From positions 1-64,000 of the forward strand of contig WQZP01000004.1 of assembly GCA_009780675.1 (NCBI GenBank): DNA of 64,000 bases, read 5' to 3'. This DNA comes from Spirochaetaceae bacterium (GTDB taxonomy: Bacteria; Spirochaetota; Spirochaetia; CADAEX01). Shown one piece after another: positions 1 to 64,000 of the stretch (positions are counted from its first letter, which is position 1; each line of letters starts with the position of its first letter). The notes beneath the pieces were generated by a model, which searched no databases, was not told where the DNA came from, and worked only from the letters and a program-made list of their open reading frames with translations. A program made the position numbers and the translations under genes.

Positions 1-717
1 ATAAAAATCGAAGTTAAGGATAAAAAAGTAGGGGTGGTAAACGGGCTTGCGGTATACGACAGGGGCTTTTACACATTCGGCCGCCCTTTTCTTGTGTCTG
101 CGACTGTAGCTCCGGGTAACGAGGGGATAATCAATATTGAGAGGGAGGCAGGGCTCTCCGGGGAAATTTACAACAAGGGAGCAATGATAATCGAAGGTTT
201 TTTAAGGGCTTTTTATGCCAAAGATTTTCCGTTATCTTTGTTTGCAAGTATTTGTTTTGAGCAGTCATACGGGGAAATAGAGGGTGATTCTGCGTCATCT
301 ACAGAGATATTCGCGCTTTTGTCTGCTATTGCTGCAGTGCCGTTTAATCAAAATATTGCGATAACTGGTTCTGTTAATCAGTTGGGGCAGATACAGCCTA
401 TAGGCGGGGTTAATGAAAAAATCGAAGGGTTTTATTCAATATGTGAGAAATTTGGTTTAACAGGCACGCAAGGTGTAATAATTCCGGATTTAAATGTTAA
501 AAATCTTATCCTGCACCAAAATGTCAAAGATGCTGTTAAAAAAGGGACTTTCCACATTTATCCAATAAAAACCATAAATGAAGGGATAAGCATATTGTCG
601 GAAATGGAGGCAGGGGAAATCAATAAAAAGGGCGGGTTCCCTTCCGGCACATTTAATTACCTTATAGAGAAAAAACTTAGAGCTTTATCCAAAAAAAGCA
701 AAAACTTATGTAGGTGA
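1..717 (+). CDS. Lon-like (LonB/YcbZ family) protease, C-terminal part
   Basis: The reading frame is open from base 1, so this is the 3' end of a longer gene whose start lies outside the window. The visible part is the Lon-type serine protease domain (family S16). The catalytic Ser sits in G-D-S-A-S and the catalytic Lys in G-G-V-N-E-K-I-E-G-F, the Ser-Lys dyad of Lon. The wording G-S-V-N-Q-L-G-Q-I-Q-P-I-G-G is typical of the YcbZ/LonB branch (COG1067) rather than classical LonA. Family members degrade unfolded or regulatory proteins in the cytoplasm. Whether the missing part carries an intact AAA ATPase cannot be seen. It converges with the cyclase gene and ends only a few bases from it. Confidence 0.9.
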   Translation: MKIEVKDKKVGVVNGLAVYDRGFYTFGRPFLVSATVAPGNEGIINIEREAGLSGEIYNKGAMIIEGFLRAFYAKDFPLSLFASICFEQSYGEIEGDSASSTEIFALLSAIAAVPFNQNIAITGSVNQLGQIQPIGGVNEKIEGFYSICEKFGLTGTQGVIIPDLNVKNLILHQNVKDAVKKGTFHIYPIKTINEGISILSEMEAGEINKKGGFPSGTFNYLIEKKLRALSKKSKNLCR

Positions 718-724
718 TAATTGC

Positions 725-3433
725 TTACTTGCTTTCCAGGTTGACAACGCCGTCCCAATTTTTCGGGGGCGGATTCTCTTTGTAAGCTGCGCAGCGTTTC
801 AGAAAAATCCCGGAAGGGGCGTCATTCGGGCTAATCTCAAGTACGCTCTGAAAAATCTTTGCAGCATTTTCCCATTCTCTGTTTTCATACAAGTCTAAAG
901 CTTTTTCAAAGCGCATAATAGTCTCTTTTTGTTTGTCTGTTGCATCTTCCATGGTTTCCACAAGCTCATAAAGTTGCACAGGTTCGTGAATGCCCACTAC
1001 CCTCACCCTGTCGAGCCTGCGGCTAAGAATATGGCCTCCGGTTTCATCAATGGTCGGCTGGCTGGTGAGTATAAAAGTTCCATAGAACTTGTTTGCCCCC
1101 TCAAGCCGCGCGGCAAGGTTTACAGTGTTCCCCATAATCGTATAGTTCATTTTATTTTCCGTACCCATGTTACCCGCTACCATGCCCCCTGTAGTGATAC
1201 CAATACGGGTCAAAAGCGGAAGAGAAGAAAGATTTTCTTCCAAAACGATCTTGTTCAGCTCCTCTTCTTTGTGCCTCATGGAGATAGCTGAACGGCAAGC
1301 GCGCAAAGCATGATCCGGAAGCTCCAGAGGAGCGCCAAAGAATGCAACGATTGCGTCACCCACATACTTGTCAATAGTTCCCTTTTCATCCAATACCACA
1401 TCGCTCATGGTAGTAAGGTAACGATTCAAAAGAGCAACCAGAGCTTCTGGTGCAAGTTGTTCCGAAATGGTTGAAAAACCCTTTATATCTGTAAACATGG
1501 CGCTCATATGACGCTTTGCACCTCCCAACTGGAGCCGTGAAGGGTCTGCTACAATTTCCTTAACAACATCAGCAGAAACATAAGTGGAAAAGGCCTTCTG
1601 TATAAATTGCCTCTCCTTGTCTGCTTCTATATAAGAAACAATCTCACAAACAACCGTGGCACAGATAAGAGAAAAAATCAGATAGATAGGACCAATAAAA
1701 ATCCCTGTAAAACGGAAGAACAGGAAGCACAATAAAAAGAGCGCCAGCGCGCAGCAAAAGCTTACAACAGCTCTTCGGCCAGGAGAAAGACGGGTAGACA
1801 AAATTATCACCAATGGGGTAATTAAACATAAAAGGACACCTTGTCTGGCAGGAAGCCAAATCAAAAAAGACTGTGAAAGAATAGTATCCAGTACTACCCC
1901 ATGTGTCCCTACATTGACATATTCATTGTGAAAAGGGTTAACGCCAATATCAGTTGTTCCTGCGTCGGTTTGCCCTATAATGCAGAGCTTACCCCTTAAT
2001 GCAATACTTAGTTTTTCATGGATCATCTCAAAATTGTCAAGAAAACCAATTAAGTTATGCGCAATCTCTCCAAGCTCGCGACTTTCCTCCACAATCATGT
2101 CTGCCTGGTCAGGATGCAGGTTTGCCACCTCTATGCCAATAGCTTCTATTCTTTCGGGAAACCCCAAGTCCCTGAAATAATGAAGCTCTGACCAGGCTTT
2201 ATTCCTAAGAGTCAGATGCCTTTCAAAAGCTTCTTCCGAGGTTTCCGCAAGAGCCCTGTCGCGCTCGTTATTCGCAGCAGCAAACAGCCCCCTGGCATAG
2301 TGAAGGAGTCCCGGCACTTCCAGCAGAACATCGTCGAGAGAGGTAAAAAAACGGAGGTTTGGCGACCCAATCAGCCTGCTTGTCAGACGCTCAATTTCAC
2401 GCCAACTGCGCTCCAACTGGGTAAGGGCAGAAAAAGAAATATGTGTATAGCTATCTTCATAACTTGTAGTGGGCCAGTCAAGGAGCATACGCCCCTGCGC
2501 ATCCAATGGAATGCGAATATCCCTTATTTCTCCTGAAGGGAGCCTGGCATCGCGCAGGATAAGCCTGTTTCTTTTTAGTTCCAGCGCAGGGTTGCCCAGA
2601 AAGTCTACCAGAGGAGCAAGCGCAAGCTGGAGATACCAGTGCCCATGAATTTTCTGCACCATATCAATGCGTCGCCTTACTCCATCTGCATCAACAAAAG
2701 CCCGCGTAAATCCAGCGCCCCTGGCTCCCTCTACCAAAGGGACAATGGGCGGCAGAATATCAGCAAAGAATTCTCTCCGGTCATAAGCAGCCTTAACAGG
2801 GCGCGATAAAAACTCCTCTGCTACAGCGCGAAGAGGAGCGCGTTCATCATCCAGAGGATAAGTTCTCAAATTTAAAGTTATCCATGTTCTGCCAAGCAAA
2901 GCTGCTGCGCTGGCAAGATATTCATCGTTATCCCTCGCAACCTCCAGCGCTGTGGCAAGCAGGTCATCCAGCTCATCTGCTATAAAGTCGGAAAAATGCT
3001 CCAATGCCTCGGCTCTGCTAAATCTGTTTTCGAGCAGAGCATTGATCAATTCAAAAGTAGCGCTTTCAATTTCCGAAAAAGTTCTGGAAAAATTTAAAGG
3101 GAGATCGTCTAACCTAATACTATCCAGCCCACGAGGGCTTCTTTCTATAAATTCAATATCAAAGATAACCGCTGCAACATCGAATTCCTTGAGTCGAAAA
3201 AGGCCTTCTGCCATAATGGAGCGAGGCCAGGGGAAAACTCCGTTCATTGCAATAGCTTGGTCATCAACATCCAGAAAAAGCACGATATCTGCCCGTTCAC
3301 GCTCTGGTCTTTGCCCAAGGAAAATATCATAGAGCCTTTTTTCTATAGAATAAAAAAGCCCAAGTAAACCACAAAAAGCAAAAAAGAGCGCGGAAATAAA
3401 AGCTATAATCGCGCCTTGTCTGAGATGTTTCAT
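725..3433 (-). CDS. CHASE2-domain class III adenylate/guanylate cyclase
   Basis: A 902-residue membrane sensor-cyclase. TM1 is at about residues 9-28. A long exported CHASE2 sensor follows, with the typical N-terminal R-P-E-R and G-V-F-P-W-P-R signatures, running to about residue 525. Three membrane helices occupy about 530-620. The cyclase core starts near 640: metal-binding Asp649 (F-T-D-I-K-G-F) and Asp693 (Y-V-G-D), Lys689 and Thr765 at the base-selecting positions, and Asn772/Arg776 (V-N-L-A-A-R-L) for catalysis. All key residues are present and the Lys/Thr pair favours ATP, so cAMP is the likely product (inference). A TPR-like segment (about 835-880) closes the protein. CHASE2 is longer than usual, with a helical insertion at about 350-450. 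It is the last gene of a minus-strand operon, 3 bases after fecR-like. Confidence 0.93.
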   Translation of the reverse strand: MKHLRQGAIIAFISALFFAFCGLLGLFYSIEKRLYDIFLGQRPERERADIVLFLDVDDQAIAMNGVFPWPRSIMAEGLFRLKEFDVAAVIFDIEFIERSPRGLDSIRLDDLPLNFSRTFSEIESATFELINALLENRFSRAEALEHFSDFIADELDDLLATALEVARDNDEYLASAAALLGRTWITLNLRTYPLDDERAPLRAVAEEFLSRPVKAAYDRREFFADILPPIVPLVEGARGAGFTRAFVDADGVRRRIDMVQKIHGHWYLQLALAPLVDFLGNPALELKRNRLILRDARLPSGEIRDIRIPLDAQGRMLLDWPTTSYEDSYTHISFSALTQLERSWREIERLTSRLIGSPNLRFFTSLDDVLLEVPGLLHYARGLFAAANNERDRALAETSEEAFERHLTLRNKAWSELHYFRDLGFPERIEAIGIEVANLHPDQADMIVEESRELGEIAHNLIGFLDNFEMIHEKLSIALRGKLCIIGQTDAGTTDIGVNPFHNEYVNVGTHGVVLDTILSQSFLIWLPARQGVLLCLITPLVIILSTRLSPGRRAVVSFCCALALFLLCFLFFRFTGIFIGPIYLIFSLICATVVCEIVSYIEADKERQFIQKAFSTYVSADVVKEIVADPSRLQLGGAKRHMSAMFTDIKGFSTISEQLAPEALVALLNRYLTTMSDVVLDEKGTIDKYVGDAIVAFFGAPLELPDHALRACRSAISMRHKEEELNKIVLEENLSSLPLLTRIGITTGGMVAGNMGTENKMNYTIMGNTVNLAARLEGANKFYGTFILTSQPTIDETGGHILSRRLDRVRVVGIHEPVQLYELVETMEDATDKQKETIMRFEKALDLYENREWENAAKIFQSVLEISPNDAPSGIFLKRCAAYKENPPPKNWDGVVNLESK

Positions 3434-3436
3434 TTT

Positions 3437-4111
3437 TTAGAAACCAACAGAAATACTTACTGGAGCATTGATTTCCGCAGGTATAATCGGATCTGTTTGC
3501 ACTGCGTCTATAATACCAAGAGGAAGATCTGGTCTTAAATCCGCTATAAAGGTTTCTGTAGGCGAAGCAATCCGTCCCGAGCGATCATCAACAAAACTCG
3601 TACTGCCTGTATCAACAAAAACAGGAACTCCTGCCACACCGGAAAATGCTACTGTCCCTTCGGATACTTTAAGATTGCGTGTGTCGAATTCAAAAATCGT
3701 TCCACGCACAGATGCTGTGGCAGAAGTACTGCGGACAGTAAAATCGGTCCTGACCCCTTCGGCAGATCTGACCTCTGCCCGCACTCTGCCGGCAGTAAGA
3801 TTCAGTTCCACTTTTTCCTCGTCCTGTGCTCTGGATAATTCAGCCAACGAAAGTCGTGTGAGAGGTCGTACTGTAAGGACAGAATTGCCAACAGCAATAA
3901 CTGCAGTACTTCTAAAACCAGTAGAAATTACAGTATCTGCTGTTAGTGTTGCTCCCCGGGTAGCTGGTTGCCAGGCTGCTGAGCCTGGTCGTTGTATCTC
4001 CACAGTTCCTACCAGGTCACGGATTACAGCCTGAGGCGCTGCCTGGGCAAAAATAGTGGTTGTTATAAAGAAAAATCCAATTGTTAAAATCAAACATTTT
4101 AAATTTCGCAT
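3437..4111 (-). CDS. FecR-domain exported protein
   Basis: A 224-residue protein with a clear signal peptide (hydrophobic residues 6-20, then F-A-Q-A-A). A FecR-type beta-rich domain follows, including the G-T-V-E-I-Q-R-P-G start and the T-P-type R-S-T-S-A-T-A-S-V-R-G-T-I-F-E-F core. In classical systems FecR carries a periplasmic signal to a FecI sigma factor. Here there is no cytoplasmic domain, no FecI and no TonB receptor, so it is a stand-alone periplasmic or surface FecR domain. It lies directly upstream of the CHASE2 cyclase and downstream of a barrel-like protein on the same transcript. Ligand presentation to the CHASE2 sensor is a plausible job, but this is inferred from context only. 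Confidence 0.85.
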   Translation of the reverse strand: MRNLKCLILTIGFFFITTTIFAQAAPQAVIRDLVGTVEIQRPGSAAWQPATRGATLTADTVISTGFRSTAVIAVGNSVLTVRPLTRLSLAELSRAQDEEKVELNLTAGRVRAEVRSAEGVRTDFTVRSTSATASVRGTIFEFDTRNLKVSEGTVAFSGVAGVPVFVDTGSTSFVDDRSGRIASPTETFIADLRPDLPLGIIDAVQTDPIIPAEINAPVSISVGF

Positions 4112-4126
4112 TTTATTAAACTCCTT

Positions 4127-5368
4127 TTAAAGTGAGAATATTGTTCCTATGTTTATGGACCACCTGACAGGTGCAAAAGTATCCATGGCTGCTCCAGTTC
4201 TTGGTATAAAAGCTCCTCCGCCAAAGGTTAGCGAAAGATCGGAAAAGGGCACCCAGAGCAAAGATCCGCCCAATTCCATGCCTAAAGAATAGAAATCTTT
4301 TTCTATACCTGAATCAAAAAAAGTATCAGTATCTGTTCTAAAAAAGTATTGTCCATGCACCTCTGCTGCAAGAGCGTGGTGAAGGCGCACTTCGTACCTG
4401 GCAGCCAGGGCCATTATTCCGCTAAAGTAGGGCTTAAGTACCCGACTCTGCTCTTCCATTACTACAGGGAAAAAAGCTGCGGTATTCGGCCCTTCGCCCG
4501 AAGCCCACTTTGCGCCAAGTGAAAACCTGTCATTGACAGGAGTAGGCAGCCGCATACCACATTCCACAGAAGTGGCAAACGCAAAACGTATTCCATCAGC
4601 GTTTGTATTTTCCATTCCTGCTACGCCAGCTAACTTTAAGTCAAATCGCTTATAACTCATGGTATGGCGAAGGAGGAGATATTGCGTATGAAACTTTTCA
4701 TCTGCTTTGGAAAGGTCAAACTGCGCCATAAGCCCGGCAAAGGTTGTTCCACGGGCATACGGGAACCCTGAAAATTCTCCGTGAAGAATTGTTAACGCTC
4801 GTCTGGGGGCAAAGTAGGTGTTTGCAAAATCGTTTATATCAAAAGGGGCTACATAATACATTTGCTTGGGATCAGTTGGGCTGACATTTATGCTTGCTGT
4901 ATCAGAATACAAAAGGCCAGTGTAAAAGGCAGCAACGCCCACTCTTGCGCGTCCCATATCGTACAGAATATCTGCTCCATCAAAACTGCCTCTTGCAACC
5001 AGACGGGAAGGGTCCTGCCAGAAAATACGTCCTGCCCTGATGTCAATCGAATCGGAAAGTCTTGCAGAAAGTTCGAGCTTATATAATTCCGGGATAACGC
5101 TCATCCTGTCTTCCCAGGGGATCATATTGTTACTATCGCCTGTATAATCAAATTGTACTCCAGCGGAAACATAAAAATCTGCTTTGCCAATGGGCGCGGA
5201 AAGCCAGGGCGCAAAAATCCCGACAAAATTGTCTATCCTGTTACCTGGACTGGTAGTACTTAAATTTTCTGTAAGATAATTCCCGCTCAAGGTAGCTCCA
5301 AAATCAGCAGCAAAAAGTGGAGTAAATGCAATGGAAAAAATAAATACAAAAATATAGATCCGTTTCAC
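4127..5368 (-). CDS. Probable outer-membrane beta-barrel protein
   Basis: A 413-residue exported protein with a signal peptide ending near F-A-A-D (about residue 21). The rest is alternating hydrophobic/polar beta strands with many aromatic residues, no transmembrane helices, and repeated G-x-x-F/Y/W endings. It ends in R-W-S-I-N-I-G-T-I-F-S-L, a barrel-like terminal strand. I do not recognise a named family. The start overlaps the preceding gene's stop by 4 bases, indicating translational coupling. Position between a small exported protein and the FecR-domain gene suggests that these envelope proteins work together. An alternative is a surface adhesin or porin unrelated to signalling. Confidence 0.75.
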   Translation of the reverse strand: MKRIYIFVFIFSIAFTPLFAADFGATLSGNYLTENLSTTSPGNRIDNFVGIFAPWLSAPIGKADFYVSAGVQFDYTGDSNNMIPWEDRMSVIPELYKLELSARLSDSIDIRAGRIFWQDPSRLVARGSFDGADILYDMGRARVGVAAFYTGLLYSDTASINVSPTDPKQMYYVAPFDINDFANTYFAPRRALTILHGEFSGFPYARGTTFAGLMAQFDLSKADEKFHTQYLLLRHTMSYKRFDLKLAGVAGMENTNADGIRFAFATSVECGMRLPTPVNDRFSLGAKWASGEGPNTAAFFPVVMEEQSRVLKPYFSGIMALAARYEVRLHHALAAEVHGQYFFRTDTDTFFDSGIEKDFYSLGMELGGSLLWVPFSDLSLTFGGGAFIPRTGAAMDTFAPVRWSINIGTIFSL

Positions 5369-5862
5369 CTGATGCCTCCGGTATTTTGAAGTAATGCGTC
5401 CATAAGTTCGTTTTCACCAGTATGACTCAAGGCGCTGCCAATGATTTGCAAAAGCTGTTCTCCTGAAACTTTCATGGATGGATACGCGCGGCCCTGTATT
5501 AGTCTGCGGTAAACCATTTCCCGGTAAGCATAACGGGGAGCTCTGGTAAATGAATACATAATGCCGCCTCTTATTTCAAAGGCATTCATTACCAGAAAAG
5601 CTGCGTCCCTCAGGTTAATGGGGTCTGCTGCTTCCTTTGTTATCCACCTGTTTGTTCTTGCCATATTATAAGCTGCGTTTTCCGCAGCAGCGCCGGAAAG
5701 TCCTGGTGGCAATAACTCCGCTGCTCCCAATACAAAGCGCGCTGCTCCGGCAGCAGTAACTGCTTCTGTTTCAAGCAATCTGTCCAGCTCCGCAGCTGTT
5801 TGCGCAGAAAGGGCTAACGCTGAAAACAGGAAAAAAATCAAAACCAATAATCTATTTAACAT
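5365..5862 (-). CDS. Small exported protein of unknown function
   Basis: A 165-residue protein with a signal peptide (L-L-V-L-I-F-F-L-F-S-A-L-A-L-S-A-Q, cleavage after A-L-S-A or close to it). The mature part is Ala-rich and helical with a basic/aromatic patch (R-A-P-R-Y-A-Y-R-E-M-V-Y-R-R). I do not recognise a family. A GGAG ribosome-binding site lies about 11 bases before the ATG. Its 3' end overlaps the barrel gene by 4 bases, and the GLUG lipoprotein gene ends 40 bases upstream, so all five genes are probably one transcript. Confidence 0.7.
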   Translation of the reverse strand: MLNRLLVLIFFLFSALALSAQTAAELDRLLETEAVTAAGAARFVLGAAELLPPGLSGAAAENAAYNMARTNRWITKEAADPINLRDAAFLVMNAFEIRGGIMYSFTRAPRYAYREMVYRRLIQGRAYPSMKVSGEQLLQIIGSALSHTGENELMDALLQNTGGIR

Positions 5863-5902
5863 CCTTTTTTCTCCAAAGTATTTTATTAAAAATTTATTCC
5901 TG

Positions 5903-8674
5903 CTATGGCTGCACTACTGGGTTCTGCGTGTGAGTACCTGGCATATCCCTTAATATTGGCAACCTATTGTTGCTAATATCCCAAATAGCTGTATCTAATC
6001 CCACTGTGTCTCTCCACCATGAGAGCCCACCTAGCCACTGGTTAAGGCCAACATTTAAGCCGTGCCGGTTTGCAAGTGTGCCGACTTCGGGAGGATTAGC
6101 AGCAGCGATTGTTAAACCATTTACAAGCATATCTATCCGCCCATAGTTGTTTGAAATGGCTCCTTGCGCGCTCGTGATGTCAGTATTAGATGACCAGGCA
6201 AATACACGCCCCCAAGTCGCACCGGGGGCAGTTACAGAGGAGTTCAGCGCCACACATCCTCCTACAGTATAAGAACCAACTGGAGGATTAGCTTGATTCC
6301 ACCAATTTCCTACAACACCGCCGACATTTGTGAATCCCTGTACAGCTCCAATAGCGTAGCAGGATTGTATAATACCTCCATACTGCGACATCCCTACAAC
6401 ACCGCCGACATTAGCACCAGCGGCAATGTCGCTTGCGACATCCCCTGTGGAGTAGCTGTCTCTCACTTCCCCACCAGCTTCAGTCGCACTCTCACCATTC
6501 AGCCCCACAATACCGCCAACAGCAAAATCTGTACCTGTCACATTCCCTGTGGAGAATGTCCTTAGTACCCTACCACCGTTGCCGCCTGGTGCAACGTTGC
6601 GCCCCACCACACCTCCAACGTTGGAGGCGCCGTTGATATTTCCTGTTGAGTAGCTGAACCGTACTGTACCTTCATTATTTCCAACAACTCCACCAACATT
6701 ATCAGCTGTACCTGTGACATTCCCCGTAAAGTAGCTGTATTCCACCTCACCACCTTCATTATTTCCAACCACTCCACCAACATTAGAGATTGCACCTGTG
6801 ACATTCCCTGCGGAGGATGTCCTTCGCACTATACCACCGATGTTGCCTGCTGCAGGAATATTTTCACCCACCACGCCGCCGACATTCTCTTGTCCGCTGA
6901 CAGTGCTGGTCGCATGACTGTTTTCTATTCTGCCGGTGTTAAACCCTGCCACACCGCCGACATTCTCTTGTCCGCTGACAGTGCCAGTCACCTGGCTGCT
7001 TTCTATACTGCCGGGGTTGGTATTCGCTCCTGCTATGCCGCCGACACTAGCAGCGGTTGTTCCGCCGATAGCGCCAGTCACCTGGCTGCTTTCTATACTG
7101 CCGCCGTTATGCCCTGCTATGCCGCCAACTTGCTGAGTTCCGCTGACAGTGCCAGTCACCTGGCTGTTTTCTATAGTGCCATCGTTACGCCCTGCCACGC
7201 CGCCAACTTGCTGAGTTCCAGTGACAGTGCCGGACACATGGCTGTTTTCTATAGTGCCATCGTTAAACCCTGCCACTCCGCCGACCTGCATATTGCCAAG
7301 TATGTCAACATTAGTCAGAGTCACATTTCTAACTATCCCTGCTGCACCAATCCCTCCTGCACCAATCCAGCCGAACAAGCCCCGATAATCATCTGTAGAA
7401 GCACTGATTCTGAGATTGTTGATGGCATATACATTACCATCAAATACGCCAGTAAAGTGGGCACTTTGCGAACCAATCGGCGTCCAGTTGTTGGAATTGC
7501 CCGCGTCAAGATTGATGTTTGCCATTAGCCTGTAATGCGCATCGAGAGACCATGGATAGCCGTCAAAGGTTGCGCCGCTGCCAACCCTGCGAAGTTGAGT
7601 TTCATTAAAAATTTGAAACGGGCTACCCGCTGTACCATTCCCAATGGCAGGTGGTACTACCCATTGTCCTCCGGGGAGAGTACGGGTGTAGGTTCCAGCT
7701 CCAAAATCTATATATATGTCTGCCAAATTTCCAGGAAAAGCATTTTGGGCAACTGCCACGCCAGTTTTGCTAAAAGTAACGCTTTCAAGCAAATTATTAT
7801 TCGCAAACGCCATATTCCCAATATGATCAACATTGTTGGGAATAGTAACACTGATAAGTTGAGTGTTTTCAAATACATGATTTATAATATCAGTAATACC
7901 ATTGCCAATATCAAGATGGCGCAGGTTGGGAAAAACAAAGGGTCCTGATGTTCTTATGCTTGTTGCTGCTTCGGGTAGAGTAAGAGACACAACTTGCTCC
8001 ATGAGTGGAGTCGTGCCACCAGCAGGAGGCATTGCAACGTCAAAATTTCCATTACTCCACAGCCTGCCTTCTCCTGAGGAGTCACCAGAGCGGGTACAGC
8101 GGGACAGATTAAGATTTACGAATTTTCCCCCAGTAGCTGTAGGCGCTTCGGTAAGGGCATTATATATAGCTGACCAGTTGGCGCTCGTTAATGGCATGTA
8201 CAGATTAAGATTTATTGGATTGCTAATCGTTCCTCCTGGTTGGCTAGCCAGAAATTCTTCTATAAAACCCACATTGGTTATGTATAATTTTATTTCAACG
8301 TTGTTGTTTCCTCCTGCCCGTACTTCTACGATGTTGGAACCGCTAGCCACAATCTCATTCTCATTATTCCGGATGCGACTGGTTTCTACATTTATTGTCC
8401 ACCTGCCGACTGCTACATTGACCGTAACAGTTTCTCCGTGCCTTGCGGTTATTGTAAAACTTTGCGCTCCAGGACCAGTACCGGTTACTACATGGGTAAG
8501 ACCTGCTCCTCCAGTCCCTGTTGAAAAGCTTCTTTCAGTAAGAGTTATGCCAGGAAGAGTTATACTAAGTGTTGCTTCTCCCTGACCACCATGGTAGTCC
8601 AGTGGGCTAAAACAAGTGGTTAATATAAAACAAGCAAATATAAGAAAAAGATAAAAACTATGACATTTTTTCAT
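5903..8674 (-). CDS. GLUG-repeat surface lipoprotein with BspA-like LRR segment
   Basis: Start chosen at the ATG at 8674 because it begins a lipoprotein signal peptide (M-K-K-C-H-S-F-Y-L-F, lipobox L-T-T-C at about residues 20-23) and has GGAG 6-10 bases upstream. The frame stays open to 8827, but that extension is not signal-like. The product is 923 residues. After the lipid anchor come a beta domain, a short BspA-like leucine-rich stretch (V-T-I-P-N-N-V-D-H-I-G-N-M-A-F), then about ten GLUG-type repeats (N-V-G-G-V-V-G-x-N, S-Y-S-T-G-N-V-T-G) and a C-terminal cap. GLUG and BspA repeats occur in adhesins and cell-surface proteins. The N-terminal third resembles the lipoprotein at 37083-38495 (same L-T-T-C-F-S-P-L-D-Y start). 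First gene of the cyclase operon by position. Confidence 0.85.
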   Translation of the reverse strand: MKKCHSFYLFLIFACFILTTCFSPLDYHGGQGEATLSITLPGITLTERSFSTGTGGAGLTHVVTGTGPGAQSFTITARHGETVTVNVAVGRWTINVETSRIRNNENEIVASGSNIVEVRAGGNNNVEIKLYITNVGFIEEFLASQPGGTISNPINLNLYMPLTSANWSAIYNALTEAPTATGGKFVNLNLSRCTRSGDSSGEGRLWSNGNFDVAMPPAGGTTPLMEQVVSLTLPEAATSIRTSGPFVFPNLRHLDIGNGITDIINHVFENTQLISVTIPNNVDHIGNMAFANNNLLESVTFSKTGVAVAQNAFPGNLADIYIDFGAGTYTRTLPGGQWVVPPAIGNGTAGSPFQIFNETQLRRVGSGATFDGYPWSLDAHYRLMANINLDAGNSNNWTPIGSQSAHFTGVFDGNVYAINNLRISASTDDYRGLFGWIGAGGIGAAGIVRNVTLTNVDILGNMQVGGVAGFNDGTIENSHVSGTVTGTQQVGGVAGRNDGTIENSQVTGTVSGTQQVGGIAGHNGGSIESSQVTGAIGGTTAASVGGIAGANTNPGSIESSQVTGTVSGQENVGGVAGFNTGRIENSHATSTVSGQENVGGVVGENIPAAGNIGGIVRRTSSAGNVTGAISNVGGVVGNNEGGEVEYSYFTGNVTGTADNVGGVVGNNEGTVRFSYSTGNINGASNVGGVVGRNVAPGGNGGRVLRTFSTGNVTGTDFAVGGIVGLNGESATEAGGEVRDSYSTGDVASDIAAGANVGGVVGMSQYGGIIQSCYAIGAVQGFTNVGGVVGNWWNQANPPVGSYTVGGCVALNSSVTAPGATWGRVFAWSSNTDITSAQGAISNNYGRIDMLVNGLTIAAANPPEVGTLANRHGLNVGLNQWLGGLSWWRDTVGLDTAIWDISNNRLPILRDMPGTHTQNPVVQP
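6270..7300 (-). repeat. Degenerate tandem repeats encoding GLUG motifs
   Basis: Direct repeats of roughly 60-75 bp within the lipoprotein gene. The best conserved copies are between 6890 and 7300, where near-identical blocks (on the + strand ctgacagtgccagtcacctg and relatives) recur. They encode S-x-V-T-G-T-V-S-G ... V-G-G-V-A-G-x-N units. This is coding repetition, not a mobile or CRISPR repeat. Such units can expand or contract by recombination. Confidence 0.8.
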
Positions 8675-8690
8675 ATAATACTCCATCTTT

Positions 8691-8719
8691 ATTATATATG
8701 CATATACATATATCTGCAA
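8691..8719 (-). promoter_or_regulatory. Candidate sigma70 promoter of the GLUG-cyclase operon
   Basis: On the minus strand: -35 TTGCAG (8714-8719), 17-bp spacer, -10 TATAAT (8691-8696). The predicted start of transcription falls close to the GGAG ribosome-binding site, giving a very short leader before the ATG at 8674. It is divergent from the promoter at 8831-8860. Confidence 0.5.
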
Positions 8720-8830
8720 GAGTTTTGCCCCTGGAAGCAACTCCCAACCAAAACCGACCACTGACCAATATAAGCAATTAAATAGTGTATAGCAACATGA
8801 TGCCTGTTCTAAATTTTGGCTATACAATGA

Positions 8831-8860
8831 TTGACATTAAGAAAAATCAAGTACTATAAT
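8831..8860 (+). promoter_or_regulatory. Consensus sigma70 promoter of the GHKL-HDOD gene
   Basis: Perfect -35 TTGACA (8831-8836), 18-bp spacer, perfect -10 TATAAT (8855-8860). The expected transcript starts near 8867, about 33 bases before the ATG at 8900, with an AAGGAAAG ribosome-binding site between. Confidence 0.75.
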
Positions 8861-8899
8861 CCTAATATAATAAAGTGTTCTCAAATAAGGAAAGAAAAA

Positions 8900-10402
8900 A
8901 TGTCAGTTACTATTGATGTGCCTAAAATTCAAAAAGCAGCACGTAATTCCTTACCTCTTATAATTAAAACCAATAAAATTAATCATGAAATAGAAGAGCA
9001 ACTCGAACAAATTCTTGCGGTTTTTCTGGAAGAATTCGGGCAAAAAGAAATATTAACCCAAATATCCTATTGTTTAAGGGAACTGGCTGTAAATGCCAAT
9101 AAGGCAAATACAAAAAGAGCTTACTTTATGGAAAAAGAGCTTGATATTGACGATGAAGAAGATTACCAGGCAGGAATGGCGTCTTTTAAAGCAGATACTC
9201 TGAATAATATTGACTACTACTTTGAAAAACAAAAAGAAGCAGGATTATATATAAAAACCGGCTATCATGCAGCAAATGATGAGCTGACAATAACTATAAG
9301 AAATAATTCAAAAATTTCGAGATCAGAGCAGATGAGGGTTTATGACAGGATTGCAAGATCAAGAGCTTTTAATTCTCTTGAAGAAGCAATGGTATCTGTA
9401 CTGGATAGTTCCGAAGGCGCAGGTCTGGGGCTTGTTATTCTTGTTTTAATGCTTAAAAAACTGGGGCTAAACGAAGAAGCTTTTGATTTGGATATAGAAG
9501 GTGAAGAAACTGTATCAAAACTTGTAATCCCTTTTTCAAAAATACATAAAGATAATATTAATGAATTGTCCAGAGAAATTGTTAAAGAGATCGACAGCCT
9601 GCCGCAATTTCCGGAAAATATTGTGCAACTTCAGAAAATGATAGATGATCCTGAATCAGAGATAACAGATATATCAAAACATATTGCAATGGACATGAGT
9701 CTTACTGCAGATCTTTTAAAAATAGTAAACTCTGCTCAGTATATGCTGGCTAAAAAAGTTGACAGTATAACAGATGCTGTAAAACTTGTAGGGTTAAGGG
9801 GCCTTAAAAACCTTCTATATTCATACGGAACACAAAAAATATTAAAATCCGGATTAAAAGAAATGTGGAATCATGCTAATAAAACAGCATTTTACGCATA
9901 TACGCTTGCAAAAAACTATATAAAGAAAAAAGATTTGCTTGATGATGTTTATATAGGCGGTATTTTGCACGACATAGGGAGAATCATCTTTTTTAGCGCG
10001 CATCCAAAACTTGCCGGGAAAATATCTGAGCTTGCAAAAAGCAGAGATATGGGGCAAAACATATTCGAAGCTCTTTCTGCGGGGTTAAATCATGCAGAAA
10101 TTGGCGCTCTTATTGCAGAAAAATGGAATTTTCCGGAAGACCTTATAATATCAATAAGATATCATCATGAACCTAATGCAGCTCCGGCAGATAAATGGGA
10201 AGCTGTTGCTACGATTTATCTTGCTAACTGTATGGCAAACTTTGAAGAAAAAGAGTGTTCATTTGAGCAAATATCAAAAAGTGTTCTCAAGCGCTTTGGA
10301 ATAACAACAGAAGAACAATTTAGCCTTCTTTTAAACAAACTTATAGAAAACTACGACAGAAACTATGATAAAGAAATTATAGATGTTGAAAAAAAGAATT
10401 AG
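8900..10402 (+). CDS. GHKL ATPase-like / HDOD domain signalling protein
   Basis: Start set at the ATG at 8900 (M-S-V-T-I-D-V), preceded by AAGGAAAG. The frame is open to 8831 but that stretch contains the promoter. The 500-residue protein has two parts. Residues 1 to about 215 resemble a GHKL (histidine-kinase-type) ATPase: an N-box-like E-L-A-V-N-A-N-K-A and a G-box-like S-S-E-G-A-G-L-G-L. No phospho-acceptor His domain is visible. Residues about 230-430 are an HDOD domain (S-L-P-Q-F-P-E-N, G-G-I-L-H-D-I-G-R-I retaining an HD pair). HDOD proteins act in bacterial signalling. The ATPase-HDOD fusion suggests a cytoplasmic signalling switch; target unknown. The gene ends by overlapping the convergent TrmH-like gene by 4 bases. 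Confidence 0.85.
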   Translation: MSVTIDVPKIQKAARNSLPLIIKTNKINHEIEEQLEQILAVFLEEFGQKEILTQISYCLRELAVNANKANTKRAYFMEKELDIDDEEDYQAGMASFKADTLNNIDYYFEKQKEAGLYIKTGYHAANDELTITIRNNSKISRSEQMRVYDRIARSRAFNSLEEAMVSVLDSSEGAGLGLVILVLMLKKLGLNEEAFDLDIEGEETVSKLVIPFSKIHKDNINELSREIVKEIDSLPQFPENIVQLQKMIDDPESEITDISKHIAMDMSLTADLLKIVNSAQYMLAKKVDSITDAVKLVGLRGLKNLLYSYGTQKILKSGLKEMWNHANKTAFYAYTLAKNYIKKKDLLDDVYIGGILHDIGRIIFFSAHPKLAGKISELAKSRDMGQNIFEALSAGLNHAEIGALIAEKWNFPEDLIISIRYHHEPNAAPADKWEAVATIYLANCMANFEEKECSFEQISKSVLKRFGITTEEQFSLLLNKLIENYDRNYDKEIIDVEKKN

Positions 10403-11199
10403 AATTTTTCGAATTTTAGTTTATTGACCCAACAAAAAGAGAGTATTCCAAAAGCAATACCAACATTCAAAGAGCCTTTTATACCATAAAGAGGTATTGA
10501 AACAAACCCCAAACTTTTTTTAACTGCATTAATAGCAGCGCTGCTTATCCCACTTTCTTCGGATCCTATAATAACTGTGCCTGATTCCGGGAAAGCAAAA
10601 TCAGCAACAGACAAGCTCCCTGTTTCGAGCGCAAAAATGGGCTGTGGCAAATCTTCTATAGAAGTTCTGCTCCACTTTACAAGCTCAACTGCTCCCATAG
10701 AACTTCTTTCTGCCCTTTTATGAACAGGAGAAGGGGTATGCTGTGATAAAAAAATATTTTCATAACAAAATGATTCTGCTGTACGGAATATTGATCCAAC
10801 ATTAAAAGGGGATCTCAAGTCATCAAGATAAACATTTATTGGCAAAACTTCCCGCTCTTTTCTGGCTGCTCCATCAAGAGACTGCAGCAAGGAATTGCTC
10901 ATATCCCAGTCCGCAGGCTCTTTCCCAATACTCGCGAGAATAATATGCCTAAGATTGCTTAGGTCTCTAATATTTTCGGTTGTAAGTGTTTCGGGGATTC
11001 TGGATAAAGAAGAGATAAACAACTCCTGCCATTCTGCGCTTATCTCTTTTTCAATAATAGAGAGGATATTTTTTATATAAGAGGAATTTATGATTTTTCC
11101 GCAGCAAAGCTGCTCCTGCGTTTCCTGGATGATCAAAGCTGCTTTTTTAGCTTTCCCACTAACGCTCATTTTTCTGATTTTTCGTTCTGAATAAAACAT
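10399..11199 (-). CDS. TrmH/SpoU-family RNA 2'-O-methyltransferase
   Basis: 266 residues (255 if translation begins at the ATG at 11169; neither start has a strong ribosome-binding site). The C-terminal half is a SpoU-type SPOUT domain with the three family motifs: N-V-G-S-I-F-R-T-A-E, G-S-E-E-S-G-I and I-P-L-Y-G-I-K-G-S-L-N-V. Family enzymes transfer a methyl group from S-adenosylmethionine to ribose 2'-OH in tRNA or rRNA using a deep trefoil knot. The N-terminal 110 residues are helical and not a standard substrate-binding domain, so the RNA target is not predictable. It begins 2 bases after the stop of the upstream iron-ADH-like gene, so the two are co-transcribed. Confidence 0.88.
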   Translation of the reverse strand: MFYSERKIRKMSVSGKAKKAALIIQETQEQLCCGKIINSSYIKNILSIIEKEISAEWQELFISSLSRIPETLTTENIRDLSNLRHIILASIGKEPADWDMSNSLLQSLDGAARKEREVLPINVYLDDLRSPFNVGSIFRTAESFCYENIFLSQHTPSPVHKRAERSSMGAVELVKWSRTSIEDLPQPIFALETGSLSVADFAFPESGTVIIGSEESGISSAAINAVKKSLGFVSIPLYGIKGSLNVGIAFGILSFCWVNKLKFEKF

Positions 11200-11201
11200 T
11201 T

Positions 11202-12338
11202 TTATAATGCGTTATACAATATCGAAGTAATTTTACTTTCTTCCAGATTACAACTGTTTTTTATTATATCAGGATATTGACTTATAAAAGGTATTGTATT
11301 TAAAAACTTGTCTTTTTTGATATCTACTTCCGAAAACCGCATTGGTAAATTTCTTTTTTTTATTATTTTCCTAAGCGTTTCAACAAAATCTTCAATATCA
11401 ATAGATGGATCATTATATATTTTGCCAATAACAGACTTTATTGTTTCCGGAGAAAACTCCGAATAATATTCAATAATATGTGGAAGTATAATCGTTGAAG
11501 CAATTGATACAGGAACACCAAGCATGCTATTTAAAACAAGAGCAATATAATAGATTATTCCGGGGCCGTGGATAGAATATGCATAATCTGAACATAGCGC
11601 AATATTTGAGTGGTCATCCATTGAGAGATAGTCTTCTTTAACTAATGCATTAAAAAGCTTGATTAAAGGTTCTGTTACAAGTGAATTTGTAAAATAGTGT
11701 TTTTCTTTTGAGACCAAAACTTCAAACATAATTAAAAAAAGTTCAAAACAAATTGAATCAACTGAAACTTTTGGCAGTTTATCAAATATTGAAGAGTCTT
11801 TTATAATAAGACCAGGGTGGTTTTTTATGTCTATGATTTTAAGAGATTTGTTTCTGCTGTCTGTAACATATACAAATGGGGTAAATATGAGCGGATTTCT
11901 TATTGATGAAGGAATTTCTATATAATCAATAGTTTCTTTGCTGCTTTTTAAGTTTAAACCAGAAATATTGGCAGTTCCATCCAAAATATCATCAATGCTC
12001 AGGTTATTCGCTGCGGCAAAAGTTGAAATTTTTGCAATATTAACAACTGTTTGCCCGCCAAACCCTATGACACATTGTACAAATCCTGTTTTTATAAAAT
12101 TTACAAGAGTTTCTGCATCTCTGGATGTAGATTTTGATGTAATATCAGTATAAAAAACACAATCTACCCCTTTTTTAGGTAATATAGATGATATATCAGC
12201 AGCAATATCCTCCGGAGTATTTGGATCCCGGACAATTACAACCCGTCTGCAATCTTTTCTTAGAAATCCTGGGAGTTTTTCTATTTTTCCTCTGCCTGAT
12301 AAAAAAGTGCCTTTTATATTGATATTTAATTCTGCCAT
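11202..12338 (-). CDS. Degenerate iron-containing alcohol dehydrogenase homologue
   Basis: A 378-residue protein with the layout of the iron-ADH/glycerol dehydrogenase fold: an N-terminal nucleotide-binding half (V-I-V-R-D, G-F-G-G-Q-T-V-V-N-I-A-K near residue 93) and a helical C-terminal half. The usual G-G-G-S-x-x-D-x-A-K motif has become G-G-Q-T-V-V-N-I-A-K. The metal-binding H-A-x-A-H and P-H-G segments read Y-Y-I-A-L and P-V-S before the conserved I-L-P-H. Most ligands for the catalytic metal are therefore missing, so it probably is not an active dehydrogenase (inference). It may be a dinucleotide-binding regulator or have a new activity. It sits upstream of, and coupled to, the TrmH-like gene. 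Confidence 0.7.
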   Translation of the reverse strand: MAELNINIKGTFLSGRGKIEKLPGFLRKDCRRVVIVRDPNTPEDIAADISSILPKKGVDCVFYTDITSKSTSRDAETLVNFIKTGFVQCVIGFGGQTVVNIAKISTFAAANNLSIDDILDGTANISGLNLKSSKETIDYIEIPSSIRNPLIFTPFVYVTDSRNKSLKIIDIKNHPGLIIKDSSIFDKLPKVSVDSICFELFLIMFEVLVSKEKHYFTNSLVTEPLIKLFNALVKEDYLSMDDHSNIALCSDYAYSIHGPGIIYYIALVLNSMLGVPVSIASTIILPHIIEYYSEFSPETIKSVIGKIYNDPSIDIEDFVETLRKIIKKRNLPMRFSEVDIKKDKFLNTIPFISQYPDIIKNSCNLEESKITSILYNAL

Positions 12339-12382
12339 GCTTCTTTATTCTCCCTTCCGAAACAAGTTGCTTGCTCTGCTGC

Positions 12383-12420
12383 AAAAAAAAAGCAGAGATA
12401 TGTCCTGCACACTCTCTGCT
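12383..12420 (-). terminator. Rho-independent terminator after flgM
   Basis: Inverted repeat agcagaga (12391-12398) / tctctgct (12413-12420) with a 14-base loop. Read on the minus strand it is followed by eight T residues (12390 down to 12383). It lies 30 bases beyond the flgM stop codon and separates it from the iron-ADH-like gene. Confidence 0.85.
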
Positions 12421-12450
12421 TTATTCTGCCTTTAGGCTGATTAGTCCATA

Positions 12451-12738
12451 TTATACTTTAAAAACATCATCCATTATTTTATCTGCTACCATACTTATAA
12501 CTGCACTATTTATATAAGAAGGATCTTGCATTTTTCTTCTAACTTCTTCTACCCTGTCGTGTCTGATATCATCGGCATTTTTTACAATTTCAGATACTTG
12601 ATAAAGCTCTCCCATTGCCCGCGCTTCGCTTGATACACTTATAGAGTCATGCTCGCCTTTAGATGCAGATTTTGCTGCTTTTTCCGGTCGATTATAATGT
12701 TGTAGGGGGTTGATAGATCCTAGCTTATCAATTGTCAT
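12451..12738 (-). CDS. flgM: FlgM-like anti-sigma-28 factor
   Basis: A 95-residue protein matching the FlgM pattern. A flexible N terminus leads to D-S-I-S-V-S-S-E-A-R-A, followed by helices (V-S-E-I-V-K-N-A-D-D-I-R-H-D-R-V-E-E-V-R) that bind sigma-28 in the family. FlgM holds the flagellar sigma factor FliA inactive until the hook-basal body is complete and FlgM is exported. There are no other flagellar genes in the window. The neighbour upstream is rsmI, 47 bases away on the same strand, and a strong terminator follows. Confidence 0.85.
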   Translation of the reverse strand: MTIDKLGSINPLQHYNRPEKAAKSASKGEHDSISVSSEARAMGELYQVSEIVKNADDIRHDRVEEVRRKMQDPSYINSAVISMVADKIMDDVFKV

Positions 12739-12785
12739 ATTTACCTTCCTTACATTAGGTATATCGACATTCTTTTCCTTGAAAT

Positions 12786-13466
12786 TTACACATATTTTTT
12801 TTCACATATAAGGATAGAGAATTCTCCTTGAATTTTACCTCTAATACTCAAAATGTCAATAATAGTTTCTGCGTTTCCAGTCAATATTTCCTCAAATTTC
12901 TTTGTAAGCTCTCTTCCAACCACTATTTTCCGGTCAGGAGCAAGTTCTTTTAGCTCTTCAAGCACTTTTAAGACCCGAAAAGGGGATTCATATATAACAA
13001 AACTCTCTTCCCGTTCAAGAAGCTGGGTAAGCCTGTTTTTTCTTTTTCCTTTTTTTAAAGATAAAAACCCTTCAAAAAGGATGGTTTTGCCTGGAATTCC
13101 CCCTATGCTTATCAGCGCTGCAAATGCAGAAGGGCCGGGAATCGGGATGATTTCATGTGCTTTTTCCCTTACTTTTCTGACAAGATATCCACCCGGATCG
13201 CTTAAACCAGGTGTTCCTGCATCGCTTACATACGCCACAGATTCGCCTTTATCAAGCTTTGATAATATGCGGGATACCCCTTTTTCTTCTTCAGCAGCAT
13301 AATAGCTTATAAGGGGCTTTTTTATCTCATATTTATTTAAAAGCCCTAAGGTATGTCGTGTATCTTCGCACGCAATTGTATCAACATTTTTAAGTGTTTC
13401 AACTGCTCTGTAAGTAATATCATCAAGATTGCCAATAGGTGTGGCTACAATATAAAGGGTTCCCAT
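12786..13466 (-). CDS. rsmI: 16S rRNA (cytidine-1402-2'-O)-methyltransferase RsmI
   Basis: A 226-residue tetrapyrrole-methylase-fold enzyme. It begins M-G-T-L-Y-I-V-A-T-P-I-G-N-L-D-D, the RsmI signature, and contains A-C-E-D-T-R-H-T-L-G-L-L, V-S-D-A-G-T-P-G-L-S-D-P-G and F-E-G-F-L in the expected order. RsmI uses S-adenosylmethionine to methylate the ribose of C1402 in the ribosomal decoding centre. The length is somewhat short of E. coli RsmI (286) because the C-terminal RNA-binding extension is absent, as in other compact homologues. Likely co-transcribed with flgM. Confidence 0.93.
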   Translation of the reverse strand: MGTLYIVATPIGNLDDITYRAVETLKNVDTIACEDTRHTLGLLNKYEIKKPLISYYAAEEEKGVSRILSKLDKGESVAYVSDAGTPGLSDPGGYLVRKVREKAHEIIPIPGPSAFAALISIGGIPGKTILFEGFLSLKKGKRKNRLTQLLEREESFVIYESPFRVLKVLEELKELAPDRKIVVGRELTKKFEEILTGNAETIIDILSIRGKIQGEFSILICEKKYV

Positions 13467-13556
13467 AAAATTACTTTAATCATTAGTATTATAAATGTCG
13501 AGTTTTATTACATAATTTACACTAATTCTATTTTGATGGATAATCATGGATAAATT

Positions 13557-13955
13557 ATGGAATATGTTGTTATTGTTTTTCTTTTAGCTGTTATTCTTAT
13601 ACTTTTACGCTTGGTGTTTTGGTTTCCTAAAAGAATTAAAGAAGATAAACAGGAAAATTCAGAAGAAAATGGAGAAAAAACATCGAAATTCTGCCCTTTG
13701 TGTAATTCATCATTATCAAAAGGGGAAAATGTAAAATCAAAAACTTATCCTGCTTCGCCAGGAAGCTCAGATACGCTTATGGATGTTTTTGGATGCCCTA
13801 AGTGTATTCCTCCTGTTGGAAAAGAGGATAGGGTTTGTCCTGTTTGCAAAAAGAAAATCCCTAAAGATGGATTTGTAATAGGAAGGTATTTTATAAAACC
13901 TGACAAAAATCATCTTCATGTGCTTGGCTGCACCTTATGCCGCAAGGCAAAGTGA
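13557..13955 (+). CDS. Membrane-anchored double zinc-ribbon protein
   Basis: A 132-residue protein with one N-terminal membrane helix (residues 3-23) and a charged linker. Three Cys pairs follow: C-P-L-C at about 46, C-P-K-C at about 80 and C-P-V-C at about 93, with a final C-T-L-C near the end. Together they form two zinc-ribbon-like units facing the cytoplasm. I do not recognise a named family; similar small proteins occur in spirochaetes. The ATG has a GGA seven bases upstream, a modest ribosome-binding site. The gene is isolated between rsmI (divergent) and the transporters (convergent). Confidence 0.7.
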   Translation: MEYVVIVFLLAVILILLRLVFWFPKRIKEDKQENSEENGEKTSKFCPLCNSSLSKGENVKSKTYPASPGSSDTLMDVFGCPKCIPPVGKEDRVCPVCKKKIPKDGFVIGRYFIKPDKNHLHVLGCTLCRKAK

Positions 13956-13964
13956 GCCAAACCA

Positions 13965-14006
13965 GTTATTACCGAGCTGCCGGACTAAAAGCTACTCGGC
14001 AATAAC
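13965..14006. terminator. Strong hairpin between convergent genes, no U-tract
   Basis: gttattaccgag (13965-13976) pairs with ctcggcaataac (13995-14006), 12 bp with one G-T or A-C position depending on strand. It sits between two converging genes, which suggests a bidirectional 3' end, but neither strand has the T-run of a standard rho-independent terminator. Confidence 0.45.
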
Positions 14007-14013
14007 AAAAGCC

Positions 14014-15675
14014 TTAACTTGACACTTCCTCGCTCGGAAGCCAAAGTATTCTCTCTGCGATATAAACAAGATGTCTGTTAACTATTGAATAATAGTTAAC
14101 AATATCAAGATGTATAGTTGTTGTATTGATCGATACTTTACACCCTTTAGTAAGTCTTTCAATATGTGAAATCTGATACTCTCTCTCATCAATATCTGAA
14201 TATACATTTAATAATTCTTCTGTAAGTTCAATATTTTCTTCTGTAAAAGCTTTAATCATTCTATCAACATTATCCATTACCTTGTGATGAAGTTCTGCAA
14301 GCTCATCGCTGCCCTGCTTTGGAAATGATAAATCATGGGTTATCATCTTTTCTGCCAGGGGCATAAGGTTTTTATCAATAATATCTCCAATAGATTCAAG
14401 TTCTTTTTGTATATATAAATAATTCATGCTTCTCTTGGCTTCTCCTTCGCCAAGTTCTTTAGCAGCTACTTTTGCAAGATATAGAATTACAGCTCGATGA
14501 AGGATATCGACTTTTGAGTCTGTTGCCCGAATTTCATTTATCAGCTTTATATCTTTATTTTTTAATGCCATATCAACCTTTCCAAGCATATCCTTAACAA
14601 GATCAGCGCCAATAAGGATCTCTTTTTTTGCCATCTCAAGAGCTATATCAACATTTTGACCTATAAGGCGGTCCTGTAAAAATGTTACTTCAAAAGGTTT
14701 TTCCTCTACTGCTTTGTCTTCATTTTTACCTTTTATAAGCCTATTAACCAATCGGATCATTGGGTTAATAAAAGGGAGACAAACAAGCCCCAGTATTAAG
14801 TTATAACCTGTTTGAAAAAATGGGAGTTGCCAGGTCTCTGGGACCAGATTCATGTAGGCAGGGAGAAAAACTGGCCGCGCTGTCCATAGAAGAGCTGTAA
14901 AAATCGTTACCCCTATGAGGCAGAATAGCAGATTCGCAATGGCCATCCGCTTGCCTTCTGTATTTGCAGCAAGAGCAGCTAAAACCGCTGTGCTTGGTGT
15001 TCCGGCATGGGCTCCCATTGCTATAAATATTGCGCTGCCAAAAGGCATAAGCCCTTCGGCGATTAGTGTATAACATATTGCGACTGTAACAGTGGAGGAT
15101 TGAATGATTATAGCAAAAATCATCCCTATCAATACCAGCAAGAGAGGGGCATCTATTCTTAGAAATAAATCAATAAAAAATTCCCTTATTTCCGGGCTAT
15201 CCCTGAACACATTGCTCATAAGATTGAGTCCAACGAACACAATGCCAAAGCCTATTAAAAAGTCAGCGACATTTAATATTTTTCCTTCTTTTTTTATGAG
15301 TTTTATTAGTGTGCCTACAAATATCAATGCCATGAAAACAAATCGTATGTTAAAAGTGGAAAGCGCTACCAAATAAACAGTAGAGGATGTGCCCACCCAA
15401 GCTCCTAACACAATTGAAATGCCTTGAAATAAATTGATCATACCTGCATTAACCAGGCCCACAGCCATTACTCCAACAGCAGTTGAGGATTGGATAATAG
15501 AGGTAGCCACAGCTCCAACACCATAGCCTGAAAAGCGGTTACCGCTTATTGCTTCAAACATTTTGCGGGTTTTTTGTGTAGCGTTCTTCTTCAAACTCTC
15601 GCTAAACATAACAATACCGACCAAAAATACACCCGCACCGATAATCAATGATAATACATCATAAAACATGCTCAT
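14014..15675 (-). CDS. Na+/phosphate cotransporter with PhoU-like C-terminal domain (paralogue 1)
   Basis: A 553-residue NptA/PNaS-type transporter. Residues 1 to about 310 hold two inverted halves of membrane helices, each with the family Q-S-S-T motif (I-I-Q-S-S-T-A-V near 62 and I-I-Q-S-S-T-V-T near 190). Residues about 340-550 are a cytoplasmic helical PhoU-like domain. Family members import phosphate with sodium; the PhoU-like tail is probably regulatory. The translation start (M-S-M-F-Y) aligns with both neighbours. It is the third of three tandem paralogues on the minus strand. Its membrane half matches paralogue 2 most closely, but its PhoU half matches paralogue 3. Confidence 0.9.
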   Translation of the reverse strand: MSMFYDVLSLIIGAGVFLVGIVMFSESLKKNATQKTRKMFEAISGNRFSGYGVGAVATSIIQSSTAVGVMAVGLVNAGMINLFQGISIVLGAWVGTSSTVYLVALSTFNIRFVFMALIFVGTLIKLIKKEGKILNVADFLIGFGIVFVGLNLMSNVFRDSPEIREFFIDLFLRIDAPLLLVLIGMIFAIIIQSSTVTVAICYTLIAEGLMPFGSAIFIAMGAHAGTPSTAVLAALAANTEGKRMAIANLLFCLIGVTIFTALLWTARPVFLPAYMNLVPETWQLPFFQTGYNLILGLVCLPFINPMIRLVNRLIKGKNEDKAVEEKPFEVTFLQDRLIGQNVDIALEMAKKEILIGADLVKDMLGKVDMALKNKDIKLINEIRATDSKVDILHRAVILYLAKVAAKELGEGEAKRSMNYLYIQKELESIGDIIDKNLMPLAEKMITHDLSFPKQGSDELAELHHKVMDNVDRMIKAFTEENIELTEELLNVYSDIDEREYQISHIERLTKGCKVSINTTTIHLDIVNYYSIVNRHLVYIAERILWLPSEEVSS

Positions 15676-15835
15676 TAGTGTCTCCTCCTATAAACAATAT
15701 GCTTTGATGGAATATATTGCTTATGGAAAGTTTTGTCAATGTTTTTTAACCATTTTTTAATTAATTTTTAACTTAATTTTAGTTTTTGCCTAAAATTTTA
15801 ATTATTTGTTAGCAATCTGTTTTCTTCTAGCACAA

Positions 15836-15866
15836 TAAAAAAGGGCTGCCCTATTGGACAGCCCTT
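15836..15866 (-). terminator. Rho-independent terminator after paralogue 2 (bidirectional)
   Basis: aagggctg (15841-15848) pairs with cagccctt (15859-15866), flanked by A-rich and T-rich runs on both sides, so it can work in either direction. It lies about 90 bases after the stop of the transporter gene at 15957. The rest of 15676-15956 is AT-rich leader of paralogue 1 with no other clear signal. Confidence 0.75.
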
Positions 15867-15956
15867 TTTGTTTAATTGCTTCACTTCGCTTCCCCGTACA
15901 ATCTTATGGAACAAAAGTAAACTTATTCCTAAATCTACGGGATACGCCTTCGGCTA

Positions 15957-17615
15957 CTAAGCAACTTCTTTCTTTGTTAGCCAAAGTATCCTTTCTGCTA
16001 TAAAGACAATCTCTTGATTTATTCTTGTATATAAGTTTACAACATCAAGATGCACTGCTGATGTATCAGCTGATTTCTGAATCCCTTGTTGAAGCCTGTT
16101 GATATGTAAAAGCTGAAATTTTCTTTCTTCAAGATCTGAATACACATCTATAATTTCTTTTGCAACCAGAACATCTTCGTCTACAAAAGCTTTAACCATT
16201 CTATTAAAATTATCCATTACTTTTCCGTGAAGCTCTGCAAGTTCCTGGCTGCCCTGATCTGAAAAAGCCAAGTTATTGTTTATCATTTTTCTTGCCAAAG
16301 CCATAAGGTTTTCATCAATAATATCGCCAATGGATTCAAGTTCATTTTGTATATATAGATAATTTATAGTCCTCTTGGTCTCTTCGGAGCCAGATTCTTT
16401 TTCAGATATTTTTGCGAGAAATGGAATTATAGCTCTATGGAGAATACCCACTTTTACTTCTGTTTCACAAATCTCATTTATTAACTTTACATCCTTGGTT
16501 TTGAATGCCAAATCAACTTTTTCAAACATACTTTTTACAAGATCTGCAGAAATAAGAATCTCTTTTTTAGCCATATCAGTAGCTATGTCAACATTTTCGT
16601 CTATAAGTTGTTCCTGTAAATATGTTACGCCAAAAATCTTTTCTTCTGCTGTCTTATTCTCTTCTTTATCTTTAAGCATTGAGCAAACCCACTTCTGCAT
16701 TGGGGTAATAAACCAAATTTTAATAAGGCCCATTACAAGGTTATAAAATAGCTGAAAAATCGGGAGTGTCCAAACAGGAGCAATGTGTGCCACGTACTGA
16801 GGAACAACATAATCTTTTAGTGGCCACATAAAACTTGTAAAAACAAATACCCCAAAAAAGCTAAAGAATACATTCATAAGGGCGAGCCGTTTACCATCTG
16901 TATTGGCAGCAAGAGAAGCTAAAACTGCTGTGCTTGAAGTTCCAACATGCGCTCCCAGAAACAGAAACATCGCGCTTTCAAAGGGCAAAACCCCCTGCAC
17001 GATCAATAGTAGAAGTATAGATGCTGTGGCTGTGGAGGATTGAATTATCATTGTAAAAGCTGCTCCCAATAAAAGCAGTAGAAGTGGAAAGTTTATTCTT
17101 ATAAATAGATCAATAAAATATTCCCTTATTGCCATATTATCCCTGAACACATTGCCCATAAGCATAAGACCCACGAACACTAAGCCAAAACCAATAAAAA
17201 AATCAGCGAGAATCAATATTTTACCATCTTTTTTTATGAGTCTTATTAACGCTCCTGCGAATATCAACCCCATAAAAAGATACCGTACGTTAAAAGTGGA
17301 AAGCCCAACCAGGAAGAGGGTACTGGTAGTACCCAAGTGAGCTCCTAAAACAATTGCCATAGCCTGAAACAAAGTAAGCATACCTGCGCTTACCAGACCT
17401 ACTGACATTACAACTGTAGCTGTGGAAGATTGGATAATGGCAGTAGCCACTACACCCAAACCAAAAGCAGAAAACCGGTTGCCTCCTATTTTATCAAACA
17501 TGGCACGTGTTTTCTTTGTCGCATTATTCTTTACAGTCTGGCTAAACAAAGCGAGACCAAATAGGAATACTCCTGCGCCTATGAGTATACCTAATAGCGC
17601 ATAAAACATTTCCAT
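15957..17615 (-). CDS. Na+/phosphate cotransporter with PhoU-like C-terminal domain (paralogue 2)
   Basis: A 552-residue protein with the same plan as its neighbours: an N-terminal NptA-type membrane region with Q-S-S-T-A-T in both halves (near 62 and 190), and a C-terminal PhoU-like helical domain from about 340. The membrane region is close to paralogue 1 (both start M-x-M-F-Y and share K-T-R-x-M-F, G-N-R-F-S, N-V-F-R-D). The PhoU domain is the most divergent of the three. Its 3' untranslated region ends in its own hairpin, so the paralogues are probably separate transcription units. Confidence 0.9.
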   Translation of the reverse strand: MEMFYALLGILIGAGVFLFGLALFSQTVKNNATKKTRAMFDKIGGNRFSAFGLGVVATAIIQSSTATVVMSVGLVSAGMLTLFQAMAIVLGAHLGTTSTLFLVGLSTFNVRYLFMGLIFAGALIRLIKKDGKILILADFFIGFGLVFVGLMLMGNVFRDNMAIREYFIDLFIRINFPLLLLLLGAAFTMIIQSSTATASILLLLIVQGVLPFESAMFLFLGAHVGTSSTAVLASLAANTDGKRLALMNVFFSFFGVFVFTSFMWPLKDYVVPQYVAHIAPVWTLPIFQLFYNLVMGLIKIWFITPMQKWVCSMLKDKEENKTAEEKIFGVTYLQEQLIDENVDIATDMAKKEILISADLVKSMFEKVDLAFKTKDVKLINEICETEVKVGILHRAIIPFLAKISEKESGSEETKRTINYLYIQNELESIGDIIDENLMALARKMINNNLAFSDQGSQELAELHGKVMDNFNRMVKAFVDEDVLVAKEIIDVYSDLEERKFQLLHINRLQQGIQKSADTSAVHLDVVNLYTRINQEIVFIAERILWLTKKEVA

Positions 17616-17959
17616 AATCGAGACTTCCCCTTAAATTTTGATTATTTGGAGGAATATAGTACTTATGAAAAACTTTGTCAATCTTTTCGAGAAATAAGAT
17701 TACTTTTATTTTGAGGCGTTATACTTAATAAAAATTTGAGGCAGCAATAGTTTGCGATAATCTCATCCAGGGTAATTGTCCCCGCACATATTAGCTAAAT
17801 TTCATGTAACGTCCTCCTAACAATATAAAAATTTCGCAAAAAGCCAGCCACACTAGCAACGCAGTATGGCTGGCTATCTTTTCATCCCACACAGACTTAT
17901 AGAACAAAAGTAAGATTGCTCTCAAATCCGCGCAGGATTAATTAAATCTATCCCGCAGC
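17616..17959. other. Intergenic region between transporter paralogues 3 and 2
   Basis: 344 bases without a gene. It holds the terminator of paralogue 3 (17842-17875) and an AT-rich leader of paralogue 2. The 3' untranslated part next to the stop codon (about 17880-17955) contains gaacaaaagtaa, shared with the matching place after paralogue 2 (about 15905-15920), which supports duplication of whole gene units. No riboswitch or Pho-box was recognised. Confidence 0.6.
17842..17875 (-). terminator. Hairpin terminator after paralogue 3
   Basis: agccagcca (17842-17850) pairs with tggctggct (17867-17875), a perfect 9-bp stem with a 16-base loop. On the minus strand it is followed by t-t-t-t-g-c, a short T-run. 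It is about 85 bases beyond the stop of the gene ending at 17960. Confidence 0.7.
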
Positions 17960-19636
17960 TTAAACACGCTCCTTTGTAAGCCAAATAATCCTTTTTGCAA
18001 TAGCAACAATATGATCATTTATTCTCGCATAAGAGCTAATTACATCAAGGTGTGCTGATGATGAATCGAGTGATACTCTGACCCCCTGATTAAGCCTGTC
18101 GATATGTGAGAGCTGGTACTTTTTCTCTTCAATATCTGCATACACAGATATTATTTTTCTTGCCCTGCCAATATCTTCTTCTGTAAAGGCTTCAATCATT
18201 CTGCTGACATTGTCCCTTACCCTTCCATGAAGTTCTGTAAGCTCATAGCTGCCTTGTTCTGAAAATGATAAATCAAGGTCTATCATCTTTTTCGCAATAG
18301 CCATAAGTTCTTTATCAATAACATCTCCAATAGATTCAAGTTCATTTTCTATATATAGATAATTCATGCTTTTCTTGGCTTCTCCCTCGCCAAGCTCTTT
18401 GCCTGCTACTTTTGCAAGAAATATAATTATTGCTTTATGAAGGATATCTACTTTTAAATCTGCTGCCCGAATTTCATTTACGAGTTTTATATCCTTGCTT
18501 TTAAATGCCATATCAACCTTTTCAAGCATATTTTTTACAAGATCAGCGGAAATAAGGATTTCTTTTTTAGCCATTTCAAGAGCTATGTCGACATTTGAGT
18601 CTACAAGCTGTTCCTGTAAATATGTTACGCCAAAAGGTTTTTCTGTTTCTCTTGGGCAGAACATTTTTTCAAACACTGCAATAGCCCCATCAAGTAATTT
18701 TGGAATACCAAAGAGCAAGATACATTTAATTAAAGGGATAAGTGTAAAACCTACTGCAATTTGTCTCGCAAGGTCATCTGTGCGGAATACAACAGCAGTA
18801 ACCCATTTTGTAAGCCATATATATAGTCTTTCTCCGCCAATAGCGTCAAAACGTATCAGCAAAAGCGCAAAAACAATAACTGCCCCTATTAGTTGGGAAA
18901 ATACGTGCCAAAATGCAGTTCTTTTGGCATCCCAGGTTAATGCAAGGCTCGCAAGAAGCGCTGTAAGAACTGTTCCTATAGATGCCCCAATATTTATTGG
19001 GAGAGCTTGTTCAAGTGTTATAGCGCCGGACATAGCCATAGCTATGGTAAGACCGCAGGTTGCGCCTGCAGATTGGACTACAAGTGTAAACATAAGTCCA
19101 AAAAGTATACCAAGAATTGGAGCTTCAATTTTTGTCATAAAATCAAGAAAAGGAGGATAGTGTTTTAAAGGATCAACAGATCCGGACATCATATCCAGTC
19201 CTAAAAAAAGAAGACCAAATCCTAAAAAAACAAGAGCAATATTAATACTTCTCTGTTTTTTAAGTATTAAAGAAGCAAAAAAGCCGATTCCTATTATTAT
19301 AGGTGCAAATTTGGAAATTTTTGGAAAAGCCATAATGTGAGGTAAAAAAGTTGAACCAAGCTCCGCGCCCATTGTAACAGCAATACTTTGATAAAAAGTC
19401 ATCAATCCTGCGCTTACAAGTGCTACTTCAAGCACTGTAGTTGCTGAAGATGATTGATTTATCATTGTAATACCTACGCCTGTAGCATACCCCCGTGGCC
19501 TGCTCTTTGTCAAAGTGAGCATTACTGACTTCATTTTCTCACCTGCAATTGCAGTGAGGTTTTTATTCATCGCTATAATTCCATAAAGAAATATAGCCAA
19601 CCCGCCTATAAGGCAAAAAACATCCCACATACTCAT
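17960..19636 (-). CDS. Na+/phosphate cotransporter with PhoU-like C-terminal domain (paralogue 3)
   Basis: Start set at 19636 (M-S-M-W-D-V-F), which aligns with its two paralogues and has GAGGGGG about 7 bases upstream; an ATG at 19651 would overlap that site. The product is 558 residues. The NptA-like membrane half is only distantly related to the other two and its second motif has changed to V-Q-S-A-G-A-T, while the first is N-Q-S-S-S-A-T. The C-terminal PhoU-like domain is very close to paralogue 1. It may transport a different anion or with different kinetics (inference). First gene of the tandem array. Confidence 0.9.
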   Translation of the reverse strand: MSMWDVFCLIGGLAIFLYGIIAMNKNLTAIAGEKMKSVMLTLTKSRPRGYATGVGITMINQSSSATTVLEVALVSAGLMTFYQSIAVTMGAELGSTFLPHIMAFPKISKFAPIIIGIGFFASLILKKQRSINIALVFLGFGLLFLGLDMMSGSVDPLKHYPPFLDFMTKIEAPILGILFGLMFTLVVQSAGATCGLTIAMAMSGAITLEQALPINIGASIGTVLTALLASLALTWDAKRTAFWHVFSQLIGAVIVFALLLIRFDAIGGERLYIWLTKWVTAVVFRTDDLARQIAVGFTLIPLIKCILLFGIPKLLDGAIAVFEKMFCPRETEKPFGVTYLQEQLVDSNVDIALEMAKKEILISADLVKNMLEKVDMAFKSKDIKLVNEIRAADLKVDILHKAIIIFLAKVAGKELGEGEAKKSMNYLYIENELESIGDVIDKELMAIAKKMIDLDLSFSEQGSYELTELHGRVRDNVSRMIEAFTEEDIGRARKIISVYADIEEKKYQLSHIDRLNQGVRVSLDSSSAHLDVISSYARINDHIVAIAKRIIWLTKERV

Positions 19637-19869
19637 TTCACGCCCCCTCATTTAAGTTTTACCTTTCGGTAATTGTTTGCAAATTGTTTTTTAACACAAT
19701 TTTAATAAAAATAATCTTTTTATCAAAAAAGGTCAATAGTTTTAACCGAATTTTAATAAAAAAAATTCGCTTTCTATAAATAATTAAATGGAGTAAAAAA
19801 AGGTTTCCAGCTACTATTTTAAGGTCAATATTTAGATCAATATTTAACTTAGGAAGGTTTATTGCTTTT

Positions 19870-20367
19870 ATGACTGAAGAAATGATCCAGCTATGTGATG
19901 CTGATGGCATCCCTCAAGGGAGCGCCTCCCGCAGTGTTTGCCACAAAGACCCCTCCATGATCCAGATGGTTATCCATTTACTGATATTTAACTCAAAAGG
20001 GGATATTTTTCTGCAAAAAAGGGCTAAAACCAAAGAAACATACCCGGATATGTGGGATACAGCGGTGGGGGGTCATGTGGCAGCGGGCGAAGATGCTTAT
20101 ACAGCTCTTGTCCGGGAATCAAAAGAAGAGCTTGGGATTGACCTTAAAAATGCGGAATTTATTTGCAAACAGCTTAATAAAGATAATACAGAAACAGAAC
20201 TTTCTTTTGTATATAAGATGATTTATGATGGCCCGTTTCACATAGATAATAATGAAGTAATAGAAGGGTGTTTTTTTTCTATTAAAGAGATAAAAGAAAA
20301 ACTGGGAAAAAATATTTTTACCCCTAATTTTGAAAAACAATTCAAGACATTGGCATTGGGCAAATAG
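19870..20367 (+). CDS. Nudix hydrolase (isopentenyl-diphosphate-isomerase-like subgroup)
   Basis: A 165-residue protein with a complete Nudix box, G-G-H-V-A-A-G-E-D-A-Y-T-A-L and R-E-S-K-E-E-L-G-I (G-x5-E-x7-R-E-x2-E-E-x-G). The N terminus (L-C-D-A-D-G-I-P-Q-G) and F-L-Q-K-R-A-K-T-K-E-T-Y-P are typical of the COG1443-like subgroup, often annotated as NTP or diphosphate hydrolases. Nudix enzymes cleave nucleoside diphosphates linked to another group, using Mg2+. The real substrate is unknown. AGGAAGG lies about 12 bases before the ATG. The 3' end overlaps the convergent LysR gene by 26 bases. Confidence 0.88.
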   Translation: MTEEMIQLCDADGIPQGSASRSVCHKDPSMIQMVIHLLIFNSKGDIFLQKRAKTKETYPDMWDTAVGGHVAAGEDAYTALVRESKEELGIDLKNAEFICKQLNKDNTETELSFVYKMIYDGPFHIDNNEVIEGCFFSIKEIKEKLGKNIFTPNFEKQFKTLALGK

Positions 20368-21247
20368 AAGGCCATTGACGCACAAGTTCCAGAAAATCTT
20401 TAAGTGGTTTTGAAAAATATTTATCGCTGTGGTGGATCATATAATATTTTCTTTTAAAATCTTTATCTTCAACAGGCAAAGCAAGTAATCTTCCTGTTTT
20501 TACTTCTTCACTTACTATATTGTTGGATATAAAAGCGATCCCCAATCCTTGTTCCACAAGTCTTTTTATGGCCTCATTATTTGATATTTCATAATGTATA
20601 TTTGCATCAAGGTTATTTCTTTCTATAAAGCTTTCTGTTATTTTCCTGGTTACAGAGCCTTTTTCATGAACAATAATATCACGTCCTTTGATATCTGCTA
20701 TTTCCAGGCGATCTTTTCGTGTAAGCGGATAATTGTTAGGCACAATACATACAATATTATCTTCCAAAATTTCCTGTCCTGATATTTTTGGGGTTTGGAC
20801 GGGTTTTGATACAAATCCTAAATCATTATTAAGCTCAGCAATATTTTCAATAATGTTTTCATTATGTCTTATAGTCATGGAAATATTTATACCCTTATTT
20901 TGTTTATTATAATATTTAATGATATAAGGCAGATAATAAGCGCCAAAGCTTTCGCACGATAAAATTGAAATCTTCCCTTTGTTAAAATGCTGAAAATCTC
21001 TAATACTTTCCTCTGCCTGACTTTCCATATCAAAAATTTTATCTGCAATAGAGTAGAGGCGCTCTCCAGCATCAGTAAGGATAATTTTTTTACCGATAAT
21101 ATCGAGAAATTTCAGATCATAATAGCGTTGAAGTTGTTTGATCTGTTTTGTAACAGCAGGCTGGGTAATACATAACAGATCAGCTGCTTTTGTGAGGCTT
21201 TTACATTTTGCGGTATAATAGAAGGTCTTTAAGTGATATAGATTCAT
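20342..21247 (-). CDS. LysR-family transcriptional regulator
   Basis: A 301-residue LysR-type regulator. It has an N-terminal winged helix (M-N-L-Y-H-L-K-T-F-Y-Y-T-A; T-K-A-A-D-L-L-C-I-T-Q-P-A-V-T-K-Q-I) and a periplasmic-binding-like effector domain from about residue 90. LysR proteins bind T-N11-A sites and usually control the divergent gene. Here that gene is thrH, 165 bases away, and a fitting inverted repeat lies between them. A second LysR protein at 38548-39471 has the same length and similar wording, so they are paralogues. Effector unknown. Confidence 0.93.
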   Translation of the reverse strand: MNLYHLKTFYYTAKCKSLTKAADLLCITQPAVTKQIKQLQRYYDLKFLDIIGKKIILTDAGERLYSIADKIFDMESQAEESIRDFQHFNKGKISILSCESFGAYYLPYIIKYYNKQNKGINISMTIRHNENIIENIAELNNDLGFVSKPVQTPKISGQEILEDNIVCIVPNNYPLTRKDRLEIADIKGRDIIVHEKGSVTRKITESFIERNNLDANIHYEISNNEAIKRLVEQGLGIAFISNNIVSEEVKTGRLLALPVEDKDFKRKYYMIHHSDKYFSKPLKDFLELVRQWPSICPMPMS

Positions 21248-21297
21248 AACTATTTTTCATGTTAATAATTACTTTATATCTGGTCAATATCTATACA

Positions 21298-21362
21298 CCT
21301 GATTTTCAGGTTTCTTTTATCAACAAGCCAGCTTCAGGAGGATGTTGTTGCTTTAATAGCAA
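21298..21362. promoter_or_regulatory. Candidate LysR operators between lysR and thrH
   Basis: Two dyads in the divergent intergenic region. CCTGA-TTT-TCAGG (21298-21310) is a perfect palindrome with a 3-bp centre. TTGCT-TTAAT-AGCAA (21348-21362) is a perfect palindrome that also fits the LysR T-N11-A rule. The second is about 50 bases before the thrH start. Assignment to this LysR protein is inferred from position. Confidence 0.5.
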
Positions 21363-21412
21363 ATATAGTTTATTTTATTTGAAAATAATAATTATCACCA
21401 AGAGGTATAAAT

Positions 21413-22021
21413 ATGTTTGTGATTTGTCTTGATCTTGAGGGGGTTTTAGTCCCTGAAATATGGATAGGAGTATCAAAAAAAACAGGGATCGATGAGCTTA
21501 AACTCACGACACGCGATATTTCTGATTATGATGTGCTTATGAAAAAAAGGATTGGGATACTGGAGCAACATAATTTAAAACTTAAAGATATCCAGGATGT
21601 TATTGCTACAATCAAACCAATGGACGGGGCAAGAGAATTTTTAGATACTCTTAGGGAAATGACTCAAGTTGTAATTCTTTCAGATACTTTTACACAGTTT
21701 GCTGCCCCTCTCATGAAGCAGCTCGGGTGGCCTACACTTTTCTGTAATGAGCTTATTATTGATAAAGAAGGCAAGGTTGCAGACTATAGATTGAGACAAA
21801 AAGATGGAAAAAAATATGCTGTTATGGGGTTCCATTCAATGGGGCTTAAAGTAATTGCAGCAGGCGATTCTTACAATGATCTTTCAATGCTAAAAGAGGC
21901 AGATGCAGGTATACTATTTTGCCCGCCAGATAAAATTGTTGAAGAAAATCCAGATATTCCTGTTTCGCTTGACTATGATGATCTTTTAAAGAGAATCAAA
22001 ATGTTTATGGAAAAATTGTAG
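21413..22021 (+). CDS. thrH: ThrH-like phosphoserine phosphatase / homoserine phosphotransferase
   Basis: A 202-residue HAD-superfamily phosphatase. Motif I is C-L-D-L-E-G-V-L-V-P-E, with D-L-E in place of the usual D-x-D, as in Pseudomonas ThrH. Motif II Ser is in I-L-S-D-T-F; motif III/IV is A-A-G-D-S-Y-N-D-L. ThrH dephosphorylates phosphoserine and can transfer the phosphate to homoserine, linking serine and threonine synthesis. The length matches ThrH (about 205). AGAGG lies 7 bases before the ATG. Probably controlled by the divergent LysR regulator. Confidence 0.88.
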   Translation: MFVICLDLEGVLVPEIWIGVSKKTGIDELKLTTRDISDYDVLMKKRIGILEQHNLKLKDIQDVIATIKPMDGAREFLDTLREMTQVVILSDTFTQFAAPLMKQLGWPTLFCNELIIDKEGKVADYRLRQKDGKKYAVMGFHSMGLKVIAAGDSYNDLSMLKEADAGILFCPPDKIVEENPDIPVSLDYDDLLKRIKMFMEKL

Positions 22022-22039
22022 GATAGAAAATTATTTCTT

Positions 22040-24496
22040 TCAAAGGTGTTTTTGGAGCGCAGAAATAATTTCTTTCCTGAGTTTTGGATATAGTAATATA
22101 AGATTTTTTAAATTCTCAAAAGACGCAGATAACTCGTTATTTTTTGCGCTTCTCTCAAGTTTTTCTGCAGCATTTCCAAACTCTTTCATTGAAAGATTCA
22201 GGGAACCTCCCTTGATTGTATGCGCTTCTCTTCTTAATGTTTCAAAATCTTTGTTTTTGAGAAGAGCTTTCATATCTGATAGTTGAGCCCTGACTTTTTT
22301 TTCAAACTCTTCCAATACTTCATGAAGTACATCTTTCTCTCCAACAAATGCTTCAAGCGCTTTGTCATAATCAAAGATTTTTTTATTTTCTGTTATATTT
22401 GGGGCAGCAGAATTATTGCCAGCAAAAGCTTTGTTATCTTCTATATTACCCTCTTCATGCGGGGGAACTTGAGCAAGTTGCAAATTTTGCTCTTCAACAG
22501 GCCCAAGTTCTTCCAGGTTTGTAAAATAATCTTCACTTATGATCCATTTACTCAGAAGTTGTGTAAGATCGTTTTTCTTAAATGGTTTTGAAAGAAAATC
22601 ATCCATGCCTGCTTCGATAATTTCTTCCATATCTCCTGCAAGCGTATTTGCTGTTACAGCTATTATAGGTGTTTTAATCCCCATTTCGCGAATCTTTCTG
22701 GAAGCATCAAGACCGTTCATAACAGGCATTTGTATATCCATCAAAATAATATCAAATTTTTTTTCTGCAACAAGCTCAACAGCAACGAGTCCGTTATCTG
22801 CTACCTCGACATCAATGTGCAAACTTTCAAGAATTGTTTTAAAAAGCTTCTGATTTATAGAATAATCTTCTACTACAAGAAACTTTTTTCTATTTGAATA
22901 CATAAATTCTTTAATAATTCCAAATTCCTGCTCTGTGTCAGTATTTTTATCTTCCTCTTCAATGTCAACAACTATATCAAGAGCTTTAAAAACAGCAGCA
23001 TAAAGAGAATTCTTTTTGACTGGTTTATTTATATATCCATCAAACCAGTTAAGAAGTTTCATTTTTGCTTCATCGCCGCCCATTCCAATTGGAGTCATAA
23101 GAATTTTTTTAATATCTGAAAACTGTCCGTCTGTATTTATTTCGCTCGCAAGCTGCCAGCCATCCATTCCGGACATTTTCTGGTCAATAAGCATAAGGTC
23201 AACAGGCACAGTATCGCTATTACGGAAAAATTCAAGAGCATGTGCCCCGCTTTCAGCTTCGTGAATTTCTAAACCAATTTCTTCAAGATAACTTTTTATC
23301 TGCTTTCTGCTTGTTTCATTATCATCTACAATTAGAACCCCTGTTTTTTGTGAAAATTTAGGCACTAGAGCAGAAGTATTTTCCGGTAAAGGGGGTTCTT
23401 CGAGCTTAATTGTAAACCAGAAAACAGACCCTTTTCCATCAACACTTTCAACTCCAATCTGCCCACCCAAAAGCCCTACAAGTTTTTTGCTTATGGATAA
23501 ACCAAGACCTGTGCCACCGAATTTTCTGGTAATGGATGAATCTACCTGTGTAAATGCATTAAATAAAAGATGTTTTCTGTTTTCAGGAATACCTATTCCT
23601 GTATCTCTAACAAAGAATTTTAAAAACATTTCTTCGGAAGAAGAATTATCTAAAAGGACACTAACAACTATTTCCCCTTCTTTTGTAAATTTTATTGCAT
23701 TGTTAAGGAGGTTCATAATAATTTGCCTAAGCCTTACAGGATCACCTTTGATTATTTTAGGTACTTTTGGAGAAATCGATAAAACTAATTCAATCCCTTT
23801 TTTATGCGCTTCCATTGCAACAAGTGTTGCAGCATCTTCCAATGTTTCGTGAAGATTAAAATCAATTTTTTCAACCGCAAGCATTCCTGCTTCAATTTTT
23901 GAGAAATCAAGAATATCATTTACAAGACTTAAAAGTACTTCGCCGGAAAAAAGAATTTGTGTTCCATATTCTCTTTGCTCCATATTAAGCTCTGTATCAA
24001 GCATAAGCTCTGACATTCCAATAATAGTATGAAGGGGAGTCCTTATCTCATGGCTGACATTAGCAATAAATTCAGATTTTGCTTTTGTAGCCTGCTCCGC
24101 AATATCTCTTGCTTCTTCTATTTTTTTCTCTGCGCTTTTAAGTTCTGTTATATCTTCAATAAAACTTATATAAAATTTTCTCCCATTGTGGACAGGTCCC
24201 AGATTTATCATTATTGAATAACAAAACTGTTTACCATCAACACTTGTTATCCATTTTTTCTGACTTATAACCTTTTTATTATCTTCTTTTAGTTGTTCAA
24301 AAACACTTATAAACTCACGATAAAATTCCCTGTTCATGGCTGCAAACAGCGGACAAGAAAAAAGAGTTTCCCTTTTTTTTCCTGTTAACACACAAAAAGA
24401 CTGATTCACTTCCTGTATTTCAAGATATTCATTGAAAATAAATATTGAAAGAGGAGAATTTTCCAGAAATGTTAATAAATGTTTTCCATATATCAT
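22040..24496 (-). CDS. Hybrid sensor histidine kinase (PAS-HisKA-HATPase-REC-REC-HPt)
   Basis: An 818-residue soluble hybrid kinase. A PAS domain (about 5-120) leads to HisKA with the phospho-acceptor in [12 protein letters not shown] (about residue 150). The HATPase domain (about 255-375) has D-T-G-I-G-I-P and G-G-T-G-L-G-L. Two receiver domains follow, with phospho-acceptor Asp in L-M-L-I-D-Q-K-M and [11 protein letters not shown]-terminal HPt domain has the histidine in E-A-H-T-I-K-G-G-S. No membrane helix is present, so it senses a cytoplasmic signal, possibly through PAS. It is the last gene after the double-receiver regulator, 14 bases downstream of it. Confidence 0.94.
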
Positions 24497-24510
24497 CTAT
24501 AAGCCTACTA

Positions 24511-25755
24511 TTAAAACCCGGGGTTAAGAATTTCTGCTGTTTTTCTTTTTATCAAAGTAGGGTTAAGAGGTTTACCCATATAACTTTTAACACCATATTT
24601 TACAGCCTTAAGTACTGATTCTTTTTCCGAAAGAGCAGAAAATATTATTACAGGTGTTTTTATTTTTTTCTGATCGATAAATTCAAGTACTCCAAAACCA
24701 TTAACTTCCGGCATCATAAGGTCAAGAAAAATAAGATCATACTCTTTATTATCGGAAAGAGCGTCTATAAATAGCTTGCCATTTTCAAACATATCTATCT
24801 GCCAGTCAAAAGCTTTAAAGGTTGTCTTCATTAGTTGTCTAATAACAAAATCATCATCAACTACTGCGATTTTTACATTATTGCCAATTGTGTCAAGTTG
24901 TCTTGTGAGACCTTCAGTTTCAAACCGCATCTCTATTTTTGTTTCTTTCACGGATTTTGGATTTAACAGATTTTCTTCAACAACTTTGTCCTGGGCAAAG
25001 TTATCTGCTTTCTGACCAATAAGGTCATCAAGAGCATCGCTTAAATTATTTTTTACCCGAATACTTTTATATTCAGCAACAGAACCTATATAATCTTTTA
25101 TTGTCTTTTCATTAGCCAATACAATTATTTTATCAGAATTATCTTTTACAGTTTTTAAAACAATATCAAGAAGTGTTCTGATTTTATAAATATCTTTGTC
25201 TTCAATTACTACACCACTCATCATAATAAGCATTTTTGGAACAGTTATATTGTAGATTTTGACAAGTTCTTCCAGCTTGAATTTAAGGATTTCTATTTTT
25301 TCAATATTAAGACCCCGCGCTATTTCTATAAAAATAATTTCATCATTAAAATTTGCTTCAACAATACAGGGGGTTTCATCAAATTCAAATGTTGTTCCAA
25401 GAACCTCAGATATTCCTTTTAAAAGAGCATCTATTTTTATTGGTTTGGAAAATAATTTTTTTACTCCATATTTTGCGTATTCAGCAATTTTCTTTTTCTC
25501 AATTTTATTTGTAAGCATAACAATAGGTATAGCTATGGTATTTGGATTTTCTGCTTTTTCCACAAGAACTTCACGACAGGTTTTTCTTGTCAAAATACTA
25601 TCCATTACAATAAGATCAGGAATGATTTTTCTTAACTTTAGGGACCCATCAAGGCCATTCAAGCCTGAGGTAGCTTCAATGCCATGCCTTTCTATTTTTT
25701 TACGCAGATATTCACGAAATTCTTCGTTTTCATCTATTACTAAAACTTTCTTCAT
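24511..25755 (-). CDS. Double-receiver response regulator
   Basis: A 414-residue protein with a CheY-like receiver at each end. The first (about 2-120) has L-I-V-M-D-S and the second (about 290-410) L-I-F-L-D-L-M-M-P-E-V-N-G, each with the phospho-acceptor Asp and a following Lys (S-K-P, G-K-P). The middle 150 residues (I-E-I-A-R-G-L, M-L-I-M-M-S-G-V) are alpha/beta and not assigned; a STAS-like or degenerate receiver fold is possible. No DNA-binding or enzymatic output is visible, so it works by protein contact. Its ATG overlaps the stop of the upstream gene (TAATG), showing translational coupling to the cyclic-nucleotide-binding fusion. Confidence 0.88.
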   Translation of the reverse strand: MKKVLVIDENEEFREYLRKKIERHGIEATSGLNGLDGSLKLRKIIPDLIVMDSILTRKTCREVLVEKAENPNTIAIPIVMLTNKIEKKKIAEYAKYGVKKLFSKPIKIDALLKGISEVLGTTFEFDETPCIVEANFNDEIIFIEIARGLNIEKIEILKFKLEELVKIYNITVPKMLIMMSGVVIEDKDIYKIRTLLDIVLKTVKDNSDKIIVLANEKTIKDYIGSVAEYKSIRVKNNLSDALDDLIGQKADNFAQDKVVEENLLNPKSVKETKIEMRFETEGLTRQLDTIGNNVKIAVVDDDFVIRQLMKTTFKAFDWQIDMFENGKLFIDALSDNKEYDLIFLDLMMPEVNGFGVLEFIDQKKIKTPVIIFSALSEKESVLKAVKYGVKSYMGKPLNPTLIKRKTAEILNPGF

Positions 25756-27845
25756 TACTTTTCTCCTGATTCAATTAAAAAAATATCAGTAAGGATTTCC
25801 CTCGTAATTGCATAAAGAGGCGGAATTCCCTCAGAAAGCTCCATAACCGTAGAAAGCTGACTTCCTGAATCAGCAGGGATATCCGAAACATAATAGTAGA
25901 AACTGGTAAAAAGATCTTTCGGAATAAGCCCATGCTGGGTCCCTTCGATTATTTGCCTCAAATAATATATCCCTTCCATTTCGAGCCCAATACAATCCCA
26001 AATATGCCTGTAAAAAGAGAGCATCATCGAGTTTTGAAAAAGTGTGCCATCTACTGTAAGCATAGGGCCTTTATGTATTTTAATTCCATCCAGCCTTTTT
26101 TGCAAACGTTCTATTTTAAAAAGAGCTTGATTTTCTACTGGCTGAAAAAAGTCTTCTGATTGTCCAATAAAAACATCCGGAAGAAGAATATCCCCTCTTT
26201 TACCAACAAGAGCGCCTGCTTTGCCCATAATATTTATACTGGCTAAATTTTTTCCAAACTGCAAAAGGAGGCTTCTCATAATTTCTTCTGCCTGCTCGCC
26301 AAATGCATAGTCTATATTAATAATAATTGCATCTGAATCATTTGGAACAGGCGGAAGACCTGGATCGATTTTTTTCTTCCCAAGCTTTTTTAAGCTAAAA
26401 AGCTGCACCTGAATTCCTGTAGATGCTGTTCTTTCAAGCCTGATAACGCCTTCGTAATTTTTAATTTTTTGTATGTCATTTTCATCTTTTTCACGTATAA
26501 AATCTTTTGCAAGAGCATAAAGCAGATCATGTTTGTTAAACCATTTCTGCTTTAAAGCAGGATGATTGGTTTTTTCCCCCCACGAAATAATTTCATCAAT
26601 TCTTGAAATCAATTCATGGTTAAGGCAGTTTATTACAGAATGTGTATTACTGCTTATAACATGAACTTTAACATTTTCCGGAAGCTCACTCACCTTATAT
26701 CCTGTAAGATCTTTTACAGAATTCCCTATTTGCGTAAGCCACATTTCAGCTCTTCTTGTATTATAAACATCGATCTGTTTTTTTATAATAAGATTAAAGA
26801 TTCCACTATGGATAGCAACATTATAAATGTATTTTACAGTATCATCAGGCCAGATAATTTTAAGCCCTGCAAGTTCTTTTTCAGAAAAAGGAAGTGTTTT
26901 CAGGAAAACTGCATCTTCCTCTTTTTTATCTTTTTGAGATTCATTTTTCGATATGTGATTTTTTATCGAAATTAGTATTCTATGTTCCAAAAGCTTTTTT
27001 TGTATCTTTGTTACTTCTACTACAAACACACAAAGACAGGTAATAAGGTCGAGAAGATCTGTTATGCCTGGCCTGTAAAGCATCATTGTCTGGCCGCTTA
27101 GCATCTTCCACTCTCTTCTGCGTCTGGCAACAGCAGGAACAGGTTCAAAAAGCTTCCATGGTTCTGGTATGTGGTCGTAAAGCTCATCTATAAGTATATA
27201 AACAAAATTTTCCGTAACATTTGAAGGCAGCCTTTTTACAGCATAATCAAGCACTGCTATGTCAACTTCATCTTCCATTGTCAACAGTTTGTGCATAGCC
27301 GGCATCATATCTTTATAATATGGAATAAGTTCTTTTATCTGTATATGGCCTCTGGTTATTCCCTGGAGAACTTCTGCTTTAAATCTGTCAAATGCTGAAA
27401 AAATCCCCTGCTTATCGCGCAGTATTGTACTCATGGCTTTTGAAAAAGCTTTTGAAGAGTGGATAAGGTTTCTGAAATTTTTCCCCGAAACACTATAGCA
27501 GGTGACATCGGACAACGCTCTTACAGTATTGATTCTTTTTTGATTAAAGAGCGCTGCCCTTTCTCCAAAATAACGGCCTGCTGTTATGGTATTTAATCTT
27601 ACAAAACCTGAGTCGTTATTATCTAAAGTTTCGACAGTGCCTTTCCGTATAAGAAAAACACTGTCGTCTGTATCACCTTTACTATATATTATATCTCCCC
27701 TGCTAAAAGAATACTCTTTTAGGGTTTTAACCAGTTTCTTTTTATCCTGATTACATAAAAACCTGAAAGGAATTACAGTTTCGATAAACGCTGCAGCAGG
27801 ATTATAACTCACAGCCATACCTGCTTTTTCCTGCTTGATACTCAT
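25755..27845 (-). CDS. Cyclic-nucleotide-binding domain fused to a nucleoside-phosphorylase-like domain
   Basis: A 696-residue protein. Residues about 20-150 are a CRP/PKA-type cyclic-nucleotide-binding domain (F-S-R-G-D-I-I-Y-S-K-G-D; phosphate-binding-cassette position G-E-R-A-A-L). A long helical middle region (about 150-480) is unassigned. Residues about 500-690 resemble the purine nucleoside phosphorylase/AMP nucleosidase superfamily: M-G-K-A-G, then G-D-I-L-L-P, and L-E-M-E-G-I-Y-Y, the nucleoside-binding Met-Glu motif. There is no DNA-binding domain. It may read cAMP and either process or sense a nucleoside; this is inferred from motifs. The gene precedes the double-receiver regulator and hybrid kinase and follows an adenosine-specific-kinase-family gene. 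Confidence 0.75.
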   Translation of the reverse strand: MSIKQEKAGMAVSYNPAAAFIETVIPFRFLCNQDKKKLVKTLKEYSFSRGDIIYSKGDTDDSVFLIRKGTVETLDNNDSGFVRLNTITAGRYFGERAALFNQKRINTVRALSDVTCYSVSGKNFRNLIHSSKAFSKAMSTILRDKQGIFSAFDRFKAEVLQGITRGHIQIKELIPYYKDMMPAMHKLLTMEDEVDIAVLDYAVKRLPSNVTENFVYILIDELYDHIPEPWKLFEPVPAVARRRREWKMLSGQTMMLYRPGITDLLDLITCLCVFVVEVTKIQKKLLEHRILISIKNHISKNESQKDKKEEDAVFLKTLPFSEKELAGLKIIWPDDTVKYIYNVAIHSGIFNLIIKKQIDVYNTRRAEMWLTQIGNSVKDLTGYKVSELPENVKVHVISSNTHSVINCLNHELISRIDEIISWGEKTNHPALKQKWFNKHDLLYALAKDFIREKDENDIQKIKNYEGVIRLERTASTGIQVQLFSLKKLGKKKIDPGLPPVPNDSDAIIINIDYAFGEQAEEIMRSLLLQFGKNLASINIMGKAGALVGKRGDILLPDVFIGQSEDFFQPVENQALFKIERLQKRLDGIKIHKGPMLTVDGTLFQNSMMLSFYRHIWDCIGLEMEGIYYLRQIIEGTQHGLIPKDLFTSFYYYVSDIPADSGSQLSTVMELSEGIPPLYAITREILTDIFLIESGEK

Positions 27846-27872
27846 ATAAATCCTTTTTTAACAAAGAAAAAG

Positions 27873-28367
27873 TTAAAATTTATATCCAAATTTTCTAAGG
27901 ATTTCTTTTCTCGATTTTTTGATTTCTTCAGTCTCAATTCCTTTAGGAGAAAAGCCATCAACAACACCAAGAACTCCACGGCCTTGAGAAGTTTCACATA
28001 TTATAGCCTGCAGAGGGTTAGCGGTTGCTGCAAATATTCCAGTCACTTCATGGCAGTCTTTTATTGCATTAAGAATATTAATAGGAAAAGCTTTTCTTAT
28101 AAATAAAATAAAAGCATGACCAACGCCTAGTAGTTTGGCATTTTCAGAAGCTGCTTTTATTAATTCTTCAGAGTTGCCCTCGGTTCTTATAAGACAAGGA
28201 CCAGAAGCTTCGCAAAAAGCAAGCCCATACTCGATCCCGGGAACAGAAGATATTACAATTTCTGATATATCTTCTACAGTTTTAATAAAATGAGACTTCC
28301 CAAAAATAATATTTGCCTCATTAGGGATACTTATTTGTATAACTTTTACTTTTCCGTCTTCTTCCAT
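27873..28367 (-). CDS. Adenosine-specific kinase family protein (PF04008)
   Basis: A 164-residue protein matching the small adenosine-binding family first described in archaea: [11 protein letters not shown] near the N terminus, [19 protein letters not shown] and V-L-G-V-V-D-G at the C terminus. The family name comes from structural work on archaeal members; its biological role is not well defined. A good ribosome-binding site (aaggag) lies 9 bases upstream and the gene starts 2 bases after pheT. It has a mainly archaeal distribution, like its neighbours pheST and the TIGR00300 enzyme. Confidence 0.82.
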
Positions 28368-28369
28368 AA

Positions 28370-30073
28370 TTATTCTCCTTTTAAATCCAATATTAAATCG
28401 AGATTTATTTCACATGCAGCGCATGGAACGCCAATACCCCAGCTTTCAAGAACAAGTGGGTTAATTTCCCCTACTATCCCCACACTTTTGCCTTTTAAAA
28501 TAATTTGTGCACATCTCCCCTTTATAAAACGGGGATCTTCTACTTCCGCAAGAGTATAAGCAGCAGATATATAAAACATTATAGCTGAAAGTTGGGAGTT
28601 TACAAGTGTAAAACCAGCATCTTTATCTGCAGATAAAAATCCAAGTGAATTAATAGTAATAGTTCCATAATTTTCTTTGCTGTCTTTTACAGCAATTTTG
28701 CCTGCTTCAAAGATTTTATGCGGATAAACAGCATTTCCAGAGACAGATTCCGAATTAAGCAAAGAAGGAATTACAGAAGGTCGCAAAAATTCAAAATTTT
28801 CGCTCATTGGATTTAAAATTTTTACAACATCATCGCCTTTTATATTCATTTTTTCTATAAAATCTTTTGAAGAGCCAAGATAATTGTAAACCATTTCCTG
28901 AAATCCCAGACCTATCATTATATTTTTTACTTTCCTGCCAAATATAGTCGCGTCAGAAAGTTTTCCCATTGTAAAATCATCTGTCATTATGGGTTCAAAA
29001 GTGGTAAGCCCTTTCCCTATCATTATATCTTCTACTATATCTACTGGATGGAGAAAGTCATTTCTATACTCTGCGGGATAAAGCACAAGGTTATTACCAT
29101 CTCCTTCGATTTTGCACCCCATTTTTGTTCCATAAGATATTGCTTCATTTACTTTAAAGTTTTCGCCAAGCAACTTGTTGACATAAGAAATATCTGCCTT
29201 AACAGGCTGCTGAAAATAAAACGGAGCAGTGATTTCTCTCCCAAGCGGCGTATCATAAGGATATATTGTTTTTACAGGAAGGATCTCATAACCTGCATCG
29301 TAAAAGTCGCAGGCAACAATAGATGTTGCAAGCATAAGTGAGTAAATATCTGTTCCTGTCATTTCCACAAAAAGTTCTTTGTCTCCCTCAACAACAGCTC
29401 CAATATCATTACTGTTGATTACAGGGGTAAGGCTTAAAGCTTTTCCATCTGAATCTGTAATATATGGATATTTATCAAGTCCAGAAATAATGGCTCCGAA
29501 TTCATGGCCTTTGGGGTGTTGCTTTATAACTTCTCTTAACGTTAGTTTTTTATCAAAACCAAGCGGAACAAAAGACTCCTTGTCCGGATTAGCAGCAGTA
29601 TATTTTACCGGGTATTTAAAAAGATCGCTTCTGTAAATCCCCATTGCTATACTTTTTCTTTTTTGCCCATAATTCCAGCACAGCTTTTCCTGTGTCTGGA
29701 TAATATCTTTAAGCAATGCTTCGTCAACACCTTTGCCTTTTACCGCAAACCCGGTAATATAAGGTCTTGAGTTTTTAAGCTCAGGGTCAACTTCTATTAC
29801 CCTGTTTCCACACTCTTTCGCGCTCCCTTTTGCAGAAAAAAACTGATACTCTTTTTTCTCTCCGCCAAGATAGATCCTGAGTTGTCTTCCAAGCCCGGCT
29901 GTTGACCATAAGTCCGGACGGTTAGTGTCGTTCAACTCTATTTTAAGAACATCCCCTTCCCTGCCGTCAAATTCTGCTTTGGCAACAGAAAGAAGTTTTA
30001 CAAACTCATCTCCAACTATTTTTTTTCCAATATATTTATATAACGCATCTTCATAAACTTCTATTTTAGGCAT
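28370..30073 (-). CDS. pheT: Phenylalanyl-tRNA synthetase beta subunit, archaeal/spirochaetal type
   Basis: A 567-residue PheT, much shorter than the ~790-residue bacterial type because it lacks the N-terminal tRNA-binding (EMAP-like) domain and the C-terminal ferredoxin-like anticodon-binding domain. The N terminus ([15 protein letters not shown]) is that of archaeal-type PheT, which spirochaetes are known to carry. It includes a B3/B4 editing region and a catalytic-core-like C-terminal half (D-I-V-E-D-I-M-I-G). With PheS it forms the enzyme that charges tRNA-Phe. It starts 2 bases after pheS and shares its transcript. Confidence 0.95.
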
Positions 30074-30075
30074 TG

Positions 30076-31617
30076 CTATTTACTCCTTCTGAGTCTTACG
30101 TTTTCAATATTGCTGGTAAAAAGATCTCTTAGGTCATTAAGCCCCAGCGACATCAGCGCCATTCTATCGATTCCAAGCCCCCATGCAATAACAGGCACAT
30201 GCACTCCAAGTGGCTCTGTTACTTCGGGACGGAAGATTCCCGACCCTCCAAGTTCAAACCACCCAAGAACAGGGTGCTTTATATGAATTTCTACAGAAGG
30301 TTCTGTAAAGGGGAAATACCCGGGAACATACATAACTTCGGTTGCTCCTGCAACTTCTTCTGCAAACATTTTCAATAGCCCAAGCAGTGTTTTAAAATTT
30401 ACATCTTCTCCAAGCACAATCCCTTCTGTTTGATAAAAATCCGAAAGGTGAGTCGCGTCTACTTTGTCATACCTGAAACATCTTGCGATCCCAAAGTATT
30501 TTCCGGGAATCTTTGCATTGGGAAGTGTCTTTGCGGAAAGAACTGTTCCCTGACTTCTAAGAATAAGTCTTTTTGTAAATTCCTTGTCAAAGCTATATCC
30601 CCAACCGCGGCTCCCTGTTTTCCAGCCGTTTTTATGAGATTCTGCAACCTGGTCAAGGTATGGCTGCTGAATATCCTTTGCTTTTCTTGGGTCTTCTACA
30701 TAGTATACATCGTGGATATCGCGGGCAGAATGGAACTGAGGCATAAAAAGCGCATCGCTGTTCCAGAACTCTGTTTCAACAAGCGGTCCGTCAAATTCTT
30801 CAAACCCAAGCGAAACAAGTTTATCTTTTACACCATCAAGGAATTCAGAGTATGGACTAAGCCTTCCCAACAAAACTCTTGACGGCGGAGTATTTACGTT
30901 ATAACTTCTGAATGTCGCGTTTTTCCAGCTTCCGTCTGCAAGCATTTCCGGAGTAAGACTGCCGATCTCGTTACCGGAAACCCCTTGTTCTTTTAGTTGC
31001 TTCTTTACCTGCTTCCCTTCGGGAGTCATTCTGTATACAACATCTTCTCTTTCTACTATACGAAAAGGGGCGCTTCCGCCTCCACGCTTTTTACTTATTC
31101 CGGATATTGCCTGTTTTTCATCCGCAGTCAGGGTGCTTTCCTCAACTTCGCCAGCCGCTGCCCCTTTGTCGAGCAGAGTTCTTACTGCCTTCATTAGAGG
31201 GGAAACTTCTTTGCTTTTAGTAACGACCTTTTTTTCTTCGTTAAGCGCCATTATCCCTTCTTTTGACATTTGACCAAAAGCAGCGCCTGTATCCTTATTT
31301 TCCAGCGAAAGAGTTTCGCTTACTTCGGAAAGGGTAAGCGCCCCATCTTTGTCTTTAACAAGATTAAATATTTTTTCTGCTGGAGTATTGTTTTTTTGAT
31401 AATCACGCCCAATATCTGTTATTTCATATATTAGCCTTTGCGTTTTCTCTTTTTCCTCAATAAGTTTTTTCGCAGAAAGCCAGCTAAATGCCTGGTTATA
31501 TTGACCGGGCTTAAAAGCCAGTTTGCCCACAAGGTTTTCTGCTGAAATATTTTCTTCTTCTGCATTTAAAAGCAGTTTTATTTCAAGAGGATGAAGTGTT
31601 TTTATATCGTAGTCCAT
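30076..31617 (-). CDS. pheS: Phenylalanyl-tRNA synthetase alpha subunit, archaeal/spirochaetal type
   Basis: A 513-residue PheS, longer than the ~330-residue bacterial form. The N-terminal 200 residues carry winged-helix domains seen in archaeal and eukaryotic PheS. The class II catalytic core follows, with motif 2 (Y-F-G-I-A-R-C-F-R-Y-D) and motif 3 (W-G-L-G-I-D-R-M-A). It activates phenylalanine and, with PheT, transfers it to tRNA-Phe. AAGGAG lies just before the ATG. The archaeal type in a bacterium points to an ancient transfer, already known for spirochaetes. Confidence 0.96.
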   Translation of the reverse strand: MDYDIKTLHPLEIKLLLNAEEENISAENLVGKLAFKPGQYNQAFSWLSAKKLIEEKEKTQRLIYEITDIGRDYQKNNTPAEKIFNLVKDKDGALTLSEVSETLSLENKDTGAAFGQMSKEGIMALNEEKKVVTKSKEVSPLMKAVRTLLDKGAAAGEVEESTLTADEKQAISGISKKRGGGSAPFRIVEREDVVYRMTPEGKQVKKQLKEQGVSGNEIGSLTPEMLADGSWKNATFRSYNVNTPPSRVLLGRLSPYSEFLDGVKDKLVSLGFEEFDGPLVETEFWNSDALFMPQFHSARDIHDVYYVEDPRKAKDIQQPYLDQVAESHKNGWKTGSRGWGYSFDKEFTKRLILRSQGTVLSAKTLPNAKIPGKYFGIARCFRYDKVDATHLSDFYQTEGIVLGEDVNFKTLLGLLKMFAEEVAGATEVMYVPGYFPFTEPSVEIHIKHPVLGWFELGGSGIFRPEVTEPLGVHVPVIAWGLGIDRMALMSLGLNDLRDLFTSNIENVRLRRSK

Positions 31618-31629
31618 CTAAATCTCCTT

Positions 31630-32847
31630 CTATTTAAAATCCGGAACACATTTTTCTGCCAGAGCTTTTAAAAATAACCCTACATCGCTTACAATCCCCA
31701 TAGCCTGGCTTGAGCCTCTATCGGAAAGTTTTGTAACAACTGATGGGTTTATATCAATACATACTGTTTTTACCCATGATGGGATCATATTGCCTGTCCC
31801 TATTGAGTGTAGCATTGATGATAGCATAATAACCATTGAAGCTCCTTCAATAATTTCCGCATATTGAGATTGCGCTTCTATCATATCAGTTACTGCTTCG
31901 GGAAGAGGTCCATCATCCCTTATAGAACCTGCAAGACAATAAGGGGTGTTGCTTTTTACTATTTCATACATTATGCCGCGGGTAAGAACACCTTTTTCTA
32001 CAGCATTTTTTATGGAGCCGCACAAGTTTATCCTGTTGATTGCCCTCATGTGATTTTTATGCCCTTCATTGGCAGGTTTTCCTGTTTTCTGACAAACTCC
32101 AAGCGAAGTTCCAAAAAAAACAGATTCAATATCGTGCACAGCAATAGCATTTCCCGCAAGCACTCCGCTAAAAAAGCCGCCCCTTATAAGAGCTGAAAAA
32201 GCGCGCGAACCTCCTGAATGAACAACAACCGGGCCTGCTACCACAACAACTTTTTCTTTTTTTTCTTTCATTTTTATAAGTTCAGCAGCAATTTTACTTG
32301 CTACAAAATCTGTAGAGCGTTCCGGCGAAACATCTCCGGACATAAAGCCAAAATCTTCAGAACCTCTTTCCCTTGCAGGGGGGAAAACCCTTACAGAATC
32401 AGAAGAGCAAAGCACTTTATCGTCTTTTTTTATATCTCTAAGTTTTACGCAAAAAAGACCTTCTTCAGTTAATACAATTACAGCATCCATTCTCTGGTTT
32501 GTAACCTGATGCCACTTTTTATTGTAGAAAACTTCTGTACGGTGATTTGTTGTTGAGTAAAAATCTTCGGGAACACACTTATCGTCCGAAGCGACTTTAA
32601 ACACAGCTTCCGGAGTCTTTTTTTCATAGCTCCCATAGTGGACAAGTTTTGGAGAAAGAGCATTGATCTGTTCCTCTGTTTCACATATAAGATCGATCTC
32701 AATAACAGATTCCAGAGCATTTGTTTTTCCTACCTTAAATTCGATTATTTCGTAGTCTGCTCCTTCGGAAATAATTGTATTTAAAGTGTTGGTAAGTATC
32801 CCTGAATCAATAAGATGCCCTTGTGATATAAACCTTCTTCTTTTCAT
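31630..32847 (-). CDS. TIGR00300 family protein, archaeal-type ornithine cyclodeaminase
   Basis: A 405-residue protein of the LOR/SDH-related TIGR00300 family: G-H-L-I-D-S-G-I-L at the N terminus, then V-V-V-A-G-P-V-V-V-H-S-G-G, G-G-F-F-S-G-V-L-A-G-N and D-I-N-P-S-V-V-T-K-L-S-D-R-G. Methanococcal members act as ornithine cyclodeaminases giving proline, and cyanobacterial relatives carry the domain in ArgZ/AgrE. The expected reaction here is L-ornithine to L-proline plus ammonia, NAD-dependent (family knowledge, not shown). It lies 12 bases upstream of pheS. GGAG is present about 11 bases before the ATG. Confidence 0.85.
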   Translation of the reverse strand: MKRRRFISQGHLIDSGILTNTLNTIISEGADYEIIEFKVGKTNALESVIEIDLICETEEQINALSPKLVHYGSYEKKTPEAVFKVASDDKCVPEDFYSTTNHRTEVFYNKKWHQVTNQRMDAVIVLTEEGLFCVKLRDIKKDDKVLCSSDSVRVFPPARERGSEDFGFMSGDVSPERSTDFVASKIAAELIKMKEKKEKVVVVAGPVVVHSGGSRAFSALIRGGFFSGVLAGNAIAVHDIESVFFGTSLGVCQKTGKPANEGHKNHMRAINRINLCGSIKNAVEKGVLTRGIMYEIVKSNTPYCLAGSIRDDGPLPEAVTDMIEAQSQYAEIIEGASMVIMLSSMLHSIGTGNMIPSWVKTVCIDINPSVVTKLSDRGSSQAMGIVSDVGLFLKALAEKCVPDFK

Positions 32848-32902
32848 TTATAATAAACTCCTTCGCCTCTCCAATCCAGGTTTGCCGGCCTGCCCGCAGA
32901 CA

Positions 32903-35092
32903 CTATTTATTTTTTTTTATTATCCAGCAATGGCGCGAGTATCCTTGTCTTTTAAAATCAGGAGATACTGTTTGTTCTGTAATATTACTGGTTAAAAACA
33001 ATTTACTTATGCTATCATCTAATTTAAATTTTTTAAAGTTACTTGAAAAAATAATTATGCCATCTTTTTTCAGCTTTTCAGCAGCCCGGGTAATCAAACC
33101 TGGGTGATCAGCCTGAACATCAAAAAAATCTTCCCTGCTTTTTGAATTTGAAAAAGTTGGAGGATCTATAAAAATAATATCATATAATTCTCTGTCTTTT
33201 ACAAGAAAATCCATACAATCTGATTTTATTATCTTATTTTTTGCAAGGCTAATTTTATTAAGGCTAAAATTCCTTTCTGCCCAACTGCAGTATGTGGAAT
33301 TTGCATCTACACTCGTTGTACTCAAAGCGCCGCCAGCAGCAGCATAGAGAGAGGCTGTCCCTGTGTATGAAAAAAGATTCAGCATTTTTTTCCCTGCAGA
33401 AAGTTCCCGGATCATTTTTCTTATGATTCTATGGTCAAGGAAAATGCCTGTATCAAGGTAGTCGTGAAAATTTACATAAAACAAAAGTCCGTCTTCCTGT
33501 ATTACATCAAAAATACCTTCATCTCCACTTTTTTTATATTGCTCTCCCCTTTTTTGCCTCTTTTTTTGCCTTACATTAATATTTTTATAATCCACCCCTG
33601 TTACATTTTGCGCAGTATAGACAAGCTCCTTTAGCCGCCTCTCTGCTTTTTGAACTGGTATTTCCGCAGGCGGAGCATATTCCTGGATGTAGAGAAATTT
33701 ATCTTCATACAAATCTATTGAAGCTGAATATTCCGGTATATCTGCGTCATAAATTCTATAACTGGTAATACTTTCTTTTGCTTTCCATTTTTTTAGCGCT
33801 TTGATATTTTTTTTCAATCTATTCGCAAACATTTCAGAAAAATATACTGATGATGGGGTTTCTGTTTTTCCGGTTTCAGTAAAACTATTTTTTTCCCTGT
33901 ACCTGGAATCAATACTAAATATTGCGGAAACTGATTTTATTGAACCGTTATATACAGTGTTTACCTGAAGCGGTTTCATTCCGAGATTTCTTGAAAGCTC
34001 TTCATCTCCGGACAGAGCAACTACTTTGAACCCTTCAAAATTCTCTTTTATTTTTTCTCCTGCAAGCTGATACAACTCCGGAAGATCTGTGTCGCTTCCC
34101 AACCTTTTTCCATACGGAAGATTAATTGCAACAAGCCCTGCCTTGAAATTTTTATCAAGTTGTTTTTCAATATCTGCGATATCGCTTTTTCTTACATCAA
34201 TAAAAGGAGAAAATCCTGCTGCCTTAATATTTTCTTTGGAGATTCTTATGGCTTTTTCATCAATATCAAAACCAAATATCCGCACAGGAGAAAGATTTTC
34301 AAGATTTCTTGCGTTACATGCTTCATCGATCAATGTTTTCCATTCTTCATTTTTGAATTGCCGCATATGCTGGAATGAAAAATTTTTTCTCAATAAGCCC
34401 GGAGCTGTGTTGGAAGCAATCATTGCAGCTTCAATAAGGAATGTTCCGCTGCCGCACATGGGGTCTACAAACGCAGGCTTCTCATTAGTATTGCTTTCTT
34501 GCAAAGCCATCTCGTTCCACCCTGCTCTTTCAAGAAGCGCTGCTGCCAGATTTTCTTTTAACGGCGCTATTGCCCCTTTTTTTCTGTACCCTCTCTGGTG
34601 AAGACTCCCCCCTGAAATATCAAGGCTTAATGTCGCGCTGTTTTTTGAAACAAAAAGATTTATTCTTATGTCCGCGTCCTGCTTGTCAACATTAGGCCGG
34701 CTTCCTGAAAGATTGCGGAAATGGTCAGAAATACCATCTTTTACAAGAAGCGAAAGATACGAAGAGTTGGTAAAAGTTTTGGAAATCAATGTTGTATCAA
34801 CAGCTATTGTTTTATCTTTGTGAAAAAAATCTGACCACTTTATCCTCTTTGCCCTTTCATATACCTCTTTTTCATCGCTACCATGTCTGAAATCTTCAAG
34901 AGCCAAAAGCACTTTTCCGGCAATTCTTGACCAGAGACATATTTTTAGGCCATCGGAAAATGGACCTGTAAATTCCGCGCCCCCCTGCTTTTGTTCTATT
35001 GAAAGAGAAGGCTTTATATTCCTAAGTTCTTTAACAAGTTGATGCTCAAATCCGGAAGAGCATGAAACAAAAAATCTGTATGATTTAGCCAT
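32903..35092 (-). CDS. rlmL: Bifunctional 23S rRNA methyltransferase RlmKL
   Basis: A 729-residue fusion as in E. coli RlmKL. The N-terminal half has a THUMP-type RNA-binding region and an m2G methyltransferase (V-D-P-M-C-G-S-G-T-F, and I-N-L-P-Y-G in place of the common N-P-P-Y-G). The C-terminal half is a second Rossmann methyltransferase (L-N-L-F-S-Y-T-G-T-A-S, F-I-D-P-P-T-F-S-N-S-K). It modifies 23S rRNA at positions equivalent to G2445 (m2G) and G2069 (m7G). Same strand as ychF and TIGR00300 with gaps of about 50 bases. The N-P-P-Y to N-L-P-Y change is worth noting but need not abolish activity. Confidence 0.93.
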   Translation of the reverse strand: MAKSYRFFVSCSSGFEHQLVKELRNIKPSLSIEQKQGGAEFTGPFSDGLKICLWSRIAGKVLLALEDFRHGSDEKEVYERAKRIKWSDFFHKDKTIAVDTTLISKTFTNSSYLSLLVKDGISDHFRNLSGSRPNVDKQDADIRINLFVSKNSATLSLDISGGSLHQRGYRKKGAIAPLKENLAAALLERAGWNEMALQESNTNEKPAFVDPMCGSGTFLIEAAMIASNTAPGLLRKNFSFQHMRQFKNEEWKTLIDEACNARNLENLSPVRIFGFDIDEKAIRISKENIKAAGFSPFIDVRKSDIADIEKQLDKNFKAGLVAINLPYGKRLGSDTDLPELYQLAGEKIKENFEGFKVVALSGDEELSRNLGMKPLQVNTVYNGSIKSVSAIFSIDSRYREKNSFTETGKTETPSSVYFSEMFANRLKKNIKALKKWKAKESITSYRIYDADIPEYSASIDLYEDKFLYIQEYAPPAEIPVQKAERRLKELVYTAQNVTGVDYKNINVRQKKRQKRGEQYKKSGDEGIFDVIQEDGLLFYVNFHDYLDTGIFLDHRIIRKMIRELSAGKKMLNLFSYTGTASLYAAAGGALSTTSVDANSTYCSWAERNFSLNKISLAKNKIIKSDCMDFLVKDRELYDIIFIDPPTFSNSKSREDFFDVQADHPGLITRAAEKLKKDGIIIFSSNFKKFKLDDSISKLFLTSNITEQTVSPDFKRQGYSRHCWIIKKNK

Positions 35093-35138
35093 AATATACC
35101 GTTACTGTTTTTAAAACATTAAGCTTTAGATATTGATC

Positions 35139-36248
35139 TTATACATTAAACCTGAAATGCATTATGTCTCCGTCTTTAACCAAATACTCTTTACCTTCTA
35201 CACGGAATTTTCCAGCTTCTTTAACTTTTTGTTCTGTGCCGTATTTGGCTAAATCATCATAATGATACACTTCGGCTCTTATAAAACCTTTTTCAAAATC
35301 TGTATGGATAACAGATGCAGCTCTTGGAGCCTTATCCCCATCATAAAAAGTCCATGCTCTTGCCTCAGGATCTCCTGCCGTAAAATAGGTGCGCAATCCC
35401 AAAAGGTTATAACCAGAGTGAATAAGTTTTGTAAGGCCAGATTCTTCAAGCCCAGCTTCTTTTAAAAATTCTGCGCGCTCCTCGGCTGTTTCAAGCAACG
35501 CGATATCTGCCTCAAGCTTTCCGCAGATAGGGATTGCAAGAGTCCCCTCTTTTTCTGCGTGCTCTTTTACTGCATCTATGTGTTTACTTCCTGTTCTTAA
35601 CACTTCTTCATCAACATTGCACACATATATCTGCTTTTTCATTGTTAAAAGGTGGAGATCACTGATAAGCGCTATCTGCTCTTCTGTAAAACCCAAAAGT
35701 CGCGCCGGAATCCCATTCCCAAGCTCTTCCCGAAGTTTTTCAAGAAGTTCAAGCAGGGCTCTTGTTTCTTTCCCACTATCTTTGGTTGCCCCTTTAAGCA
35801 GCTTTTCCAGTTTTTCCTTCCGTTTTTCAACTGTTTCAAGGTCTGCGAGGCTAAGCTCTATATTTATAATATCTATATCCGAGGCAGGATCGATTTTACC
35901 GCTTACATGAGTTACATCATCATTTGTAAAGCATCTTACAACATGGACAATTACCCCAACTTGTCTTATGTGGGAAAGGAATTTATTGCCCAACCCTTCG
36001 CCTCTGGAAGCTCCCTGAGCAAGCCCTGCAATATCAACAAACTCAACCACTGCTGGTGTAGTTTTTTTTGGTTTAAATATTGAGGCAATTTTATAAAGCC
36101 TTTCGTCCGGCACATTGATAATACCAATATTTGGTTTTATTGTAGAAAACGGATAATTTGCTGCTTCGGCAGGCGTAGATGTAAGCGCAGAAAATATAGT
36201 GGTTTTTCCAACATTTGGCAGCCCAACTATACCGCAATTAAGTCCCAT
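35139..36248 (-). CDS. ychF: YchF/Obg-family ribosome-binding ATPase
   Basis: A 369-residue P-loop protein with G1 motif G-L-P-N-V-G-K-T-T, G3 D-I-A-G-L-A and G4-like N-V-D-E, which explains the family's preference for ATP over GTP. A coiled-coil insertion (about 130-200) and a C-terminal TGS domain (A-W-T-F to M-H-F-R-F-N-V) complete the standard layout. YchF binds ribosomes and is linked to translation control and oxidative stress. Ribosome-binding site TTAAGGAAA is 7 bases upstream. Confidence 0.96.
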   Translation of the reverse strand: MGLNCGIVGLPNVGKTTIFSALTSTPAEAANYPFSTIKPNIGIINVPDERLYKIASIFKPKKTTPAVVEFVDIAGLAQGASRGEGLGNKFLSHIRQVGVIVHVVRCFTNDDVTHVSGKIDPASDIDIINIELSLADLETVEKRKEKLEKLLKGATKDSGKETRALLELLEKLREELGNGIPARLLGFTEEQIALISDLHLLTMKKQIYVCNVDEEVLRTGSKHIDAVKEHAEKEGTLAIPICGKLEADIALLETAEERAEFLKEAGLEESGLTKLIHSGYNLLGLRTYFTAGDPEARAWTFYDGDKAPRAASVIHTDFEKGFIRAEVYHYDDLAKYGTEQKVKEAGKFRVEGKEYLVKDGDIMHFRFNV

Positions 36249-36278
36249 TGATTTTTCCTTAAATTAATTTTATCTCTT

Positions 36279-36307
36279 ATGCTATTAAAGCGCTGTTAAA
36301 GAGTCAA
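36279..36307 (-). promoter_or_regulatory. Possible promoter of ychF
   Basis: Minus strand -35 TTGACT (36302-36307), 17-bp spacer, -10 TAGCAT (36279-36284), about 25-30 bases before the ychF ribosome-binding site. The -10 box is weak, so this is tentative. Confidence 0.35.
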
Positions 36308-36384
36308 TAACTGCTTTGGTTATTTAAAATCGGGCATATTTCGGAGAGGCTTTGTGACAGAGTTAATCCGTGTTTATCTGCGGA

Positions 36385-36912
36385 CTATTTTAGCTCATCT
36401 TCAAATTTGTCGATCACAAGCACGTCTTTAAATCCTTCCTTGCGGTCTGGATACTCAATCTTTGCAAAAAGATTAGGTATTAAGGACTCAGCTACAACTT
36501 CTTTAGCTGATTCTCTCTCTTTGTTTCTTTTTAAACATGTTGCAAGATCTGTATTTATAAATATCGCAGAAATTGTTTTTTTACTCCTATGAGCCAGTGT
36601 TACATAAGGTTCTCTTGATGAAGAATTGAGGCTCATATTATCTATAAGGAGTGGTTCTCCCAACTGAAAAAGATGTTCTATTATCTTTTTTTCAAGATGC
36701 TTTACAAGATTTTCATCAACAGCAGCAAATTTATCTTCTGCCCATTCCTCATTGAACGTAAGCATTTCATAAAGGTTCTGCATTATCTCTTTTCTGCTTA
36801 CCCTCTTGCGTCCTGATTTTGCAAAGTATTTTCTGGAAAAAAAGGATTTCCCGGATCCTGGTAATCCGCATATGAGTAAGATATCGCATCTTCTAAACTG
36901 TTCCAGCATCAT
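36385..36912 (-). CDS. Small P-loop kinase (AAA/zeta-toxin-like fold)
   Basis: A 175-residue protein with a Walker A motif I-C-G-L-P-G-S-G-K-S near the N terminus, a possible substrate-binding region (E-P-L-L-I-D-N-M-S-L-N-S-S) and a lid-like basic stretch (K-R-N-K-E-R-E). It belongs to the predicted-kinase group that includes polynucleotide-kinase and zeta-toxin relatives. The substrate is unknown. No antitoxin gene lies next to it, so a toxin-antitoxin role is not supported. A good GGAG site precedes the tandem ATG-ATG start. Confidence 0.75.
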   Translation of the reverse strand: MMLEQFRRCDILLICGLPGSGKSFFSRKYFAKSGRKRVSRKEIMQNLYEMLTFNEEWAEDKFAAVDENLVKHLEKKIIEHLFQLGEPLLIDNMSLNSSSREPYVTLAHRSKKTISAIFINTDLATCLKRNKERESAKEVVAESLIPNLFAKIEYPDRKEGFKDVLVIDKFEDELK

Positions 36913-37082
36913 TTTTCACTCCTAATTACATGATTCAATTATAATTATCGGCAATTTTTTTAGCTTATTAACTTATTAGCTACTTAGTTATTCTGCTGCA
37001 AAACAGTTGTTTTTAGTTTAAATAATATTTCTGCTTCAAAAGGGTTTGTTCCGCGCGAGTGGTAGGAGTATCTGTATAATCA

Positions 37083-38495
37083 TCACTCAGGTATCCAAAC
37101 ACCGCTAGCACCCCGTATATAAGTTCCTGCTTGCTCGCCGTTGAGAATATAGGCAGCCATAAAATTATACGGAAAAGCATCTGCATGATAATTTTTATTT
37201 TCCCCAATAGTAATGCTGGTCAATGGGTTGCCCAAGAACGCATCATTATCAATGGTCGTAACATTGTTGGGGATAATAATGCTGGTTAGTTGATTGTTCT
37301 CGAACGCTTCCGCCCCAATGAATGTAACACTGTTGGGAATAATAACACTGGTTAGTCGATTGCCAGCGAATGCATACTCCTCAATGGTTGTAACACTGTT
37401 GGGAATAATAACACTGGCTAGTTGATTGTGAGAGAATGCACCCGACCCAATGAATGTAACATTGTTAGGAATAACAACACTGGTTAGGTGATTGCCACCG
37501 AATGCAGCCAATCCAATAGTTGTAACACTGTTGGGAATAACAACACTGGTTAGTTGATTGTTAGCAAACGCAGCCAGCTCAATAGTTGTAACACTGTTGC
37601 CAATAACAACACTGGTTAGTTGATTGTTCTCGAACGCCCTTTCCTCAATAGTTGTAACACTGTTACCAATAATAACGCTGGTTAGTTGATTCCACGCGAA
37701 CGCACTATCTCCAATGGTTGTAATGTTGTTGCCTGTATTAATATGATGCAAGTTGGTAAAACCGGAAAAAGTGGCAACATTCGGTGTCCCTGCAGCAATG
37801 CTTGTTGCTGCTTCGGGCAGAACAAGGGATACAATTCGATCCATGCCATTAGTGTTGCCACCTCTGCGCGGATCAAATACTCCGACCATACTAAGCCCAG
37901 CTACATCTGCGGTTACTCTGGAAGGGGTACAACGGGACAAGTTAAGATTTACATTTCTTCCCATTCCGCCAATCGCATCAAGTATAATACCCCAGTTAAC
38001 AGTACTTAACTCCATATCCAGATTAAGGTCTATTGCAGTGGGAAGGTTTGGACTTCCTGCTGCATGGCTACCCAGAAATGGTCCTACAAAACTTGGATTT
38101 GCTATGACCAATTGTATTGCAACTGCATTGTCCTGCCCTACCCTTGCCTCTATAATACCATAACCAACTGCATCAGGCACATCAACATCATTGCGCCTGG
38201 AAACTACATCTATTCTCCAATTGCCAGGAACTACATCCACTGTAATAGTTCCCCCATTAGTAGTTACGCTAAAGTTTCGATCTCCAGGACCAGTAAAAGT
38301 TAGTGTATGGGTGAGGTCTATCGGAGCTTCTATTGAACTCCTCATTGGGCCGCCGTCAGGAAGAGAGGAGACTCCGCCAGGAAGAGTTATATTAAGTGTT
38401 GTATCCCCATTGGGACTGTTATAATCCAGAGGGCTAAAGCAAGTTGTAAGCAAAAAACATAATACACATATAAAAAACACATTAAGAAGTTTCAT
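37083..38495 (-). CDS. BspA-like leucine-rich-repeat surface lipoprotein
   Basis: Start set at 38495 (M-K-L-L-N-V-F-F), which has GAGGA 7 bases upstream and begins a lipoprotein signal with lipobox L-T-T-C; upstream frame to 38591 is not signal-like and overlaps the LysR gene. The product is 470 residues. An N-terminal beta domain is followed by eight 22-residue BspA/LRR_5 repeats of the type V-T-T-I-x-x-x-A-F-x-x-N-Q-L-T-S-V-V-I-P-N-S. BspA-like proteins act in adhesion in oral and gut bacteria. The lipobox region F-L-L-T-T-C-F-S-P-L-D-Y and later V-N-L-N-L-S-R-C-T are shared with the GLUG lipoprotein at 5903-8674. Confidence 0.87.
   Translation of the reverse strand: MKLLNVFFICVLCFLLTTCFSPLDYNSPNGDTTLNITLPGGVSSLPDGGPMRSSIEAPIDLTHTLTFTGPGDRNFSVTTNGGTITVDVVPGNWRIDVVSRRNDVDVPDAVGYGIIEARVGQDNAVAIQLVIANPSFVGPFLGSHAAGSPNLPTAIDLNLDMELSTVNWGIILDAIGGMGRNVNLNLSRCTPSRVTADVAGLSMVGVFDPRRGGNTNGMDRIVSLVLPEAATSIAAGTPNVATFSGFTNLHHINTGNNITTIGDSAFAWNQLTSVIIGNSVTTIEERAFENNQLTSVVIGNSVTTIELAAFANNQLTSVVIPNSVTTIGLAAFGGNHLTSVVIPNNVTFIGSGAFSHNQLASVIIPNSVTTIEEYAFAGNRLTSVIIPNSVTFIGAEAFENNQLTSIIIPNNVTTIDNDAFLGNPLTSITIGENKNYHADAFPYNFMAAYILNGEQAGTYIRGASGVWIPE
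37205..37740 (-). repeat. Eight 66-bp tandem repeats encoding LRR units
   Basis: Direct repeats with exact 66-bp spacing (for example actggtta at 37545 and 37611, gctggtta at 37677) inside the lipoprotein gene. Copies are very similar at DNA level in the middle of the array, which would allow copy-number change. The length is a multiple of three, so the frame is kept. Confidence 0.9.
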
Positions 38496-38547
38496 TATTA
38501 TCCTCTTTTTTTCCCATACAAATTTGTGGGGCAAAAATAAATTGTGC

Positions 38548-39471
38548 TTAAATCTGCTGGACGCAGTTTTGTTTATCTGAATTATAAGCATCTGCCCACT
38601 GTACCATTATATCTATAAAACTTTTAAGGTTTTCGGAAAAATATTTATCTTTGTGATATATCATATAGAATTTTCTTGTTAAAAAAGAATCGTTTATATG
38701 TAAAGCAACAAGCTCGCCCGAAGCAACTTCTTTTTCAACAACTTTTTTTGATATAAGAGCATAACCTGCTTTATGCATGACCATATTTTTAACTGCTTCG
38801 CTGTCGGAAATCGTGCATATTGTTCTAAAATTTATCCGGTTTCTCCTCATGAAACCTTCTGTGCTATACATTGTGCCACTGTCTTTTTCAAACAAAATCA
38901 TTGGAAGATCATTAAGCTGAGCTGGCTTGACTCGTTCTTTTTTCGCAAGGGGCAAACTTGGGGAAGATATCAGTACAATTTCTTCACAAAACAACTCGCG
39001 TGATATAACTTTGGGTTCTTTTACTTTATGGGAAACAATCCCAAAGTCATTTTCAAATTTGCTTGTTGTGCTTACAACGCTCTCTCCTGGCATTGCATTG
39101 ACCAAAACTTTTATTTCCGGGTATTTTTCGATAAATTTTGGCATGAAATCCGGGAGATAATAAGAGCTAAAACTACTTATTGTATTGATAACAATGTTCC
39201 CTTTTTTTTGCCTTTTATAATCTCTTATGTTCTCTTCAATTTTTGATTCGATTTCAAAAATAGTCTCTGCCATTGAATACAACATATTTCCCGCATCTGT
39301 AAGTATAAAACTTTTGCCTGTTTTGTTTATAAGCGCGAATCCTGCCTTTTCCTGAAGATCTTGCACCTGTCTTGTGACAGAAGGCTGGGTAATCCCAAGA
39401 AATTGAGCAGCTTTTGTAAAGCTATTAAATTTAGCCGTATAATAGAATGATTTTAAGTTATCCAAATTCAT
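38548..39471 (-). CDS. LysR-family transcriptional regulator (second paralogue)
   Basis: A 307-residue LysR regulator (M-N-L-D-N-L-K-S-F-Y-Y-T-A; T-K-A-A-Q-F-L-G-I-T-Q-P-S-V-T-R-Q-V) with the standard effector-binding domain. It is similar along its length to the LysR protein at 20342-21247. It reads toward the BspA-like lipoprotein, whose start is 52 bases downstream, so the two may share a transcript. It is divergent from cheY at 39624. The effector is unknown. The C-terminal 12 residues (D-A-Y-N-S-D-K-Q-N-C-V-Q) extend past the usual family end. Confidence 0.92.
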   Translation of the reverse strand: MNLDNLKSFYYTAKFNSFTKAAQFLGITQPSVTRQVQDLQEKAGFALINKTGKSFILTDAGNMLYSMAETIFEIESKIEENIRDYKRQKKGNIVINTISSFSSYYLPDFMPKFIEKYPEIKVLVNAMPGESVVSTTSKFENDFGIVSHKVKEPKVISRELFCEEIVLISSPSLPLAKKERVKPAQLNDLPMILFEKDSGTMYSTEGFMRRNRINFRTICTISDSEAVKNMVMHKAGYALISKKVVEKEVASGELVALHINDSFLTRKFYMIYHKDKYFSENLKSFIDIMVQWADAYNSDKQNCVQQI

Positions 39472-39512
39472 ATTAGCATCACTTTCGTATCAATAAGAAA
39501 ATATAGCTTCTC

Positions 39513-39566
39513 TTAATGTAATATAATATAATATAATACAATATACTATAATATGATAAAATATGT
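39513..39566. repeat. AT-only low-complexity tract between lysR and cheY
   Basis: About 54 bases made of repeated taata/atata units in the divergent promoter region. It could ease DNA melting or bending for both promoters. No clear -35/-10 pair could be chosen within it. Confidence 0.6.
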
Positions 39567-39623
39567 TAATTATAAAACTTATTTTTATTAATTCAAAAAA
39601 TTTTTATTTTAAAGGTAAAAAGT

Positions 39624-40025
39624 ATGGGAACTGCAGATAGGACCATAAAAATTCTTATTGTTGATGATTCACGTATAATGCAAAATATCCTTAAAAATTC
39701 TTTTGATGAAAAAGAAGCATGGGGTAAAACGGAATTTTTGACTGCTTCTGATGGAGAAGAGGCCCTTGTGGTCATGGATGAAAATACAATTGATGTTTTA
39801 TTGCTTGACTGGAATATGCCAAAGCTGGATGGCCTTTCTGTTTTAAAAAAACTAAGACAAACTGATAAATACAAAAAACTTCCGGTAATAATGATTACCT
39901 CAGAAGCTGCAAAATATAATGTAATAGAAGCTCTAAAAGCAGGGGTAAGCGATTATATCATAAAACCTGCTTCAAGAAAAATATTAATAGACAAGGTAAA
40001 GGGATTTATCCTTGGCGAGAGTTAA
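39624..40025 (+). CDS. CheY-like response regulator
   Basis: A 133-residue single receiver domain. The acidic pocket (V-D-D-S-R), phospho-acceptor Asp (V-L-L-L-D-W-N-M-P), Thr (M-I-T-S-E) and Lys (I-I-K-P-A-S) are all present. There is no output domain, so it acts by binding a partner. It is the first gene of a three-gene operon with cheX and a CheA-like kinase. The genuine chemotaxis CheY of treponemes is normally encoded with cheA-cheW-cheX, so this may be a second, dedicated module. AAAGGT lies about 8 bases before the ATG. Confidence 0.93.
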   Translation: MGTADRTIKILIVDDSRIMQNILKNSFDEKEAWGKTEFLTASDGEEALVVMDENTIDVLLLDWNMPKLDGLSVLKKLRQTDKYKKLPVIMITSEAAKYNVIEALKAGVSDYIIKPASRKILIDKVKGFILGES

Positions 40026-40062
40026 AATCGCAAATCAAATTTCCTAACAAAGGACAGACATT

Positions 40063-40548
40063 ATGAAAAAAGAATATATTATGCCTTTTGTTGAGGCAAC
40101 ACAAAATGTTTTTCAGGATTTTTTTGGGGTTACCCCGGAACTTGATACTCCATATATTGTAAAAAAAGAAGAAACATCAAACTGGGATATATCCGGAATA
40201 ATTGGGATTGCAGGGGAGTCAAAAGGTGTTATTGTTCTAAGTATTAATGAGCAACTTGTTACAGCTCTTACAAGCAGACTTGTAGGTAGAAAAATTACAA
40301 CTTTGGATGATGATGTTATTGATACCATAGGAGAAATTACAAATATAATCGCAGGAAATTCTAAAAAAGGGTTTGAAGAATATAGGTTAAAAATATCCCT
40401 CCCGTCAATAATCAGGGGAAGAGAGCATACGGTTTTCTGGCCAAAACAGGATATTCCTATATTAAGTATCCCTTTTTCAGTCCCAGAAGGCAAATTTATG
40501 CTTTTTGTAGGACTTGAGAAAAAAATTACCGGCGATATACTTACATAG
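40063..40548 (+). CDS. cheX: CheX-family CheY phosphatase
   Basis: A 161-residue CheX/CheC-type protein. The catalytic E-x2-N pair is visible in D-T-I-G-E-I-T-N-I-I-A-G-N (Glu and Asn three residues apart). Overall length and G-x-x-x-G-V-I-V-L-S fit CheX, which in spirochaetes removes phosphate from CheY-P in place of CheZ. The partner is probably the receiver encoded 37 bases upstream. An AAAGGA site precedes the ATG. Confidence 0.9.
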   Translation: MKKEYIMPFVEATQNVFQDFFGVTPELDTPYIVKKEETSNWDISGIIGIAGESKGVIVLSINEQLVTALTSRLVGRKITTLDDDVIDTIGEITNIIAGNSKKGFEEYRLKISLPSIIRGREHTVFWPKQDIPILSIPFSVPEGKFMLFVGLEKKITGDILT

Positions 40549-40565
40549 AAGATGAGGGAACATGC

Positions 40566-42656
40566 ATGGGCTTACGAGCAAAATTTATTTTATTACTTAT
40601 TCTGTTAAATGGATTAATTTTAGTTTTTTGCCTTGCTTTTTATCTTAATATTAATAGAGGCAATATAATCAGACATGAAATTTCCATAATTGATGCTGTA
40701 AAAACAGCGTTGCTTGAGGAAAAAATTGCTGTAAGAGGAATGTTCATTTTTCCTGTTTCAAGCCAGGTCGCTATTATGGAAAATGCTGAACGTAATCTGG
40801 ATCAAAACATAGCAGACCTTCTTACAATAACATATCTGACAAATCTAAGCCCTATAATTGATAATTCGATCAGAGATATAATCACAGAAAGATATGCTTC
40901 CCGTATGGCCGCGTCAGAGTTGTATAATGTTACAGACAGAATTATTGTTGGAGTTGGCAGTACAATCCGTGCTACAGCAAATCTTGAAATGATCAATCAA
41001 TATGCAATAATAAATAACAACGCAATGTTAAGAGAGCGGACTCAGGAATTCTCCGACCTTCTATTTGATATAGAACGAAATATTGAGAATGCTCTTGCCA
41101 ATTTTGACCTTCAATATCAGACAATCGCAGATGAAAGAGTAACAATAGAGCGCAATGCAATTATTACTTTTATAATATTCTTTTTGACCATTACTTTACT
41201 TTCAATTACAGCAGGCTGGTTAATTGCGAGATCAATTATTAACGTCACTCACAGCCTTGACAGGGCCAGTAAAGAGATAGATGTTGTTTTTAAAAATATT
41301 CATGAAGGTATTTTTCACCTTGATGAATCTTTAAAAATAGGGAGCTTGTGCTCAAAACACTTTGAAGATCTTTTCAGGAATATTGATTTTAAAAATATAT
41401 ATTTTAAGGAATTTCTTAGAGATATAGGAGTATCTGCAAAAGATATTTTAGTTACAGATGATTATCTGAATTTATTTTTTGACGATAAAATAAACCCATC
41501 TCTTTTGAGCCAGGCAAACCCTCTCGACAAAGTACATATTTCCATAATTGGTGAAAATAAAAAAGTGCAAGAAAAGTATTTGAGTTTTATATTTTCGATG
41601 TTTACCAGTTCGAGTAATGAAAAGGCGATTCTTGGAACAGTTAAGGACATTACAGAAGAAGTTCTTTATGCAGAAGCATTAAAAGAAGAAGAAGAAAAAA
41701 GTAGAGAAAAAATGGAACACTTGGTCCAGATTATGAATATAGAACCTCCAATCATGGAAGAATTTCTTGAAGATTCCCAGGATGAAATAGATTATATAAA
41801 TAACCTTCTTAAATCCAACAGGCCTGATTATCGCAGAGTGGTTAATGAAATCTATCTTGCAATTCACTCTGTTAAAGGTAATGCACAGCTTCTTGGGCTA
41901 AAAAATATTTCAAATCTGTTAAACAGAATTGAAACCAATATTAAAGACCTGCTTGAGACTCGCGAAATCAAATGGGAAAATGTTCTTGAATCTACAATAC
42001 AGCTTGGAACTACCCAGGAAAATCTGGATGACCTTAAAACCAGGGTAAAAGAACTTATGACTTACCAAAGCAAGTTTAAAAACCTTCAGGAAAAAACAGG
42101 GTTATTTGAAAGAACTCTTAATAAAATTTTGGTAACAGAAGGGATAAAAGAAGGTAAAATTTTAAATTTGGATTGCGCTAATTTTAATTCAAAAAATGTG
42201 CCTAAAGAGCATAGAAAAATAGTCAAAGATATTTTTATGCAAATGGCAAGAAATACTATACATCATGGAATTGAAAAGCCAGATGAAAGGGAAAAAAGAG
42301 GCAAACTCCCACAAGGAACAGTTCATATATCGCTTAAGAAAGATACAGCAGGAAACATAATATATAGCTTTAAAGATGATGGTAATGGAATAGATGCGGA
42401 AAAAATTGCAAAAATGGCGCAGAAAAAGGGATTAGCAAAAGCAGGTACTGTTATGGATCTTTCTGAGGCAGTTAAATTAATTTTCAATATGGGCTTCTCT
42501 ACTGCGGAAGAAGATTCAGTTCTGGCAGGAAGAGGGATTGGACTCAATCTTATAAGGGAAAAAATAAGCTCTGCAAATGGGAAAATTAAGATAAGGACAG
42601 AAAAAGGGAAGTATTGTGAGTATATAATATTCCTTCCCTATAAGCCTGCGGAATAA
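40566..42656 (+). CDS. Membrane CheA-like kinase with HPt and HATPase domains
   Basis: A 696-residue protein. TM1 (about 8-30) and TM2 (about 198-220) bracket a helical periplasmic domain. A PAS-like region (about 240-365) is followed by an HPt domain with phospho-acceptor His in A-I-H-S-V-K-G-N-A-Q. The C-terminal HATPase domain contains N-T-I-H-H-G-I-E, D-D-G-N-G-I-D and G-R-G-I-G-L-N, the CheA wording. No CheW-like P5 domain, P2 domain or classical dimerisation domain is seen. It seems to be a receptor and CheA-type kinase in one chain that would phosphorylate the CheY encoded upstream (inference). Starts 17 bases after cheX. Confidence 0.88.
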   Translation: MGLRAKFILLLILLNGLILVFCLAFYLNINRGNIIRHEISIIDAVKTALLEEKIAVRGMFIFPVSSQVAIMENAERNLDQNIADLLTITYLTNLSPIIDNSIRDIITERYASRMAASELYNVTDRIIVGVGSTIRATANLEMINQYAIINNNAMLRERTQEFSDLLFDIERNIENALANFDLQYQTIADERVTIERNAIITFIIFFLTITLLSITAGWLIARSIINVTHSLDRASKEIDVVFKNIHEGIFHLDESLKIGSLCSKHFEDLFRNIDFKNIYFKEFLRDIGVSAKDILVTDDYLNLFFDDKINPSLLSQANPLDKVHISIIGENKKVQEKYLSFIFSMFTSSSNEKAILGTVKDITEEVLYAEALKEEEEKSREKMEHLVQIMNIEPPIMEEFLEDSQDEIDYINNLLKSNRPDYRRVVNEIYLAIHSVKGNAQLLGLKNISNLLNRIETNIKDLLETREIKWENVLESTIQLGTTQENLDDLKTRVKELMTYQSKFKNLQEKTGLFERTLNKILVTEGIKEGKILNLDCANFNSKNVPKEHRKIVKDIFMQMARNTIHHGIEKPDEREKRGKLPQGTVHISLKKDTAGNIIYSFKDDGNGIDAEKIAKMAQKKGLAKAGTVMDLSEAVKLIFNMGFSTAEEDSVLAGRGIGLNLIREKISSANGKIKIRTEKGKYCEYIIFLPYKPAE

Positions 42657-42695
42657 GAGATTTTGTTTTGCAACAGAATGATATGAGATTACAGC

Positions 42696-43424
42696 TTAGC
42701 TAAAATTTTCTGATAGATAATGGAAAACTTCGCCAAGATCTTCATATATTAAAGTAGCTCTTTCATCCAGATAAGTTCCCATGTTGTTTACTATTACAAT
42801 TTTTCCACCATTCTGCAAAGTATAACCAGGCACCATTGCAGCAGGATTAACAACAAGGGTAGAGCCAAGTATAAGCATGAGGTCTGCTTTGCTTGCTTCT
42901 GTTCTTGCTTCCAGAAGAACGTCTGTAGGAAGAGACTCTCCAAAAAAAACTATGTCTGGCCTGAATACTGCATTACATTTGCTGCAGCAAGGGACTTTCC
43001 CGGTGTTTACGATTGCTGCTACTTCTTCAAAACTAATTGTAGCGCTACATTTTATACATATATGTTTGCCAAGAGAGCCATGGAGCGGAAGAACTTTTTT
43101 AGACCCAGCTTCCTGATGCAGAACATCAATATTTTGTGTGATTACAGCTTTTAGTTTCCCTTTTTCTTCAAGTCTGGCTAGCTCTTTGTGGACTACAGAA
43201 GGAGATACATCTTGCATATTATATAAAAAATCTTTTGCTGCAGTGTAATAAATAGAAGGGTCTTTAAAAAACCAATCAATATCGAATATTTTGTCTGCAT
43301 TTTTTTGTTTGTAAAGCCCATCCTTTCCTCTAAAATCTTTTATTCCGGAAAGAGTAGAAATTCCAGCGCCTGTAAGGGCAACAACATATTTTGATTCTTT
43401 TAACAAATTCACAAGCTTATCCAC
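42696..43424 (-). CDS. cobB: Sir2-family NAD-dependent protein deacylase
   Basis: A 242-residue sirtuin. It has the NAD-binding G-A-G-I-S-T-L-S-G-I-K-D-F-R (P of the usual G-I-P-D-F-R replaced by K), Q-N-I-D, catalytic His in L-P-L-H-G-S-L-G, and a zinc site formed by C-I-K-C and C-S-K-C. It removes acyl groups from lysines, consuming NAD+. Class U-type length. Translation begins at a GTG with a GGGGG ribosome-binding site upstream. Convergent with the CheA-like gene. Confidence 0.93.
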   Translation of the reverse strand: MDKLVNLLKESKYVVALTGAGISTLSGIKDFRGKDGLYKQKNADKIFDIDWFFKDPSIYYTAAKDFLYNMQDVSPSVVHKELARLEEKGKLKAVITQNIDVLHQEAGSKKVLPLHGSLGKHICIKCSATISFEEVAAIVNTGKVPCCSKCNAVFRPDIVFFGESLPTDVLLEARTEASKADLMLILGSTLVVNPAAMVPGYTLQNGGKIVIVNNMGTYLDERATLIYEDLGEVFHYLSENFS

Positions 43425-43560
43425 AAAGCGACCCCCTATTTTTTTTAATGCTTAAACATAATGTCGTCCCAACATTATATATTATCTATATTAAATTTAT
43501 TAGAAATTTTTGGCAATTACCTTAAAGCTCCTTCTTTGCGCATTGCTATTGTGTACAAAA

Positions 43561-43590
43561 TTGCAAATTGATGGTATATATCAGTATAAA
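43561..43590 (+). promoter_or_regulatory. Candidate promoter of the MBL hydrolase gene
   Basis: -35 TTGCAA (43561-43566), 18-bp spacer, -10 TATAAA (43585-43590). The start codon at 43621 follows after about 24 bases with an AAGGGG site between. Confidence 0.5.
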
Positions 43591-43620
43591 GAAATCAACA
43601 ACTCGGTTAAGGGGTAAAAT

Positions 43621-44250
43621 GTGATAATAAAAAAATACATGCTTGGCAATATTCAGACAAATTCCTATCTCCTTTGCTGCGAAAATAAAAAAAAGGCAGT
43701 AATAATAGACCCAGGCGCCAAAAGCGATAAAATTATTCAGTTTCTTTCTAAAGAAGGTTATGAGCTTTCATACATAATCAACACGCATGGGCATTTTGAT
43801 CATATTGAAGGGAATAGTTTTTTTCATGAGCAAACAAAAGCTCCAATAGCTGCGCACAAATTGGAATATGATCTTATGACTGTTGGAGGGGGCGCTTCTT
43901 TTTTTGGGCTTAAAAATATAGTATCTCCGATGCCAACAATAGACCTTTCAGAAATGGATAAAATCTCTTTTGGAGATATTACGCTTGACTTGATTTATAC
44001 GCCAGGTCATACGCCGGGACATATATCTCTATATCATAAAGAATCTGCATCACTTTTTTGCGGGGATGTTCTTTTCAATCGCGGCATAGGGCGAACAGAC
44101 TTTCCGGGCGGAGATTATGATCAGCTTATAGCTTCTATACAGAAAAAACTTTTCGTGCTTCCGGATGAAACTATAGTATATTCTGGGCATGGGGACGAAA
44201 CACAGATCAAATATGAAAAAAAATCAAACCCGTGGGCAGCTATTATGTAA
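43621..44250 (+). CDS. Metallo-beta-lactamase-fold hydrolase (glyoxalase II-like)
   Basis: A 209-residue MBL-fold protein with the metal-binding motif T-H-G-H-F-D-H-I-E-G, then T-P-G-H-T-P-G-H, C-G-D-V-L-F and S-G-H-G-D-E in the expected order. Family members include hydroxyacylglutathione hydrolases and related thioesterases; the substrate here is not known. The start is GTG at 43621, preceded by AAGGGG. A standard terminator follows, so it is monocistronic. Confidence 0.92.
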   Translation: MIIKKYMLGNIQTNSYLLCCENKKKAVIIDPGAKSDKIIQFLSKEGYELSYIINTHGHFDHIEGNSFFHEQTKAPIAAHKLEYDLMTVGGGASFFGLKNIVSPMPTIDLSEMDKISFGDITLDLIYTPGHTPGHISLYHKESASLFCGDVLFNRGIGRTDFPGGDYDQLIASIQKKLFVLPDETIVYSGHGDETQIKYEKKSNPWAAIM

Positions 44251-44270
44251 AAACCAGAACTATTAAAATT

Positions 44271-44299
44271 GATGCGCTTTTTAGGGGCGTATCTTTTTT
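44271..44299 (+). terminator. Rho-independent terminator after the MBL gene
   Basis: gatgcgc (44271-44277) pairs with gcgtatc (44287-44293), 7 bp with one G-U pair, followed directly by six T residues (44294-44299). Confidence 0.8.
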
Positions 44300-44320
44300 A
44301 AAAAATTAAAATCTTAAACA

Positions 44321-44348
44321 TTACAAGTAGATATTTTTATATTATAAT
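44321..44348 (+). promoter_or_regulatory. Candidate promoter of the TIGR03546/TIGR03545 operon
   Basis: -35 TTACAA (44321-44326), 16-bp spacer, perfect -10 TATAAT (44343-44348). The ATG at 44370 follows with AAAGGAG in between, giving a short leader. Confidence 0.6.
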
Positions 44349-44369
44349 GTCTATAGAAAGGAGTTTTAA

Positions 44370-45179
44370 ATGTTTCCAGTAGTGGTGTTGTTGGCAACAG
44401 CGTTTACATCAATAATCATATTTCTTGCATATATTTATCCAAACTTAAAAAAACCAAGTTGGGAAAGAAAAATAGTATCAGCTAATTACCTGAGGGTCAG
44501 AGACAGAGGCGCTATTGCTGATGATATTCTTATTGCGGCCATCCATAAAGAGCCTCATGCCTGGCAGCTTTATAAAAATCTTTTTGCTTTTTATGCCACG
44601 CCATGGGATATGAAAAAATTATATGATGCATTATCTTTTGGCGCCAAGGCAACAGATAATCCAGCTATTGTTGCAACAACAGCATGGTGCCTTATAGAAG
44701 AAGGGGAATTTGAAGAAGCAGAAAAGATGCTAAAAAGAGAAGATGTGGAAGATGTGCTTCTTGAATATTGCCTTAATTATCTCCCACTCCTCTATTTCAA
44801 GCAGGAAAAATATCAGATATGTGAAGATGCTTTTTTATCTTTTTATAAAAAGCTATATGCCAGCACCAGTCTTGATGAAACCTCAAACGAAAGCAATGAA
44901 AATAAAATTTTCGCAGACTTAACGCCTGATGAACTTATAATACTTATTATTGCCAGAAAAAAACTTGACAAGAGCTGGATAGGGACAGCAAAAATACTGC
45001 CCCTGAATTCTTTGCATGAAGAAAAAAACTGGACAACTTATTATGAAAGACTGACTAAAGAAAAAGATGAACTTAAAGTTGAAACAGGCATATATGGTCC
45101 GCCGGAAAAACTTTTAGCATTACGGGAAAAAGAGCTTGATGAACGGATAGAAGCTGTAAAAGATTGTTTAAAAAAATAA
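44370..45179 (+). CDS. Membrane-anchored helical (TPR-like) protein of unknown function
   Basis: A 269-residue protein with one N-terminal membrane helix (residues 4-24). A helical domain follows with repeated paired-helix patterns (A-W-Q-L-Y-K-N-L-F-A; E-E-G-E-F-E-E-A-E-K-M-L), as in tetratricopeptide folds. The C terminus is highly charged. I do not recognise a named family. It is the first gene of an operon with a DUF2062/TIGR03546 protein and a TIGR03545 protein, 22 bases downstream, so it probably serves the same envelope function. AAAGGAG precedes the ATG. Confidence 0.75.
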   Translation: MFPVVVLLATAFTSIIIFLAYIYPNLKKPSWERKIVSANYLRVRDRGAIADDILIAAIHKEPHAWQLYKNLFAFYATPWDMKKLYDALSFGAKATDNPAIVATTAWCLIEEGEFEEAEKMLKREDVEDVLLEYCLNYLPLLYFKQEKYQICEDAFLSFYKKLYASTSLDETSNESNENKIFADLTPDELIILIIARKKLDKSWIGTAKILPLNSLHEEKNWTTYYERLTKEKDELKVETGIYGPPEKLLALREKELDERIEAVKDCLKK

Positions 45180-45201
45180 ATATTTTGGTTAGGAGATTTT
45201 T

Positions 45202-45735
45202 ATGCTTCCTCAATGGATTTTTAAAAGTATAGCAGCCCTCAATGCGAATAATCGCCCTCAGGAAGTTGCTGCTGCAATAACAATAGGCATAACACTTGGG
45301 GTTATTCCTGCCGGGAATATAACATGGTTTGTGCTTTTAGGTCTTACTTTTTTTCTTAAAATAAATTTTGGCGTTCTACTGATTGCTATTGCTATCATAA
45401 AACCGATTGCCTATCTATTGGATTTTCTTTTTGATCCTGTAGGCTACTGGATACTAACAATGCCTGCGCTAGAAGGAATTTTTACACAATGGAGCAACAC
45501 GCCAATCGTACCCTATACAGCTTTTAATAATACTGCTGTTGTAGGAAGTATTATTGTAATGTTTCTGCTTTTTATACCGCTCTGGATTGGGATAAGTAAA
45601 CTGGTTAAGCTATACAGGGAAAAAGTAAGAGACAAGATTATGGCAAGTAATCTTGTTAAACAAATTACAACGTTACCTCTTATATCCAATATAATAAATA
45701 TGGTAACTAAAGTAAATGAACTTAAAAAATTCTGA
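45202..45735 (+). CDS. TIGR03546 (DUF2062-like) membrane protein
   Basis: A 177-residue membrane protein with about three to four hydrophobic segments (about 23-45, 48-75, 108-135). The N-terminal region (A-A-A-I-T-I-G-I-T-L-G-V-I-P-A-G-N) is the DUF2062-type signature found in TIGR03546. In spirochaetes and some other bacteria this family is encoded next to TIGR03545, as here. Function unknown. TTAGGAG lies before the ATG and the next gene starts 8 bases after its stop. Confidence 0.82.
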   Translation: MLPQWIFKSIAALNANNRPQEVAAAITIGITLGVIPAGNITWFVLLGLTFFLKINFGVLLIAIAIIKPIAYLLDFLFDPVGYWILTMPALEGIFTQWSNTPIVPYTAFNNTAVVGSIIVMFLLFIPLWIGISKLVKLYREKVRDKIMASNLVKQITTLPLISNIINMVTKVNELKKF

Positions 45736-45743
45736 GGTTTGAC

Positions 45744-47843
45744 ATGGCAAAAAAACTTAAAAGCTTTTTCAAGAAAAAATATAAAGCAAAAACTTTTGAA
45801 AAAAAACTCCTAAAAAAAGTTTTTATAAAAAAAGACAGAGACCTTCTTGTTTCTGTATATGAGAAACAAGATAATGAGTATCTGTTAAAACCTGTTGATG
45901 ATGAGAAAAAAATAGTAGAACTAAACAAACTTGCTTCTCATATTAAAAGAAATTCAGGGGCGCTTGGGATAGGCAAGATTGGAGCAGCTATTGTTCTTGT
46001 CTCGATTTCTGTCTTTTTCTTTGCTATCTTGCTGAATCCACTGGCACACAGAGGAATGGAAGCAGGTCTTGAAGGGATATTTGGGGGAGAAACAGAAATA
46101 ACAGGCTTTAGGCTTGATATTTTCGGGGGATCTATCAGATTTAATACTCTCCAGGTTGCAGATAAAGATGATTTGGACAGAAATCTTTTTCAGACAGGAA
46201 GAACTGTAATTGATTTTAATATGCGGGAAATTTTAAAAGGAAAATTCAACGCAAATGAGATATCACTTGAAGATTTCGCGATTGGTGAAAGAAGAGCAAC
46301 AAGGGCAAGGCCTCTTGCAACAACAGGAAGAGAGCCTGCGCGCCGACAACAGCAGCAACAGGATGGGGGACTTGGCTTACCCACTTTACCCAACTTGCCC
46401 ACATCCTTAGACGATGCAAGAGATGCTGTAACTTCACTTTTGCCTGATATTCCTGACCGCGAAACTGTAAGAAAAGTAATAAACGATAATCTTAATAGAT
46501 TAACAACTCCTGTTGTTATAGAAGAAAATATTAATGCAATTACTTCTGGAACAACCAGAATAAGAAGCAACGCAGAAGGCGCGAGAAGGGATATTGAAAC
46601 TCTTACCAGGGAAGTAAATGAAATATCAAGAACCAGAATAGCTTCTCCAGCAGATATTGCCATTGCAGAGAGAGTTAGAACTGCAAACAACACCTGGAAT
46701 TCTATTAATTCCAATATAAGTTCTACAAGAGATGAACTTTCATCGCTTGAAAATACTATTACGCAAAGCGCGAGAACCATCCAGGATTCTCTTTCCGCAG
46801 ATGTAAATTTTATTACTTCGCTTTTTCCCAGTATAGATAGTTTTAGGTTTTCTTCTCTTGTAGAACCACTGATAATGGAGCAATTACAGCCGTTTATAGA
46901 AAAATATGGCACAGCATTCGACATTGCCATGCAAATTATAGAGTCAGGAAGACGCGTTGACACTTCCAGAGAGGAAAGAACCAGACCTGTGACTGTAAAA
47001 AAACGGCGGGGAAGGGATGTTCAGTTCCATGCTGTCAACACTCCATCGTTACACATCGAAAAAATTTCCGGTTCTTTTTTCACAGGCAGGGAAAGGCAGG
47101 CGCTTAGAATAGATGATATTACAAATGATCAGGAGCTTTTAGGACGGCCTCTTGTTTTTCTGATTGATTCAAATATTCGGGGCATAAACACAAATATTGA
47201 TGGGCTTTTTGATACAAGAAGAGCTGCGCGGGATTTTTCCAATATCAATGTATCTGTAGTAGGAAACAGTTTTTCAAATGCGGAGTTTTTATCTGCAGTT
47301 GGTATAGACAGATTCGGTTCTGCGCTTGATTTTAATGTAACTTCGGCTATTTCGCCGGAAAGAGATTATAGGGGCACTACAGGAATAACTTTAAGAAGCC
47401 TGGATATGGAACCCAGAAACAATGTGGGCAATATTATCAGAAACATTATTGGGGAGAGCAATATTACTTTTGATGTAATATATCAGTATGTTAATCACAG
47501 GCTTTCTCTTAGGCTAAGCAGCAATATTGATAACATTATAGCAAACGCGATTTCACCTGAGCAAATCGCAGCAGAAATAAGAGCATTTGCTCAGGATGCG
47601 TTACAAGACTTAATACAGGAAAGAATGGCTTTTATTTCAGATGCCAGGGGAGAAATCAATAATCTTAGAGCCCAGGTAGGTGATTTTGAAAACCAGTTAA
47701 GGGAAAGGAGGCACGAACTTGATGAAGCGCTTAGGTCATCTGCGCCTGTACCGTCCTTACCAGTGCCATCAGGAGCCACGCCATCTCTGCCTACGCATAC
47801 TCCACCGTCTATAAATATTCCCGGGCTGCCTGGAAGACATTAG
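45744..47843 (+). CDS. TIGR03545 family protein, AsmA-like envelope protein
   Basis: A 699-residue protein. A basic cytoplasmic N terminus (about 1-70) leads to one membrane helix (about 74-95). The exported part begins with a beta motif much like AsmA-type proteins (I-T-G-F-R-L-D-I-F-G-G-S-I-R-F; V-I-D-F-N-M-R-E-I-L-K-G-K). A Q-rich linker (Q-Q-Q-Q-Q), a long helical region with coiled-coil character (about 215-350), further beta structure and a Pro-rich tail follow. It matches the TIGR03545 family, which pairs with TIGR03546. An AsmA-like role in lipid movement or envelope maintenance is an inference from the beta motif. Confidence 0.8.
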   Translation: MAKKLKSFFKKKYKAKTFEKKLLKKVFIKKDRDLLVSVYEKQDNEYLLKPVDDEKKIVELNKLASHIKRNSGALGIGKIGAAIVLVSISVFFFAILLNPLAHRGMEAGLEGIFGGETEITGFRLDIFGGSIRFNTLQVADKDDLDRNLFQTGRTVIDFNMREILKGKFNANEISLEDFAIGERRATRARPLATTGREPARRQQQQQDGGLGLPTLPNLPTSLDDARDAVTSLLPDIPDRETVRKVINDNLNRLTTPVVIEENINAITSGTTRIRSNAEGARRDIETLTREVNEISRTRIASPADIAIAERVRTANNTWNSINSNISSTRDELSSLENTITQSARTIQDSLSADVNFITSLFPSIDSFRFSSLVEPLIMEQLQPFIEKYGTAFDIAMQIIESGRRVDTSREERTRPVTVKKRRGRDVQFHAVNTPSLHIEKISGSFFTGRERQALRIDDITNDQELLGRPLVFLIDSNIRGINTNIDGLFDTRRAARDFSNINVSVVGNSFSNAEFLSAVGIDRFGSALDFNVTSAISPERDYRGTTGITLRSLDMEPRNNVGNIIRNIIGESNITFDVIYQYVNHRLSLRLSSNIDNIIANAISPEQIAAEIRAFAQDALQDLIQERMAFISDARGEINNLRAQVGDFENQLRERRHELDEALRSSAPVPSLPVPSGATPSLPTHTPPSINIPGLPGRH

Positions 47844-47851
47844 TTTAAAGC

Positions 47852-47883
47852 CCCGCTGTTACAAACCTGAAATCTACAGCGGG
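47852..47883 (+). terminator. Hairpin after TIGR03545, no clear U-tract
   Basis: cccgctgt (47852-47859) pairs perfectly with acagcggg (47876-47883), 16-base loop, 9 bases beyond the stop codon. No T-run follows, so it may protect the 3' end rather than terminate transcription. Confidence 0.4.
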
Positions 47884-47896
47884 AATCAGAAGTTGC

Positions 47897-47925
47897 AAAA
47901 AAAGGGCTCTCATGTTAGGCAGCCC
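47897..47925 (-). terminator. Terminator of the Ig-like lipoprotein gene
   Basis: agccc/gggct pair (47904-47908 with 47921-47925). Read on the minus strand it ends in seven T residues (47903 down to 47897), about 75 bases after the lipoprotein stop codon. Confidence 0.6.
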
Positions 47926-48000
47926 GTTGCGTAGTTATTAAGAGTCCTGCACGAGCAGGTCTACGCTATCTCGTATTATTTTTAGCCTAAATGCGCCTTA

Positions 48001-48834
48001 TCAATCCAATAGCACTTTCCAAACAGCGTCGGCTGGCTGTGTTTGAGATGCTGCGTAAAAAAGATAGTAACCTGGATATGTCGCAGATACAAAATTCCAT
48101 CCTCTCTTTAAAGAAACATTATTAAATCGCCAGTGACCTTCATCATAATTTAAAACTACATCTTTATCTGCGTAGAATAAAAATGTATAAATATCACCCT
48201 CACTGTCGGAACCTAACATACACAAGACATACCATTGAGTCGATTCCCAAAAACCATTTATATCAAGAATCTTTGCATCAGAAGGAGTTGCATATGTTGG
48301 ACCGTATTCAAACATCCAGTCAGCTTCTGGTTGATCCAGTTCTATGGTCAGCCGTCTGTTGCTGCCTGCGCCTGTTATCTGTACTTTCGGTGTTCCGGTT
48401 ATTACATCGCTAAGCTGATAGAATCCTTCCAACCAAAAAAATGAAAAGTCAGTTATATCGGTTTCATCCAGGAATTCTATTGGCAAATTAGATAATCTTA
48501 GCCTGCTTGGGTCAACATTAACGACACTACTGGTTTTGCTGTTATAACCTGTTGCGCTTACAGTTACAGTATAGTCTCCTGCTTCTGTAGGCATGAATTT
48601 GTTTGAATTTGTGCCTACATTGGTTGCTCCTCTTTTCCACTGGTAGGTAACAGTTTCGCTTCCGCTGTAAGTAGCAGCAAGTTCTGTGCCCATGCCTGCG
48701 CTGGTTGGGGTGACGGCGATTGATCCTTTAAGGTCAGGGGTGCCTTTATCATCATCGTCACCGCAACCAACCATTGAAAACCCGATTATCGCTGCAAAGG
48801 CAATAATCCCGATTAGTTTGAATGTGTTTTTCAT
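48001..48834 (-). CDS. Ig-like-domain lipoprotein
   Basis: A 277-residue lipoprotein. The signal M-K-N-T-F-K-L-I-G-I-I-A-F ends in lipobox M-V-G-C, and an acidic G-D-D-D-D tether follows. Residues about 35-110 are an Ig-like/PKD-type beta sandwich (V-T-Y-Q-W-K-R-G-A-T). The C-terminal 160 residues are beta-rich with many aromatics and unassigned. Lipoproteins with this N terminus are numerous in gut treponemes. A perfect AGGAGG site lies 7 bases before the ATG. Upstream is a two-dyad element also found behind the LuxR gene, so this gene is probably a target of the same regulator. Confidence 0.85.
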   Translation of the reverse strand: MKNTFKLIGIIAFAAIIGFSMVGCGDDDDKGTPDLKGSIAVTPTSAGMGTELAATYSGSETVTYQWKRGATNVGTNSNKFMPTEAGDYTVTVSATGYNSKTSSVVNVDPSRLRLSNLPIEFLDETDITDFSFFWLEGFYQLSDVITGTPKVQITGAGSNRRLTIELDQPEADWMFEYGPTYATPSDAKILDINGFWESTQWYVLCMLGSDSEGDIYTFLFYADKDVVLNYDEGHWRFNNVSLKRGWNFVSATYPGYYLFYAASQTQPADAVWKVLLD

Positions 48835-48921
48835 AAATATCCTCCTAAATTTTTCTTAGAATAAAATCATAGTACTCAGTACCTAAAAGTAAAATTATTT
48901 AGAGAAAACGCATTTGCCTAG

Positions 48922-48980
48922 CTACTAAATTTAGTAGGGTGGTAGTTTTTGGAGGATTTGCACCTACTAAATTTTGTAGG
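48922..48980 (-). promoter_or_regulatory. Paired-dyad regulatory element, copy A
   Basis: Two inverted repeats 25 bases apart. Read toward the lipoprotein gene the first is CCTACAAAATTTAGTAGG (48980-48963, one mismatch from perfect) and the second is the perfect 16-bp CTACTAAATTTAGTAG (48937-48922). The second would overlap the -35 position of a promoter with -10 TAAATA (48896-48901). The same layout with a similar spacer, including C-C-A-A-A-A-A, occurs at 62804-62862. Confidence 0.65.
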
Positions 48981-49016
48981 TATCTGGTGTATACTCGAAC
49001 TTAAGCAAGTTGCAGA

Positions 49017-50366
49017 TTACTTCCCGGCACCCCTGCCAAGAACAATTTTAAATGTTGTGCCCTTCCCTTTTTCCGAAGTTACAAAAACATCCCAACCATG
49101 ACTTAGAAAAATGGATTTTGAACTTGAAAGCCCAAGCCCCATTCCCTGCTCGCGCCTGGAGTTAGTGCCCCTGTAAAAAGGTTCAAATATATACTTGAGA
49201 TCTTTTTCATCGATCCCATTTCCGTTGTCGGACATTTCAATTACAGGAATATTGTTTTCAATATAACAATAAAGAGTTATTTCTGCACCGTCAAAAGTAT
49301 AACGGATCGAATTTGTAAAATGGTTTTCAAGAGCGCGCTCAAAAAGAACAGGGTCACATACTATTTTTAAAGTGTCGGGAATAGTGTTTTTATAAATAAA
49401 TTTTTTATTCATAATATCACAATCTTCTTGATACACCTTACTAAGTGTATCAAGAAACTGCTTTAAAAATACCTCGCGGGTTTTTAATATCTTTTCCCCT
49501 TTTTGCATTGCAGCAAAACTTATTAAATCCGATATTCTTTCTTCCAGAACATTTGCTTTATTCGAAATTATATCAAAATATTTTTTAGAACTTTCAAAAT
49601 CAGAAGCTATCCCATCATTTATTGCTTCGATATATCCTTTAATACTTGTAAGCGGAGTTTTTAAATCATGCGAGATTGCCATAAGAAATCTTGACTTTGC
49701 TTCCTGTTCATCTTTAAGCGCCTGCCTCATCTGGTCAAAAGAAGCTGTAAGAAGAGATAACTCATCATTTCCTTTTACATTTAGCTTAAAATCAAAATCT
49801 CCCCTTCTTATCTTTTCAATTGCTGTTCTTAAATTATTTATAGACTTTAACACAGAGCCAAGAAAAAAGATCCCAAGAATTACACCCAGAGCAATGGTAA
49901 AAAGCATAAATTCCAGCATCTTTTTTAGCGGAAAATATTGCCTCCTCCCAAAATCAAATGTATCTCCGTCATACATAATAAAAACATGATAACTTTCATT
50001 ATTGTAAGTAAATTTTTCGGTAATGGAATTATAATCTTGCCCATGCCTGCTTTTATAATATAAAGGAATTGTTTGTGAAATATCTGAGCCTATTGGTATT
50101 TGCGTGATATTTGAATATTGCACAATCCCTCTATCGTCTATTATACAAATATCCATACCTTTTGGTATTTCAAGCTTGCTAAATCCATCTCTATAAACAG
50201 TGGGGTAAAATTCTTTTCTCATCCACTGTGAAACAAAAAACCGCTGCAAATTATTTTGATTGTAAAAATCCATTTGCCTGTTAATAAAAATCATGAAGCA
50301 AGAAAAAACCAGAGGGAAAAAAGAAAATGCAATAATAATTCCCAATATTTTTGTTTTTAAAGTCAA
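49017..50366 (-). CDS. Sensor histidine kinase of the RND-pump operon
   Basis: A 449-residue membrane kinase. TM1 (about 8-28) and TM2 (about 152-172) enclose a periplasmic sensor of about 120 residues. HAMP (about 175-228) leads to HisKA with the phospho-acceptor in M-A-I-S-H-D-L-K-T-P-L, and an HATPase domain (N-H-F-T-N-S-I; D-N-G-N-G-I; G-M-G-L-G-L-S-S). It is the last gene of the operon and overlaps the response-regulator stop codon by 4 bases. The signal is probably an envelope stress or pump substrate, inferred from the linkage. Confidence 0.94.
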   Translation of the reverse strand: MTLKTKILGIIIAFSFFPLVFSCFMIFINRQMDFYNQNNLQRFFVSQWMRKEFYPTVYRDGFSKLEIPKGMDICIIDDRGIVQYSNITQIPIGSDISQTIPLYYKSRHGQDYNSITEKFTYNNESYHVFIMYDGDTFDFGRRQYFPLKKMLEFMLFTIALGVILGIFFLGSVLKSINNLRTAIEKIRRGDFDFKLNVKGNDELSLLTASFDQMRQALKDEQEAKSRFLMAISHDLKTPLTSIKGYIEAINDGIASDFESSKKYFDIISNKANVLEERISDLISFAAMQKGEKILKTREVFLKQFLDTLSKVYQEDCDIMNKKFIYKNTIPDTLKIVCDPVLFERALENHFTNSIRYTFDGAEITLYCYIENNIPVIEMSDNGNGIDEKDLKYIFEPFYRGTNSRREQGMGLGLSSSKSIFLSHGWDVFVTSEKGKGTTFKIVLGRGAGK

Positions 50367-51064
50367 GAAAGCATCTCCTTTCTGACGATATACCCCACGC
50401 CATGAACTGTTTCTATTATCTCAGGCATTGTAGATTTTTTTTCAAGTTTTTTCCTAAGCCTCTGGATATGAACAGCAACAGTTGTAAGATCTCCAAAATT
50501 ATTACCCCATATTGCTTTATAAATATCTTCGGGAGTTTTTGGAAGCCCTGCATTTTTAAGAAGATATAAAAGAACTTCAAACTCCCTTGGAGAAAGAGGG
50601 ATTTTTTTATCCCCTTTTTTAATTAAATATGCTTCGCTATCAATAACATAATCCTTGAATTTTATCTGCCTCACTTTCAGCTTTTCCGACTCTTCCGGAC
50701 TCGTATAACGCCTCAAGTTGGCTCTTACTCTTGCCGCAAGAACTTTGGGAGAAAATGGTTTTGTTACGTAATCATCAGCGCCTGTTCCAAGACCAAGGAT
50801 CATATCATTGTCATCCTGTCTTGCGGAAACAATAATAACAGGAATATCATATTCTTTTCTTATTGTCTGGAGAAATTCAAAACCATCCATTCCAGGCAGG
50901 TTAATATCAAGAATAATCAGATCTATATTTTTTTCTTTAAGTATTGTAAAACCTGCTTCTGCATTATCTGTATGAAAAGCATCAATCCCTTCGTTGTTTA
51001 AGTAAAGTTTTATGAGATCAGCAATTTCTATTTCATCTTCAATAATAAGGACAGAAGCTTTCAT
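50363..51064 (-). CDS. OmpR-family response regulator of the RND-pump operon
   Basis: A 233-residue regulator. The receiver domain has E-D-E-I-E, phospho-acceptor Asp in I-I-L-D-I-N-L-P-G-M-D-G, and T-K-P. The C-terminal winged helix is OmpR/PhoB type (L-S-P-R-E-F-E-V-L-L-Y-L; V-A-V-H-I-Q-R-L-R-K-K; G-V-G-Y-I). It pairs with the kinase encoded immediately downstream. It probably regulates its own operon, including the pump. Confidence 0.95.
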   Translation of the reverse strand: MKASVLIIEDEIEIADLIKLYLNNEGIDAFHTDNAEAGFTILKEKNIDLIILDINLPGMDGFEFLQTIRKEYDIPVIIVSARQDDNDMILGLGTGADDYVTKPFSPKVLAARVRANLRRYTSPEESEKLKVRQIKFKDYVIDSEAYLIKKGDKKIPLSPREFEVLLYLLKNAGLPKTPEDIYKAIWGNNFGDLTTVAVHIQRLRKKLEKKSTMPEIIETVHGVGYIVRKEMLS

Positions 51065-51066
51065 TT

Positions 51067-51351
51067 TTACAAGTGCTCCACTTCGGTGGCATAATACTTT
51101 ATCCCTTCTTTGGGAAAATATTTCTTTAGCTCTTTAATTTTATCTTTAATAATTGGCACCATATTTTCTTCAATGTAAATTATAAGCATGAAATTTTCTT
51201 CGGGCCACACGCTATCTCCCTGCTTGGGATTTGAGTTGCCGGCTCCATGTACAATAGGTATTTTGGTAAAACCTTTTACGCCAGCTTTTCTAAGCATATC
51301 CATTATATCTGCTTCAACCGATAAATTAGCGATTATTTCAATCTTTTTCAT
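51067..51351 (-). CDS. PII-like, transporter-associated small protein (PG0541-like)
   Basis: A 94-residue protein with an alpha/beta PII-like plan. It begins with K-K-I-E-I-I-A-N-L-S-V-E-A-D, has a G-A-G-N-S-N-P-K-Q-G-D loop in the T-loop position, and ends with a beta-rich C terminus. It resembles the PG0541-type proteins encoded with RND transporters. Its ATG overlaps the RND stop codon. PII-like proteins usually bind small ligands and control a membrane partner, so it may gate or report on the pump (inference). No Tyr uridylylation site of classical GlnB is seen. Confidence 0.75.
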   Translation of the reverse strand: MKKIEIIANLSVEADIMDMLRKAGVKGFTKIPIVHGAGNSNPKQGDSVWPEENFMLIIYIEENMVPIIKDKIKELKKYFPKEGIKYYATEVEHL

Positions 51352-54300
51352 AGCCTTCCCGCCTTCTGCATCCTTCTCTTGTTAAACACATAGTACATTA
51401 CAGGGATAAAAACTAACGTAATTACAGCGCTTGTTGTTAGTCCGCCAATAACTGTTTGCCCTATGGGCTGTACAAGTTCGGAACCTTCGCCCGGGAAAAA
51501 GGCCATAGGAGTCAGACCCAATACTGTGGAAAGCGTAGTCATAAGGATTGGCCTTAATCTGTTTACTCCCGCTTCAATACAAGCTGCTTTAAGCGAAAAC
51601 CCCCTATTTACAAGAAGGTTGGTATAATCAACCAAAACAATTCCATTACTGACGACTATGCCAACAAGCATTACAATGCCAATTAATGAAAACATGCTGA
51701 ATGGTTTAGCCAGAATAAGGTGAATAAGAACAACACCAATAATCATAAACAAAATACTAAGAAACATTATAAAAGGGTCTTTAAATGATTCAAACTGGCT
51801 TGCCATAACACCATAAACAAGCAGTAAAGCAATAATTACAATTGATATAAGGGCTCTTCTGGTTTTTATAAGTTCGCCATAGTCTCCGGCATATTCGATC
51901 CTTACTGCATCATTTGCAATCAGATTTGTTCGGATAGTTTCTTCTATTTTATTCTGCACCTCACTAAGTACGGCGCCCTGGTGAAGCCCTGCACGAACAT
52001 GTACAACTCTTGCCTGATCGCTACGCCTTATGGTTACAGGACCATATCCTATTTCCATGGAGGCAAAACTTGACACAGGGATATATTCGCCTCTGCTGTT
52101 GGTAACATATATTGCTTTAAGATCCGGAAGAGCGTTTCTGTCTTCTTCCCTTAGTATTACAACAATATCAAGCTCTTCTTCTCCTGACCTGTATATAGAT
52201 GCAGTTATACCATTTATAGCTGCCCTTATTTCGCGTCCAACTGCTGCTGCTGTAAGACCAAAATCATAAAGCCTTTCCCTGTTGTAAATAATACTTACCT
52301 CAGGCAAACTATTATCAATATCTGTTAATGGTTCGGTTAACTCGGGTATATTTGTTTCAAGAATTCTTTTGATTTCAACAGCTGTTTCCATCATAAGATC
52401 AAGGTCATTGGATTTTACCAGGATTTCAATGGGAGATGGGGCTCCCGGACCTCTCCCTTGTCCTGTTCTAAAATTAAATCTAACTCCAGGGAACTGATTA
52501 AAATGGGCGCGTAATTTATTTCTTATGCTTTCTGCTGATTCAATTCTATCCCTGTATTGATGAAGACCTATTACAAGTTCTCCCCTGTGCGATCCTCCGA
52601 CTCCACCACCGCCAAAACCTCCGGGAGTTATTCCGGAAGTTTTTATAATATTTTTAAACCCTCGCACCTCATCAATAACTATTCTTTCAAGCCTATCCAT
52701 AACAGCTTCTGTAGTTGCAAGAGTACTTCCTGTTGGAAGTTCAACAGATAATCTTACTTCATCTTCTGAAGGAGCAGGAGTAAACTCAATACCAACACGA
52801 GGTACCAACGCAACTGAAATAACAAAAATCAAAGCAGCAACACCAATAGTTGTTTTTCTTTTTTTCAACACAACATTAAGTATATCTCTATACAATTGTT
52901 CCATTCCGGTAAAAAAGCGCTCAAGCACTCTGTCGATTTTCACTAAAAATTGGATTTTTATTGGTCTCTGTTTCTTTGTATATATTTTAAGATATTTACT
53001 TGAAAGAACAGGAACAAGAACAATTGCAACAAAAAGCGCAGACAAAATGGCAACAACTACAGTAAATGCAAGATCCGTAAACATTATCCCCATTTGCCCC
53101 AGATCTGCCCTAAATAACAGGACTGGAAGAAAAACACATATTGTAGTAATTGCCGAAGCAGTTATCGCATTCCCCATTTCCTTGCTTCCCAAAATTGCCG
53201 AAGTTTTAAGCTGTGCCCCTTTTTCCCTGTATCTGAATATATTTTCAAATATTACTATAGAGGCGTCAGTAACCAGACCTACCCCAAGAGTTAACCCTGC
53301 AAGGGTAAGAACATTTATTGTTAACCCCCCAAAATATATACAGGTCATGGTTATAAGCAATGAAACAGGAATTGAAAGTCCAATAATCATTGTACTCTTA
53401 ACTGATCTTAAAAAAACAAAAAGAATAAAAATTGCAAAAATACCGCCGATTATTGCAGAAGAGCTTACCTGCCTGATTGAATCTTTAATTAGTGTGGTTT
53501 CATTTCTAAGAACTTTTACATTTACACCCAAAGGGAGTTCTCTATTTATCCTGTCAAGCTCTGAAATAACAGCATCTGCAGTTGCAACAGAATTTGCCCC
53601 ACTTTGTCTTCGCACATTAACATAAATACCCGGAAGACTATTGATAAATACTGTTGTAGTCATATCTTTATAGCCTTCGAATATATCCGCAACATCGCGA
53701 AGCCTTATTGGAACAAGAGTCCCCCCCGGATATGCAGATCTTCTGGCAACCACAACATTTGTAATTTCTTCAATGCTTCGAAATTCACCCCTGCTTCTTA
53801 CAAGATAATCAAAAGAGTCTGATTCTATACTGCCGCCGCTTATGTCAATATTTTGGGCAGCAAGTGCAGCCGCAATTTCCATCATTGTAAGATTGTAAGC
53901 CTGGAGTCTGTTTTTTGATACTTCGACCCTTACAATTTTTTCCAAACCACCTCTAATGAGTGCCTGTGCAACACCCGGAATCTGTTCAATTCTGGGCAGT
54001 ATCATATCTTCCGCGATTTTTCTAAGCTCTGCAAACTCCCTTGCACCTTCCACTGTAAGATAAATTATCGGGGTTGCAGATGGATCAAACTTAAATACCA
54101 TGGGGGGGTCTACCCCATCCGGAAGCCTGCGCTTTAAAATCTCAAGCCTGTCTCTTACATCATTGGCAGCTTCTGCCATATCTTTGCTCCAGTCAAACTC
54201 AAGCGTAATTACGCTTCTCCCTTCCGAAGAATTTGATGTTATTTTTTTTAGATCAGAAACAATGGAAAGAATACTTTCCGCAATTCTTGTGATATTTTTT

Positions 54301-54479
54301 TCTACATCTTCCGGCCCTGCGCCTTCATATGTTATTAAAACCACCAATCTCGGCGGACTAAATCTGGGATAAAGATCTATGGCAATTCTTGGAAAAACAA
54401 AAGCCGCTATTGTCAAAAGAAGTGAAAATATAATTACAACAGTAACAGGACGGTTGATTGCTAATCTGGATAATATCAT
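51348..54479 (-). CDS. RND efflux transporter (HAE1/AcrB-type permease)
   Basis: A 1043-residue inner-membrane RND pump with the family layout: TM1 at the N terminus, a large periplasmic porter loop, a block of helices with G-x-x-x-D-x-x (G-V-G-L-V-T-D-A-S-I-V-I-F-E-N), a second loop and a final block ending P-V-M-Y-Y. The proton-relay Asp in the V-T-D-A motif is present. It exports drugs, lipids or metals from periplasm to outside through the adaptor and TolC proteins encoded upstream. The HAE1 type suggests hydrophobic organic substrates; the actual substrate is unknown. Confidence 0.96.
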   Translation of the reverse strand: MILSRLAINRPVTVVIIFSLLLTIAAFVFPRIAIDLYPRFSPPRLVVLITYEGAGPEDVEKNITRIAESILSIVSDLKKITSNSSEGRSVITLEFDWSKDMAEAANDVRDRLEILKRRLPDGVDPPMVFKFDPSATPIIYLTVEGAREFAELRKIAEDMILPRIEQIPGVAQALIRGGLEKIVRVEVSKNRLQAYNLTMMEIAAALAAQNIDISGGSIESDSFDYLVRSRGEFRSIEEITNVVVARRSAYPGGTLVPIRLRDVADIFEGYKDMTTTVFINSLPGIYVNVRRQSGANSVATADAVISELDRINRELPLGVNVKVLRNETTLIKDSIRQVSSSAIIGGIFAIFILFVFLRSVKSTMIIGLSIPVSLLITMTCIYFGGLTINVLTLAGLTLGVGLVTDASIVIFENIFRYREKGAQLKTSAILGSKEMGNAITASAITTICVFLPVLLFRADLGQMGIMFTDLAFTVVVAILSALFVAIVLVPVLSSKYLKIYTKKQRPIKIQFLVKIDRVLERFFTGMEQLYRDILNVVLKKRKTTIGVAALIFVISVALVPRVGIEFTPAPSEDEVRLSVELPTGSTLATTEAVMDRLERIVIDEVRGFKNIIKTSGITPGGFGGGGVGGSHRGELVIGLHQYRDRIESAESIRNKLRAHFNQFPGVRFNFRTGQGRGPGAPSPIEILVKSNDLDLMMETAVEIKRILETNIPELTEPLTDIDNSLPEVSIIYNRERLYDFGLTAAAVGREIRAAINGITASIYRSGEEELDIVVILREEDRNALPDLKAIYVTNSRGEYIPVSSFASMEIGYGPVTIRRSDQARVVHVRAGLHQGAVLSEVQNKIEETIRTNLIANDAVRIEYAGDYGELIKTRRALISIVIIALLLVYGVMASQFESFKDPFIMFLSILFMIIGVVLIHLILAKPFSMFSLIGIVMLVGIVVSNGIVLVDYTNLLVNRGFSLKAACIEAGVNRLRPILMTTLSTVLGLTPMAFFPGEGSELVQPIGQTVIGGLTTSAVITLVFIPVMYYVFNKRRMQKAGRL

Positions 54480-54481
54480 AA

Positions 54482-55420
54482 TTAATCGCTACCTCTGTCC
54501 GTGCGCTCTCTGTTCAAAACATTGACATCAACGCCATCATCAAGAAGGTTTTGCCCTCTTACTACAATTTCTGTATCTACGGGAAGACCAGAAATTATTT
54601 CAGTAATCCCGTCGACACTCAATCCTATATAAACTTGTGTCAGAACCGCTTTATCATCTTGGACAACAAATACAAAAGTTCTCCCTTCTCTTCTTACAAC
54701 AGCAGCAGAAGGGATAAGCACTACATCCCTTCTGGTTTCTGTAAACAACTTTATGGAAGCAAACATTCCTGCCATAAGTTCAGGATAATTTCTGTCAAAC
54801 TCAAGTCTTACACTTGTTGTTCTTGTAAGAGTGCTCACAATAGGGCTTATTTCAACAATACGAGTATTAAAAACTCTTCCGGGCCACGCAACAAAAGAAA
54901 CTTCGGCCCTTGTACCTACCCTGACTTTTCCCACATGCTGCTCCGGAACTTCTGTCCTGATCTGCAAAAGAGAAAGATCTCCTACTGTAGCTACAACGCT
55001 GGCTAAAGATATAGTTGCGCCCACTTCATGCGGAAGAGCAGTAATTGTCCCTGTTATTGTTGACCGCACAGGGTTTAATGAAAATGAAAGGCCAGGTCTT
55101 GAAGGATCTATTTCCGCAAGAACTTGTCCTGTACTTACACTATCTCCAAGCGTTACTGCAAGCCTGCTTAGCCTTCCCGCAACATCGGGAAAAATATCTA
55201 CTTGCCTTACAGGCTCAATATTTCCGTTTATTCTTACAAAGTCTGCAAGATCACCTCTTGTGCTTCTTGCCGACTCTACTGCAAATACTGTGGGAACCCA
55301 CCTGCCTCTTCCCCGCCCTTGCCCGGATCCTGCATCTTGCCTCATATAAATAGATAACGCAACCAATGCAGATATGATTATTATACCTATAACCAGTAAA
55401 ACCGTAGCTCTTTTCCTCAT
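54482..55420 (-). CDS. RND periplasmic adaptor (membrane fusion protein)
   Basis: A 312-residue adaptor with an N-terminal membrane anchor (about 6-26). A barrel-sandwich segment is split around V-D-I-F-P-D-V-A-G-R-L and G-D-S-V-S-T-G-Q-V-L-A-E-I-D, followed by a beta-barrel domain. The alpha-helical hairpin is nearly absent, making it one of the short adaptors. It bridges the RND pump and TolC. Its ATG directly follows the TolC stop (TGAATG) with GGAGGG just upstream, so translation is coupled. Confidence 0.94.
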   Translation of the reverse strand: MRKRATVLLVIGIIIISALVALSIYMRQDAGSGQGRGRGRWVPTVFAVESARSTRGDLADFVRINGNIEPVRQVDIFPDVAGRLSRLAVTLGDSVSTGQVLAEIDPSRPGLSFSLNPVRSTITGTITALPHEVGATISLASVVATVGDLSLLQIRTEVPEQHVGKVRVGTRAEVSFVAWPGRVFNTRIVEISPIVSTLTRTTSVRLEFDRNYPELMAGMFASIKLFTETRRDVVLIPSAAVVRREGRTFVFVVQDDKAVLTQVYIGLSVDGITEIISGLPVDTEIVVRGQNLLDDGVDVNVLNRERTDRGSD

Positions 55421-56743
55421 TCAAATTCCCTCCAGCGATCTGTTGATTGCATATTCAAAATCAAGAAGCGCAGCCTGATAATTAAATTTTTCCTGCAAAA
55501 TCCTAACCCTTGCTTCCAAAAGCTGGTTCATTGCTCTTTCAAGAGACAATAGCTCTACAGTGCCTGCGTTATAACCCTGGGAAGCAAGTTCGTATGTGCG
55601 CAACGCAAGCCTTTCATTCAGCTCCAGCGATCTGATTTTATTTATTGATTTTTCCATATTCATCGCAATTGTTCTTATTTCTATTTCCGCCCGTCTTATT
55701 GCGCTAGACAGCTCTATTTCATATTCCTTTATTCTTTCCCTTTTATTTCTAATCTCTGTACTTCTGGGCATAAAAGGCAAAAAACTCATCACATCAAGAG
55801 ATAACGTAATAAAAAACCTCCCGGTATCACGCCAGCTATCCGTCGCCATGATATTATCTCCAAATGGATTCTCTACAAACATCATATTTTTAGAATATCC
55901 CAAAATAAGAGAAGGGATTCTGCTGTTTCTGGATGCAGATAGATCTGTATTGGAAATTTTTATCAACTGCTCAAGCCTTCTAACATCAAATCTGCTTGAA
56001 AGATATGCAAGTACAAGATCATCTATATCCAATTCATAAACTTCGGGATCAAGCACGCCTTCTAACGCTATATTATCTTCTATGCCAAGCCCCAGTATCT
56101 CTTTAAATAAAAGCATGGAGTTTTGGTATGTGTTCACCATTTCAACAAAATCCGGCCTAAGACTTTCAAGCGTTACTTGCGCCTGAAGCCTGTCAAGTTC
56201 AGACACAAGTCCGTATCTGAAATTAATATCTGCCTGCATGAAACTCCTTTCAGCAAGCTCTATTGTGCTTTCCATAACCTTGATGCTTTCTTCCATAACC
56301 AGTAAAGAGAAAAACAATTTTCTTACATCTCTCTTTAATCTGCTTTTAAAATCCGCATAATTTATGCGCCCAAGTTCATAATCCTGTGCAAGCAGCTCTA
56401 TTCCATTAAATATGGAAGCTGACAAAACAAGCTGCGTATTAAGCTGCCAGGATACATCCCATCGGCCAGGAGTTGGTATGAGTATTTCATTTGGTCTTGC
56501 AAAAGTTGAAGAAAGCGTAGCTGTAGGCATAAGAGCATTAAACCTTGTATCATAGCTTCTTCTTCTTGCAGAAAGTGAATGTTGTTGCGCTCTAAGCAAC
56601 AAATTTTCAGAAATAGCCATTTTGACTGCTGTTTCAATATTAATAACTTTTACTCTATCCAGTTGCTCATTATTGATCCTTTCCTGGGAAAATACAAAAG
56701 AACAGTACAAAAATAAAAGAATAAACAACAGAAAAAACTTCAT
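55421..56743 (-). CDS. TolC-family outer-membrane efflux protein
   Basis: A 440-residue protein with a signal peptide (F-L-L-F-I-L-L-F-L-Y-C-S-F-V-F-S). It shows the two-fold repeat of long amphipathic helices typical of TolC (A-V-K-M-A-I-S-E-N-L-L-L-R-A; L-A-S-Q-G-Y-N-A-G-T-V-E-L-L-S-L). It forms the outer-membrane exit duct of the pump. First gene of the six-gene operon tolC-adaptor-RND-PII-like-regulator-kinase. GAGGG lies 8 bases before the ATG. Confidence 0.94.
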   Translation of the reverse strand: MKFFLLFILLFLYCSFVFSQERINNEQLDRVKVINIETAVKMAISENLLLRAQQHSLSARRRSYDTRFNALMPTATLSSTFARPNEILIPTPGRWDVSWQLNTQLVLSASIFNGIELLAQDYELGRINYADFKSRLKRDVRKLFFSLLVMEESIKVMESTIELAERSFMQADINFRYGLVSELDRLQAQVTLESLRPDFVEMVNTYQNSMLLFKEILGLGIEDNIALEGVLDPEVYELDIDDLVLAYLSSRFDVRRLEQLIKISNTDLSASRNSRIPSLILGYSKNMMFVENPFGDNIMATDSWRDTGRFFITLSLDVMSFLPFMPRSTEIRNKRERIKEYEIELSSAIRRAEIEIRTIAMNMEKSINKIRSLELNERLALRTYELASQGYNAGTVELLSLERAMNQLLEARVRILQEKFNYQAALLDFEYAINRSLEGI

Positions 56744-56977
56744 AAAAGTCGACCCTCTTCCATAATATTCCTGATTTTATCAATATTATTTGATTTTGAT
56801 ACAAGCAATAAATTATAAAATATGACATTTTCTATGATAAATCTATAAATTTATCCTAACATTTGCTAACATTTTGTTTAAATATGTAACAAAATAATTA
56901 TTAGACAATTTTTAATTATGTTTGTATCTTTTACATTAGATATTCAAATCTAAAAAAAATAAATTAGGATATAAATT

Positions 56978-58486
56978 ATGATCATTGCAAAAATCAAGGA
57001 GCTCTTTAAGATGATAAAATCCAAAAAATATTCTGGTGTTATACTATTATTCATAGCTGTTTCTTTAATAATTTTCTCTCAAAGGATTTTTTCTTCCCCC
57101 CCAAAAGAAACACAGCTATCCCATACCGAAAACAATTTTAGAAGAGTTCCGGATACCAGAGAACAGGTATTTTTTTCATTCAGCACTGTTGCAAGACAGG
57201 TGCTCCCAACAGTTGTTCAAATCAATACAGTAGAAGTAGTAGAACAGACAGCTCCTGGTTTTAGAAGTCCATTTGATTTTTTCTTTGGAAACCCGGCTCC
57301 CAGAGGCAATGAGCAAAGAAGAGAATTCAGAAGACCAGGGCTTGGCTCAGGAGTTATTGTAAGACAGGACGGAAGAAGGGTATATGTTATTACCAATAAT
57401 CATGTTGCAGAAAGAGCGCAGGAAATCAGGGTTAAACTCAATGATGGAAGAGAGTTTGATGCAAAAATAATTGGAAATGACTCAAGAACAGATCTTGCTC
57501 TAATAATGTTTGAAACAAGAGATAGTGTTCCTGTTGCAGTATTGGGCGATTCCGATGACCTTGAAGTAGGAGATATTGTTCTTGCAATAGGGAGCCCTTT
57601 TGGATTTGAGTCAACAGTTACAATGGGCATTATAAGCGCTCTTGGAAGGCATGGCCCAAGAGGCATTGCGGGATTCACAGATTTTATACAGACAGATGCA
57701 TCAATAAATCCGGGAAACTCCGGCGGAGCTCTTGTAAATATGCGGGGCGAAATCGTAGGTATTAATACATGGATAGCCACACAATCTGGTGGAAGCGCTG
57801 GCGTTGGGTTTGCGATCCCAATAAATAATTCCAAAAGAGCAATAAATGAATTTATTGCTACCGGAAGGATAACGTATGGCTGGCTTGGCGTAAGCGTAGG
57901 AGATATTACCGGCACAACAGCAGAAGATGTAAGAAAATCTCTTGGCATTGAAGAAAACAGAAGAGGCGCCATGATATTTAATCTTTTCAGGAATTCTCCG
58001 GCATTTAAGTCAGGGCTGCTTCCGGGCGATTATATAATTCAAATTGATAATGAAAGTATTGAAAGTGCGGATCACCTGACAAGAATAGTAGGAAGACTCG
58101 CGCCGGGCGCCAATCCTGTTTTCAGAGTAATAAGAAACAGAGAAGAAATAACGTTAAATGTCGGGATTGAAGCAAGAGCAGATGAACGGGAAATCCAAAG
58201 AAACAGGGATTTATGGCCAGGGATAATTGTCACAAACATTACTGCTGATATGAGGAGTGAATTAAATACAGACTCTTCTGTTAACGGGGTTGTTATCACT
58301 TCTGTTGTTCCGGAATCCCCTGCTGCTATTGCAGGTATAAGAGCAGGCGACATTATCCAGGAAATCAATGATGCCCAAATTTCAGATATAGGGATGTTCT
58401 ATACCAATCTTAACAGCCCTGGGGCAAGAAAGATTTTTCAGATCCATAGACAGGGTAGTTCTGTCATGATTGGTCTTGTAAAATAG
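56978..58486 (+). CDS. HtrA/Deg-family periplasmic serine protease
   Basis: A 502-residue protease with an N-terminal signal anchor (about 19-36). The trypsin-like domain (about 65-285) has the full triad: His in I-T-N-N-H-V-A-E, Asp in D-S-R-T-D-L-A-L and Ser in N-P-G-N-S-G-G-A. Two PDZ domains follow (about 290-390 and 405-500). It degrades or refolds damaged envelope proteins. AGGAT precedes the ATG, and a weak promoter (TAGACA, 17 bp, TATCTT, near 56903-56935) is possible. It is divergent from the efflux operon. Confidence 0.95.
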   Translation: MIIAKIKELFKMIKSKKYSGVILLFIAVSLIIFSQRIFSSPPKETQLSHTENNFRRVPDTREQVFFSFSTVARQVLPTVVQINTVEVVEQTAPGFRSPFDFFFGNPAPRGNEQRREFRRPGLGSGVIVRQDGRRVYVITNNHVAERAQEIRVKLNDGREFDAKIIGNDSRTDLALIMFETRDSVPVAVLGDSDDLEVGDIVLAIGSPFGFESTVTMGIISALGRHGPRGIAGFTDFIQTDASINPGNSGGALVNMRGEIVGINTWIATQSGGSAGVGFAIPINNSKRAINEFIATGRITYGWLGVSVGDITGTTAEDVRKSLGIEENRRGAMIFNLFRNSPAFKSGLLPGDYIIQIDNESIESADHLTRIVGRLAPGANPVFRVIRNREEITLNVGIEARADEREIQRNRDLWPGIIVTNITADMRSELNTDSSVNGVVITSVVPESPAAIAGIRAGDIIQEINDAQISDIGMFYTNLNSPGARKIFQIHRQGSSVMIGLVK

Positions 58487-58496
58487 TAAAAAACCA

Positions 58497-59942
58497 TTAT
58501 GCTGCGGAACGCCTTACACGAAGCTCATCAATACATAGTTTGATCATAGGCTCAAGTTCCAGCACCTCAAACCCTATGTTCATTATCTCCCGGCTGGAAA
58601 GGCTATTGCCCCAATCAGGAGATATAACATTATAATTATCTGTAATAAAAGTTGTTATTATATGTGAAGCGCCCTTAAGTAAGTAAGGATCTTTTTTTGC
58701 CCCTTTTCTCCAGTGCTGTGTAAGATATTTTTCAAGATGTTTTGGGAGAAGCTCGCTGAATTCGTTATGCGCATCAAAAGCATCTCCGAGGCAAAATTTC
58801 TGAATTCTGTCACGCAGGGAATACACCTGCGCATCTGTCTTGTATCTTATATCTCTTAATCTTTTGACTTCTGCTTCTTCCTGTTCTTTATTTTTTTCCC
58901 TCTTTACCAAACCTACTTTTGCACTGACTTTTTTCTCCCGAACAACCTTCTCCTCTTTCGCAACTGCCTGTTTTCTTTTTTCAAGAGCAATGGAGCTTGC
59001 AGTTTCGACAAGATCATCAGGCCTTACCTTCTTCCATACTTGCTGCATAAAAAGATCTTCTTTAAGACTATATTGATAACTGCTTGAAAGAAGAGAATAT
59101 ATCTCAAGAAGAATAACTTCGTCAGCCATTTTTCTAATGCGGCAGTTTTTTATTATTTGAAAAATCCTAAAATGGTTTGTGTTATATTTTTTTGAATAGA
59201 GAAAAATCTTTTTTTCAAAATCATGATTAAATATCTGCCGCCAGTAAAGTCTGCAATAGGAAAGAACCTGAAACGATCTTGATTTTATATCATTATTTAT
59301 ACAGATCATCCTTATTTCTTCATCTGTAAAAACAATTTTATCAAGGTCAATAGTTACCTTTTTCTTTTCCTCTTTTGGATAACTATACTGCGCGTCTAAT
59401 TTTAAATTTTTTGACTTGTCTTCTATCTTTACTTTCACAAAAAGCGTGTTGTCAAAATATCTTCTTAATATGTCCACCGCAGTATTAAATTTTCCTGGCA
59501 TATAGTTAAGAAGCACAGAATATGTTCCAAGTTTTTCTACAAAAGAGATTCCTTCCCCTTTGGCATGGGGAATAACCCTTAATGAAACATCAATTTTCTT
59601 CAAAATTTCATAAGGATTATTATTAGGACCTTCAAATATGGAAGAAATATGGTCAATAAGCTTTTTTACAGATACAACTATTTTTTCAAAAATTTCTCTT
59701 ACAGCTCCGGTATAGATTTCCTGAAAACGGATATCGCCTTTTCTGTAATATCTTATAATGCGGATTCTTATAAGCTCATCGGGATAACGGGGTATTAAAC
59801 GTTTTTCATATACAAAACATGCTTGTTTATATTGCTTCCCTTCAATTAATGAAATGTACAGACTAATATCTTTATCAAATCCATTCTTGTCAAAGGAAGA
59901 ACATTCATTTAAAAGAATTGTTTTTATAACTTCTGAGTTCAT
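58497..59942 (-). CDS. Conserved-looking cytoplasmic protein of unknown function
   Basis: 481 residues from the ATG at 59942 (M-N-S-E-V-I-K). A TTG six codons upstream is a less likely start. It has no signal or membrane segment. The N-terminal 250 residues are alpha/beta, with a helical middle, a very charged coiled-coil-like stretch (K-R-K-Q-A-V-A-K-E-E-K and R-E-K-K-V-S-A-K, about 335-375) and a helical C terminus. I do not recognise a family. It is convergent with htrA, whose stop lies 10 bases away. Coding quality (steady amino-acid use, codon pattern like neighbours) supports a real gene. Confidence 0.7.
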   Translation of the reverse strand: MNSEVIKTILLNECSSFDKNGFDKDISLYISLIEGKQYKQACFVYEKRLIPRYPDELIRIRIIRYYRKGDIRFQEIYTGAVREIFEKIVVSVKKLIDHISSIFEGPNNNPYEILKKIDVSLRVIPHAKGEGISFVEKLGTYSVLLNYMPGKFNTAVDILRRYFDNTLFVKVKIEDKSKNLKLDAQYSYPKEEKKKVTIDLDKIVFTDEEIRMICINNDIKSRSFQVLSYCRLYWRQIFNHDFEKKIFLYSKKYNTNHFRIFQIIKNCRIRKMADEVILLEIYSLLSSSYQYSLKEDLFMQQVWKKVRPDDLVETASSIALEKRKQAVAKEEKVVREKKVSAKVGLVKREKNKEQEEAEVKRLRDIRYKTDAQVYSLRDRIQKFCLGDAFDAHNEFSELLPKHLEKYLTQHWRKGAKKDPYLLKGASHIITTFITDNYNVISPDWGNSLSSREIMNIGFEVLELEPMIKLCIDELRVRRSAA

Positions 59943-60039
59943 AATATCTGCTCGGCACAATAACGATTATCTTAAGCCTATTGTTATATTTTTCTATTAC
60001 CAAGTGCTTTTTTTGGCAGTTAGCAGCATTTATATACAA

Positions 60040-61224
60040 CTATTTTCCAAGTGCATCAAATGCTTTTTTAAAACCAGCAGCAGCTCCTTCAATAACTTTA
60101 TCAGCAACACAATAAGCTATTCTAAAATATCCTGGCGTGCCAAATCCCCTCCCTGGAACAACCAGAATTTTTTCATCCCGAAGAGCATCTACTGCTTTTA
60201 GATCATCTCCGCCAGGGGCTCTTACAAAAAGATAAAAAGCGCCCTCTGGTTTTTTAAATTCGTACCCTATATTTCCAAGTATTTCCGAAAGTCTGTCTCT
60301 TTTTTTCTTGTAGAAATCTATATCAACACTTTTCCCCTGGAATTCCGCAACAATTTTCTGCATTATCGCAGGAGCATTTACATAACCAAGAATTCTATTG
60401 CACATTATCAGCCCGCCCATAAGATTTTCAATATCTTCTGCAGCAGGATTGACCGCAAGCCACCCTATTCTCTCACCTGGAATCGAGAGGTCTTTTGAAT
60501 AAGAAGTTAAAATAATACTATGCTTATATGCCTTAATAACAGACGGAACTTTGACCCCATCATATACGATTTTTTTATAAGGTTCATCGCTTAAAAGATA
60601 GATAGCCCTGCCCCGTTCATTACTTTTTCTCTCAAGCATTGCAGCCAATTTATTTATTGTAGCCTCGTCATATACTTTTCCCGAAGGGTTATTTGGAGAA
60701 TTGATAATTACCCCTTGAGTTTTATCATTTATTGCTTTTTCAATATTTTCGGGAATAAGATTAAAATCTTCTCCGGAAGGAACAAGGACAAGTTCGCCAC
60801 CATGATTTGCAACATAGGCATTATATTCTGCGAAATAGGGGGTTATTGTAATGATATTGTCCCCAGGATTAAGAATGGTTTTTAATGCTACATTCATCGC
60901 CCCTGCAGCGCCGCATGTCATTACAATATTAGCTGCTGGTATTTCGATTTCTTCTGTTTTGCTTAACCATGAGGCAATTTTTTCCCTTACATCCTGATAT
61001 CCTGCATTAGGCATATACGCGTGCATGCCTGGTTTTACATTTTTTGTATATTCTTCAAGCGTTTTTGCAAACTCTGCCGGAGGATCGATATTTGGATTCC
61101 CAAGACTAAAGTCAAACACATTTTCTGCACCATATTTCGACTTTAAAACAGCTCCTGTTTCAAACATTTTTCTTATCCAGGAAGATTTTTCCATTGCGCC
61201 AATTACATTTTTTGAGACTGCCAT
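60040..61224 (-). CDS. PLP-dependent class I aminotransferase (aspartate aminotransferase-like)
   Basis: A 394-residue fold-type I aminotransferase. It has N-S-P-N-N-P-S-G-K, D-E-P-Y-K-K and the PLP-binding Lys in T-S-Y-S-K-D-L-S-I-P-G-E-R-I-G. The C-terminal Arg for the substrate carboxylate is in Y-F-R-I-A-Y. It moves an amino group from an amino acid to a 2-oxoacid. The exact amino acid (aspartate, alanine or aromatic) is not settled by motifs. A CGGAGG site lies 8 bases before the ATG. Confidence 0.93.
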   Translation of the reverse strand: MAVSKNVIGAMEKSSWIRKMFETGAVLKSKYGAENVFDFSLGNPNIDPPAEFAKTLEEYTKNVKPGMHAYMPNAGYQDVREKIASWLSKTEEIEIPAANIVMTCGAAGAMNVALKTILNPGDNIITITPYFAEYNAYVANHGGELVLVPSGEDFNLIPENIEKAINDKTQGVIINSPNNPSGKVYDEATINKLAAMLERKSNERGRAIYLLSDEPYKKIVYDGVKVPSVIKAYKHSIILTSYSKDLSIPGERIGWLAVNPAAEDIENLMGGLIMCNRILGYVNAPAIMQKIVAEFQGKSVDIDFYKKKRDRLSEILGNIGYEFKKPEGAFYLFVRAPGGDDLKAVDALRDEKILVVPGRGFGTPGYFRIAYCVADKVIEGAAAGFKKAFDALGK

Positions 61225-61384
61225 CCAAGCCCTCCGAGTTAAAACTTATTTAACAATATTGTTACTTAATTATAGATAAAAATAAAGAATTTTCAAAATT
61301 ATAACCCCTGTACTGACTTTTTTCAATTACTTCCCAAGAAAATGTAATTGATATTTAGAGCAGAAATAATTAGGGTATTAGAGT

Positions 61385-62809
61385 ATGATAAATAAATTAA
61401 AAGTGACAGCTCTACGGCTTTTTCAAACACGGGACGAACTGACCTTTCGCAATATCAGGGGCAGTCTATGGCCTGTTTTTTTAATATTTCCTCTTTCGGT
61501 AATCATGGGAGATCTACGCTACTTTGATTTGGGCATTACTATGGCAGGCTTTGAGTCTTATGAGCTGATGCTTTATCCCCTGGGGCTTGGCTGGCTTGTC
61601 TTAGCCTTTACACCGAAAAACCATGTGCTCCCGCTCCTCCGGGCAGCTGCTATGATTTGCGCTGTTTTGCTGCCATTACAGATTTTCACGCCTAGCCCAA
61701 TAGGACAGCTTGCATTTTTTATGGGCTTCCAGTTTTTAAATGGAATATGCGCTGCTGCTGCATTTTATCTGTTTTGCTTTGTTTTGAATAATGTTGAACG
61801 TCTGTTTGGCATGATTATTATCCAGTTTTACTACGGATTCTATTACACGATCTGGAGGGCGTTCCCCGCTGTTCAGGAGTTAGGTATAACCTGGGTCGCT
61901 GCTGTAGTAATGGTAGCTTATATTGTCGTGGTCTTTGCATGCCGCATGCCGCGGGAAGAAACTTCCACCTGCAGTGATGGCAAAGAATCAGGAGTCCCCT
62001 TTGTTATTGGTTTAGCTGTTGTGTACTACATGATAATGTGCATGATCAATTACATAGAATGGATGGAAGAAAGTGTTTCCAGTTTGGCATTTGGTATTGG
62101 TTCTTTTGCTTCTATTGCCCTGATTATTTTTATCCAGGTGCTAAGCAATCGCAATGCCCTTTATATTTGGCTTTTATTTCTGGCCCTCTCTTTGCTGGGG
62201 CTCGGCATTCTCATATACGATTCACATAAAACCATGCTGCTCGGATCATTCGCATATGGATTGGGAGACGGCTTGGGCTATATTATTATTTATTATATAT
62301 GCGCAGGAACTATAAAACAGAGCAAGTCACTTAAAATGTTCAGGCTTTTTTGTTTTATAATGTTTGCCTCGTATTTCATTATTTCCGGCATATTCTCACA
62401 AGCCTTTACTAACTACGCTGGACCAAACCACTTTTTGGCTTTCGGTGTCGTATTGGTTTTATGTTCCGTCTGCTTCATATTGGTGCCACTTATGCAAAAA
62501 AAGCTATTTGAAGTTAATTGGACAGATGGCCAGCACTTGCGGGATATGGCAGAGTATTCAGATTCTCTTTCTGAAATAAAAAAAATTGATAAAAAAAATG
62601 AACTCAACCTGACAGATCGCGAACAAGAAATGTTTACGCTGCTCTTGAGCGACACATCTCCAAAAGAAATTGCTTATAATCTGATGATCAGTTACAACAC
62701 AGTTAATTTCCATATAAAAAACCTTTATCGCAAACTTGGCATCCAAAGCAGAACCGAGTTATTTTCTAAATTTTCGCCAACCTCTGGACAAATTCCACCT
62801 TCCCCCTAA
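61385..62809 (+). CDS. LuxR-family regulator with about 12 membrane helices
   Basis: A 474-residue protein. Residues about 30-380 form about twelve hydrophobic segments, a transporter-like membrane domain. A short linker leads to a C-terminal LuxR/GerE helix-turn-helix (about 405-465: L-T-D-R-E-Q-E-M-F-T-L-L; S-P-K-E-I-A-Y-N-L; Y-N-T-V-N-F-H-I-K-N-L-Y-R-K-L-G). The DNA-binding domain would be cytoplasmic and the membrane domain would sense or transport a ligand. Such proteins exist in treponemes and actinobacteria, with unknown signals. The stop codon TAA lies inside the left dyad of a regulatory element, followed by two small genes. Base composition is less AT-rich than neighbours. Confidence 0.88.
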   Translation: MINKLKVTALRLFQTRDELTFRNIRGSLWPVFLIFPLSVIMGDLRYFDLGITMAGFESYELMLYPLGLGWLVLAFTPKNHVLPLLRAAAMICAVLLPLQIFTPSPIGQLAFFMGFQFLNGICAAAAFYLFCFVLNNVERLFGMIIIQFYYGFYYTIWRAFPAVQELGITWVAAVVMVAYIVVVFACRMPREETSTCSDGKESGVPFVIGLAVVYYMIMCMINYIEWMEESVSSLAFGIGSFASIALIIFIQVLSNRNALYIWLLFLALSLLGLGILIYDSHKTMLLGSFAYGLGDGLGYIIIYYICAGTIKQSKSLKMFRLFCFIMFASYFIISGIFSQAFTNYAGPNHFLAFGVVLVLCSVCFILVPLMQKKLFEVNWTDGQHLRDMAEYSDSLSEIKKIDKKNELNLTDREQEMFTLLLSDTSPKEIAYNLMISYNTVNFHIKNLYRKLGIQSRTELFSKFSPTSGQIPPSP

Positions 62810-62862
62810 GACTTAGTAGGTCACTTAACCGCCAAAAATCACCCCCCTACCAGATTTGGTAG
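62804..62862 (+). promoter_or_regulatory. Paired-dyad regulatory element, copy B
   Basis: Left site CCCTAAGACTTAGTAGG (62804-62820, with CTAAG-A-CTTAG palindrome) and right site CTACCAGATTTGGTAG (62847-62862, perfect except for its four central bases), 26 bases apart. The spacing, the central C-C-A-A-A-A-A and the orientation relative to the next gene match copy A at 48922-48980. Right site is followed by a -35-like GTGACA (62864-62869) and -10-like TAACTT (62887-62892). Confidence 0.65.
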
Positions 62863-62898
62863 GGTGACAAGTTTTATTTTCACAATTAACTTTTTTAT

Positions 62899-63264
62899 AT
62901 GAAATCTTTAAAAATACCACTTACAAAACTTACTACCGATCATTCAGATTGGAACATATTTAAATTCACCTTTTTTTGCGATTGTTGCGAAAATGGCTGG
63001 GTTAGTCCAACGTTTCCATTTTCATCTGACAGGCCTGCTGCCATTAAACAAGAAGACACAATAAAACAGATTTGGGAGCAGGGACGCAAAATGGCATTTG
63101 AACAAGCCAATCTACAAGCTCATTTGTACTTTAACAATTGCTCCGAATGCTGTAGATGTGTTTGCGATAAATGCTTTGGAGCAAAAACCAAAAAGTATTA
63201 CGGCCTTTGCAAAGAATGTTCAGAAAAAAAAACGAACAAAGAGTTTAGCCTGGAAAAAACATAG
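62899..63264 (+). CDS. Small cysteine-rich zinc-finger protein
   Basis: A 121-residue protein with clustered cysteines: C-D-C-C near residue 27, then C-S-E-C-C-R-C-V-C-D-K-C near 82-93, and C-K-E-C near 108. This pattern suggests one or two zinc-binding treble-clef or ribbon units. I do not recognise a named family. No ribosome-binding site lies before the ATG, while the promoter-like boxes put the transcript start at about the ATG, so the message may be leaderless. It is the first gene after the paired-dyad element. Confidence 0.65.
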   Translation: MKSLKIPLTKLTTDHSDWNIFKFTFFCDCCENGWVSPTFPFSSDRPAAIKQEDTIKQIWEQGRKMAFEQANLQAHLYFNNCSECCRCVCDKCFGAKTKKYYGLCKECSEKKTNKEFSLEKT

Positions 63265-63279
63265 ATAAGGAGAATTTTT

Positions 63280-63603
63280 ATGGTAAGAAAAACAGAAGCA
63301 ACCACCAATGTGTGGAAAAACAGGCTTATTATAACTGACCTGGCTACCGGTAATGTTAATAGGGCATTACAAGCGGATTATTATATAACCACTAATACTA
63401 TTGGCGGAGAGCCAACACTGGACACAACTGCACTCTTCTTCCCTCACTCCAGTACCCGCCATATCCCCCCGAGCCGCGAAGTGCCCACCATGCTGGTGCC
63501 AGGTAATTTTATGGCAAGCTATAATAGCTTGCCTGGGCTTGCATACAATTTAATTGCGAATTTTGAAATCAATACCCCAGGCAGTGTTCAGTTTATAGAT
63601 TGA
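63280..63603 (+). CDS. Small protein of unknown function, second gene after dyad B
   Basis: A 107-residue protein, 15 bases after the zinc-finger gene, with a strong AAGGAG site. It starts M-V-R-K-T-E-A-T-T-N-V-W and looks beta-rich, with no signal peptide or membrane helix. There is no recognisable domain. Co-transcription with the zinc-finger gene is likely. It may be regulated by the LuxR protein (inference). Confidence 0.55.
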   Translation: MVRKTEATTNVWKNRLIITDLATGNVNRALQADYYITTNTIGGEPTLDTTALFFPHSSTRHIPPSREVPTMLVPGNFMASYNSLPGLAYNLIANFEINTPGSVQFID

Positions 63604-63688
63604 AATTTTTCTGCCGTGCGGGTTAGATAGCGCGCCCTTACGGGCAGATAAATTTCTTAGGTTTCTGCGAAACCGCAAGGGGGAGGAA
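63604..63688. other. Non-coding stretch with inverted repeats
   Basis: 85 bases between the unknown gene and the next small gene. It is GC-richer than its surroundings and has short inverted repeats, including ctgcc...ggcag (63611-63647) and gtttc-tgc-gaaac (63661-63673). It could be structured leader RNA for the gene at 63689, but no known riboswitch was recognised. Confidence 0.4.
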
Positions 63689-63890
63689 ATGGATTTTTCT
63701 AAAGAGGGATGGAAAAAAGAATTTGATTAGGCAAATAATTTGCGCAATAATCCTTGGGATAATCGGAGCAGTATTTTTGGATGTTCTTGGGTTTTTAATC
63801 TTTGGAACAATCGGGCTCCTCGCAGGATATATTATTCTTGCGAAAGTAAAAGGTACTGAACAGAAACTGAACTCAGAAATAAAGCTGTAG
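63689..63890 (+). pseudogene. Small membrane protein gene split by a frame change
   Basis: An ATG at 63689 with a very strong site (AAGGGGGAGG) opens a 13-codon frame (M-D-F-S-K-E-G-W-K-K-E-F-D) that stops at 63730. A second frame runs from a TTG at 63723 to the stop at 63888-63890. It encodes one or two membrane helices (I-I-C-A-I-I-L-G-I-I-G-A-V-F-L; F-L-I-F-G-T-I-G-L-L-A-G-Y) and a charged tail. Removing one A from the A6 run at 63712-63718 would join the two as a 66-residue protein. So this is either a frameshifted gene, a leader peptide plus small gene, or slippage-dependent expression. Confidence 0.5.
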
Positions 63891-64000
63891 ACGCTTGATT
63901 ATGAAGAAGCACGACTGGTCTTGAAAGCCCTAATTTAGCAGCAGGCTATCAATACCATTCCTACCTGAAAATATATTCAGGCCCCATATAGAGCGCTTGA
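63891..64000. other. Window end, no gene recognised
   Basis: 110 bases with no convincing frame, hairpin or repeat. Any gene starting here would run out of the window. Confidence 0.5.

Follow-up and report, generated by a model that had tools for sequence, protein, structure and literature searches.

The window, by which we mean the whole 64-kb stretch of DNA analysed here (C4:1-64000), belongs to the source genome G000, which comprises 2.40 Mb in 82 contigs. Near the end of the window lies luxR1, the gene of a membrane LuxR, and an element made of two dyads (copy B) follows it on the plus strand. A second copy of the element (copy A) is found on the minus strand. The features of the two loci are as follows.

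61385..62809, plus strand: luxR1, membrane LuxR with about 12 helices in an MFS fold and a C-terminal GerE HTH
62803..62820, plus strand: copy B, distal dyad CCCCTAAGACTTAGTAGG, right half-site intact
62821..62845, plus strand: copy B, spacer with central A-tract at 62834-62838
62846..62863, plus strand: copy B, proximal dyad CCTACCAGATTTGGTAGG
62887..62892, plus strand: copy B, predicted -10 element TAACTT, starting 24 bp past the proximal dyad
62899..63264, plus strand: putative target gene of copy B, 121-aa Cys-rich protein
48963..48980, minus strand: copy A, distal dyad CCTACAAAATTTAGTAGG; the left site is itself a dyad
48939..48962, minus strand: copy A, spacer with central A-tract (CTCCAAAAACT)
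48921..48938, minus strand: copy A, proximal dyad CCTACTAAATTTAGTAGC
48892..48897, minus strand: copy A, predicted -10 element TAATTT, 24 bp past the proximal dyad
48001..48834, minus strand: putative target gene of copy A, lipoprotein with Ig-like repeats, MKNTFKLIGIIAFAAIIGFSMVGC signal and Shine-Dalgarno sequence GGAGG

The element and its neighbouring regulator gene

A preliminary description had placed copy B at 62804-62862 (+) and copy A at 48922-48980 (-), and we confirmed both positions. Indeed, the left sites of the two copies end in TTAGTAGG as claimed there, both right sites match the proposed 16-mer, and the spacers of 26 and 25 bases each contain a central CCAAAAA. In the 64-kb window the 16-mer gave 5 matches at up to 3 mismatches, compared with 0.42 expected. 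A genome-wide search for further copies furnished three more, at C4:67229, C17:8434/8478 and C17:48380, and with pattern and sequence model together we count five copies in the genome, two of them within the window.

Copy A, C4:48922, minus strand: before the lipoprotein gene
Copy B, C4:62804, plus strand: before the Cys-rich gene
Copy C, C4:67229: between a lysA-like gene and purL, 3.2 kb past the window end
Copy D, C17:8399-8494: before a lipoprotein gene
Copy E, C17:48341: before a lipoprotein gene, distal dyad lost

A complete copy contains two dyads of 18-20 bp with the sequence ACCTAC-N8-GTAGGT in lux-box geometry. The conserved unit exceeds the one first described, since it also takes in a predicted -10 element that lies 24 bp past the right dyad. 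In copy B the left half of the distal dyad is degenerate where the luxR stop codon overlaps it. The spacer A-tract alone is not diagnostic because the pattern TCCAAAAACTNCC occurs genome-wide at close to the control rate. Two copies show further particularities. Beside copy E (L014:3110-3855), whose distal dyad is lost, stands a divergent serine-recombinase-like gene; the arrangement looks as though the operator had been invaded by a mobile element. Copy C (L012:5228-5400, C4:67227) stands without a lipoprotein gene and is followed by a short remnant similar to bacterial surface repeats and then purL.

The GerE HTH of luxR1 spans residues 408-460 (PF00196, E=1.8e-16) and is homologous to the GerE, VraR, VpsT, SdiA and NarL structures. 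It was the only domain matched in the Pfam scan, which found no acyl-homoserine-lactone domain. The AF2 model (11-sequence alignment, pLDDT 76) consists of about 12 long helices and the HTH, and Foldseek relates the membrane part to the MFS transporters VMAT2, NorA and OxlT (prob 1.00, TM ~0.5). According to the model, luxR1 would have the 10-12 N-terminal transmembrane helices by which membrane LuxRs are defined, and the C-terminal PF00196 HTH of this class is present. The genome has a second membrane LuxR (C1), and no dyad was found near its luxR2. Copies A, C, D and E would be assigned to luxR1 on the identity of their element sequences; the second membrane LuxR could share or own them. The 121-aa Cys-rich protein gave no Pfam match, and its gene is kept 3' of the element in G000, G002, G003, G552, G553, G561 and G576.

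Anatomy of the predicted promoter and dyad spacing

In 13 of the first 22 copies, which were chosen on their dyads, we found TAnnnT exactly 24 bp after the proximal dyad, compared with 2.3% at other positions (binomial ~1e-16 with copies treated as independent; 10/16 after thinning). The held-out copies carry it at +24 in 12 of 15 cases and at +23 in the remaining 3, a count that is partly favoured by the search because the model used (R2) included the -10 columns. This places the predicted transcription start about 36 bp past the proximal dyad and the dyad centre at about -44.5 relative to this predicted start, with the lux-box reference near -42.5. At several loci the start codon of the Cys-rich or HTH gene lies 36-40 bp past the dyad and no Shine-Dalgarno sequence is evident, as would be needed if the predicted promoter gave a leaderless transcript. 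For copy B, the predicted start at about 62899 would likewise give a leaderless mRNA. Further downstream of copy A, a sigma-70-like TTTACT-16-TATGAT was first taken as the promoter; the TAnnnT at +24 is better supported across species, and the sigma-70-like sequence is a possible second promoter.

Inspection by eye, in which not every copy was scored, revealed no good -35 hexamer before TAnnnT, so that the promoter looks activator-dependent. Together with the proximal dyad abutting the -35 region, this points to the regulator as a class-II-like activator. The same operator and the same LuxR family could also serve repression or switching, in that the proximal dimer would obstruct RNA polymerase at -35: a dyad that abuts or overlaps the -35 region can repress too, and LuxR repression via lux boxes is possible (PMC5601948). 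We consider this unlikely in view of the promoter's appearance and of the only membrane LuxRs studied, DadR, HcdR and CadR, which are activators (PMC9734109).

The distance between the dyads is 42-44 or 53-54 bp, corresponding to four or five helical turns, and the held-out elements with the longer spacing contain one extra A-tract. Within the spacer the A frequency peaks at -1/-2, -9 to -12 and -19 to -22, a periodicity near 10.5 bp (p<5e-4). Because the A-tracts are phased, the spacer DNA is probably curved. The quantised spacing and the A-tract phasing favour recognition at the DNA level over an RNA function, in which the dyads would form two hairpins in the luxR 3' UTR or the target 5' UTR and act as a terminator, attenuator or riboswitch. 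The CCTAC/GTAGG halves are able to pair, the folds of copies A and C are more stable than those of shuffled sequences (z ~-3, single-strand folds) and the change from CCTAC to CCTAT is compensatory. Nevertheless, we regard an RNA role as highly unlikely: the sixth-position pairs are often mismatched, Rfam scans gave no match to an RNA family, the -10 element lies downstream of the dyads so that the predicted transcript excludes the element, and the half-site covaries with a LuxR residue (see below). The likeness to intrinsic terminators, short GC-containing inverted repeats 3' of a gene, is limited in the same way, since terminator scans found no U-tract after the hairpins in the gene direction, a -10 element follows, and copies A, D and E stand upstream of lipoprotein genes rather than 3' of luxR.

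Distribution, linkage and co-variation with the regulator

A sequence-only model (R1) built from the five copies of the source genome has matches in two congeneric genomes (E ~1e-7). In G002 (Lab288P4bin6, a termite-gut MAG) the order aminotransferase, luxR1, element and Cys-rich gene is conserved, and the orthologous element has two perfect dyads. In G003 the element and the Cys-rich gene are retained, luxR1 is missing between the aminotransferase and the element (L077:2134-2500), and the genome keeps the paralogous membrane luxR2. G001 (99% complete) has neither this kind of membrane LuxR nor the element. The motif CCTAC-N8-GTAGG occurs 6 times in G000, 3 times each in G002 and G003 and not at all in G001, and 10 of the 12 occurrences are at elements or directly 3' of luxR2. 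The position 3' of the membrane luxR gene is conserved for orthologues and paralogues. In G002 (L085:1884-1966) an ORF of about 27 codons, a lipoprotein-like signal peptide alone, lies between the luxR2 dyad and a full lipoprotein gene. Weak R1 matches outside the genus (G023, G041, G027) were set aside as chance or unrelated hairpins.

Six genomes among the 395 of the class have a relative of the LuxR, as do 30 among the 200 of family f42 (termite-gut Treponema); from their isolate names we take these Treponema MAGs to come from termite hosts. The scan of the 395 class genomes for the element returned genus members alone, plus one unrelated pair in G390. In several species paired dyads lie directly 3' of a luxR whose product is 54-66% identical, and the next gene encodes a Cys-rich protein, a stand-alone GerE HTH, a 205-aa protein or a secreted protein. 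When all 4-mer half-sites with spacers of 0-14 were surveyed within 160 bp beyond the 3' end of 44 membrane luxR genes, CTAC-N8-GTAG was the commonest combination (10/44; the exact dyad is missing there in the other 34). The leading combinations in the 5' and coding controls were different and unrelated.

Exact pairs, searched with a gap of 24-38, i.e., a spacing of 40-54 bp, were found in 7 of the 200 family genomes, namely in 6/30 with and 1/170 without the LuxR (p=4.5e-5). All nine pairs are spaced 42 or 43 bp, and the sole LuxR-negative genome, G442, is 55% complete. Model R2, built from 16 copies in nine training genomes and applied at E<=0.01, gave matches in 24/30 LuxR-positive (six had none) and 6/170 LuxR-negative genomes (p=4e-20), and in 15/21 versus 6/170 with the training genomes excluded (p=3e-13); here most genomes are incomplete MAGs and the p-values treat related copies as independent. 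In non-training genomes, 14 of the 19 matches at E<1e-6 have luxR on the same contig at a distance of no more than 7 kb. The six LuxR-negative genomes with an R2 match are G539-G541, G428, G463 and G400. The matches in G428 and G463 look like chance, and G400 has a clear 53-bp element with no LuxR detected. G540, G541 and G539 (L192, L193, L200) carry double- or single-dyad elements before genes with no membrane LuxR detected; these may be used by a more distant regulator.

The genes near the elements include further regulators. At L104:4568-4810 and L107:4538-4807 the first gene past the paired dyads encodes a stand-alone GerE HTH of 80-89 aa that is very like the HTH of the LuxR itself and could compete with it for the same sites. 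In G395, G398, G340 and G554 (L179, L181, L186, L189), 53-54 bp elements precede a gene for a divergent GerE-like HTH of about 105 aa, about 1 kb from the membrane luxR. Elsewhere (L171, L172, L169, L146, L187) the associated genes encode BOF (OB-fold)-like secreted proteins and often form tandems next to luxR; Pfam confirmed one of the proteins as BOF.

That the copies are functionless remnants, either of duplicated lipoprotein gene heads or of a small repeat element, might be suspected from the near-identical 5' region and signal peptide of copies A and E, and from copy C, which resembles an orphan after loss of its gene. We give this next to no credence, as the elements of other genera have the dyads, the phase and the -10 element in common while the surrounding sequence is not shared, and they precede unrelated genes (Cys-rich, BOF, SPFH, HTH, lipoprotein).

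The half-site varies together with the recognition helix. LuxRs adjoining CTAC/GTAG elements have HxK in this helix, while those adjoining CCTAT/ATAGG elements have HTT (G552), HTA (G553) or HQQ (G546, G547); G576 has CCTAT sites and a LuxR with HTN on another contig. In the LuxR tree the CCTAT group is split between two positions, a separation imposed by branches with strong support. Lys at this position goes with CCTAC, and T, A, Q or N with CCTAT, in two independent lineages, a rule that rests on these two evolutionary events. This position, Lys445 in luxR1 (HIKN), aligns with Lys192 of NarL, which contacts bases. Both co-variation and linkage go with the membrane LuxR rather than with another GerE protein. 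The source genome has two further GerE proteins, both 231 aa and of response-regulator size, one of which might bind the element; since G001 has a similar 229-aa GerE regulator and yet lacks the element, we find this very improbable.

Proposed function and relation to known systems

The preliminary description had taken the element, by its position and the form of its dyads, for an undescribed operator that the adjacent membrane LuxR uses, and it had made this claim depend on further copies upstream of genes. Such copies exist in the source genome and its relatives, and the conserved position, co-occurrence and co-variation support the assignment. The element thus very probably serves a membrane-anchored LuxR-type regulator of termite-gut spirochaetes as the site of promoter control. 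With good confidence we describe it, from its sequence features, as a double operator and promoter on which the MFS-GerE membrane LuxR would act as a class-II-like activator.

Each dyad would be occupied by one LuxR dimer. With its centre some 44 bp before the predicted start, the proximal dyad would bring its dimer against the -35 region; the second dimer would be placed farther upstream on the same DNA face, at a distance of four or in some cases five helical turns. This second dimer and the curved DNA could help a membrane-held dimer pair to grip the promoter; alternatively, the site could dock the C-terminal domain of the RNA polymerase alpha subunit. Ligand sensing at the membrane would presumably fall to the MFS domain. 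Activation is suggested by the promoter geometry and by the precedent of Eggerthella lenta (Coriobacteriia), in which DadR, HcdR and CadR, LuxRs with 10-12 TM helices, activate neighbouring enzymes, on induction by substrate, through a mechanism called unclear (PMC9734109; see also PMC11585353). Like luxR1, these proteins combine an N-terminal multi-helix membrane domain with a C-terminal PF00196 HTH and are encoded beside their (proposed) targets. However, their neighbours are redox enzymes, whereas the spirochaete genes lie beside Cys-rich, BOF, lipoprotein and HTH genes. In the literature searched, including PMC9734109, we found no operator described for membrane LuxRs of the DadR family, and a search on LuxR in termite Treponema found nothing.

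Two classical sites can be compared with the element. The lux box of LuxR/LuxI quorum sensing has the consensus ACCTGT-N8-ACAGGT and the form CT-N12-AG. The spirochaete element shares the 20-bp CT-N12-AG dyad adjoining the -35 region, with ACCTAC-N8-GTAGGT in most copies, but doubles the box, with phased A-tracts between the two boxes and a distance of four or five turns; its putative regulator has an MFS-like domain, and the Pfam scan found in it no acyl-homoserine-lactone domain. Operators of the NarL/FixJ type are likewise inverted repeats ending in TAC/GTA and read by a GerE helix (for NarL, pairs of TAC...GTA heptamers). In the NarL 7-2-7 site TAC and GTA stand 10 bp apart, compared with 8 bp in the element, which also differs by its fixed double-dyad layout.

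One may speculate about a general operator code for MFS-LuxR membrane one-component regulators, in which double dyads are set at integral turns with phased A-tracts, each added turn brings one more A-tract, and the helix residue, Lys versus T/A/Q/N, sets the half-site as CCTAC or CCTAT. Taken jointly, we hold this as a tentative proposal that falls a little short of an even chance. On such a code the design of the curved double site may serve to bring the promoter to the membrane-held dimer pair.

In gut bacteria, membrane-anchored LuxR regulators govern the metabolism of drugs and polyphenols, and such systems are already known; what is new is the element as a variation of the LuxR-type operator. 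With the element come a site precise enough to search for, a predicted start point and a specificity rule based on one residue, so that regulons become predictable and one can test directly how chromosomal promoters are read by a factor bound to the membrane. For the uncultured spirochaetes of the termite gut, it provides a first predicted regulon.
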